34,556 bases of DNA from a virus, in the IMG/VR virus record IMGVR_UViG_3300010413_000104, positions 1-34,556 of that record, one strand, 5' to 3'. Each line of letters opens with the position of its first letter. Within the stretch, counting starts at the first letter, position 1. The notes under the pieces were generated by a model that saw only the letters and a program-made list of their open reading frames with translations, ran no database searches and had not been told where the DNA came from. Below, piece by piece: positions 1 to 34,556 of the stretch. A program made the position numbers and the translations under genes.

Positions 1-49
1 GTCTTGGTGCCTGCCCCCCCAGGGATTTGATCCCCCATCCCCATCCTGA

Positions 50-415
50 TCATCTGCCTGCCCCCGTTTCCCTTAATGTCTTGGCACTATGACAAGATTT
101 GCATAATGCCTGCAAATTATCTGGGTGATCACTGCCACCCCTGGCCCTGGGGATCTTATGATCCACTTCTGTGGCCTGGATCACTTGCTGTGGGTGCCTG
201 CCGTCTGGATCCTCACAGATGGGGTGCCTGGTCAGGAAATGGGCCCTGGCCTTCTGCCATCTGTAATTATATCCACGCTTTGCAGCAGATCCCCTGGCTG
301 CATCATATTCAGCCAGGTGCCCCTGGCATAGGCCACTGGATCCCTGGGCCTTTTCTGGGCACCCAGGGATCCTGCACAACCGTCTGGCTCTATATGGCAC
401 TGGATCCCCCCCCAT
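50..415 (-). CDS. HNH endonuclease, terminase-associated
   Basis: A 121-residue HNH nuclease. A Cys/His zinc-binding part (C-x4-C near residues 14-19, then C-x2-H) precedes the core, which reads EVDHKIPRARGG, then D-N-L-Q, then CKSCHSAKT. These give the His of the first strand, the conserved Asn and the CxxCH zinc knuckle. HNH proteins of this kind sit beside terminase genes in HK97-like phages and assist cos or terminase cleavage. Its ATG overlaps the endolysin stop by one base (TAATG), so it is translationally coupled to the lysis genes. TerS lies at the other end of the window, so this gene is probably just upstream of TerS on the closed map. The core is unmistakable; the packaging role is inferred from position. 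Confidence 0.9.
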   Translation of the reverse strand: MGGDPVPYRARRLCRIPGCPEKAQGSSGLCQGHLAEYDAARGSAAKRGYNYRWQKARAHFLTRHPICEDPDGRHPQQVIQATEVDHKIPRARGGSDHPDNLQALCKSCHSAKTLRETGAGR

Positions 416-1431
416 TAATCAGCAGGGCCTGGATCCACCAGCTGCAGATTTACATCCTGGCCATATTGCACATTGCACCAGGCCAGCTGGTGCCCATATC
501 GGATGGCCACCCAGGAATCATTTCCACCTACATCCAGGGCCTGCACCACATCCCCAGCATTCAGGGATCCCAGCCTGCTGAATGATGTGCCTGGGCCAGT
601 TCTGATGTTAAGGCCATCCTGCAGCACCTGGAAATATAGGCCCTGACCAGGATCTGGATCTGGTGGCAGATCCCCACCCCAATTTTCTGAAATCCATAAA
701 TGCATTTCAGATATATTGCCAATCTCCCATCTATCCCAATCCACTGCATAAGATTGGCAGCTGCCAGGGAATGGTGCCTTTTTATCAGCTGTTTGGTGCA
801 ATACCACCCGCGATTCTTCCACACCATCTGGCAGGGTGGGTGGCCCTGGGTGTTCTCTGACCCTATCATATAAATATTGGGCCAGGTGCCACCATACTGC
901 ATTAAGCTGGGATTGATCCCAATAGGGCACCAGCCATTTTTCTATCAGATCTTTCCTCGAATAAATTATAGGGTGGATCCCATCACGTTTTTTAATTTCT
1001 TCCACCATTTCCCAGGTTTTCCCTGCAATCACCCAGGGTGCTGCCCTGTCCAGTTCCAGATCTATAACCCTGGGGATCACATCGATTTCTGGCATAACCC
1101 TATAATGATTGTCTAGCTGCCTGATCACATCCTGATCTGCATAAATAACATGATATCCAGATCTATAATATCCAGGGATTTCCCCAGCTGCATCCCAATT
1201 AGATTGGAAAAATGGATCCACATATCCCCAGGAAATGGTGGCCCTGGCAATCATCCCCAGCACCCCATTCTGGTGGGCCACCATATGATCCACCATTCCC
1301 TGGTATCTTGAAATATCCCACCATAATGGCCTTTCCAGGCCCACAGGATTTTCCCAGGCTGCCAGTGTAAACTGAATGGCCCTGATCACTGCAGCTGGCA
1401 TTCTATCCAGCACATTCACATTATTCGCCAT
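415..1431 (-). CDS. Endolysin: GH25 muramidase with C-terminal SH3 domain
   Basis: Peptidoglycan-degrading lysin of about 338 residues. The GH25 (Chalaropsis lysozyme) barrel shows the N-terminal WWDISRYQG with its conserved Asp and the catalytic DxE in VIDLELD (about residues 124-126). A Pro/Asp-rich linker (PPDPDPGQG) leads to a bacterial SH3-like cell-wall binding domain with the usual LNIRTGPGTSF signature. No signal peptide is seen, so export should depend on the holin upstream. The open frame extends to 1470, but the ATG at 1431 is preceded by AGAAAGGG at good spacing and overlaps the preceding stop by 11 bases, so I chose it. A GH25-SH3 lysin is usual for phages of monoderm-type hosts. 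Confidence 0.93.
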   Translation of the reverse strand: MANNVNVLDRMPAAVIRAIQFTLAAWENPVGLERPLWWDISRYQGMVDHMVAHQNGVLGMIARATISWGYVDPFFQSNWDAAGEIPGYYRSGYHVIYADQDVIRQLDNHYRVMPEIDVIPRVIDLELDRAAPWVIAGKTWEMVEEIKKRDGIHPIIYSRKDLIEKWLVPYWDQSQLNAVWWHLAQYLYDRVREHPGPPTLPDGVEESRVVLHQTADKKAPFPGSCQSYAVDWDRWEIGNISEMHLWISENWGGDLPPDPDPGQGLYFQVLQDGLNIRTGPGTSFSRLGSLNAGDVVQALDVGGNDSWVAIRYGHQLAWCNVQYGQDVNLQLVDPGPAD

Positions 1432-1855
1432 CTGTTTCCCTTTCTTCTGAATCATCTGCTGCCAGGCCATTTTTTTCCTGCAGTTCCTTGATCTGTGCCT
1501 TTAATTTGGCATTTTCATCCTGCAGCTGTTTAATCTGGCCCCTTAATTGGTTTTCTGTGGCTGCCCTATCCAGCTTGATTTCATCCAGTTCCTGGTGCAT
1601 TGCCACCATAGCCGCCAGGTGCTGCTGCTTATAATCAGTTAATTCCTGCTGCAGCTTATCATTAAGTGATCTTAACCTGGTGTTTTCCTCTTGTAATTCA
1701 TCGATTGTGATTCTAAGGTGATCCAGTTCTGTTTTCTTTGCTGCCTGGGCTGCATCTGCCCTGCCTTTCAGGGCACTGGCCACAGCCACCACCAGGGCTG
1801 TGATGGCAGTGATCACTGTGGCCCAGCCTGCTGGATCCATCTGGGTTAAATCCAT
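1421..1855 (-). CDS. Membrane-anchored coiled-coil protein of the lysis cassette
   Basis: One N-terminal transmembrane segment (about residues 10-30, ATVITAITALVVAVASAL) is followed by about 100 residues of heptad-rich coiled coil (IDELQEENTRLRSLNDKL and further repeats) and an acidic tail. It lies between holin and endolysin, so it may be a second holin, an antiholin or a lysis accessory protein; sequence alone does not decide. The ATG at 1855 directly follows the holin stop (TAAAATG), indicating coupling. A longer start at 1885 with AAGGTG upstream would overlap the holin by 29 bases and is the alternative. Confidence 0.75.
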   Translation of the reverse strand: MDLTQMDPAGWATVITAITALVVAVASALKGRADAAQAAKKTELDHLRITIDELQEENTRLRSLNDKLQQELTDYKQQHLAAMVAMHQELDEIKLDRAATENQLRGQIKQLQDENAKLKAQIKELQEKNGLAADDSEERETDGE

Positions 1856-1856
1856 T

Positions 1857-2198
1857 TTACTGTGGTTTTTTCTGGGCCCTGGCAAGCACCTTGCTTAATG
1901 CATCCAGGCCTGTTTCATATAATGCACTGGCCAGCACCCCCAGCCCCAGGCCATAAACAATTATGCTGAATATATAACCAGCTGTGGCCAGTCCACCAGC
2001 AGCTGGCAGTGGGGTGGTGAATAGCATATAAGCACCACCCAGCAGCACCCCTGTGATCATGCTGCTGATATATTGGGCCCTGCCCTGCAAATTAAAGGCC
2101 TTGCCATACCACCACACCAGGCCCACCACCACTGCAGTGATGGGCACCCCATTCACAGCTGCTTCCAAATATATTGATAGATCAAAATTTTCTAGCAT
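1857..2198 (-). CDS. Putative holin, three membrane segments
   Basis: A 113-residue protein with three predicted membrane helices: about 16-34 (VPITAVVVGLVWWYGKAF), 43-62 (ISSMITGVLLGGAYMLF) and 73-97 (YIFSIIVYGLGLGVLASAL). A short basic tail follows (ARAQKKPQ). Size, topology and position directly ahead of the GH25 endolysin fit a holin that opens the membrane for the lysin. It has a strong ribosome site (GGAAAGGGAAAAAA before ATG). It is the first gene after a 258-base regulatory gap with a promoter, so it probably heads the late transcript. The family assignment rests on topology and context only. Confidence 0.75.
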   Translation of the reverse strand: MLENFDLSIYLEAAVNGVPITAVVVGLVWWYGKAFNLQGRAQYISSMITGVLLGGAYMLFTTPLPAAGGLATAGYIFSIIVYGLGLGVLASALYETGLDALSKVLARAQKKPQ

Positions 2199-2222
2199 TT
2201 TTTTCCCTTTCCTGAAAATGGC

Positions 2223-2249
2223 GCTGGCCAGGATCTGATCCTGGCCAGC
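2223..2249 (-). terminator. 13-bp inverted repeat before the holin
   Basis: A perfect inverted repeat: 13-base arms GCTGGCCAGGATC and its complement, separated by one base (2236). On the minus strand it is followed by GCGCCATTTTCAGG, a short T run only, then the holin ribosome site. It could be a weak terminator or attenuator ahead of lysis, or a protein-binding palindrome. Confidence 0.4.
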
Positions 2250-2350
2250 TGGCTGATTAACAGATCCTGTTAAAATTTTACCCCTCAGATCTGGCTGCTG
2301 CCATATGTCATTAATTACAATTTCTTAATCATTAATGTGATTTCCACATC

Positions 2351-2378
2351 CCTTTCTGCAAAGTATATTGTATAAACT
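2351..2378. other. dif-like site, candidate Xer/integrase attachment site
   Basis: On the plus strand an 11-base left arm CCTTTCTGCAA, a 6-base centre AGTATA and an 11-base right arm TTGTATAAACT match the Bacillus subtilis dif site at about 7/11, 4/6 and 9/11 positions (20 of 28). The phage encodes a tyrosine recombinase at 5990-6985, so a dif-like attP is plausible. The region is AT-rich, chance similarity is possible, and the site is 3.6 kb from the recombinase gene. Confidence 0.35.
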
Positions 2379-2384
2379 TTTCAC

Positions 2385-2410
2385 CTCGTCGATGCCGGCA
2401 GCTCGTCGAT
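2385..2410. repeat. CTCGTCGAT direct repeats around GCCGGC
   Basis: Two exact copies of CTCGTCGAT (2385-2393, 2402-2410) start 17 bases apart, with the palindrome TGCCGGCA between them. CpG is almost absent elsewhere but dense here, so the sequence is probably under selection. Lying just downstream of the predicted late start point, it looks like an operator. Next to the dif-like site, it could instead be a recombination accessory sequence. Confidence 0.5.
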
Positions 2411-2424
2411 TTACGCATAAAAGT

Positions 2425-2452
2425 ATTGTACAAATGCATAAATTATTGTAAA
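2425..2452 (-). promoter_or_regulatory. Predicted sigma-70-type promoter for lysis/late genes
   Basis: On the minus strand TTTACA (2447-2452) is followed after 16 bases by TACAAT (2425-2430). Each hexamer matches the bacterial -35 or -10 consensus at 5 of 6 positions. Transcription would start near 2418 and run through the CTCGTCGAT repeats into the holin. The -35 box lies 5 bases beyond the stop of the gene at 2457. Confidence 0.5.
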
Positions 2453-2456
2453 TCAT

Positions 2457-2867
2457 TCATGATTCCCATTCCAGGGCCCTGATGGCAATATCTATTAATT
2501 CCCTATGCATTGCCCTGATTATCGTGTAATTAAGATTCCCATCACCCCAGGTGGCAATTTCCCACAGGGCCTGGAAATAATTCCTGTGCTGCCTGATCAC
2601 CGTTTTAAACCAGCCAGGCGCCAGGCTGCTGGGGATCACCCCATCACCATTACATCGATCACAGCCACCAGATCCCACATCCCTGGCTGCAGTATTTGCA
2701 CCCTCGCAAGCTGGGCACACTTCCCACATTTCCCCAGGGCCCACTGGCAGATCTGGAAGGCCACCAGGTGGATCTGGATCTGGATCCACCTGGTGCTGTT
2801 TTTCTGGCAGATCTGGAAACATTCCCAACTGCACTGCAGCTGGGTGATCCTGGTCAGTTTTCGCCAT
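2457..2867 (-). CDS. Zinc-finger protein with QLGMF clamp-binding-like motif
   Basis: A 136-residue protein with a DnaJ-like zinc motif (CPACEG, then CDRCNGDG, about residues 52-78), an acidic Pro-rich N-terminal half (VDPDPDPPGG) and a helical C-terminal half. Residues 13-17 read QLGMF, resembling the bacterial sliding-clamp binding pentapeptide QLxLF. The frame extends to 2927, but the ATG at 2867 overlaps the preceding gene by only 14 bases and is the more likely start. It is the last gene of the early operon, next to two winged-helix replication-type genes. A replication accessory role is inferred; no specific family is recognised. Confidence 0.7.
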   Translation of the reverse strand: MAKTDQDHPAAVQLGMFPDLPEKQHQVDPDPDPPGGLPDLPVGPGEMWEVCPACEGANTAARDVGSGGCDRCNGDGVIPSSLAPGWFKTVIRQHRNYFQALWEIATWGDGNLNYTIIRAMHRELIDIAIRALEWES

Positions 2868-3141
2868 AATCATCTGCCATTTCATCTGGCAGGATCTGGA
2901 TCCATTCTGGTGGGTGCCAGCTGGCACCTACCAGCAGCACATCCCCACCTGGATAAACTTTCAGGATCCCCATTTTTTCTAGTGTTCTCAAGTGTACTGA
3001 TACTGTTGATTTGCTCTTGAGGCCAGCAGCAGCTGCAATGGTGCTTAATGGTGGTGTTTTCCCATTCCAAACATATTTATATTGTGCAATGAATAACAGT
3101 ATTTTATATTTACTGCTTTCTTTGGGTGGTAAATTTTCCAT
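2854..3141 (-). CDS. Small winged-helix DNA-binding protein (LexA-N-like)
   Basis: A 95-residue protein made almost wholly of one winged helix-turn-helix: TPPLSTIAAAAGLKSKSTVSVH followed in sequence by LRTLEKMGILKV matches the LexA N-terminal/MarR-like pattern. There is no LexA peptidase domain, so it cannot self-cleave. The ribosome site GAAAGGATGG is good. It lies 12 bases after the putative replication initiator and is a candidate transcription regulator of the early or late promoter. No other obvious CI-like repressor is present, so it is a plausible lysogeny or late switch; that is inference. Confidence 0.75.
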   Translation of the reverse strand: MENLPPKESSKYKILLFIAQYKYVWNGKTPPLSTIAAAAGLKSKSTVSVHLRTLEKMGILKVYPGGDVLLVGASWHPPEWIQILPDEMADDYGEN

Positions 3142-3153
3142 CGATCCATCCTT

Positions 3154-3780
3154 TCAATTCTCATAATATTCTGCATATTCACCAGATGTATATTTTTTGT
3201 AATTTTCCCCAGCTGGTGGATCATCCCCAGATCTGATGGCCCACACCAGCAGGCCTGGGGTGTATCTTTCTTTTTTTGTTTGCTTAAGGTGTTTTTCCCA
3301 GCTTTCCACCAGTTCCTGGGTGATATGATCCAGGGCTGCCAGCTGGCCCCTGGTGGGCTCATAAATCCCTGCTGCTGCCAGGGCTGCCATCACACCTGGA
3401 TCCAGATCTGGATCTGCAGCTGGTGCAATGTCGGATTTTTTCCGATCTGTTAATAGGTTTTCATTATCTATAGAATCTATAGAATCAGAATCTATTAAGT
3501 AATTAACGTCAGAGTCGGAAATTCTCCGACTCTGATCATCCTGCAGCCAGGCTGGAAACATGGTTAACTGCACACCTTCCACTGTGCCCCAGCCTGCTGG
3601 TTTCCTATCCACCAGCCCCAGCTGCTGCAGCACATCCAGCCCCCTGGCAATAGTCTTATCACTGTATCCGCTTTCTATTTCCAGGGCCCTATTTGTTAAC
3701 CTGCCCTGGCTGGTGCCCAGAATGATCAGCAGCAGGGCTGGTGCCCCTTTCAGTGATCTATATAACAGGGTGTGATTCAT
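3154..3780 (-). CDS. Replication initiator-like protein (lambda O / DnaD-like layout)
   Basis: A 208-residue protein. An N-terminal winged helix (about 1-65; LTNRALEIESGYSDKTIARG) precedes an acidic, Ser/Asp-rich linker (about 80-130; DSDSIDSIDNE) and a helical C-terminal domain containing YTPGLLVWAIRSGD, a pattern seen in phage replisome-organiser proteins. Residues 71-75 are QLTMF, a possible sliding-clamp binding motif. The linker DNA holds paired TCGGA-N5-TCCGA palindromes and tandem TCTATAGAA repeats, as lambda carries its origin inside gene O. ATGA overlap (3777-3780) couples it to the upstream gene. No helicase or polymerase gene is present, so the phage should rely on the host replisome. 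Confidence 0.7.
   Translation of the reverse strand: MNHTLLYRSLKGAPALLLIILGTSQGRLTNRALEIESGYSDKTIARGLDVLQQLGLVDRKPAGWGTVEGVQLTMFPAWLQDDQSRRISDSDVNYLIDSDSIDSIDNENLLTDRKKSDIAPAADPDLDPGVMAALAAAGIYEPTRGQLAALDHITQELVESWEKHLKQTKKERYTPGLLVWAIRSGDDPPAGENYKKYTSGEYAEYYEN
3431..3535. other. Candidate replication origin inside the initiator gene
   Basis: Two inverted repeats of identical form TCGGA-N5-TCCGA occur at 3431-3445 and 3515-3529, exactly 84 bases apart, about eight helical turns. The second extends to an 11-base stem (3509-3519 with 3525-3535). Between them is an AT-rich stretch with tandem 9-mers TCTATAGAA (3467-3475, 3476-3484) and the related TCTATTAAG (3491-3499). This matches the architecture of initiator-gene origins: binding sites next to an AT-rich unwinding region. 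It is a structural inference. Confidence 0.5.
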
Positions 3781-4031
3781 GCTGGCACCTGGTCACTGCC
3801 ATTAATGGCATTCTGATCAGCCAGCACCAGCTGGCCATTATTTTCCCTGGCACCACTGACCAGAATCACCAGAATGTGATCCCCAGGATCCCTGGCTGGG
3901 TGCCAATCATTTCCAGTGGTATTTTTAATCAGAATGTGCCAGCCTGCAGCCTGGATTTCAGACACTGCAGCCTGCAGGATTTCCAGGGCCTGGCCCTTGC
4001 TAAGTTTTGATTTTTGATCTGTTTTGCTCAT
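3777..4031 (-). CDS. Small protein of unknown function
   Basis: An 84-residue protein: basic N-terminus (SKTDQKSKLSK), a predicted helix (GQALEILQAAVSEIQAAG), then strand-rich segments (WHILIKN, HILVILVSGA). No family is recognised. A clear ribosome site (AGAAAGG) precedes the ATG. Its stop overlaps the initiator start (ATGA), so it belongs to the replication operon. The upstream small gene at 4000-4173 runs into its first 32 bases in another frame. Confidence 0.7.
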   Translation of the reverse strand: MSKTDQKSKLSKGQALEILQAAVSEIQAAGWHILIKNTTGNDWHPARDPGDHILVILVSGARENNGQLVLADQNAINGSDQVPA

Positions 4032-4173
4032 ATTGTGCCTTTCTTTCTTTGCTCAGATTCTCGAATTTTCCACCATATCTGGAAATTCTGGATTTTCCAC
4101 TGCCTTTTCTCCACTGCCAGTATTTTCCACCACCTGTGATTTCTACGCGCCAGCCAGTGGGTTTTAATGGCAT
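4000..4173 (-). CDS. 57-residue basic protein
   Basis: A short gene filling most of the gap between the genes at 4031 and 4230. It reads M-P-L-K-P-T-G-W-R-V-E-I-T, then GGGKYWQWRKGSGKSRIS, then RYGGKFENLSKERKAQYEQN. The aromatic and basic strand pattern (KYWQWR, SRISRYGGK) resembles small phage and plasmid proteins with a YxYxRY..GK core, suggesting nucleic-acid binding. The ribosome site is weak (GCAGG five bases before ATG). It overlaps the next gene by 32 bases. The amino-acid pattern looks coding; function is unknown. Confidence 0.55.
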   Translation of the reverse strand: MPLKPTGWRVEITGGGKYWQWRKGSGKSRISRYGGKFENLSKERKAQYEQNRSKIKT

Positions 4174-4243
4174 TGTGCCTGCATTATTAATGGCATTCAG
4201 ATCCCAATTAATGGCACTTGTGGGGATCCCTATAGATCCCCAC
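4174..4243 (-). terminator. Stem-loop at the end of the four-helix membrane protein gene
   Basis: A 9-bp perfect stem (GTGGGGATC at 4220-4228 with its complement at 4235-4243, loop CCTATA) overlaps the stop codon of the gene ending at 4230. No T-run follows, so it may be an RNA-stability hairpin or attenuator. The remaining bases (4174-4219) contain three ATTAATGGCA-like words and no gene. Confidence 0.35.
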
Positions 4244-4898
4244 TTGTAGGGTTTAAATTGATTTTTTCCTCAGTGTGACCATTAGATCTGTTTTGTTTTT
4301 TGGTGCCAGTATTAATGGCAGCTGGGGTGGCCTGGGTGCCAGTAATTAATGGCAATGCTGCTGGGTGCCAATCTTCTGCAATGTCGGCAGTGATTTCCTT
4401 TTTTCTGGCTGCCACTAGATTCCGCTTATGATCTGTTAAATATCTGATGGCCATCTCATCAGCCTCGAAATCCAGCATTTTCCTGGCCCTCTGTTTTTTC
4501 AGATCTGCATCATTGCTTAAGTACATCATTGCACCAGCCACATTTGCTGCCACTATTAATGGCAGGCCATAAATCAGGGCCTGCCCCAGCCACATGGGCA
4601 CCTGATAATTAACCACTGTTTGCCTTAAGATCATATCAGCCACCCCAGCACCTATGCTGGCCACGAAATCCACCCACATCAGGGTGGTGGCTATATATAG
4701 CTGGAAATATGTGGTGATGTATCTCATACTGATTTCATGCCACATAAACAGGCCCACTTCTGTTGCAAATAAAAACAGAATGGCCAGCCAGAATGTGCCA
4801 TCATTATCTGGCAGAGTCTGGGTGATGAAATCCCAGGTGCGCCAGCCTGTGTAAACCAGCATTAAAATAATATATCCACGTATAAACCACTTAATCAT
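4230..4898 (-). CDS. Four-helix membrane protein with charged cytoplasmic tail
   Basis: About 222 residues. Four predicted membrane helices fall at roughly 5-23, 34-53, 65-88 and 103-124. A long hydrophilic C-terminal region follows, including a helix with KKQRARKMLDFEADEMAIRY and a low-complexity Thr/Asn-rich end. No family is recognised. The reading frame opens at 4919, but the ATG at 4898 has GAGGAAAAA upstream and an 8-base overlap with the preceding stop, so it is preferred. It is one of three adjacent envelope-directed early proteins (4230-5410), a pattern often seen for superinfection exclusion or host-membrane takeover; that role is inferred. Confidence 0.75.
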   Translation of the reverse strand: MIKWFIRGYIILMLVYTGWRTWDFITQTLPDNDGTFWLAILFLFATEVGLFMWHEISMRYITTYFQLYIATTLMWVDFVASIGAGVADMILRQTVVNYQVPMWLGQALIYGLPLIVAANVAGAMMYLSNDADLKKQRARKMLDFEADEMAIRYLTDHKRNLVAARKKEITADIAEDWHPAALPLITGTQATPAAINTGTKKQNRSNGHTEEKINLNPTSGDL

Positions 4899-5097
4899 CA
4901 GATTTTTCCTCGCTTTCATCTTTCCACGTATAAAATAAAATTAAACCCAATAGGGCCACGATCACACCCAGCAGCCAGGCTGCTGGGATCCACCACAGTG
5001 GAATCTGATATAAAAATCGATATTTGATCAGAATCACCAGGGCTGCCATTACTATCCCATACAACATGGGCACCATTATGATCACCAGGGCATTCAT
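4891..5097 (-). CDS. Small two-helix membrane protein
   Basis: A 68-residue protein. Helix one spans about 2-24 (ALVIIMVPMLYGIVMAALVI) and helix two about 34-55 (IPAAWLLGVIVALLGLILF), ending in an acidic tail (DESEEKSDD). The ATG at 5097 is one base after the upstream stop (TGAAATG), indicating coupling. The longer open frame to 5226 would read through the neighbour in another frame and is not credible. Function unknown; it probably works with the secreted and four-helix neighbours. Confidence 0.7.
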   Translation of the reverse strand: MNALVIIMVPMLYGIVMAALVILIKYRFLYQIPLWWIPAAWLLGVIVALLGLILFYTWKDESEEKSDD

Positions 5098-5098
5098 T

Positions 5099-5410
5099 TC
5101 AGCCACCAGGCCCTGGATAGGGATCCACCTGGGTGGGCCCTGGATAGGGATCTGGATCCTGACCAGGCCACCCATTCTGCACTGGTGCTGGTGTGGGCAG
5201 TGGTGACCAGTGGATCCTGCTGGCATTCTGCAGGATCACTGGCAGCTGGATCCCATAGGGATCTGGGCCACCCAGGGCCACTGGCAGCCACACCTGATGG
5301 GCTGCAGATCCAGCTGCTGTGCCTGCCAGCAGCAGCAGCACCAGCAGCACCAGGGCTGCCATCAGATTCCTGGATCTGGTTGATTCTGTTTTCTCATTAA
5401 AGCTGGCCAT
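5099..5410 (-). CDS. Exported or membrane-anchored Pro-rich protein
   Basis: A 103-residue protein with an N-terminal signal or anchor (basic TRSRNL, then MAALVLLVLLLLAGTAAGSA) and a mature part without Cys, ending in a Pro/Asp/Gly-rich tail (QDPDPYPGPTQVDPYPGPGG). It has a strong ribosome site (AGAAAGGATG). A 54-base exact repeat, also found upstream of the gene at 22866, lies just upstream. The PDPYPGP tail is built from repeated GGATCC-like words. Likely exposed outside the membrane; exact role unknown. Confidence 0.72.
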   Translation of the reverse strand: MASFNEKTESTRSRNLMAALVLLVLLLLAGTAAGSAAHQVWLPVALGGPDPYGIQLPVILQNASRIHWSPLPTPAPVQNGWPGQDPDPYPGPTQVDPYPGPGG

Positions 5411-5428
5411 GATTTCATCCTTTCTATA

Positions 5429-5482
5429 TGCAATGATTTTTGTATATCCTCAGCTGCAGATTTCATTTTTCATTGCAGCTGG
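5429..5482. repeat. 54-base exact repeat, copy 1 (intergenic)
   Basis: Identical to 22880-22933. Both copies fill an intergenic gap just upstream of a gene start (5410 and 22866). On the minus strand it contains an inverted repeat CAGCTGCA...TGCAGCTG (15-base loop) and an alternative longer-range pair TGCAATGA...TCATTGCA. Exact conservation across 17 kb outside genes suggests a regulatory DNA or RNA element. Confidence 0.85.
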
Positions 5483-5884
5483 TCAGAATAGCTGCAGCTG
5501 GGGTGGTTTTGGCCCAAATCTTTCCCTGGCAGCTGCCCTGATGGCCACTTTCATTTCCAGCAGGGTGGTGGCCATTGGCACCACTTCTATTTCTATCCAT
5601 TCTTCCACATCATCCCAACTTCTGGCCATATAATAACCACCCGCGCTGTTGGCTGCAGCACATATGGGCCATTTCTGCCCAATTAATTCCTTAATCCTGT
5701 GTCTTAGGGCCCTTTCATTGATCCTGAATCCCATCAGATCCAGGCGCCTTAATATTTCCTCGCGTTTGATTGGGTTTTCCCTGCCCTTATAATCAGCCAG
5801 GATTTTCAGGATCATTTTATCCACCCCATGTGGCAGATCTTCCAGCAGGATCCTATAATCAAATGAATCTTTACTTGTTGACAT
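5483..5884 (-). CDS. Winged-helix protein with C-terminal QLQLF clamp motif
   Basis: A 133-residue protein. Residues 20-75 form a winged-helix-like domain (IKREEILRRLDLMGFRIN, then ERALRHRIKELIGQKW) followed by a beta hairpin (GGYYMARSWDD). A helical tail ends in the last five residues QLQLF, a near-perfect match to the bacterial beta-clamp binding consensus QL(S/D)LF, here fully exposed at the C-terminus. This suggests docking on the host sliding clamp and a role in replication, recombination or clamp-dependent regulation. It lies two genes after the recombinase. Ribosome site AAAGGATT. The domain type is fairly clear; the clamp interaction is inferred. Confidence 0.72.
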   Translation of the reverse strand: MSTSKDSFDYRILLEDLPHGVDKMILKILADYKGRENPIKREEILRRLDLMGFRINERALRHRIKELIGQKWPICAAANSAGGYYMARSWDDVEEWIEIEVVPMATTLLEMKVAIRAAARERFGPKPPQLQLF

Positions 5885-5889
5885 TCTGG

Positions 5890-5988
5890 TTAATCCTTTC
5901 CTTTCTGGTTTTTGCTATCCCTATAATGATCATAGATCACCCAGGAAATTATTAAAATAATTATGATCCAATTCCATACACTAAACAT
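5890..5988 (-). CDS. 32-residue single-pass membrane peptide
   Basis: A very short gene packed between the recombinase stop (5990) and the next start (5884). It reads M-F-S-V-W-N-W, then IIIILIISWVIYDHYRDS, then K-N-Q-K-G-K-D. One transmembrane helix precedes a charged tail. It has the standard ribosome site (AAAGGATCATAAA before ATG), spacers of 1 and 5 bases to its neighbours, and its own 3' end carries the next gene's ribosome site. This fit makes a real gene likely. Such phage micropeptides can act on host membrane enzymes, but the target here is unknown. Confidence 0.7.
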   Translation of the reverse strand: MFSVWNWIIIILIISWVIYDHYRDSKNQKGKD

Positions 5989-5989
5989 T

Positions 5990-6985
5990 TTATGATCCTT
6001 TCAAGTTAAGTAAATCAGCCACCATTTCCCATGAATCATCCAGATGGCCCTGCAAATTATGGATATAAATCTGCGTCACAGCCACACTGGAATGATTCAG
6101 AAATCCAGAAATATTTTCGATGGGCAGGCCTGCTGCTTTCCTCAGCATTGCTGCACTGTGCCTTAAGATGTGAATGTGCAGCCTGGCTGGATCCAGGCCT
6201 GCTGCCTGGCCATACTTTTTAATTCTCCGATTCAATTCTGGAATGCTTAATGGCCTGTTTCGATTCCATTTCCTGGGATCCACATCTGGGAAATTCACAG
6301 CTGCATCTGTTAATGGTGTGAATATATAATCATTCTCAGCTGCAGCCAGATCCAGCTGGATCCTATAATCCCTTAATGCTGTATAAACTACACCTGGCAA
6401 TTCATCCCACCTTGATTTTCCTTTCCCAGCCCATCTGTAAAATATGTGATCACCGCGCTGCTGCAGATCACCCCATTTAAGATTTCTTAATTCACTGTTT
6501 CTTCTGCCAGTAAAAATAAAAAACAGGAATAATGCATAATCCAGCAGGCCCTGGGGTGTTTCCCTATCGATCACCCCCAGCAGGGCTGAAATTTCATCCT
6601 GGGTTAAATAATCACTGTTGCTGTATAGATTCACCCTGGGCCTTAATGCCTGGCTGCTGGCTGGATTTGCATCCATTAATTTATATTCATTGATTGCAAA
6701 ATTAAAAAAACTGGAAATGGCTGCCACTTTTAGCCTGATGGTGCTGCTGGCCAGGCCCTGTGCTTTCAGATCTGCCACCCAGCTGTGCAGATCCCCAGGC
6801 TGCACATCCCAGGGATTTTTTCCTGTGTAGTCCAGCATTTCCCTGATTGCTATCTCATAGGCGCGCCTGGTGTTTTGGGATCCCCTGGAATCTAGAAACA
6901 TATAAACCATTTCAGCCCAGGCCTGCAGCTGCTGGCCAGATCCCTGCACCAGATCCCCATCCCCACTGATCACTATTTCAGCCAT
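5990..6985 (-). CDS. int: Tyrosine recombinase / integrase (Xer-like)
   Basis: A 331-residue site-specific recombinase. The N-terminal SAM-like core-binding domain (about 20-105) includes TRRAYEIAIREML and STIRLKVAAISSFFNF. The C-terminal catalytic domain (about 125-325) has the expected residues: Arg162 in TGRRNSEL, Lys188/190 in AGKGKS, His272-Arg275 in HILRHS, His298 in LNHSS and nucleophile Tyr307 in IYIH. Length and layout are close to XerC/XerD, with no arm-binding N-terminal domain as in lambda Int. It should integrate or excise the genome, possibly at a dif-like site (2351-2378). A 28-base perfect palindrome lies just upstream (6998-7025). Ribosome site AGGGA. Confidence 0.93.
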   Translation of the reverse strand: MAEIVISGDGDLVQGSGQQLQAWAEMVYMFLDSRGSQNTRRAYEIAIREMLDYTGKNPWDVQPGDLHSWVADLKAQGLASSTIRLKVAAISSFFNFAINEYKLMDANPASSQALRPRVNLYSNSDYLTQDEISALLGVIDRETPQGLLDYALFLFFIFTGRRNSELRNLKWGDLQQRGDHIFYRWAGKGKSRWDELPGVVYTALRDYRIQLDLAAAENDYIFTPLTDAAVNFPDVDPRKWNRNRPLSIPELNRRIKKYGQAAGLDPARLHIHILRHSAAMLRKAAGLPIENISGFLNHSSVAVTQIYIHNLQGHLDDSWEMVADLLNLKGS

Positions 6986-6997
6986 TTTAAAATCCCT

Positions 6998-7025
6998 GCA
7001 GGATCCCTGGATCCAGGGATCCTGC
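6998..7025. promoter_or_regulatory. 28-base perfect palindrome upstream of the recombinase
   Basis: A fully symmetric palindrome with centre at 7011/7012. Each half is GCAGGATCCCTGGA or its complement, so it contains three GGATCC sites. It ends 12 bases before the recombinase ATG, against the AGGGA ribosome site. As RNA it forms a long stem next to the start; as DNA it could bind a dimer. It may limit recombinase expression or end transcripts from the gene at 7047. Confidence 0.6.
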
Positions 7026-7046
7026 CATAGTTCCTGACCTTATAAA

Positions 7047-7370
7047 TTAAATTTCTTCCCAGCCATCTGGATCTGTTAGATCTTCCAGCATCTGATCAAA
7101 TCCTGCAATGAAATCACCAGCAGAAATTGTGCCCCTGGATCTGCCTGGATAGATCACCGTAAAATCTGACTCTGGGAAATAATCCACAATAATGGCCCCA
7201 TTTTCATCCCTGTGCCAGGTGGCTGGGAAATTGGCAGCCATCAGCCCCACTGTTTTTAGATCAAATGATTCCCCATAGTCAATGTGGCTGCAATCACCAC
7301 AGCACCATAAACTGTTAAGATTATCCAATTCTGAAACATTCCTGCTGCTGCACTGTGGGCAGATCATCAT
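7047..7370 (-). CDS. Zinc-ribbon protein of unknown function
   Basis: A 107-residue protein. The N-terminal zinc ribbon (residues 4-30) has CPQC and CGDC knuckles about 20 residues apart. A strand-rich region follows (AIIVDYFPESDFTVIYPG) and then an acidic end (DLTDPDGWEEI). Likely binds nucleic acid or protein through the ribbon. ATG ATG start with GAGGG at good spacing; the upstream gene stops 4 bases earlier. No family recognised. Confidence 0.72.
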   Translation of the reverse strand: MMICPQCSSRNVSELDNLNSLWCCGDCSHIDYGESFDLKTVGLMAANFPATWHRDENGAIIVDYFPESDFTVIYPGRSRGTISAGDFIAGFDQMLEDLTDPDGWEEI

Positions 7371-7374
7371 GGTT

Positions 7375-8091
7375 TTAACCCTCTTGTTTTAAACTTTCTT
7401 TAATATAGGTGGCCAGCTGGATTTTCAGCTGGGCTGCCATTATGCTGGCAATGGATAGCAGCAGCCTATTTGTGGCCAGGCGCTGATCTGAATCCATATT
7501 CGAGTCTTCTGTCCTTCCCATATAATTTATTATTGATTGGATTTCATCCTGCAGATCCTGGGCCATTCCCCACTGGTTAAATTCTAGTTTTTTCCTGGTT
7601 TCCTGGTCAGTTTTCCATTTTTCAGCTGCAATAATTGCACAGCCATCACATTCATCACTGAATTTTCCCTGCAGGATCCTTTCTGCTATCTCATAAAGAT
7701 TCCTGACACTTTTTTCATAATGCCTGGGGTGGCCACACTGTGGGCATTTTCCCAATAACCAGTAAAATTCCTCGAAATCATCACTTTTTTTTCTTTCCCC
7801 TGTATTTGGATCATCCCACCAGGTGGTGGCCACTTCTGGCTGCAGCCATAAGATGGGCTCATTTGCTGCATTTTTAATTATGACTAGCAGGCGCCAGATT
7901 TCCACACTGAAATCTGGCAGATCTGGAAATCTGTGCCTGATTTTTTCCACCAGCAGGCTGGCCAGGGATTCCCTTTCCTGCCTTGCGATTAATTCCATTT
8001 CCCCCCTTTCAGCTGCAGCCAGCTGGATCTGTTTCTGGATTTCATCCTGCACTGCCTGTGGCAGATTTTTAAATCTTTCTGGGTTTTCCAT
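7375..8091 (-). CDS. Helical protein with CxxC zinc motif
   Basis: A 238-residue, mostly helical, charged protein. A possible zinc site is formed by CPQCGH (about 115-120) and CDGC (about 148-151). The N-terminal coiled region includes QDEIQKQIQLAAAERGEMEL; the C-terminal helix includes LLLSIASIMAAQLKIQLA. No enzyme motif is recognised. Ribosome site AAAGGA. It sits in the early operon between the zinc-ribbon gene and a 152-base gap, so it is likely an early host-interaction or regulatory protein. Confidence 0.72.
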   Translation of the reverse strand: MENPERFKNLPQAVQDEIQKQIQLAAAERGEMELIARQERESLASLLVEKIRHRFPDLPDFSVEIWRLLVIIKNAANEPILWLQPEVATTWWDDPNTGERKKSDDFEEFYWLLGKCPQCGHPRHYEKSVRNLYEIAERILQGKFSDECDGCAIIAAEKWKTDQETRKKLEFNQWGMAQDLQDEIQSIINYMGRTEDSNMDSDQRLATNRLLLSIASIMAAQLKIQLATYIKESLKQEG

Positions 8092-8243
8092 TTCATTTTC
8101 CTTTCTTTCTGGGCCAGGTGGATCCCTGGCAATATGTTTGCATGTTTATCTGTTATTGATCCATAGAATGCTGTATAATCCTTATAGTTTGATCCTTTCT
8201 TTCTGTGCCCATCAGGTGCCAGGCGCCTGGTGGGCACCTGGTT
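8092..8243 (-). other. 152-base gap with stem-loop
   Basis: Between the small gene ending at 8244 and the gene starting at 8091. It contains an inverted repeat CAGGTGCC (8213-8220) with its complement (8233-8240), whose loop holds the palindrome AGGCGCCT. A GTG-started frame from 8237 runs 100 bases into the next gene and lacks a ribosome site. An orphan AGAAAGAAAGGA occurs without a well-placed ATG, so a short decayed gene is possible. Confidence 0.4.
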
Positions 8244-8429
8244 TTAATGGTTGATTTTCACATATTTTCCAGACAGGGATTCATTATCTGTGATCTGTTG
8301 ATCATATTCCCTGGCCACCAGATCCCTGATCCACTCATACTGTTTTTTCATTGATTTCCTGGCCAGCTGCCTGATTTTTTCTTTGGTGGCCTTATCCACT
8401 CCAACCATAACAAATTCATCCACTGCCAT
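8244..8429 (-). CDS. Small basic helical protein (possible ribbon-helix-helix)
   Basis: A 61-residue protein: MAVDEFVMVGVDKATKEKIR, then QLARKSMKKQYEWIRDLVAR and a polar end. A short strand followed by two helices, with VDKATKEKIRQLA spacing, resembles ribbon-helix-helix DNA-binding proteins, which bind operators as dimers. The ATG two codons upstream (8435) is too close to the ribosome site AGAAAGGA; 8429 has proper spacing. It overlaps the preceding gene by 14 bases. The fold is a tentative reading. Confidence 0.6.
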   Translation of the reverse strand: MAVDEFVMVGVDKATKEKIRQLARKSMKKQYEWIRDLVAREYDQQITDNESLSGKYVKINH

Positions 8430-8763
8430 TTTCATTTTCCTTTCTGATCTGATCCACCAGATCCCACATCATAAAAAATGGGATCTGGCCATCCTTAAGT
8501 GATTTCCCAATTTTCCGCAAATCAGCCAGGGCCTCATTCTGCCTGCTGATATATTCCTGGCAATTATCCCAGAATGCTGGGGTGTAAATCATCAGATCCT
8601 GCAGCTGTGCCAGAAATCCCAGCCCCAGGCCCACCATTCCCTGATCTTTGCTTACTCTGGCCCATTCTCGATTCAATATGTTAACCAAAAAAACCAGGCC
8701 AGGCTGCTGCCTGGCTGGGAAGTGTATTAATTTGGATCCTGGTGCCAGGTGCCTTAAATCCAT
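8416..8763 (-). CDS. Early protein of unknown function
   Basis: A 115-residue, mainly helical protein without Cys. Segments: LAPGSKLIHFPARQQPGLVF, VNILNREWARVSKDQG, MVGLGLGFLAQLQDLMIY, then WDNCQEYISRQNEALADLRK. The ATG overlaps the stop of the upstream short gene (TGATG), so they are coupled. A GTG one codon upstream is possible but less likely. No family recognised. Confidence 0.68.
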   Translation of the reverse strand: MDLRHLAPGSKLIHFPARQQPGLVFLVNILNREWARVSKDQGMVGLGLGFLAQLQDLMIYTPAFWDNCQEYISRQNEALADLRKIGKSLKDGQIPFFMMWDLVDQIRKENENGSG

Positions 8764-8939
8764 CACCTGGCTGCCTTTCTGGTTTTCGTTTTCCGCTGCA
8801 GGCGCTTAATATCTTTCCCCATTTCCTGGATCTGGATCCAGGTTTCCAGATATAAATCTGATTGCCTGCTGGCCTGGCCCTGGCTCATTCCCAGGGCCAC
8901 TGCCTTTTCAATTAATTCTGATCTGATCAGCTTTCCCAT
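8763..8939 (-). CDS. 58-residue basic helical protein
   Basis: A short gene that closes the apparent gap 8767-8926. It reads MGKLIRSELIEKAVALGMSQ, GQASRQSDLYLETWIQIQEM, then GKDIKRLQRKTKTRKAAR. Strongly basic C-terminus, helical throughout; the first half resembles a helix-turn-helix. It starts inside the 3' end of the upstream gene (13-base overlap, GGTGGTGGAATT before ATG) and ends in a TGATG overlap with the next. Packing on both sides supports a true gene. Function unknown, perhaps nucleic-acid binding. Confidence 0.65.
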   Translation of the reverse strand: MGKLIRSELIEKAVALGMSQGQASRQSDLYLETWIQIQEMGKDIKRLQRKTKTRKAAR

Positions 8940-9385
8940 AATTCCACCACCTGCCCCTGGGCCTGCCAGATTTTCAGAAATGCTGCCCTGCTGGGATTCC
9001 GCTGCAGCTGGTCAGTGATCAGCTGCCTGGCCCTGTCCTCATTTTCTGCCAGCACTGTGATGATACTGGATCCATTGGCCATTGCCTTATATGCTGCCAG
9101 ATCTGGTTTGTACCATATATTCTGGGGTGCTGTTTCCTGGTCAATGATCTGCCCCTGGGATCTGATCCAATCATTAAGCATTTTCCGATTTTTATAGATC
9201 CATTCCACATCGAAATAATTAGTCAATGGGCCAGCCTGCAGGGAATAAACCCGATTATCCTGGTTAAATCTATAAACTTTATAGCCCTGGATTTCCACCA
9301 CCTGTGGGTGTTCTGCCAGCCAATAAAAAAACTGATCTGCACTTTCAAAACTGGTGATGATTTGTAAATCTGTAAACTCATTCAT
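8927..9385 (-). CDS. First gene of the early operon, unknown function
   Basis: A 152-residue mixed alpha/beta protein, rich in aromatics: ITSFESADQFFYWLAEHPQV, VYRFNQDNRVYSLQAG, FDVEWIYKNRKMLNDW. The C-terminal half carries ITVLAENEDRARQLITDQLQ. No conserved family is recognised. It is the first gene after the strong promoter at 9443-9471, with a canonical ribosome site (AGAAAGGATCA). It should be among the first proteins made after infection; anti-host or regulatory roles are typical of this position but unproven. Confidence 0.75.
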   Translation of the reverse strand: MNEFTDLQIITSFESADQFFYWLAEHPQVVEIQGYKVYRFNQDNRVYSLQAGPLTNYFDVEWIYKNRKMLNDWIRSQGQIIDQETAPQNIWYKPDLAAYKAMANGSSIITVLAENEDRARQLITDQLQRNPSRAAFLKIWQAQGQVVELWES

Positions 9386-9659
9386 CTGATTGATCCTTTC
9401 TATATTTCTTCTGGGCTGGTGTCTGCAGCACCAGCACCCTGGATTTTATAAAATTTTATAAATCTTGTCAATAGATCTGCAGATCTGGATCTGGATCTGC
9501 AATGCTGCTGAAATGTGGCCAGGAAATTACTGCAATTTTCTGGCCAGGGAAATGATCAAATTAAATTGAATCCTTCCGGCCAGCACTGCAGGCCTGCTTG
9601 CATTTCAGGATCCCCAGCTGCAGCTGGTGGGGTGGGGTGGCCAGTGGTGAATATACGCA
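9386..9659 (-). promoter_or_regulatory. Early promoter region with shared sequence blocks
   Basis: A 274-base non-coding stretch. It contains the promoter at 9443-9471, a leader stem-loop (9415-9435), and GATCTG-type repeats around 9474-9500 upstream of the -35 that could be operator half-sites. It also holds two sequence blocks repeated in the TerS-TerL gap: a 20-base block (9564-9583) and a 14-base block (9598-9611). CCAGCTGCAGCTGG forms a 14-base palindrome at 9613-9626. No gene seen. Confidence 0.55.
9443..9471 (-). promoter_or_regulatory. Near-consensus sigma-70 promoter of the early operon
   Basis: On the minus strand TTGACA (9466-9471, exact -35) is followed by a 17-base AT-rich spacer and TAAAAT (9443-9448, 5/6 to the -10 consensus). 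A start near 9436 would give a leader of about 50 bases containing a 7-bp stem-loop (9415-9421 with 9429-9435), ending at the gene starting at 9385. It is the best promoter in the window and probably drives 9385 down to 2457. Confidence 0.75.
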
Positions 9660-9848
9660 TTAATAAATTCCACCATTATTTCTGGTAAATTTTATAAATT
9701 CCACTGCAGGGCCAGAAATTGGGCCCACAGCCATTTTTTCTGGGGTGGCCCTTATGATTTCACCTGTAATTCTATAAATTGAATGGTGGCCCTGTTTTTG
9801 GCATTCTGTGGGATCTGGCCATCCTGGCTGAAATATCCCTGTTAACAT
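9660..9848 (-). CDS. Doubtful small ORF at the module boundary
   Basis: A 62-codon frame: IYRITGEIIRATPEKMAV and AVEFIKFTRNNGGIY, with no known family. AAAGG lies too close to the ATG for a good ribosome site. The part encoding GEIIRA lies in a 19-base block (9747-9765) exactly repeated at 33747-33765, where the same hexapeptide is also readable. The two may be related short genes, decayed copies of one, or a non-coding element that happens to be open. Weak call. Confidence 0.35.
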   Translation of the reverse strand: MLTGIFQPGWPDPTECQKQGHHSIYRITGEIIRATPEKMAVGPISGPAVEFIKFTRNNGGIY

Positions 9849-10023
9849 AACCTTTATTATATTAACTGTGATTTGTGGGGATTAAATGGCAGGATCCCCA
9901 GCCATTTCTGGGGATCCTGGGCTGCTGCAGCCTATATTCCGTTAAGGTTTCGATTTCTAGGTGGATCCCCAGCTGCAGCTGGCTGGGATCCTCTTGGAGG
10001 GAAGAAATACAATTAAGATTTTA
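9849..10023 (-). terminator. Late-operon end with 12-bp stem-loop (9890-9919)
   Basis: A gap after the last tail-module gene. A perfect 12-bp stem (CAGGATCCCCAG at 9890-9901 with its complement at 9908-9919, loop CCATTT) is followed on the minus strand by CCATTTAATC, a short U-rich stretch, so it may end late transcription. A second palindrome CCAGCTGCAGCTGG flanked by GGATCC lies around 9963-9993. No gene seen. Confidence 0.5.
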
Positions 10024-10299
10024 TCAGCTTTCTTTTTTCGCTGCCACTGCCTGGCCCTGGGCCTGCTGGATTTCTTCAATCACCTGGGCCCTGGCCTGCT
10101 TGATCAGTAAACTGTCGGCAATTTCCCTTAATATCATCACCACCACTGCCACATCATGGATTCTGCCTGTACTGGCCACATTATAATTTTCTGTGCTGGG
10201 ATCCAGCTGGATGGTGATGGCATAGGGCCTGGCAGCAGCCTGGCCCTGATCAGCAGCCTGGTGGCCATTATTGTTTTCACCTGGTGTTTTTTTCCTCAT
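10024..10299 (-). CDS. Small protein after the tail fibre gene
   Basis: A 91-residue protein: basic, polar N-terminus (MRKKTPGENNNGHQAADQGQ), a strand (ARPYAITIQLD), and a long C-terminal helix (VVVMILREIADSLLIKQARA, QVIEEIQQAQGQ). The last gene of the tail transcript, 12 bases after the fibre, with a strong ribosome site (GAAAGGAAAACAGA). The position suggests a fibre chaperone or minor virion protein, but no family is recognised. Confidence 0.65.
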   Translation of the reverse strand: MRKKTPGENNNGHQAADQGQAAARPYAITIQLDPSTENYNVASTGRIHDVAVVVMILREIADSLLIKQARAQVIEEIQQAQGQAVAAKKES

Positions 10300-10311
10300 T
10301 CTGTTTTCCTT

Positions 10312-12495
10312 TCAGGATATTCTGCTCACACTGAATGTGGGATAGGATCCAGATCCATCTGCCTGGAAATCCAGGGCCACCCCACTATTCTGATAAATAT
10401 CAACATAAAAATAATCACTGGCTGCACAATAAAAAATGCCTGTAACCGTCTGCCTCACCACATTGGTGCCCCCATTATTCTGTGTTGTTTGGGTGGCCAC
10501 TATCAGCCCACCTGAATGGTAAATGGTCAGTGTTCTGTGGCCCACCGCGTATGCTTCCCACTGGCATGTGGCTGTGACCAGATACCAGCCAGCCACTGGC
10601 ACTGTGATCCTTTCTGGATTTGTACTATTATCATGCATTCCCCAGGTATCCCTGGCCTCACTTGCAAATGATGGATTGGTATTGCTATTATTGCTCACAC
10701 TTAAACTACTTGTGCGCCTCACTCTGCAGGCTGCTGGTTCACCCCCTTGCAAATAATCACCCACAGAAAGCCTTAAGGTGCCATCCTGGCTGAAATTGAT
10801 CAGGCCCCCACTGAAATATATGCCAGTGTCACTGTTTCCATATTGGGCCAGGGCTGGTGCTGCAGCTGTGCCAGCCAGGTGGGCCTGATCCCTGAATCTT
10901 ACATCAGTCTGAAAATCATGGGCCCAGAAATGATCCCACACCCAGCCACCACTGGACATTATGGGAATATTGGAATCTGTGCGCCACCTCAGGGTGTCTG
11001 CCACATTGCCTGCTATAGAAATTTCCATCTGTGAATTAGTGGGTGTGCCATCATCTGCCAGCATATCCAGGGAAACATCTGTGCTGGATCCTGAAACATT
11101 GGATCTGGCCTGCAGTAATAAATATGCATCGATGGCCCCGTTTGTTTCTGATGATATTAAAAATTCTAAATATGATCCAGTCCACCTGGATCGAATATAG
11201 GGCACATAGGTGGAATCTGATTCTGCTGAAAATTGTAATTTATTTGCCTGGCCAGATCCCTGTGCTATAAACATCCCAGATTCATTGATTTCCAGGGCCC
11301 CACCCCCAGCCTTTAAGATAAACCCATCAGCTGATTCTGCATTGTATGACAGATAATTCCCAGCACTGTAATCACCCACCCCCAGGCCATATCGATCTGT
11401 GGCACCAGTTCCGAAGGCGCCGCGCATGTTTCCAGCCCTGAATCTTAAGGTGTGGTTTCCACTTGTCCAGGGATTTGTGGCCCAGGTTCCTATACTCATA
11501 TTCGGGCCATATCCCAGGGTGCCTGCATCATCTGCTGTTAACATCACATAACCATCACCAGTGGTGCCATAGTCCACCATCACACTGCCAGCTGGCAGGG
11601 TGATCCCCAGGGTGCCTGATTGATAGGCTGCACTATAACGCTGGGTGCCATCCCCCTGATCGTTTCTATCATGCACACTGATCCACACATCTGCCAGGCC
11701 TGACGCGTATTCGGTTTTAATCCTGCAATAATCCCCGTCACTAAACAGAAATCCACCACCTGGTGGATCATTGAAATATATATAGAAATCATATCCATTT
11801 GGCAGGGTGTTAGTATTAACCACATCTGCATCCTGGATCAACGCGCCTGCAGAAATGGCCACCACCAGGCTGCCAGCTTTCGCCTCTATTAGATCCTTAA
11901 CAAATACTGCAGCCCTGATTTCACCCCTCACGATCACATTCTGAAATTCTGCAGATCCATCAGAATCGATGGCCCACCCAGAAATCCCACTGGCATAATT
12001 TCCAGATCTGATGGAATCACCACTGACCAGCCCCAGCACATCTGTGGCAGCCCATTCCAGGCCCACATCATCCCCGAAGGCCAGCACCTGGCCACTGGCA
12101 ATTTTTGCACCAGCATTGAATGTGGCCAGATCACCAAATGAATGGGCCCCTGTCCACTCGAAATTGAAAGATTCATCCACAGAAATATATGTGGGATCCA
12201 CTGCAATGCCATCACCAGCCACAGCATTCAGGGTGATATTATCCGTTAATGCACCACCCCCATTAAGGCCATCCCCAGCTGTGACTGTCTTGTTTAATCT
12301 TTCTGCAGAATATGCAGATCTGGTGCCAGATCCATCTGCACTGGCATACTGGCTGTGATCATCATCTGTTAAACCTGCCAGCAGCCCATGATCCACTGCT
12401 GCAGCTGGTGCTGTAGATTGATTTAATAATACTCTCAGCCTGGCTGCATCCTTTTCTATTGATTTTTTTCCCAGCTGATCCTGATTTCTGCCCAT
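10312..12495 (-). CDS. Tail fibre / receptor-binding protein with C1q-like tip
   Basis: A 727-residue protein. The N-terminal coiled region contains GLLAGLTDDDHSQY, a motif common at the start of phage fibre shafts. A long Gly/Ser/Asp-rich beta shaft follows (about 80-570). The C-terminal ~150 residues resemble a C1q/TNF-like trimeric jelly roll: RITVPVAGWYLVTATCQW, LTIYHSGGLIV and YFYVDIYQNSGVALDF. The protein should trimerise at the tail tip and bind the host surface. Ribosome site AAGGGAAATC. It is preceded by a structured repeat-bearing gap (12496-12607). Confidence 0.85.
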   Translation of the reverse strand: MGRNQDQLGKKSIEKDAARLRVLLNQSTAPAAAVDHGLLAGLTDDDHSQYASADGSGTRSAYSAERLNKTVTAGDGLNGGGALTDNITLNAVAGDGIAVDPTYISVDESFNFEWTGAHSFGDLATFNAGAKIASGQVLAFGDDVGLEWAATDVLGLVSGDSIRSGNYASGISGWAIDSDGSAEFQNVIVRGEIRAAVFVKDLIEAKAGSLVVAISAGALIQDADVVNTNTLPNGYDFYIYFNDPPGGGFLFSDGDYCRIKTEYASGLADVWISVHDRNDQGDGTQRYSAAYQSGTLGITLPAGSVMVDYGTTGDGYVMLTADDAGTLGYGPNMSIGTWATNPWTSGNHTLRFRAGNMRGAFGTGATDRYGLGVGDYSAGNYLSYNAESADGFILKAGGGALEINESGMFIAQGSGQANKLQFSAESDSTYVPYIRSRWTGSYLEFLISSETNGAIDAYLLLQARSNVSGSSTDVSLDMLADDGTPTNSQMEISIAGNVADTLRWRTDSNIPIMSSGGWVWDHFWAHDFQTDVRFRDQAHLAGTAAAPALAQYGNSDTGIYFSGGLINFSQDGTLRLSVGDYLQGGEPAACRVRRTSSLSVSNNSNTNPSFASEARDTWGMHDNSTNPERITVPVAGWYLVTATCQWEAYAVGHRTLTIYHSGGLIVATQTTQNNGGTNVVRQTVTGIFYCAASDYFYVDIYQNSGVALDFQADGSGSYPTFSVSRIS

Positions 12496-12607
12496 GATTT
12501 CCCTTGCAATTAATTTAAGTTTTTGCAGCTGATGATTTGCAAATTTCCCTGCATTTCTGCAATAATTTTGGCGCCGGTTTTGGACCTGGTTCCATAATTA
12601 TTGCATT
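12496..12607 (-). repeat. Structured intergenic repeat region upstream of the fibre gene
   Basis: A 112-base gap. Bases 12504-12535 (32 bases) are identical to 28329-28360 upstream of the protease gene. Bases 12574-12586 (13 bases) match 33833-33845 upstream of TerL, with further similarity on the side away from the fibre gene. A 10-bp inverted repeat TGCAATAATT (12558-12567 with 12596-12605) spans the second block. A mini-frame starting ATG-GAA-CCA here ends in C-R-x2-C-x-SSAAKT, also readable in the 28.3 kb copy. Either a regulatory/RNA element family or a tiny peptide. Confidence 0.6.
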
Positions 12608-13747
12608 TTAGATTTCTGCTGCCATCCTTTCCAGGTATCTTTCATTTTCCATTTGGCGCTGCAGTATTTCTGCATCATTAATTTCTTCTGTTTTATAGGT
12701 GATCCCACCATCCATACTTACTGACAATTCGCTAACATAGAAATCCCTGGAATCTGTTAACCAGCTGCCTGTGTCTGACCTTCTAACGATATGATCCATA
12801 TCCCTGGCCACTGCTGGCTGCATTCGCCAGGGATCTGCACCTGCACGATCACCAGCTGTTAAATACACCTGGCCAGCCCTTATAAAATACTTTGGATCTG
12901 GATCCACAGGGCCATAATGCACTGATCTATCCAGGGATCCTGGGCCAGAATAAACATATATGCGCCAGGGATTCTGGGCATTATCTCCCAGATCTGTGGT
13001 GTCGGCTAGCAGATCCCACACGCGCCTGGGGATCCTGGTGCCCTGGTACACTGGCAGGGTGTTGGATTGTATTTTCCCAGCTGTTAAAAATTCACAGTCT
13101 GTGGAAATTAAAGCACTGATCAGATCACTGGCATTTCCTGTGGCCCCACCCCCAGCTGTAGCATATCTATATTGTGCAGTGTAAATGTAACCAGCCAGGG
13201 TGATTTCCAGCCTATCCTGGCCAGTGTTGGGATTCATCCCCACCACTCTGGGATATGGCCACCCATTCCTGGCCAGGATCACATCCCTATTATCCTCAGC
13301 TGCTGCCTGGTCAACGCCTTCCAGGGCCAGCAGCATTTCTTTCCTGCCATATTTGTTTACACTGGCAGCCAGGCTGGCTGCTGCAGTGGTGCCCACCTCA
13401 TCATCTGAATCTGTATATGTGGCAGTAATATAATTTGCAAGCTGGTCTATGGATCTTCTTCTGGTGATCCCATTAATGGTTAATTCCATTTCATACACCA
13501 GGCCACCCCAGGTGATCTGGCCATCACTCGATTCCTTAACGTCATATCCCAGCCAATCATAGAAAATTCTGGTCAATTCTGCAGGGCTGATTTCCTTGCT
13601 GGCATTAATGGTTAAATCACCCAGCCAGGGCCCACCCATTGATTTAATAGATCTTGTGTATCGATCCACCCAGGGCCATAGATCCACCACGAATCCACCA
13701 GGATCTGTGGATTTAATTCTATTGTATAGATTCAGCCTCACTGCCAT
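12608..13747 (-). CDS. Tail tip / baseplate protein
   Basis: A 379-residue protein directly between the Dit-like gene and the fibre. In siphoviruses this is the place of the tail-associated hub or Tal-type protein. Strand-rich with a repeat-poor sequence: LYNRIKSTDPGGFVVDLWPW near the N-terminus, YDVKESSDGQITWGGLVYEM in the middle, and YVSELSVSMDGGITYKTEEI before a C-terminal helix. No peptidase or lysozyme motif seen. The ATG is 4 bases after the upstream stop, with GAGGGATG somewhat far upstream. Virion role likely; exact family unknown. Confidence 0.72.
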   Translation of the reverse strand: MAVRLNLYNRIKSTDPGGFVVDLWPWVDRYTRSIKSMGGPWLGDLTINASKEISPAELTRIFYDWLGYDVKESSDGQITWGGLVYEMELTINGITRRRSIDQLANYITATYTDSDDEVGTTAAASLAASVNKYGRKEMLLALEGVDQAAAEDNRDVILARNGWPYPRVVGMNPNTGQDRLEITLAGYIYTAQYRYATAGGGATGNASDLISALISTDCEFLTAGKIQSNTLPVYQGTRIPRRVWDLLADTTDLGDNAQNPWRIYVYSGPGSLDRSVHYGPVDPDPKYFIRAGQVYLTAGDRAGADPWRMQPAVARDMDHIVRRSDTGSWLTDSRDFYVSELSVSMDGGITYKTEEINDAEILQRQMENERYLERMAAEI

Positions 13748-13750
13748 TGT

Positions 13751-15106
13751 TTAATCATCCCTCACAGATCCCCACCTGGGCCTGGCCAGCAGGGTGAATG
13801 TGATCACCTCACTTAAGGTGTGGGCATTTTCTGCCTGGCCACAAAAAACAATATAACCACCATCCTGTGGCAGCACCCAATTATTAAGGCTGTATTCCAC
13901 CGATTCTGATGGTGTATCCCCTGTGTATGCCACAGCTGCCATTTCCCCATTCTCATATACAAAAAATATTAATGGATTATCTGCCTCTAAAGCATTGTAA
14001 TTTACATTGGCACCCCTGGCATAGGCCAGGTGATCTGCTGGCACTAAACAAATTGAATCAATATCCAGGCTGCAGGCTCCGCTTAACCTTTCCTCATAGA
14101 TCCATATAATAAAATTTTTGATTAATTCTGGATCCTGAATGGTGGATCTGTAGCCCATAGGTGGCAGATTAATGATCCCAGCTGGATATAATTTCCAGCT
14201 GGTGCTGTCCTCTATATAAACAATTTCATTAAGTGATCTGTTGGATCCATAGCCATATCCCAGCTGGATCCCCACAATACCAGTGGTGCTTAATTTTGCC
14301 CTTATAATGGCCAGATATTTCCCCACATAATAGGGTGCATTTGCGTCTGACACAGCTGCAAAGCTGCATAAACCGCGCTGCGTCATGGTTTCCACTGTCG
14401 CAAATGTACACCTGATCAGGCTGCCATTATAGGCGCCTGACTGGCCTGTTAAATGGGTGGTATCTGTGCCCACTGTGCTGGAAATATCCCTCACTGCATC
14501 CATATTGGTATGGCTGGCACCTTGATTAATATCCCTAATTCCCACCCAGATTTCATGCAGGCCTGCTGTTAACGCGTTGTATCCCTCGATGGTGGTTTTC
14601 ACGATTCTGCCATCCACTGTGCCATGATCCCAGGGTGTGGTGTAATCCCCACCATAGGTGCTTAACTGGGTGACACTCATCTGGCTGCTGCTGATGGATT
14701 CCCAGGGCCCCCGCTGCAGGGTTAAGATCAACCTTAAGTGATCTTTCCCCATCATGGGCCCTATGGTGTTATTTGTTGGTATTGAAATTTTTCCACCATA
14801 AACCAGGGCCATTTTTTCTGTTTCTCCCTCGCTGGCCCAATATAAATGCACCGCGTTGGATTTGTAGGGATTTGTGTTAAATTTTTCTGCTTGTTCCAGC
14901 AGCCTTTCCAGTTCCACTATTTCTGCCCTGATCAGATCATCATCAGCTGTGGGTGATGAAATCAGGCTGATGGTTTCCCAGGCCCTGCTGGATCCAGGCT
15001 CAATGCTGGTGGTGGCCCACCCATCAGCTGCCAACCTCAGCACCTGGCTGCCCACCAGGATCACCTGCAGGGTATCACCATCATATAATTTTAGTGATAT
15101 TGTCAT
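13751..15106 (-). CDS. Distal tail (Dit-like) protein
   Basis: A 451-residue protein immediately after the tape measure, the usual place of Dit. The N-terminal ~140 residues (LKLYDGDTLQVILVG through KDHLRLILTLQRGPW) look like the tube-docking domain. The middle and C-terminal part (GLCSFAAVSDANAPYYVGKY, SVEYSLNNWVLPQDGGYIVF) is beta-rich and could be a carbohydrate-binding insertion, as in evolved Dits. Ribosome site GGGAGG. The stop-to-start distance from the tape measure is 4 bases. Assignment rests mainly on order and size. Confidence 0.7.
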   Translation of the reverse strand: MTISLKLYDGDTLQVILVGSQVLRLAADGWATTSIEPGSSRAWETISLISSPTADDDLIRAEIVELERLLEQAEKFNTNPYKSNAVHLYWASEGETEKMALVYGGKISIPTNNTIGPMMGKDHLRLILTLQRGPWESISSSQMSVTQLSTYGGDYTTPWDHGTVDGRIVKTTIEGYNALTAGLHEIWVGIRDINQGASHTNMDAVRDISSTVGTDTTHLTGQSGAYNGSLIRCTFATVETMTQRGLCSFAAVSDANAPYYVGKYLAIIRAKLSTTGIVGIQLGYGYGSNRSLNEIVYIEDSTSWKLYPAGIINLPPMGYRSTIQDPELIKNFIIWIYEERLSGACSLDIDSICLVPADHLAYARGANVNYNALEADNPLIFFVYENGEMAAVAYTGDTPSESVEYSLNNWVLPQDGGYIVFCGQAENAHTLSEVITFTLLARPRWGSVRDD

Positions 15107-15110
15107 TTAA

Positions 15111-16859
15111 TCAGCCTCCCATGCTGCTGCTTAATCTTTGGTGTTTCTGCTGCTGTACTATGGCCAGACTCAATGCTGCAGCAGCCTGGCTGTAATTATA
15201 GAAATTATATACATCACCACCACTGGATCCAGATCCAGCTGATAGGGCCCTTAATGCATCAGATCTGGAAATGATCACCCCATCCACAGATGGGAAAAAT
15301 GGCTCTGGCCCCTTTTCACCCACCCAATAGGCACCACCCCCAGCCACCATTCCCCCCTCTGCGTCTGGTGTGTAACCAAATTCCTGGATTTCATCCCTGG
15401 TGGGGATTGTCCGATTCTGTGTTACGTTGATTTCCACATCTATCCTGCTGGGAATATTTTTTAGGGCATTATGTGCAGCCAGGGCCTGCTCTGCCAGCCA
15501 TTCACTGGCCTGGGCTGCATTCATTATGCCATCATCCACCATTTCATTCATCTGATCCACTAGGGTGGGCATGATCTGATCCATCAGCAGCATTTTTTCA
15601 TCGATCACACCCAGCTGGATCCCAAAATTTAAAGCTGTCTGGGGATCCATATGCTGGGATAAAGACTCAAATAATTTTTTTTCGTTGTATTTCTGTAAAG
15701 CACTGTTAATTCTATCCAGTGGATCTGTTAACCTTTCGTAGGCATCTGCACCCGCGTCTATATCATCCACAGCCTGGGCCTGGGCCCCTGCAGCCTCTTC
15801 TGTCCGTTTCTTAAATTCTGCCATTTCTGCATTTGCATATCCCAAAAATTCATCCTGCAGGGCAGTTTTTTCCCTCACCTTTTCTAGTTCTGTTTCCATA
15901 TCAGTTAAACCCAGGGTGACACGCCTATTAATGGATGTATATTCCCCAAATGAGATTACACCATCATTAACTGCCCTGTTTAACTCATTTTCTGCCTGCT
16001 GGCCTTCCACTAATTTCCCCAGCCATTCCACCAGCCAGGGCATTCCAGCCTCTAAGGATGGTATAAACCCTTCCCCTATGGCCACTTTTAAATCACCAAA
16101 TTGTGATGATAGAGTCCTGATCTGGCCAGTAAATGATTCCGCTTCCCTGGCCGCGTTTCCCTGCGCGTCCACTGTGCCATCCAGGGTGATCTGCAGAATG
16201 GCAGCTGCTTTGCTTTGCGCGTCCATTGCCCCTGTGCCATCCCACAGGCCCAATTCCAGGGCCTTTGCCTTGATAGCTGTTTCATTTGCTACAACGCCAT
16301 ATTTCCTTAATGTTTCTGTATTTCCCACCAGGGCTGATTGCAGATCCCTGGCCACATCAGCTGTATTTAAATTGTTGAAGCTGGCCAGATCTTCTGCCAG
16401 CTGCACCAGCTGCACACTCATTTCTGCAGCCTTATCCCTTGCAAATCCGAGAGGCACAAATGTATCTTGGAATGTGGCAGCATAATCCATTAAATCATAT
16501 TTACTTCTGCCCAGGGTTTTCCCCATTTCCCCCAGCTGGTTTTCCACATCCCCAGCTGTTTCCTTGAAAACTGCATTAAATTTGGCTTGCATTTCCCCTA
16601 CATCTGCAGCAGCCATTATGCTTTCCTTAACGAAATCACCCACCTGCTTAACCACACCGATCAGGGCACCTGTGGCCAGGATCTTTTTAAATGTGTCATG
16701 GGCCTGATTTACACCAGCCCCAAATCCCTCAGCAGATTCCTTGCCTTTTTTCGCTTTCTCTTGGAAATCCCCCACCTGGTTTTCTGCCTTTTTAATGTCG
16801 GCTTGGAAATCATCAACCTCTGCAGTAAAAATGGCCCTGACAGTTTTAAGTACTGGCAT
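15111..16859 (-). CDS. Tail tape measure protein
   Basis: A 582-residue protein that sets tail length and is ejected with the DNA. The N-terminal coiled coil (EVDDFQADIKKAENQVGDFQ) is followed by the conserved tape-measure region (about 90-270) with ALVGNTETLRKYGVVANETA, typical of phage tail tape measures. A hydrophobic segment and a flexible Gly-rich C-terminus (GGMVAGGGAYWVGEKGPEPF, the usual tape-measure end motif) complete it. At about 0.15 nm per residue the tail would be roughly 85-90 nm. It follows the G/GT chaperones. Ribosome site GAGGGTG. Confidence 0.93.
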   Translation of the reverse strand: MPVLKTVRAIFTAEVDDFQADIKKAENQVGDFQEKAKKGKESAEGFGAGVNQAHDTFKKILATGALIGVVKQVGDFVKESIMAAADVGEMQAKFNAVFKETAGDVENQLGEMGKTLGRSKYDLMDYAATFQDTFVPLGFARDKAAEMSVQLVQLAEDLASFNNLNTADVARDLQSALVGNTETLRKYGVVANETAIKAKALELGLWDGTGAMDAQSKAAAILQITLDGTVDAQGNAAREAESFTGQIRTLSSQFGDLKVAIGEGFIPSLEAGMPWLVEWLGKLVEGQQAENELNRAVNDGVISFGEYTSINRRVTLGLTDMETELEKVREKTALQDEFLGYANAEMAEFKKRTEEAAGAQAQAVDDIDAGADAYERLTDPLDRINSALQKYNEKKLFESLSQHMDPQTALNFGIQLGVIDEKMLLMDQIMPTLVDQMNEMVDDGIMNAAQASEWLAEQALAAHNALKNIPSRIDVEINVTQNRTIPTRDEIQEFGYTPDAEGGMVAGGGAYWVGEKGPEPFFPSVDGVIISRSDALRALSAGSGSSGGDVYNFYNYSQAAAALSLAIVQQQKHQRLSSSMGG

Positions 16860-16866
16860 TTCACCC

Positions 16867-17211
16867 TCATTGCTTTCTATTCATTGCACCTTGATTCAGC
16901 TGGGCCCACAGCTTTAATTCTGCATATGTATCCCCAGCTGATTTTTCTGGTTTTTTCTGCTGATCACCTGGCAGGAAATCAGCAGCCTGGAATGGTGCCT
17001 GGCTGCTGGATCTGTGAATATTTGCCAGCAGGGCCATCTGATTGGCTGCTGATTCTGCTATAACAGATCCAGTTAATATGGGCTCTATATGATCATAGGC
17101 TGCCCACTCAGCCAGGGTGCTGGCTGGGATCTGATCCAGCAGGCCATCCACATCCCACAGCCCCAGGCCCTGTGCTAATCTGAATCCAAATCTGCGCCAG
17201 GGCCTTCTGTA
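16867..17211 (-). CDS. Tail assembly chaperone, T part of G-T frameshift product
   Basis: This is the -1 frame continuation of the chaperone at 17175-17549. Read from the slip site it gives Y-R-R-P-W, RRFGFRLAQGLGLWDVDGLL, then TLAEWAAYDHIEPILTG, the typical T-domain signature (EWxAYxxIEP) of HK97/lambda-like tail chaperones. Without frameshifting it could only start at a GTG (17151), losing the conserved beginning. With frameshifting the fusion is about 227 residues (113 from G plus 114). The T part recruits tube subunits and the G part coats the tape measure. Confidence 0.85.
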   Translation of the reverse strand, partial: YRRPWRRFGFRLAQGLGLWDVDGLLDQIPASTLAEWAAYDHIEPILTGSVIAESAANQMALLANIHRSSSQAPFQAADFLPGDQQKKPEKSAGDTYAELKLWAQLNQGAMNRKQ

Positions 17212-17217
17212 AAATTT
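17165..17217 (-). promoter_or_regulatory. Programmed -1 ribosomal frameshift signal
   Basis: The minus-strand heptamer A-AAT-TTT (17217-17211) is in the X-XXY-YYZ register relative to the G frame. Five bases later an 8-bp GC-rich stem begins: AGGCCCTG (17205-17198) pairs with CAGGGCCT (17172-17165) across a 25-base loop. The G frame stops at 17175, inside that loop. Slippery site, spacer and stimulatory stem are all present, as expected for G/GT chaperones. Confidence 0.85.
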
Positions 17218-17549
17218 TGCTGCATTTCCTGTGCTGATTTCTGCCCCAGCTTGTTTAATTGCTGGATTTCATCATGCAGCAGCTGCAGCAGGCGCCAGCC
17301 TATATTTTCAGCCAGATCCTTTTCATCCTCTTTTTGGAATATTGGCTGGCCATCTGCATCCATCACACTGGCCACCACCAGCCTGGCCGCGTAGGTTTCC
17401 CATTCTGATGTTTTATCCAGGGCTGCCACTTGCCTGGCTGATAATTCTATAATCCGCACATCACCCAGCCCTGGGATATTCACAATTTTTTCCTTAAGGC
17501 CTCTGGCCAGGATCTGATCCCTGGTTAATAAATCAGGTTTTTTGCTCAT
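17175..17549 (-). CDS. Tail assembly chaperone G
   Basis: A 124-residue protein. It starts MSKKPDLLTRDQILARGLKE, continues with VNIPGLGDVRIIELSARQVA, the beta-strand/helix pattern of tail chaperone G proteins, and has a helical C-terminus (WRLLQLLHDEIQQLNKLGQK). Most ribosomes end 11 codons after the slip site; a minority shift to make the GT fusion. The start overlaps the tube stop by 4 bases (ATGA). It lies between tube and tape measure, as in lambda and HK97. Confidence 0.85.
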   Translation of the reverse strand: MSKKPDLLTRDQILARGLKEKIVNIPGLGDVRIIELSARQVAALDKTSEWETYAARLVVASVMDADGQPIFQKEDEKDLAENIGWRLLQLLHDEIQQLNKLGQKSAQEMQQNFTEGPGADLDSD

Positions 17550-17962
17550 GTTATGACTAATTCGCCAGTGGGTGAAATCCTGACCCGCGCGCTATATTCG
17601 CCCTGGGTGTTGGTCATCCTGCCAATACTTTCGATAAATGCATCAAATGTTATGGTTTCATTTCCAGCTGGATCCTCTATGGACATTTCCACAGGATCTG
17701 TGGCTGTAAATGCTGCCACCACTGCTGCATGGGTGCTATCGGTAGAATCCCATAACAGTGTACACTCAAATGGTTCACCCTCGCGAAGGCCAGAGTCAAC
17801 CCTTTCCACCCAGCCTGTGGCCCCACTGGTGGGGTGGCTGGTGGCATCACCCAGAAATTTCTTAAAATTTGGAAATGTGGGATCCTGAATCCCCACGATG
17901 GCTGTTAATACGCTTGAAATTGTGATCTTAAGTTTTACACCATATCCACCTTGTGCTGTCAT
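17546..17962 (-). CDS. Major tail tube protein
   Basis: A 138-residue beta-rich protein forming the stacked hexameric rings of the tail tube. Seen: LKITISSVLTAIVGIQDPTF, a loop, then GEPFECTLLWDSTDSTHAAV, VEMSIEDPAGNETITFDAFI and SARVRISPTGELV, the strand order of the siphovirus tube fold. The position after the DUF3168-type tail terminator and before G/GT fixes the role. Strong ribosome site (AAGGATGG). Size is typical of short tube subunits without an Ig domain. Confidence 0.85.
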   Translation of the reverse strand: MTAQGGYGVKLKITISSVLTAIVGIQDPTFPNFKKFLGDATSHPTSGATGWVERVDSGLREGEPFECTLLWDSTDSTHAAVVAAFTATDPVEMSIEDPAGNETITFDAFIESIGRMTNTQGEYSARVRISPTGELVIT

Positions 17963-17977
17963 TTTTTACCATCCTTT

Positions 17978-18373
17978 TTAACTAATCTGATATATAAATT
18001 TTGCATCCAGCCTGATCACCTGCAGATTATCTGGCTGGTTATAGCCATCCATATCCCCTGACACATCCACCACCCCATCCACCTGCAATGTGCCCATTAA
18101 TCCCCTGTATCCCCATAATGCATTCCTGATGGCTGCAGCCACAGCTGTGGCTGCAGGGTAGGTTTCAGCTGTGATTGTATACTGGATTCTGGCCTCACCT
18201 AACTTACTTGCATCATGGGCCAGGATCCCAGCAGGCCCACCTATTTCTATATAGGCCACAGCTGGCAGGGTGGCATCCTGTGGGATAAAATTGGGATAAA
18301 TCCGCGAGGATACCAGGCCAGCCAGGGTGGGATCTGTTAATAAATATGTGCGCTGTGCTTGTTTTAGATCCAT
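17978..18373 (-). CDS. Tail completion/terminator protein (DUF3168-like)
   Basis: A 131-residue protein: L-x-Q-A-Q-R-T-Y-L-L-T-D at the start, then VSSRIYPNFIPQDATLPAVA, the DUF3168 signature (R-I-Y-P..P..A-T-L-P), and RIQYTITAETYPAATAVAAA. This family caps the tail tube and joins it to the neck. Coupled to the gp10-like gene by TAATG, with AGAAGG as ribosome site. Confidence 0.87.
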   Translation of the reverse strand: MDLKQAQRTYLLTDPTLAGLVSSRIYPNFIPQDATLPAVAYIEIGGPAGILAHDASKLGEARIQYTITAETYPAATAVAAAIRNALWGYRGLMGTLQVDGVVDVSGDMDGYNQPDNLQVIRLDAKFIYQIS

Positions 18374-18864
18374 TAATCTGCCTTCTCACTGTATCTGTTG
18401 ATTATCACCCACAGCACCTGGGCTGCCTTTTCTGCTGCAGCCTGATCCTTTTTATCCACAGCAGGCCTTAAAAATGGGCTGGCTGCCATTCCTGGGTGGC
18501 GCCTGATCACAGCTGCAAATTCATCACCCATTGCCAATTTCAGGGCCTGATTATCATCTGGCCTGATTTCATGGGGTGCTGCCCCTGTTTCAAAAAATAA
18601 ATAATACCAGTGGGCTGTGTCTGGCCCTATGGCCACTGTGGCCCTGGATCTGGTCAATTTTTCAAGATCTGTAATTATATTGGGCCCTGGTGCCAGCCTT
18701 TCTGCCTCATTTTTGATTTCATCAGCACCCACCAGGGCCACTGTGGCCAGCTGATCCCTGAAATCATTGCTGATATTTTTAAGATCATCCAGTAATTCAT
18801 CCAGGCCCACCATCTGCATTTTTACTGTGCCACCGCGCTGAAGCACTGATCCAGATCTGGCCAT
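18373..18864 (-). CDS. HK97 gp10-like neck / tail completion protein
   Basis: A 163-residue protein of the HK97 gp10 family. It contains MQMVGLDELLDDLKNISNDF, then YYLFFETGAAPHEIRP and HPGMAASPFLRPAVD, the hallmarks of the family (FxxFGT..H.I.P and HPG..A.PFLRPA). It acts at the head-tail joint. I placed the start at 18864, where the ATG overlaps the upstream stop (TGATG) and GGAG lies upstream, instead of 18882. Confidence 0.88.
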   Translation of the reverse strand: MARSGSVLQRGGTVKMQMVGLDELLDDLKNISNDFRDQLATVALVGADEIKNEAERLAPGPNIITDLEKLTRSRATVAIGPDTAHWYYLFFETGAAPHEIRPDDNQALKLAMGDEFAAVIRRHPGMAASPFLRPAVDKKDQAAAEKAAQVLWVIINRYSEKAD

Positions 18865-19310
18865 CAGGGCACCTGCTCCCATTCTGCTGCATTCTGGGAA
18901 ATATAGGCCTGGGCCTCATTCAGGGATTCCAGCCAGGTGGATCCAATTCCACCGAAGGCTGCAAATCTCACATAATTAACTGAATTGTAGCTAAACATCA
19001 CCAGCTGGGTGGGCAGTGTATCCAGGGTGATCTGGCTGGTGCTGTGATCAATTTCTGCTGGATCCACCCCAAAGATCACACCCAGGCGCTGCTTAAATCT
19101 ATCCACAGTTAATGCCGATTCCCTGAATCTGGCCTCTATGATTAATTTACTCTGATCCAGATTCAGCCTGGGCTGTGGCCATTCTGCTGGCTGCCCATCT
19201 TCCACAGCTGTGGCCAGGTGCTGCTGCATTTCATCCCATAGGGCCTGGCGCTGTGCTGCATTTAAGTTTATATCTTCCATTGCCATGTAACCATGCCAGG
19301 TTTCTGCCAT
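18864..19310 (-). CDS. Accessory virion protein between LamG and gp10-like genes
   Basis: A 148-residue protein: MAETWHGYMAMEDINLNAAQ, RQALWDEMQQHLATAVEDGQ, then RLNLDQSKLIIEARF and LGVIFGVDPAEIDHSTSQ. It has a helical N-terminus and a beta C-terminus. No family recognised. The frame opens at 19385, but the ATG at 19310 forms TAATG with the LamG gene and has GGAG upstream. Probably made and used with the LamG protein; a virion role is inferred from position. It contains QLVMF inside a predicted strand, which I do not treat as a clamp motif. Confidence 0.65.
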   Translation of the reverse strand: MAETWHGYMAMEDINLNAAQRQALWDEMQQHLATAVEDGQPAEWPQPRLNLDQSKLIIEARFRESALTVDRFKQRLGVIFGVDPAEIDHSTSQITLDTLPTQLVMFSYNSVNYVRFAAFGGIGSTWLESLNEAQAYISQNAAEWEQVP

Positions 19311-20689
19311 TAGATTCTGCTCCACTCGTAAATCTGTTGAAATATATCCACAGTTTTTGCTGCATCCCAGATGGCAACGTGGCATATATATCCATTAAAA
19401 ATGGTGTTTAAATATCTTCCTATTTTCACTTGTGTTGAAAGTAAATTGTTTGACCAGGATCCCAGGCCCGTTTGCGTAGATCCCACTTGACTGGCATTAA
19501 CAAAACATTTCATTTCATCAGATGATTCACTAATTGTCATACTAAGCATAAACCAATTCACACCATGAGGGGTGCCCACATCGATTCCTAATACTTGTGA
19601 TAGCGTGGCACCTTTTCTTAAGAAATCTATATCATTTAATGTGCTTGATTTTCTTATCACCCAATAATCTGCACTCACTGTTGTCCTAAAATCGATCAGG
19701 TGTTGATTTAATCCTGTTGCCCATACATCAGCACTGGCAACCTGTGCAAACAAATTAACTGAATTTTCAGCCCCATTAAATAATGTATTTAATCCTGATG
19801 TATATATATCAACCTCGTCATTAATCCCATCAAAAAATGGCGCCACCAGTGGGCTGATCTTATTGGCCAGGGTGGTGCCCACATAGGTGCCATCATTGCC
19901 TGCCACCAGATCCCTGGCTGCAGGGTAGCTGCTCCACGATCCATTTGTGATTGTGCCATCATTATTATTTGCACCTATATCCCCAGCAGTGGATCCATAT
20001 CCCTCATTTATGGGCCACAGGGCCACAGTGTTGCCATCCACTGTGGGTGTTGTGGTTCTCGCTGGTGGGGTGAAATTTGTGGGTGTGGCCCCATCGAAAC
20101 GATCAGAGGCTGAAATTCTAAACCAGCCCATTAATCCATTCAGCCACCAGGTGGCAGAATGTGCAAGTCTTCCGAAATATAAACTTAACCCAGAATCATC
20201 CAGGGTGGCTGGATTAAATGATCCATTTTGTGCCACATCCACCCAACTGCCATTAATGGCAATTCTGGCCAGATCTGTGCCATCGAAATATCCAGCCACA
20301 TGAATCCATCCCTGGCCAACACTCGATAGATCTGCATATAATGATTCACTGCCACTTCTTATTCTAAAGGCCAGGCCATCTGCTGCTGTCCTTTCTATTT
20401 GCCAGCCATCCACAGTGTACCCACCCTTAGAAATAAGAACCTTTCCAGATGTACTGGCGCTGGGTGAATAGTACCAGCCATCCACAGTGAAGGCCCCACC
20501 ACCAGGAATATTGTTCAGGCTGGCACCAGATCCACAATTAATATTTGTACTGCTGCCATTAAATTCCAAATAACCAGGGCCAGCTGGCCCCTCTGTTAAT
20601 GGGAAATATGCCACAGGATCCAGCCCCAGGATTTTTTTCTGGAATGATTTACTGGCCAGCACTGCAGGGCTGATCATTGGAATTTTCAT
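19310..20689 (-). CDS. Double LamG/concanavalin-like adhesin
   Basis: A 459-residue protein with two LamG-like jelly-roll domains. Domain one, about 38-205: YLEFNGSSTNINCGSG, FTVDGWYYSPSASTSGKVLI, WIHVAGYFDGTDLARIAING. Domain two, about 260-455: PFFDGINDEVDIYTS, WFMLSMTISESSDEMKCFVN and KIGRYLNTIFNGYICHVAIW. Such domains bind sugars. Among connector genes rather than fibre genes, it suggests a head- or neck-mounted decoration that holds glycans or host surfaces. The ATG at 20689 has AGGATC upstream; a GTG one codon earlier is less likely. Confidence 0.85.
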   Translation of the reverse strand: MKIPMISPAVLASKSFQKKILGLDPVAYFPLTEGPAGPGYLEFNGSSTNINCGSGASLNNIPGGGAFTVDGWYYSPSASTSGKVLISKGGYTVDGWQIERTAADGLAFRIRSGSESLYADLSSVGQGWIHVAGYFDGTDLARIAINGSWVDVAQNGSFNPATLDDSGLSLYFGRLAHSATWWLNGLMGWFRISASDRFDGATPTNFTPPARTTTPTVDGNTVALWPINEGYGSTAGDIGANNNDGTITNGSWSSYPAARDLVAGNDGTYVGTTLANKISPLVAPFFDGINDEVDIYTSGLNTLFNGAENSVNLFAQVASADVWATGLNQHLIDFRTTVSADYWVIRKSSTLNDIDFLRKGATLSQVLGIDVGTPHGVNWFMLSMTISESSDEMKCFVNASQVGSTQTGLGSWSNNLLSTQVKIGRYLNTIFNGYICHVAIWDAAKTVDIFQQIYEWSRI

Positions 20690-20698
20690 CACAGGATC

Positions 20699-20986
20699 CT
20701 ATAAAATCCCACCTGGCATTCTCAGCCAGCTGAATCCATCATCATTATTTTCTGCATCGAAATATAACAGTGATAGATCTGTGATTTCTATAAATATCTG
20801 ATCACCTGGTGCCAGCTCATAGCCATTGCTGCTGGTAACATCCCCAGCCCCATCATTCCCCAGGTAAACATTCCCAGCATTCCCCACCAGGCCCCGAATA
20901 AAAAAACCACTTCCAGAAATGGCTGGGCCCTGCTGGGCTGTGCCTGCTGCACTGATTGTGATCTGTCCGCTTAATTCCACGCTCAT
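20699..20986 (-). CDS. Small beta-rich virion protein
   Basis: A 95-residue protein: VELSGQITISAAGTAQQGPA, a Gly-rich middle (VYLGNDGAGDVTSSNGYELA) and PGDQIFIEITDLSLLYFDAE. The pattern resembles small phage proteins that describe one field value per subunit (beta sandwich with a Y-L-G-N-D-G turn), often capsid decoration or head-fibre pieces. Ribosome site GGGAAGG. Part of a run of five accessory structural genes. Confidence 0.7.
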   Translation of the reverse strand: MSVELSGQITISAAGTAQQGPAISGSGFFIRGLVGNAGNVYLGNDGAGDVTSSNGYELAPGDQIFIEITDLSLLYFDAENNDDGFSWLRMPGGIL

Positions 20987-21004
20987 TTTCCACCTTCCCG
21001 AATA

Positions 21005-21313
21005 TTATGCTGGTATATCCATAGATCTGGCCAGCACATAAAATTTTCCCTGGCTGGCACTCTGGCCAGTTCCAGTGGATTCCACTCGATAAAACCACCA
21101 CCCACCTTGATCTGTGGCCACATCCATCCTATATGTGCCAACACTAGGGTTTTCCACTTCTGGATCTGTACCATAAACATATGCATTAACATTATCATCT
21201 GGATCCTTAATCAGAAATGTCACTGTGTCAGGATCCACTGCTGAATCATCTGCTGGATCTGTGAATGCTGCAGTGATCCTGATTAATTTTCCCTCAACCT
21301 GTACACTTGCCAT
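21005..21313 (-). CDS. Small Ig-like virion protein
   Basis: A 102-residue beta protein. VEGKLIRITAAFTDPADDSA, VDPDTVTFLIKDPDDNVNAY and WWFYRVESTGTGQSASQGKF show seven-strand Ig-like or BppU-N-like spacing and end in FYVLARS. Such modules form phage baseplate or decoration proteins. Ribosome site AAAGGATGG. It lies between the repeat protein and the small beta protein; a structural role is inferred. Confidence 0.7.
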   Translation of the reverse strand: MASVQVEGKLIRITAAFTDPADDSAVDPDTVTFLIKDPDDNVNAYVYGTDPEVENPSVGTYRMDVATDQGGWWFYRVESTGTGQSASQGKFYVLARSMDIPA

Positions 21314-21325
21314 TTAACCATCCTT

Positions 21326-22555
21326 TCAGCTGATCTGCACTGTGGTTTCTGTCACTTCTATTAAATCACCATCTGGGCTGCTGGCCACTGTGATTTCTGT
21401 GCTTGTCACTGCACCCAGGGTGATTGAAACATTAGATCTGCCAGGTGGATTTTCCACTGTGCCTGCAGCTGCCAGGGTGGCACTGGCCAGGGTGGCAGAT
21501 CCAGATCCTGTGGTGGGGATTTCCCCAGCTGCAGCCAGGGTGGCTGCTGCCAGGGTGGCTGCCCCAGATCCACTGATGGGCACTGACCCTATCACCCCAG
21601 CTGATTCTAGGGTGGCACTGGCCAGGGTGGCAGATCCAGATCCTGTGGTGGGGATTTCCCCAGCTGCAGCCAGGGTGGCTGCTGCCAGGCCTGGGGATCC
21701 AGATCCACTGATGGGTGTTTCCCCAGCAGCTTCCAGGGTGGCTGCTGCCAGGGTGGCTGCCCCAGTTCCTGTGATGGGTGGATTTTCCACTGTGCCTGCA
21801 GCTTCCAGGGTGGCTGCTGCCAGGGTGGCAGATCCAGATCCACTGATGGGTGTTTCCCCAGCTGCTGCCAGGGTGGCTGCTGCCAGGGTGGCAGATCCAG
21901 ATCCACTGATGGATCCCGCGCCTGGTGCTATCCAGCAGCCATTTCCCACCAGCCACAGATCTGATTGTGTAAAATCGAATGTGGTCGCCACAGTATCTGT
22001 GGCGGTTTTAACTGCATAGGCGCTGCAGCTGATCCAGCTGCCCTGGTCTGTATTGTCGATGGATGTATCAGCCCATGATCCAGCACCTGTGCTGGCGCTG
22101 TTTGCCTCAGATTTGCTGGCAGCCAGAATAAACACTGGCTGATCTGATGGGGTGATATTCAGGGTGGATTGTGTTCCTGTGCCTGTGCCTGTGCCAGATG
22201 TATCATAGCTGATGGAATCATCTGCAGAAATTACACAGGCGCTGAAATGCATAAATGCATTAATATCAGCTGCTGTTAATCTCAGGGTTAAATTTGTGCC
22301 AGCTGTGGGTGTGAGTAGATCATAAATATATGTGCGTGATTGGCTGGAATCTGTGCCAGTGGTGCGCCTGGTCAGGGCCTCATTATTCCCAGCAGGATCC
22401 AGCACCACACTGCTGACCCAATCATTTGTGCTGCCGCGCTGCAGGATGGCCACGCACACTGCCACATTATCACCTGATGGCACTGTGATGGTTAAATCAT
22501 ATGTAAGGCTGCCAGATGAAATGTTAAAGGTGGATGATTCCACCGTTATTGCCAT
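21326..22555 (-). CDS. Virion protein with seven SGSGSATLAAATL repeats
   Basis: A 409-residue protein. The N-terminal ~210 residues form a beta domain of a type seen in surface proteins (TYDLTITVPSGDNVAVCVAI, FMHFSACVISADDSISY). Residues ~217-378 are seven tandem repeats of 21-24 residues based on (S/T)GSG(S/A)ATLAAATLAAAG plus spacer ETP, EIP, TVENPP or VIGSVP. A short beta domain ends the protein. The repeats likely form a flexible or beta-helical stalk. DNA repeats underneath (about 21,450-21,920) could change copy number by recombination. Role on the virion unknown. Confidence 0.75.
   Translation of the reverse strand: MAITVESSTFNISSGSLTYDLTITVPSGDNVAVCVAILQRGSTNDWVSSVVLDPAGNNEALTRRTTGTDSSQSRTYIYDLLTPTAGTNLTLRLTAADINAFMHFSACVISADDSISYDTSGTGTGTGTQSTLNITPSDQPVFILAASKSEANSASTGAGSWADTSIDNTDQGSWISCSAYAVKTATDTVATTFDFTQSDLWLVGNGCWIAPGAGSISGSGSATLAAATLAAAGETPISGSGSATLAAATLEAAGTVENPPITGTGAATLAAATLEAAGETPISGSGSPGLAAATLAAAGEIPTTGSGSATLASATLESAGVIGSVPISGSGAATLAAATLAAAGEIPTTGSGSATLASATLAAAGTVENPPGRSNVSITLGAVTSTEITVASSPDGDLIEVTETTVQIS
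21450..21920 (-). repeat. Tandem coding repeats in the stalk region
   Basis: Seven imperfect tandem units of about 63-72 bases with near-identical cores (GCCAGGGTGGC words on the plus strand), encoding the SGSGSATLAAATLAAAG repeats. Units alternate between two spacer types. High identity between units makes expansion or contraction by slippage or recombination likely, and assembly errors possible. Confidence 0.8.
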
Positions 22556-22866
22556 CAGCCCACCTGCCTGATTTCTAATCTAATACCAGTGGGCCACTTA
22601 AGCTGTGGCCCTTCCTCAGGATATTCTGGATCTGTTTCCTCTTGCATTGTCCAGCTGCCTGGTACATTTTCGCTGCCACTGGCAGGCCCCTGGATAATTC
22701 GATCATAAACCACTGCTGGTGGCTGCACATCTTCCCTGGTGATGGTGGCCTGAATGGCACCTGTGGCCACAGTCCATTCCACATTTCTGATTCTCTTATT
22801 AGAGTCCAGCCAGGTGATCTGGATGGTGGCCTGGCCATTGTAAAATTCAAATGTTGCAGCACCCAT
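22555..22866 (-). CDS. Accessory structural protein, unknown
   Basis: A 103-residue beta-rich protein: FEFYNGQATIQITWLDSNKR, VEWTVATGAIQATITREDVQ, LKWPTGIRLEIRQVG. No family recognised. The start overlaps the next gene (TAATG type), and the 54-base repeat copy 2 lies just upstream. Its ribosome site is weak (GCAGG), unlike its neighbours, so the repeat may influence its translation. Confidence 0.65.
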   Translation of the reverse strand: MGAATFEFYNGQATIQITWLDSNKRIRNVEWTVATGAIQATITREDVQPPAVVYDRIIQGPASGSENVPGSWTMQEETDPEYPEEGPQLKWPTGIRLEIRQVG

Positions 22867-22879
22867 GATTTAATCTGCC

Positions 22880-22933
22880 TGCAATGATTTTTGTATATCC
22901 TCAGCTGCAGATTTCATTTTTCATTGCAGCTGG
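22880..22933. repeat. 54-base exact repeat, copy 2 (intergenic)
   Basis: Identical to 5429-5482. It fills most of the gap 22867-22942 and ends 13 bases upstream of the gene starting at 22866. It carries the same nested inverted repeats (CAGCTGCA/TGCAGCTG and TGCAATGA/TCATTGCA). Confidence 0.85.
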
Positions 22934-22942
22934 GATTCCTGG

Positions 22943-23344
22943 TTAATTGCCATCTGTTAACGTAAAGCTGGTGATTGTAACCTGCTGGCCTGTGGCAATA
23001 ACCACATTATCCAATTCTATATCCCCACCACCACTGGTGGCTGTCACTGTGCCTTCGATGTGCTGGGTGGTGCCATCATTGGCATAGATCCTGAAATGGC
23101 CAGCTGTGCCATCCCCATCTGCTGCAGCATCTTCCCAGGTGCCTGCCAGGCCTTTGGTGCCACCACTGGCTGCTGCCATCCAATCAGATGGCAGATTCAT
23201 GGTGGCCAGCACTGTGCCACTGTCTGCACTGCCGATTCCTGGTGGGGATCCAGTTCTGATTTTCAGCACTGCACTGGCACCCACTGCTGTTTCTATTGCA
23301 TCCAGCCTGGCATTTTTAACTGTATCTGATAGCGCGATTGTCAT
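22943..23344 (-). CDS. Phage structural protein, Gly/Thr-rich
   Basis: A 133-residue protein: VKNARLDAIETAVGASAVLK, IRTGSPPGIGSADSGTVLAT, MNLPSDWMAAASGG, and GHFRIYANDGTTQHIEGTVT. This arrangement (short helix 'R-L-D-A-I', then 'L-x-I-R-T-G-x-P-P', then a beta sandwich) is common in phage virion proteins downstream of head-tail connectors. Ribosome site AAGGATGG. Likely decoration or neck protein. Confidence 0.72.
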   Translation of the reverse strand: MTIALSDTVKNARLDAIETAVGASAVLKIRTGSPPGIGSADSGTVLATMNLPSDWMAAASGGTKGLAGTWEDAAADGDGTAGHFRIYANDGTTQHIEGTVTATSGGGDIELDNVVIATGQQVTITSFTLTDGN

Positions 23345-23357
23345 TTTTTACCATCCT

Positions 23358-23687
23358 TTAATCATTGATATTTTCTAAACACATCAGCACCCATTCCCTG
23401 TGCCTGGTTTCCACTTCCTGCACACTTACAATGTCATATATTTTAGATCCAGCCACCACCCGCTGGGTGGGATATAAATCCACATCTGACCTGTATCTTA
23501 ACCTTATCCTGTGGGAAATGGCTGCCTGCACCTGGGCAGATTCCACATATTCCCTGCCCATCAGTGGTGAAATTTCTGCCCACGCGCTGATCAGGGTGGC
23601 CCATGTTTTGATTTCTTCGCCATAATCCCCTGTGCTGGCTGTGGCTGCCTGGATCTGGATCCTGTTTCTTAATGCGCCTGCCCTCAT
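23358..23687 (-). CDS. Head-tail adaptor / joining protein (SPP1 gp16-like)
   Basis: A 109-residue protein: MRAGALRNRIQIQAATAST, then WATLISAWAEISPLMGREYV, SHRIRLRYRSDVDLYPTQRV and YDIVSVQEVETRHREWVLMC. The R-N-R-I-x-I-Q opening, 'W..l...wA.i.p..G.E' middle and 'R..r.l.l.c' end define the phage head-tail joining family. The start at 23687 has GGAAAGG and follows the upstream stop by one base (TGAAATG); the longer frame to 23768 is rejected. Confidence 0.88.
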   Translation of the reverse strand: MRAGALRNRIQIQAATASTGDYGEEIKTWATLISAWAEISPLMGREYVESAQVQAAISHRIRLRYRSDVDLYPTQRVVAGSKIYDIVSVQEVETRHREWVLMCLENIND

Positions 23688-23688
23688 T

Positions 23689-24276
23689 TCAGCCTTTCCA
23701 GTTCTTATGGGGTGCCCATAATATCTGGGTGCCCCAGGGCACCTGTGCAATGGTGATTCCTCGATCAATCACCACTGTTTCCCTGTTTTCGTATAAATGG
23801 CCCAATAACATCAGCAGGCCCTGGTGAATGGCCTGTGGAATATGGTTAAAATCTTCCCCATATCCAGCCACAAATCTGATCAGGATTCCCTCTGTTTCCT
23901 TAAGGTCAACTGTCGGCCAGCTGGATCCACTTTTTAAAATCACAAATCCTGGCCAGGCTGTGGTGTTTACCAGGTAGCTGCTAGAATCTAGGGTGTATTC
24001 CACCCCATCCTGATCATAATATTTAATGCTGGTTATACTCTGCAGTGGTGGCTGTGGCATTATGATCCTGGATCCCACTGGCCAGGATTCCAGCACTAAT
24101 TCCAGAGTCTGGGTGATCAGGCTGTGGCTGTAAACATCCTCAAAATAATTTGTGGCAGCAGCCACCAGGCCAATAATTAAATCATCTTCATTGGTGTGAT
24201 CCACCCTCAGCTGATCCCGCGCTGTTTGTATATCCACTGGCAGCTGTGCTGGTGGGGTGATGATTCTATAATTCAT
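23689..24276 (-). CDS. Head-tail connector (HK97 gp6-like)
   Basis: A 195-residue protein of the gp6/gp15 connector family. IITPPAQLPVDIQTARDQLR, then NEDDLIIGLVAAATNYFEDV, LELVLESWPVGSRIIMPQPP and LQSITSIKYYDQDGVEYTLD are the conserved helical core and strand region. It forms the ring below the portal. ATGA overlap with the upstream small gene. Confidence 0.92.
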   Translation of the reverse strand: MNYRIITPPAQLPVDIQTARDQLRVDHTNEDDLIIGLVAAATNYFEDVYSHSLITQTLELVLESWPVGSRIIMPQPPLQSITSIKYYDQDGVEYTLDSSSYLVNTTAWPGFVILKSGSSWPTVDLKETEGILIRFVAGYGEDFNHIPQAIHQGLLMLLGHLYENRETVVIDRGITIAQVPWGTQILWAPHKNWKG

Positions 24277-24488
24277 TTCTCAGCTGCCTTTTTGCTGGTG
24301 GATCTGGTGGATTTCCTGCTGCTGGGTTTCGCTGTGGCCTTTTCTGTTTCCTCTTCCACAGGTTCCACCAGGCCATCATTCAGCCAGGATTCTGCCCCAG
24401 CTGGCAGATCTAAAATATCACCCTCAGCCACAGGATAATTTTTCCCATCGATCACCCCAAAAAATGAAATTTTCGCTTTAACTTTCAT
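24273..24488 (-). CDS. Small head protein with Lys/Ser-rich tail
   Basis: A 71-residue protein: VKAKISFFGVIDGKNYPVAE, GDILDLPAGAESWLNDGLVE, then a basic Ser/Thr/Lys tail ending KKAAEK. The first 40 residues form the small beta module commonly encoded between phage capsid and connector genes (x-V-K...V-G-x-x-Y..G-D-x-x-x-L-P...L...G-x-V-E). The same module seems fused to the N-terminus of the glycosyltransferase at 25619-26404. Overlaps both neighbours. Confidence 0.72.
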   Translation of the reverse strand: MKVKAKISFFGVIDGKNYPVAEGDILDLPAGAESWLNDGLVEPVEEETEKATAKPSSRKSTRSTSKKAAEK

Positions 24489-25050
24489 TGATTTTTAACT
24501 CACTTTCTGGCCTTCCCAGCCCCAGGGCCTGGGCCCTGGCCAGGATCATATCCAGCCAGGTGAAATGCCAATCTAATTTATAAACTGCATCGATAAAGTC
24601 AAAATCACCAGCATATCTGGCCCCAAAATCTGTGCAATGTCTATTAAATACTTTCCTGCTTACCACATAGCTGCCCAGATCTATATGGCCTTCCAGTGGT
24701 GCCCTGCCCCAGCATTTCCTGGTGGGCAGTATCATCTCGCGTTTTACATTCCTACAAATCACCACATCTGGGTGATCATTATCCTGGATAAACTCAAATA
24801 ATTTTTCGATCACCCATACATCTGCCAGCACATCATCATCCTGCAGGATGTATATATATTCACCCACCAGGTGCTGGGCCTGGCTGGGGATCTGCTTAAA
24901 CATCCCTGCTATTCCCACCCCGATCTGGTCAGGCCAGATATAATGCTGGATCTGCTGGGCCACAGTCTGCAGCTGCACACTTTCTATACATTTTTCCAGC
25001 AGCCTGGGCCTTCTGAATGTAGGTGTATAAATGCTTAAAATGGTCTGCAT
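24478..25050 (-). CDS. Glycosyltransferase, GT-A type (family 2-like)
   Basis: A 190-residue protein. ILSIYTPTFRRPRLLEKCIE is the nucleotide-sugar binding start of family-2 transferases, and YIYILQDDDVLADVW holds the DDD metal/sugar-nucleotide motif. The acceptor half contains LGSYVVSRKVFNRHC and YAGDFDFIDAVYKLDWHF. It would transfer a sugar from a nucleotide sugar. It overlaps the methyltransferase gene by 16 bases and the small head gene by 11. Possible acceptors are capsid proteins, phage DNA bases or host glycans; context slightly favours the capsid. Confidence 0.82.
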   Translation of the reverse strand: MQTILSIYTPTFRRPRLLEKCIESVQLQTVAQQIQHYIWPDQIGVGIAGMFKQIPSQAQHLVGEYIYILQDDDVLADVWVIEKLFEFIQDNDHPDVVICRNVKREMILPTRKCWGRAPLEGHIDLGSYVVSRKVFNRHCTDFGARYAGDFDFIDAVYKLDWHFTWLDMILARAQALGLGRPESELKINES

Positions 25051-25634
25051 ATCCCGATTCCCTTTTCTTTTTGGAATGGGTGGCTGGTGATTTCTTCCGT
25101 TTCAAATATCAGGCTGATTTCTGCCCATAATTTCCACACCTGGATCTGGGGATCATCTGGGTGCTGCAATATGTCATGTAAGGCCACCACCCCACCTGGT
25201 GCCAGCATAGCAGAATAATTAAAGAAATCATGGTTAATGGCCTGATAGCTGTGATCACCATCCAGAAATATAAAATCATAGGGCCCATATGCCAGCACCT
25301 TTTCCACCACCCAGGATTCCTGGCTGCTGGCCAGGATGGGCTGGAAATTTACACCATAAAATTCTGCCCATTGCATCCAGGCTGCCAGATCTGTGGTGCC
25401 TGGATCACCCCAGGGCCCATTCTCCACATCCACACCCACCACCAGGCTGCCTGGCGCGTTTTTCATCCACTGATAAAGGGATCCACCACTGTGGATTCCC
25501 ACTTCCAGGATCCTTTCAGGTTTAATGGCCCTGAATATTTCCAGCAGGGCCTGAAATTCTACTCTAAACTGATTGGGCTGCACTGGCGCCTGGGGATCCT
25601 CAAATAGTTCCATACTTTTCACAGTTCTGGCCAT
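25035..25634 (-). CDS. Class I SAM-dependent methyltransferase
   Basis: A 199-residue Rossmann methyltransferase of the kind often placed in glycan clusters. Motif I is ILEVGIHSGGSL, motif II VVGVDVE, and motif IV DFIFLDGDHSYQAINHDF, with GGVVALHDI following. Not a DNA methyltransferase: no NPPY or PCQ motif. It lies between two glycosyltransferases and overlaps both, so it probably methylates the sugar they add. The start could also be the ATG at 25613; neither has a strong ribosome site. Confidence 0.85.
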   Translation of the reverse strand: MARTVKSMELFEDPQAPVQPNQFRVEFQALLEIFRAIKPERILEVGIHSGGSLYQWMKNAPGSLVVGVDVENGPWGDPGTTDLAAWMQWAEFYGVNFQPILASSQESWVVEKVLAYGPYDFIFLDGDHSYQAINHDFFNYSAMLAPGGVVALHDILQHPDDPQIQVWKLWAEISLIFETEEITSHPFQKEKGIGICRPF

Positions 25635-26404
25635 AGCACCACACCATCCAGATCCTTATGGCCACAGATCACTGTAAAATCTGCCATCTGGGTGAATCCT
25701 GCCTGCAGCACATCTTGATTAAAATAGGTATCACAGTGGGCCATGTTTCTTTCCAGCCTAAAATCCAGGGATTCCAGCACCTGGCGCCTGATCAATATAC
25801 ACCCCAGGCCTGCCCCACTACATGGATATTTTCCCAGGGCCACTGCCCTTTTCAGCAGTGGTTTTTTTATACTTAAACTCTGGCCCAAATTTTTGGATTT
25901 CCCAGGATATTTTTCAAATATATTAATAACATTGCTGACCCTGAATCTATACACCCCATAGCTGCAATCACTCTGCAGGGCTGCCAATTTTTTCAGGGTG
26001 TCTGGTGGTGGCACCAGGTCTGATTCAATAATCAGCATTGCATCCCAGGGCCCCTGCAGGAATGTTTTCCTGGCGCGCCTGTACTGGTGCAAATGATCCT
26101 TTTTGCCATCACCTGTGGGATTATCGCGCTGCAGCAGAAATGACACTGGCCCATCCCATTCCAGGGCCATCAGGGCCTGCACTGTTTCTGCCTCTAATCT
26201 CAGCACTGGTGTGAAAATCAGCACATCATTAATGGGCCTTGCATCTGGGCTGATCACTGGATCATCCTGCCATTCATCTGGGTGCCTTTCCACCATTCCA
26301 GCCAATTCCAGGGCCCTGGCCTTTTTATATGGCAGCTGGATCCAGGTGCCTGGATCCTGAATGGATCCATTAAATACTATTGGGTTAATGATTTTTACAT
26401 TCAT
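25619..26404 (-). CDS. Glycosyltransferase-like protein fused to a head-associated N-terminal module
   Basis: A 261-residue protein. Residues 1-40 (VKIINPIVFNGSIQDPGTWI, then LELAGMVE) match the small phage head module also seen at 24273-24488. Residues ~60-255 are a GT-A-like domain: VLIFTPVLRLEAETVQALMA, WDAMLIIESDLVPPPDTLKK (acidic metal motif) and a C-terminal acceptor part with CDTYFNQDVLQ. The fusion would tether a sugar transferase to the head. It follows the capsid gene after a 12-bp hairpin (26415-26447). Ribosome site is weak. Confidence 0.75.
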   Translation of the reverse strand: MNVKIINPIVFNGSIQDPGTWIQLPYKKARALELAGMVERHPDEWQDDPVISPDARPINDVLIFTPVLRLEAETVQALMALEWDGPVSFLLQRDNPTGDGKKDHLHQYRRARKTFLQGPWDAMLIIESDLVPPPDTLKKLAALQSDCSYGVYRFRVSNVINIFEKYPGKSKNLGQSLSIKKPLLKRAVALGKYPCSGAGLGCILIRRQVLESLDFRLERNMAHCDTYFNQDVLQAGFTQMADFTVICGHKDLDGVVLWPEL

Positions 26405-26414
26405 TTCATTATTG

Positions 26415-26447
26415 GGATCCAGCTGGGGATCATCACCAGCTGGATCC
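26415..26447 (-). terminator. 12-bp stem-loop between capsid and glycosyltransferase genes
   Basis: GGATCCAGCTGG (26415-26426) pairs perfectly with CCAGCTGGATCC (26436-26447) across a 9-base loop. It stands 17 bases after the capsid stop. There is no T run, so it may act as a partial terminator or 3' stabiliser lowering expression of the glyco genes relative to capsid. Confidence 0.5.
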
Positions 26448-26463
26448 AGATAAACTGCTTTAA

Positions 26464-27651
26464 TTATGCGCTGGCATGTTGGCCATAGCCTATGGCCTCA
26501 GCCTGCAGCACCTTATAAACTGCACGAAACATATAAATGAGTCTGATCTGGCCCAAATGTGCCAGGGTGTAAGGATCCCGAAGCACTGAAAAACCTGGCG
26601 CCTCGCGGTATCCAACATATTGCCAGTTTCCAAAGTAAAGACTCTTGGCACTGGCTGCAATAGCTGCAGCCTTATTGCTGAATGCCACAGGGTAGCCCAG
26701 AATCTCGCGCCTGGCTGCAGATCCCCCAGGTGTTTCTGCATATAATCTGGCGCTGCCTGTCAGGGCTGCAATGGCACCAAATGTGGTAGGCCTGCACACC
26801 CAGCCAATTCCCTGGCCATCTTCCAGGTATGAGTCCAGATTATCATTAAAGGCCATAGCCTCTGGATCCCCAGCTGCAATGGCACTAGCGCTGAAATCAT
26901 CCAATTTGGTGCCATTGGCTGCCACTTCTGTTAATAGCAGGCTGTTATGGGTTTTTGCCATACCTCTGCCCACCCAATTTTCCAGAAAGGCCAGCAGGCG
27001 CGAGTCCTCATCTTCCAGTAATTCCACAGACAATTCAATTTTTTTGGTGTACTTAACTAATGTCATTGCCTTCTGGTCAATGGCTGGCGCGTCCCTGTCA
27101 TAGGCTGCAGCCTCATCTGTGCTGACAAATTCGCCATCATCTTCATTATCCACTGGCACATTCACAGTGGTGCCCTTGCCAGGGATCACAGCCACACCAA
27201 ATCGCTGCAGCAGCATCCCTTCATCACGCTTTGCAATGATCCCATTATAGTGACCAGTGGGCACTGTATAACCACCATCAGCTGCTGTGGTTATATTCAT
27301 ATCTGTGTCATTTGAGGCGCGAAATTCAGCAGCCTTTTTTAATCCAGTAACATCACCAGATCTGATGAAATTGGCAAACATTCTGCCCTCATTCTCACCC
27401 AGCCCTGATTTATTAATGCTGGCTGCCTGGCGCGCTGCGATTTGTTCACCCAGCCCACCCGTTAATGCTGCCATGCTTTCCAGGCGCTGTGCCCTGGTTT
27501 CCAGGGATTCTGATTCTGCCAGGAAATCATCATAGGTTTCCAGTTCTTCCTGGGTTAAATCCCGATCTTCTTTTTCTGCCAATTCCACCAGGCGCTGTGC
27601 ATTTTCTAGGATTGCCGCGCGCTGTTTTCTCAGTTCTATTGCCTTATTCAT
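26464..27651 (-). CDS. Major capsid protein, HK97 fold
   Basis: A 395-residue protein. The N-terminal helical scaffold (delta) domain, about 1-95, is a coiled coil (LRKQRAAILENAQRLVELAE). Then comes the HK97 core: GGYTVPTGHYNGIIAKRDEG, GKGTTVNVPVDNEDDGEFVS, KYTKKIELSVELLEDEDSRL and LGYPVAFSNKAAA, ending RLIYMFRAVYKVLQAEAI. The protease upstream should remove the delta domain. The ATG at 27651 has GGAG at 9 bases; the longer frame to 27666 starts with TTG and is rejected. Confidence 0.95.
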   Translation of the reverse strand: MNKAIELRKQRAAILENAQRLVELAEKEDRDLTQEELETYDDFLAESESLETRAQRLESMAALTGGLGEQIAARQAASINKSGLGENEGRMFANFIRSGDVTGLKKAAEFRASNDTDMNITTAADGGYTVPTGHYNGIIAKRDEGMLLQRFGVAVIPGKGTTVNVPVDNEDDGEFVSTDEAAAYDRDAPAIDQKAMTLVKYTKKIELSVELLEDEDSRLLAFLENWVGRGMAKTHNSLLLTEVAANGTKLDDFSASAIAAGDPEAMAFNDNLDSYLEDGQGIGWVCRPTTFGAIAALTGSARLYAETPGGSAARREILGYPVAFSNKAAAIAASAKSLYFGNWQYVGYREAPGFSVLRDPYTLAHLGQIRLIYMFRAVYKVLQAEAIGYGQHASA

Positions 27652-27655
27652 TGCA

Positions 27656-28315
27656 TTAATCTCCAATAATTTTTAACAGATTCAATTTCATTTTTCTGAT
27701 CCTGTGGCGCGCCTGCACCACTGCTGGATCCACACCAGGCCCCTGCCTGTTTAATAGATCATCAAGCATTTCTGCCTGTAGCTCCTCAGCCTTTTTTCTC
27801 ACACTTGCACCCACACTGGCCACTGTTTCCAGGTATGCTGGAAATGTCACTGGTGACACATCATATAGATCCAGCCCACCTGGTTTTAAAACTCTGATCA
27901 CCTGGCCATTTTCCTGGCGCCATTCATCCCCACCTGGTTTAACCCTAAATTGAAAACTCATCTGCGAAATATCACCGCGCCTGATACTGATTTTTAAATC
28001 TTCTGCCCATTGGGTGGGTGGTGGATCTGCCACCACTGCCAGGCCCCTTTCATCTTCCTGCAGCCATAATGTGCCATTTGTGGTTCTCCCAATCACGTAT
28101 AAATCATTATGATTCCATAGGGCCCTAACATCAGCACTCAGGGTGGCATTAAAGGCGCCTGGTAGAATGATTTCCCTGAATCCACCCAGATCCTGTGAGG
28201 GCACATTAAACAGGGCTGCATAACCTTCTATTTTTTCCCCACCATCTGCACCTGGTTCCACTCTGATTTCCAGGCCCTGCTGTGTTCTCATTTCCATTTC
28301 ATTTTCTGTTTTCAT
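27656..28315 (-). CDS. Prohead maturation protease (U35/S78 family)
   Basis: A 219-residue HK97-type prohead protease. EIRVEPGADGGEKIEGYAAL starts the domain; catalytic His69 lies in ALWNHNDLYVIGRT, Ser120 in DISQMSFQF, and an acidic partner in LYDVSPVTFPAYL. A basic C-terminal helix (RHRIRKMKLNLL) probably targets it to the head. Ribosome site AAAAAGGATC. The 64-base gap before it contains a 32-base repeat shared with the fibre gene leader. Confidence 0.93.
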   Translation of the reverse strand: MKTENEMEMRTQQGLEIRVEPGADGGEKIEGYAALFNVPSQDLGGFREIILPGAFNATLSADVRALWNHNDLYVIGRTTNGTLWLQEDERGLAVVADPPPTQWAEDLKISIRRGDISQMSFQFRVKPGGDEWRQENGQVIRVLKPGGLDLYDVSPVTFPAYLETVASVGASVRKKAEELQAEMLDDLLNRQGPGVDPAVVQARHRIRKMKLNLLKIIGD

Positions 28316-28328
28316 TGCTAGATCCTTT

Positions 28329-28360
28329 TTGCAATTAATTTAAGTTTTTGCAGCTGATGA
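28329..28360. repeat. 32-base repeat upstream of the protease gene
   Basis: Identical to 12504-12535. On the minus strand it holds CAGCTGCAAAAACTTAAATT and ends TTGCAA. A mini-frame encodes C-R-K-N-C-I-SSAAKT then stop, paralleling C-R-E-I-C-K-SSAAKT at the other copy. It ends 14 bases before the protease ATG. Confidence 0.8.
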
Positions 28361-28379
28361 AATGCAATTTTTTCTGCAT

Positions 28380-30473
28380 TCACATTTCAGCCACTGTGAG
28401 GCAATCACAGCCCCTGTGGTAGGGCCCATGTTTAACTGGTTTCGAAATATTTAATGGCCTTTCTGCCCCATCTGGCTGGAAATCACCCACATCCAGAATG
28501 GGGTGCTGGATCCCCACCACCTTGCCATCCAGGGCCCTGCAATATGGGCAGGAATCCCCAAAGGCCACAGATTTTATATACTGCACCCCAGCTGCCAGGT
28601 AAATGGTTCTTGCAGCTGCATTGTTTAATCTGTTGCTTTCTTCCATCCCGATCTGGCCAGCCCTTTCATCTGGCCAGCTTTCCAGGGTTTTCAGCACTGG
28701 ATCCAGTGGATCATCCAGGGCCTGCAGGGCCTGCCCAATAATTTCCTTAAGCTGATCCAGGGATCTGGCGCTGTGCCTGAATGCATAGGCTGCCATATAC
28801 GATTCCAGGAAATCATCCAGGGCCTGATCATATCCACTGGCGCCTGTTTCCTCACTGGCCGCGAGGGCCACCATATCTGAATATGATCTGAATGTGGGCC
28901 CCAGCTGCCTGGTGATAAATTCGCTGTGCTGATTGTAGAAATCATCCAGCCAGGCCAGAAATTCCTGCACCAGGGCTGATTCATCATTCAGCATTTTTTT
29001 TGCCTGGGATCCCACATCATTTTTTTCACGCCTCAGGATCCTGGCAGCTGCATCAGTGATTAATGGCTGATAGGTGCCCATTAACTTGTGTCTGTATCTG
29101 ATGGCCACACTGGCCCTGTTTTCCAGCTGGGGATCTGGATCCACCTGGTGATCCAGCTGCTGCCTTTCTGGGGTGGATCTGTTGATCACTTTCAGCAGAT
29201 CCCTGGCCTGGGATCCATCTATGGATCCAGCCTCACTGATGGAAATCATATTTAATGGGATCAAATAATCATCACCACCTGGCACTGGATTCATGTTTTC
29301 CCTGATCCTGATTTCATTGGCACTCATCCAGCCATTCTGGCGCGCTATCCCGTAGGCCTCAAATCTGGTTTTAATGTCGCCTCTCAGCAGGCCATCCACC
29401 AGAAATTCTATAAAATATACTTTCCTTTCAGCTGGTGTTAATAATTCCTTGCTTAAGATCTGCTCAATACGCTTTAACCAGGGCATTATGCTATATACAA
29501 CAAATTCCAGACTCTGCTGCTCAATATTGCTGAATGTGGCCCTGTCCAGATCTGCCAGCATATGGGGTGGGATCCTGAATATACGCGCTATTTCACCCAC
29601 CTGAAATTTTCGAGTCTGTAAAAATTGCGCGTCCTCTGGTGGGATGGTGATCCCTTTAAATGTCATCCCCTCTTCTAATATTGCTATCCTGCCACTATTC
29701 CCAGGGCCCTGGTGCATTTCATTCCAGGATTGCCTTAAGTTTTCCCTGGCCTTGCCTGATAGCTGTGCTGGGTGTTCCAGCACACCCCCAGGCTTTGCTC
29801 CATTCTCGAATATTCCCGCGCCATAGGCCTGGGCTGCTATCCCCAGCCCCACAGCTTTCCTGTGGTATTGAATAGGTGATAGGCCCACTATTCCATCCAT
29901 ACTTAACCCAGGAATATGCAGCACATTCTGAATGGGTGTATTTCTCAATTTATAAACCAGCTGCCTGGTGTCTGGATCCCTTTCCACCATCATTTCATCT
30001 GGTGGCTGTGGAATAATTTCCTGCAGCTGCCCACCTGCAGTATAAATTAATTGATTGTAAGAGTTTCCCCAGGTGGCCAGGTGCGCCATGATGGTTTCCC
30101 TGGCAGTGTAGCTGGTCATTTCATCATTAAATTGATCATGTAATAAATAATACAATGGGTGATTAATGGCCCTATCCCTGCCACCATCCTGGCGCCTTTC
30201 GTATAAAATCAGTGGAATGCTTGCCACTGTTTCTGCTAGGATTCTCACTGCAGCCCACACTGCAGAAAATGTTAATGCATTCCCTGGGGTGACATAAATG
30301 CCAGCTGATTGAAACACATATGGAAATAATTCCCGCGCTATTTCACCCGTTAATGCATAATCTTTTCTGCTATCCTGCAGGCCCTGGATCCCCAGGCCTG
30401 GCTGGCCAGGCCCAATAATTGGGCCACCCATGCTGCTGCTGATCATTTGCCTGATATTTTCAATCAATCCCAT
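28380..30473 (-). CDS. Portal protein fused to MuF-like minor head domain
   Basis: A 697-residue protein. Residues ~55-430 are an HK97-family portal: TFSAVWAAVRILAETVASIP, LYERRQDGG, GIVGLSPIQYHRKAVGLGIA and ARIFRIPPHMLADLDRATFS. Residues ~450-697 resemble the SPP1 gp7/MuF minor head protein, with N-N-A-A-A-R-T-I-Y, CPYC (642-645), LDGKVVG and GCDCL (689-692). Portal and MuF proteins are usually separate. The fusion would place 12 MuF copies inside or at the portal vertex. Start ATG near GTGGAGCAAAAAA. Confidence 0.92.
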   Translation of the reverse strand: MGLIENIRQMISSSMGGPIIGPGQPGLGIQGLQDSRKDYALTGEIARELFPYVFQSAGIYVTPGNALTFSAVWAAVRILAETVASIPLILYERRQDGGRDRAINHPLYYLLHDQFNDEMTSYTARETIMAHLATWGNSYNQLIYTAGGQLQEIIPQPPDEMMVERDPDTRQLVYKLRNTPIQNVLHIPGLSMDGIVGLSPIQYHRKAVGLGIAAQAYGAGIFENGAKPGGVLEHPAQLSGKARENLRQSWNEMHQGPGNSGRIAILEEGMTFKGITIPPEDAQFLQTRKFQVGEIARIFRIPPHMLADLDRATFSNIEQQSLEFVVYSIMPWLKRIEQILSKELLTPAERKVYFIEFLVDGLLRGDIKTRFEAYGIARQNGWMSANEIRIRENMNPVPGGDDYLIPLNMISISEAGSIDGSQARDLLKVINRSTPERQQLDHQVDPDPQLENRASVAIRYRHKLMGTYQPLITDAAARILRREKNDVGSQAKKMLNDESALVQEFLAWLDDFYNQHSEFITRQLGPTFRSYSDMVALAASEETGASGYDQALDDFLESYMAAYAFRHSARSLDQLKEIIGQALQALDDPLDPVLKTLESWPDERAGQIGMEESNRLNNAAARTIYLAAGVQYIKSVAFGDSCPYCRALDGKVVGIQHPILDVGDFQPDGAERPLNISKPVKHGPYHRGCDCLTVAEM

Positions 30474-30668
30474 TTTTTTGCTCCACAGCCCACCTGGGCC
30501 CTATAGTAAGATCCACCACCTGGTGGTGGTGGATCTATTGATCAACCATTATGGTGATGGGCAGAATCTCCGCACATCTGGAAATAATATTATTCTGATC
30601 TGATCATCCTTGATTTATATTCTGTCATGTTTCCCACCTGGCGCCTGCCAGCCAGGTTTAATTTTACA
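30474..30668 (-). promoter_or_regulatory. 195-base structured gap between transporter and portal genes
   Basis: It contains a 12-bp perfect stem with 4-base loop (AGATCCACCACC at 30509-30520 with its complement at 30525-30536) and a 7-bp hairpin (ACCTGGC/GCCAGGT) shortly after the transporter stop. Only frames of 11-12 codons occur. It probably separates expression of the modification genes from the head genes by attenuation or RNA processing. No clear promoter was found. Confidence 0.45.
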
Positions 30669-31196
30669 TCACCACAGAAAATTCTGCACTGCCCACACCA
30701 GGATCTGTTTCCTGTAAAGCACCACAGCCCACACCAGGCCACCCAGGGTTTTTGCTAGAAATTGCCCCAGGATCACCCAGGGAATAAACAAACCAAATGC
30801 AATGGATGGAAATAATATAGAGTCCACTAGGGCTGCAGCCACATTGCTGCCATTAATCCTGGTGAATTTTGCACGATCACCCAACAGGATATAAATGGCA
30901 GTATCCACCATTCCAGCTGCCAGGAAGGCCACAAAACTGGCCAGGGCCACTGCAGCTGATTCCCTGTTGATCAGATATGACAAACAGGATCCAGATCCCA
31001 CCAGCAGCAGCATTTTCCACCATAGTTTTCTGCCTTTCCATTTTTCGTGTAAACCATCCCTGACTGTTAAATCAAATCCTATAAACAGGAAGGCCACCCA
31101 GATGGCTGCACTAGGCCCAAATTCTGCCACCAGCAGATTTGCTGCCACTATGGCTGCCAGGTAGGTGGCCACAAGGATCCTGCTATTAGAAATCAT
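30669..31196 (-). CDS. Queuosine-precursor transporter, VUT/YhhQ family
   Basis: A 175-residue integral membrane protein with about six helices. The family signatures are present: FLFIGFDLTVRDGLHEKWKG (D-L..R-D..H..W) and INGSNVAAALVDSILFPSIA (S-N-V-A-A..V-D-S..F). E. coli YhhQ imports preQ0/preQ1, the deazaguanine bases. It overlaps the DpdA-like gene by 11 bases and has a perfect ribosome site (AGAAAGGA). With no queuosine biosynthesis genes in the genome, its role here should be to supply the base for DNA modification. Confidence 0.85.
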   Translation of the reverse strand: MISNSRILVATYLAAIVAANLLVAEFGPSAAIWVAFLFIGFDLTVRDGLHEKWKGRKLWWKMLLLVGSGSCLSYLINRESAAVALASFVAFLAAGMVDTAIYILLGDRAKFTRINGSNVAAALVDSILFPSIAFGLFIPWVILGQFLAKTLGGLVWAVVLYRKQILVWAVQNFLW

Positions 31197-31803
31197 TTAA
31201 AAATCCTTTCTGCTGATTCAGCCACACCAGGTGTGGGCTGAATCTGGCCTTAATTATGCTGGGCCCATAAATGGGTGCTGTGCCATCTGCAGAGTAGATT
31301 CCCAGCCTGTGATATTTTGTTAATTTTCCAGTTCCATTGATTCTGCCCGCATGTATTTTAACATTAATTGCCCTGGCCCTGCCAATCACATCCAGCAGGC
31401 CCTGGGATTCCCGCCATCGATCTGATCCACCTATAAATATAAAATCCAGGCCAGCTGGAAATGGGTGATCTTCTGATCCATCCTGTGCTACATAGGCCAC
31501 TGGCCACCCAGCCTGCTTAATGCCAGCTGCCCATTCATCCCACAGCTGCAGGGTGGCCCTGGAATCCCCCCACTTATCTGGCACTGTCGCAAATAGGCAC
31601 CTGGATCTGTAGGGTTTTAGTATTTCCAGATGATTCAGAAATCTTTCTGGATCATACTTGTTTTTATAGGCGCCATTGTCCACTGCCCACTGCCTGCCCT
31701 CTATAATCCCGATGGGCACCATCTTATGGGTTTCTGCTGTCATTACGCCATAATATTGATTGAATCCCACCATGCTGCCAGCCTGTGGCCATAAATAAAT
31801 CAT
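31186..31803 (-). CDS. dpdA: DpdA-like 7-deazaguanine DNA transglycosylase
   Basis: A 205-residue member of the phage DpdA branch of the tRNA-guanine transglycosylase superfamily. It exchanges guanine in DNA for a 7-deazaguanine base. Motifs along the chain: WAVDNGAY (39-46), ATVPDKWGDSRATLQLWDEW (72-91), YVAQDG (104-109), FIFIGGSDRW (121-130), IHAGRING (150-157) and IYSADGT (169-175), closely following the D-N-G-A-F, PD..GD, AQDG, GG...W, GR-x-N, SxDGT series of DpdA proteins. It is short, as in the phage-type enzymes. It lies immediately upstream of, and overlaps, the VUT transporter. Confidence 0.85.
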   Translation of the reverse strand: MIYLWPQAGSMVGFNQYYGVMTAETHKMVPIGIIEGRQWAVDNGAYKNKYDPERFLNHLEILKPYRSRCLFATVPDKWGDSRATLQLWDEWAAGIKQAGWPVAYVAQDGSEDHPFPAGLDFIFIGGSDRWRESQGLLDVIGRARAINVKIHAGRINGTGKLTKYHRLGIYSADGTAPIYGPSIIKARFSPHLVWLNQQKGFLNDF

Positions 31804-31806
31804 AAG

Positions 31807-32013
31807 TTAATCCATTTCTATATGGTTTTCCAGTTCTGTGGCCAGCTGGATCAATCCAGCCTTAAACTCTGCCACAGTGGGTGCCTTGATCACTGCTAGA
31901 AATGCGCGCCTGATGGCCAGCAGCTGCTGGGGATCCTCTGCAGCCAGGGCCCTGATCACCTGGGCCAGCTGCAGATCTGTTTTTTTATCATCCCCAGCTG
32001 GATCCTGGATCAT
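31807..32013 (-). CDS. Small helical protein after TerL
   Basis: A 68-residue protein, helical throughout: DLQLAQVIRALAAEDPQQLL, then FLAVIKAPTVAEFKAGLIQL. It overlaps the TerL stop (ATGA) and precedes dpdA by 3 bases. No family recognised. It might assist either terminase or the modification enzyme; translation coupling on both sides suggests it is truly expressed. Confidence 0.65.
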   Translation of the reverse strand: MIQDPAGDDKKTDLQLAQVIRALAAEDPQQLLAIRRAFLAVIKAPTVAEFKAGLIQLATELENHIEMD

Positions 32014-33680
32014 ATGGCAGCCAGGCCCCTTTCATCATAAATGCTGCCACTGCTGTTTCTCATTGCCAGATCCAGGCCCATGATCATTGCCACTGCCCCA
32101 TCTATTTTTTCCATTGATTTCTGTTTATCCGGTTTAATGTTTCCTGCAGCATCTTCCACCACCATCACATTTGCCATATTCCAGGCCAGCACCGGATGGC
32201 CACCATGTGCAATTTTTTTGCTTAATATCAGCACTTCCAGCTGTTTGGTGGGTGGGCTCATGCTGGCATATCCCTGACCGAAGGCCACCACATCCAGCCC
32301 ATGATCCTGCAGCTGGATCTGGATCTGGGTGGCACCCCATCTATCGAATGCAATTTGTCTTAAATCATAGGATTCTGCATCCTGAAATAATTGGGCCAGA
32401 ATAAATGCCTGATCCACCAGATCCCCTGGGGTGGCATTCAGAAATCCCTGCCTTAACCATACATCATAGGGCACACGATCATTTTTAACCCTGTCTCTAA
32501 TATTCTCAGCTGGAATAAAGAATCTAGGAATCACCTGAAATGGATCTGCTGGGGATTCTGGTGGAAACACAAGCACATAAGCTGTTAAATCTAAATTAGA
32601 GGATAGATCCAGGCCTGCATAACAGATTCTGCCTTTCAGGCCATTTTCATCCACTGCTGCGCTGCAGGCCTGCCAGGTTTCTATGTTGATCCACCTGGCC
32701 TGGTTTTCTGTCCAGATGTTAAGGTGTAATCTCAGAAATGCATTTAACCTGCCTGGCATTTCCCTGGCCCTGGTGGCAAGCCTTAACATATCATCCATTT
32801 TTTTTGAGATTCCTATATTTGGATTTGCTTTAATCCACAGATCTGGATCATCCCAGGTTTCCAGATCATCATCATCCAGGGTATAAATGATTCCGAAAAA
32901 TGAATCATCCTGAACGATTCCACTCAGCACCTTTTTTGTATATTCATTCAGCTGGAAACATAGACTCTGCCGATCAAATCCTGCAGTGGTGATGGCTGAC
33001 ATTAAAGGCTGGCGCCTGGCGCCTGTAGCTGTTTCCAGCACATCCCACAGGCCTGCTGATTTCCATGCATGTAATTCATCCATTAATGCTGCATGTATAT
33101 TTAAACCGTCTAAGGTATCTTCATCAGCCCCTAAGGGCTCATACTTGCTGGCAGTGTTTTCAATATGCAAATTATCCTTAAATATTTTGATTTCTTTCCT
33201 CAGCCTGGCGCTGGCTTTAACCATCCTGGTGGCCTCACTGTGGGTGATCTTTGCCTGATCCTTTTTTGTGGCTGCAGTGTAAATTTCTGCACCAGGTTCC
33301 CCATCTGCCAATAACAGATATAATCCCAGCCCTGCATGTATTGTAGATTTTCCATTTTTTCTGGCCACTTCCTGGTATGCTGTTTTAAATCTTCTGGTGC
33401 CATCCGTTTTTTTCCATCCAAACAGATTCCACATAATAAACTGCTGCCAGGGCTGCAGGATCACTGGCTGGCCAGCCCATTCCCCTTTACTATGCTTAAG
33501 CATTGTAAAAAATAGGATCACCAGAATGGCTGAATCCTCATCGAAATATAAACCACGATCACCAGCTGTTTCCAGATCTGCCAGATGGCGCTGCACTGCC
33601 AGCTTAACCCACTTACATGTTAAGATTTTTCCATTAACCACATCTTGGATGTACTGCTGGGCTGTTATTTCCATAACCAT
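32010..33680 (-). CDS. terL: Terminase large subunit (HK97-like)
   Basis: A 556-residue packaging motor and nuclease. The ATPase domain has the Walker A-like VARKNGKST (105-113), Walker B AALMDE (198-203) and the coupling region SAITTAG. The RNase H-like nuclease carries Asp359 and Asp365 in YAGLDLSSNLDLTAY and later DGAVAMIMGLDLA. N-terminus YIQDVVNGKILTCKWVKLAV is typical. Length is normal. Unusually, the ATG has no visible ribosome site, and 218 bases of structured DNA separate it from TerS instead of the usual overlap. Confidence 0.95.
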   Translation of the reverse strand: MVMEITAQQYIQDVVNGKILTCKWVKLAVQRHLADLETAGDRGLYFDEDSAILVILFFTMLKHSKGEWAGQPVILQPWQQFIMWNLFGWKKTDGTRRFKTAYQEVARKNGKSTIHAGLGLYLLLADGEPGAEIYTAATKKDQAKITHSEATRMVKASARLRKEIKIFKDNLHIENTASKYEPLGADEDTLDGLNIHAALMDELHAWKSAGLWDVLETATGARRQPLMSAITTAGFDRQSLCFQLNEYTKKVLSGIVQDDSFFGIIYTLDDDDLETWDDPDLWIKANPNIGISKKMDDMLRLATRAREMPGRLNAFLRLHLNIWTENQARWINIETWQACSAAVDENGLKGRICYAGLDLSSNLDLTAYVLVFPPESPADPFQVIPRFFIPAENIRDRVKNDRVPYDVWLRQGFLNATPGDLVDQAFILAQLFQDAESYDLRQIAFDRWGATQIQIQLQDHGLDVVAFGQGYASMSPPTKQLEVLILSKKIAHGGHPVLAWNMANVMVVEDAAGNIKPDKQKSMEKIDGAVAMIMGLDLAMRNSSGSIYDERGLAAI

Positions 33681-33898
33681 TTTATAAAATCATTCAGAAT
33701 GCCACCAGATGGCCACAGAATGGCCAGATTTCAATTTTTTATAATAGGCCCTTATGATTTCACCTAAAAATGCCGAAATGCCGAAATGGCCATTATTTGG
33801 GCCCTGGTGCATTTTACGCAAATCTGATTGCACCGGTTTTGGACCAGATTCCAAAAATTTTGCATTTCAGGATTAATTGAATCCTTCCGGCCAGGGCC
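33681..33898 (-). promoter_or_regulatory. TerS-TerL gap with repeated blocks
   Basis: Three blocks here recur in the early/late boundary region in a different order: 33747-33765 (=9747-9765), 33860-33873 (=9598-9611) and 33875-33894 (=9564-9583). A fourth, 33833-33845, matches 12574-12586. A TTTTGGA/TCCAAAA stem-loop lies around 33838-33857. CCGAAATG is repeated in tandem near 33773-33788. Nothing in it is a clear promoter. It may hold a packaging (pac/cos-like) or translational control element for TerL. Confidence 0.5.
33690..33812 (-). CDS. Short ORF upstream of and in frame with TerL (doubtful)
   Basis: A 40-codon frame: M-H-Q-G-P-N-N, then GHFGISAFLGEIIRAYYKKL and K-S-G-H-S-V-A-I-W-W-H-S-E, stop TGA at 33690-33692. 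It is in the same frame as TerL, separated by that TGA and three codons. It has no ribosome site. The frame is open further upstream to a TTG-GAA-TCT-GGT-CCA start resembling the ATG-GAA-CCA-GGT-CCA of the mini-frame near 12.59 kb. G-E-I-I-R-A is shared with the ORF at 9660-9848. Possibly a leader peptide or remnant. Confidence 0.3.
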   Translation of the reverse strand: MHQGPNNGHFGISAFLGEIIRAYYKKLKSGHSVAIWWHSE

Positions 33899-34387
33899 TC
33901 AAGATTTTTTGATCTGCTTTCTCAGATTAAATAATTCATCTGCCAGGCTGGTTTCTTCTGGTGGATCCACCTGCAGCCTGGCCCTGGCTGTGGGTGTTAA
34001 TCCAAAATCTGCAGCATAGGATCTGAATGCCTTGCTGGCCTGGTTAAAGATCAGGCCAGCAGGGTGGCGCCTGATGATTCCCTTTTCATCGATCTGGAAT
34101 AAACCATCCTGATCCAGGGCCCTTTTCGCCATCATCATCTGATCATAATGTATGCATAGATTCTGCAGGGCTGGCAGATCCACTGGTTTTAAAATTCCCA
34201 TAGCATCCAGATCTGGTGCCAGGGCTGCCCACAATTTTTTCCCATCTTTCCCGAATAGGCCATAGGGTGTTTTCAGATCTGGATCCCCAGGTGGCTGTGG
34301 CTCATTTTGATTAATGGGCCTTTTGCCTGGATTCCCACCCAGCTGCTTAATTTGGGCTGGTTTTGGTTTTCTGCCTCTAATCGCCAT
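33899..34387 (-). CDS. terS: Terminase small subunit, P27 family
   Basis: A 162-residue DNA-recognition subunit of the packaging terminase. The N-terminus AIRGRKPKPAQIKQLGGNPG followed by KRPINQNEP is the P27 signature. The middle has WAALAPDLDAMGILKPVDLP, and the end has SYAADFGLTPTARARL, also diagnostic. Ribosome site AGAAAGGAAATATAG lies before the ATG and is still in phage-type sequence. The phage-like composition ends about 30 bases upstream. Confidence 0.93.
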   Translation of the reverse strand: MAIRGRKPKPAQIKQLGGNPGKRPINQNEPQPPGDPDLKTPYGLFGKDGKKLWAALAPDLDAMGILKPVDLPALQNLCIHYDQMMMAKRALDQDGLFQIDEKGIIRRHPAGLIFNQASKAFRSYAADFGLTPTARARLQVDPPEETSLADELFNLRKQIKKS

Positions 34388-34422
34388 CTATATTTCCTTT
34401 CTAGGATTTTTCTGATTTTTTC

Positions 34423-34556
34423 GCGGGTGTATCTCCGAAGCTGCTCGGCGTGCCCGGCCTGATGGCCTCGGCAACTGAGCTTGTCATTGCCTTCATCATG
34501 GGCATGGGCGGCACTATCAAATTCGCCTGGAGTGGCTTCGTCGACGTACGCCTGGC
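34423..34556 (+). CDS. Partial TauE/SafE-type membrane protein in foreign sequence
   Basis: A frame open to the window edge on the opposite strand from all phage genes. It reads A-G-V-S-P, KLLGVPGLMASATELVIAFI, MGMGGTIKFAWSGFVDVRL. The pattern of small residues and a membrane helix (LLG.PG..ASAT, then GG..K....G.VD.RL) resembles part of a TauE/SafE sulfite-exporter-like repeat. The DNA is CpG-rich (13 CpG in ~137 bases), unlike the phage. No start or stop is seen. Most likely a bacterial chromosomal fragment joined at about 34,420. Confidence 0.45.

Follow-up and report, generated by a model that had tools for sequence, protein, structure and literature searches.

The coupling of a compact DpdA-like enzyme with an importer, in phages that show no synthesis of the imported base, is a recurrent and well supported module, and one example was analysed here in the virus record IMGVR_UViG_3300010413_000104 of IMG/VR, which in its entirety makes up the window (34,556 bases, classed as linear). 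The pair of genes that it carries probably lets the phage import, and not make, a base that shields its DNA, and the same pairing is seen again in many phages that are not related. In the explanation that we judge best, and reasonably probable, two overlapping genes would work as a module that imports and inserts a 7-deazaguanine base: a VUT/QPTR protein would bring its precursor (preQ0 or preQ1 being the most likely) into infected cells, and a compact TGT/DpdA-like enzyme would swap guanine for the imported base in nucleic acid, most likely replicated phage DNA, a modification that would shield this DNA from restriction. We infer the substrate, DNA as the target, the chemistry and the protection. 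The relevant genes of the window are as follows.

33899..34387, minus strand: terminase small subunit (PF05119, E 2.3e-23)
32010..33680, minus strand: terminase large subunit (TerL), upstream neighbour of the pair (PF20441, E 1.7e-49; PF03354, E 7.3e-36)
31807..32013, minus strand: 68-aa ORF with no assigned function, between TerL and the gene of the 205-aa enzyme
31186..31803, minus strand: putative compact DpdA/TGT-like transglycosylase of 205 aa, ATG start, phrog_15826 (E 2.4e-27, plus fold and residues)
30669..31196, minus strand: VUT/QPTR (YhhQ-type) transporter of 175 aa, ATG start (PF02592)
28380..30473, minus strand: portal, downstream neighbour of the pair (PF04860, E 3.8e-112)
5990..6985, minus strand: tyrosine integrase (PF00589, E 3.2e-23; phrog_1, E 6e-42)

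On the minus strand, the right part of the window reads terminase small subunit, TerL, 68-aa ORF, 205-aa gene, 175-aa gene, portal, protease and capsid. An earlier note on this DNA had described two overlapping genes between TerL and portal. Both ORFs were confirmed, each with an ATG start and with an overlap of 11 bp, as were the flanking genes, all on the minus strand, but the 68-aa ORF, which has no Pfam match and only a non-significant phrog match, intervenes after TerL. Its start overlaps the TerL stop, and three bases separate it from the 205-aa gene. Given these overlaps and this three-base spacing from TerL to the 175-aa gene, the enzyme and transporter genes are likely co-expressed with TerL. 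A scan for promoters and terminators gave promoter-like sites that were not in excess and terminator-like sites that were marginal in number. The tyrosine integrase indicates that the phage is temperate. No tRNA was found in the window, and its capsid has no tblastn match among phages.

Relatives whose TerL is about 54-56% identical to that of the window carry other genes of DNA-modification type between TerL and portal:

L097, 3268-5453: DndC-like PAPS-reductase protein (PADLOC DndC, E 2e-55) and a radical SAM protein
L098, 2598-3443: radical SAM protein
L099, 2972-3724: C5 cytosine methylase (PF00145, E 3.3e-29)

The TerL-portal interval has the appearance of a slot that takes up cargo genes for DNA modification or anti-restriction.

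The 205-aa protein is assigned to phrog_15826, a family annotated as of unknown function (E 2.4e-27), as are 64/64 sequences of the working alignment, and tblastn retrieves mycobacterio-, arthro- and rhodophage relatives about 33% identical to it, several of which are annotated as 'DpdA-like tRNA-guanine transglycosylase'. A scan of viral contigs with the single sequence found none, and one based on the alignment found more than 500. All six elements of what had been called a DpdA motif series are present (VDNGAY at position 41, VPDKWGD at 74, VAQDG at 105, FIGGSDRW at 123, GRING at 153 and YSADGT at 170), but they are motifs of the compact DpdA-like family phrog_15826 and not of DpdA proper. 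They do not arise by chance, since none of 64 homologues departs from D42, P75, D76, Q107, G109, G125, G126, H151, G153, R154 or D173 and the ordered pattern was confined to family members among 11,948 ORFs scanned. In the AlphaFold model, D42, D76, Q107, G125, G126, H151, R154 and D173 lie at or just past the predicted strands 39-41, 69-73, 102-106, 121-124, 149-152 and 171-173. The residue series of TGT and DpdA (Asp, Asp, Gln/His, Gly-Gly and an Asp nucleophile) is present in order, an assignment made by order and not by superposition; D102, D156, Q203, G230 and D280 of Zymomonas TGT presumably follow the same order as D42, D76, Q107, G125-G126 and D173 of the window protein. D173 would be the likely nucleophile, and D42, D76, Q107 and G125-G126 would form the base pocket. 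In Escherichia phage phiG7 (L010:4881-5473), a compact DpdA-like gene is split over two frames near an intact DpdA1, and SHIN8 has the same split.

The structure of the enzyme was predicted from an alignment of the window protein with its IMG/VR relatives (pLDDT 95.7, pTM 0.91), and the model is a TIM barrel closest to TGT or DpdA. Foldseek against the PDB places a TGT first (5egr, E 1.2e-4), and tenth place goes to 7ui4, 'DNA preQ0 insertase DpdA' (prob 1.00, E 2.3e-4), with a TM-score of about 0.5; the structure matches in BFVD include phage proteins named queuine tRNA-ribosyltransferase. The best match to the model in BFVD, A0A0F7L9Z1 (E 3.3e-9), is a marine virus protein of 499 aa, which suggests a fused form of the enzyme. 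Structural comparison with TGT and DpdA had been named beforehand as a test that could refute the assignment, and it puts the protein inside the superfamily. By hhalign, phrog_15826 is linked to the singleton-type DpdA class of PEAT2 and AB3P2 (96.5%, E 9e-10), to which Salmonella phage 7-11 contributes an ORF (E 2e-80) and which is itself linked to DpdA1-type proteins (98%, E 2.5e-13); the direct link between phrog_15826 and DpdA1 is weaker (83.5%, E 8e-6). Direct comparison of the phrog_15826 profile with bacterial TGT is not significant (0.3%) and is uninformative, because the singleton-type DpdA class fails the same comparison. Membership of the 205-aa protein in the TGT/DpdA superfamily is therefore supported by predicted fold, profile links and invariant residues of catalytic type.

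The family name DpdA would be too strong for this protein, as it stays short of the cut-off of all DpdA and TGT family models tested. The protein has no match in Pfam, where the TGT model PF01702 does not detect it, or in NCBIfam, including the curated DpdA model NF041059; PADLOC DpdA falls short of its cut-off (E 0.067), and no meaningful match came from sequence searches of the PDB, whether the query was the protein alone or one of its profiles. Nor does the phrog_15826 profile match the DpdA of CAjan, 9g, Dp-1, nt-1 or 7-11, phages whose modification has been measured. Phages are reportedly also home to DpdA3 and DpdA4 subfamilies, said to have been described by Cui in 2023; among phages taken as candidate carriers, phiST and SH-Ab 15497 gave no match and CP220 a weak partial one (E 8.8e-4).

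The founders of the superfamily are tRNA enzymes, and the fold of the window protein comes nearest to tRNA-guanine transglycosylases; the enzyme might accordingly modify RNA of the phage or host (tRNA) and not DNA, queuosine-type bases being added in infection. We regard this as quite unlikely. TGT has a C-terminal zinc and tRNA-contacting region, which the 205-aa enzyme lacks; the profile links lead to phage DpdA and not to bacterial TGT; some hosts are devoid of both TGT and QueC; and related phages place DNA-modification genes in the same TerL-portal slot.

The 175-aa protein matches PF02592 (Vut_1) with E 9.5e-9 and 36.2 bits against a cut-off of 27.2, and has six predicted TM helices, which bears out its earlier description as a VUT/YhhQ-family transporter. 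It falls below the cut-off of the TIGR00697 'queuosine precursor transporter' equivalog (E 9e-4, 19 bits vs 50.95). An HMM search against DpdA and QPTR families, as the earlier note had suggested, is thus positive for PF02592 but leaves the DpdA models and TIGR00697 below cut-off. The AlphaFold model (pLDDT 95.0) consists of six long helices and a short C-terminal one, and its only match by Foldseek against the PDB is a weak one to an ECF S-component (E 0.6). Like E. coli YhhQ (b3471), a proven preQ0/preQ1 transporter (PMC11130926), the protein belongs to the PF02592 family, and the two have N20, S87, D98, D125 and K149 in common; yet they are only 22% identical and differ in length (221 aa in E. 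coli, 175 aa in the window), the window protein being a predicted transporter.

That the pair is now functionless, as decaying or idle cargo of a temperate phage, is highly improbable. The frame-split relative of phiG7 and SHIN8 would suit such a fate, but the window genes are intact and overlapping, the enzyme keeps all family-invariant residues, and both models have a pLDDT of at least 95.

We collected 114 phrog_15826 loci (80 from IMG/VR and 34 from GTDB). A VUT gene is present in 28/114, always on the same strand and adjoining the enzyme gene, 14 times before and 14 times after it, with the matched domains 18-391 bp apart. Equally, queC, queD or queE lies within a few genes of the enzyme in 28/114 loci, representatives being confirmed by the QueC, QueD and QueE models, and a single locus (L046) has VUT and que together. 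Among 30 control loci anchored on TerL, neither was found (0/30 for VUT, 0/30 for que), and the enzyme loci differ from these controls by Fisher's test for VUT (1.2e-3; 1.3e-3 when dereplicated) and for either neighbour (7e-8; 2.8e-6 when dereplicated). Mutual exclusivity of VUT and que goes in the expected direction and is not significant (Fisher p 0.17). To explain the VUT link on the enzyme tree takes about 15 changes, at least six of them forced by well-supported branches, and the pairing is therefore not one inherited synteny.

The arrangement noted earlier, an importer in place of synthesis genes, recurs in other phages. QueC was found in seven of 23 whole records, all with DpdA1- or DpdA2-type systems, and is absent from the window and from all phages in which a VUT gene adjoins the DpdA-like one. 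In agreement with the earlier remark that no biosynthesis gene is visible, a search of the window record gave no queC/D/E match: neither queC nor queD was detected in it, and its six-frame translation has no match to queC/D/E profiles built from related loci. VUT pairing is found also with an enzyme class of 240-275 aa, in PEAT2, AB3P2, Tbat1_6, ECO111 5-P, RCIP0319, Opt-719 and LHE71.

Host genomes bear on the possibility that what the enzyme puts into DNA is preQ0 or preQ1 made by the host, with the transporter merely topping up the pool or serving host tRNA queuosine. Phages 7-11 and MED16 are indeed modified with dpdA alone, apparently from host preQ0 (PMC6884629, PMC8306585). Moreover, EC151 (PMC8310023) and Seuratviruses have synthesis genes together with a preQ0 transporter, the VUT matches of phiG7 and CAjan being weak, and some VUT-bearing prophages (G008, G010, G020 and G040) reside in genomes containing QueC. 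In contrast, QueC and TGT are both missing from the hosts of four other VUT-bearing prophages (G014, G018, G021 and G036), so that neither production nor use of such a base by the host is apparent in them. We hold a host-made base to be unlikely as the explanation of the pair. It counts against import and insertion, for its part, that the presence of VUT shows no relation to host QueC (QueC in 4/8 with VUT vs 8/26 without).

A further point against import and insertion is a clade of 16 members (Nocardia, Nonomuraea, Actinomadura and others; L143, L147, L150, L151, L153, L157-L160, L162, L164, L165, L167-L169 and L173) that lacks VUT as well as que neighbours; QueC and TGT are both absent from several of its host genomes. 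This Streptosporangiales/Nocardia clade, with no visible source of 7-deazaguanine, would fit an enzyme that kept the fold but acts on another nucleobase or removes a base, with a VUT protein carrying a different metabolite; the substrates of the VUT family do vary, queuine in some cases and preQ0/preQ1 in others (PMC11130926). However, the recurrent neighbours of the enzyme are queC, queD, queE or VUT, known routes to 7-deazaguanine, and a different substrate appears very unlikely.

Import of a 7-deazaguanine base followed by its insertion, which we favour, has a precedent as an idea. Uptake by DpdA-only phages was already proposed by Hutinet in 2019, who noted phage YhhQ, left open the base source of dpdA phages devoid of preQ0 genes, and saw no pattern in phage YhhQ genes (PMC6884629). 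The DNA of Salmonella phage 7-11 carries dADG (PMC6884629), although only about 0.02-0.13% of G is dADG in 7-11 and MED16, and modification is absent from Mycobacterium phage Orion, which is DpdA-only and without base source (PMC6884629, PMC8306585). Singleton DpdAs may therefore be of little importance. In EC151 a transporter stands alongside a full pathway (PMC8310023). New here are a much smaller enzyme family and how widely it is spread, the division of its neighbourhoods into make or import, and a location inside the packaging operon, where the TerL-portal slot seems to receive DNA-modification cargo.

The window enzyme resembles the singleton DpdAs (7-11, MED16; the third group of Hutinet 2019) in being a DpdA-like enzyme without queC. 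PEAT2, AB3P2, Tbat1_6, LHE71 and Opt-719 are VUT-paired members of that class, with VUT directly adjoining in PEAT2 and others, and PEAT2 is already annotated with the DpdA-like/VUT pair. Yet these enzymes have about 240-275 aa and a His where phrog_15826 has the invariant Q107, and the 205-aa window enzyme is only a distant relative. DpdA1 of Seuratvirus and Nonagvirus (CAjan, 9g; with folE/queD/queE/queC) shares the superfamily and presumed chemistry, but is about 300 aa long and accompanied by synthesis genes; phiG7, R29Z and Sonali contain both types, DpdA1 and compact, in one phage. Finally, the actinophage members of phrog_15826 (StevieRay 53/54, ReqiPine5 gp03/gp04 and Aoka 38/40) also have a VUT partner and no QueC, but are about 33% identical to the window enzyme, have VUT first, in reversed order, and lie at another genome location, with one small gene between enzyme and VUT in Aoka. 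In ReqiPine5, the immediate neighbour of the DpdA-like/VUT pair is gp02 (L005:5610-6527), a PAPS-reductase-domain protein.

A pattern is now clear for one compact DpdA-like family, whose genes adjoin a VUT importer in some loci and que genes in others. As a wider and distinctly more tentative proposal, phrog_15826 might represent a separate, minimal DNA-guanine transglycosylase subfamily of about 205 residues, whose members number in the hundreds across phage contigs and prophages; with a QPTR transporter encoded by the phage it might form a self-sufficient mobile two-gene cassette importing environmental 7-deazaguanine and inserting it into phage DNA, even in hosts without a queuosine pathway. 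The untyped phrog_15826 becomes a testable enzyme, and import instead of synthesis becomes testable with two genes. If true, the escape of such phages from restriction would hinge on bases that other microbes release. One phage contig (L025) has the compact DpdA-like gene in triplicate (100-714, 756-1391 and 2729-3355), together with two queC-like genes, queD and queE.
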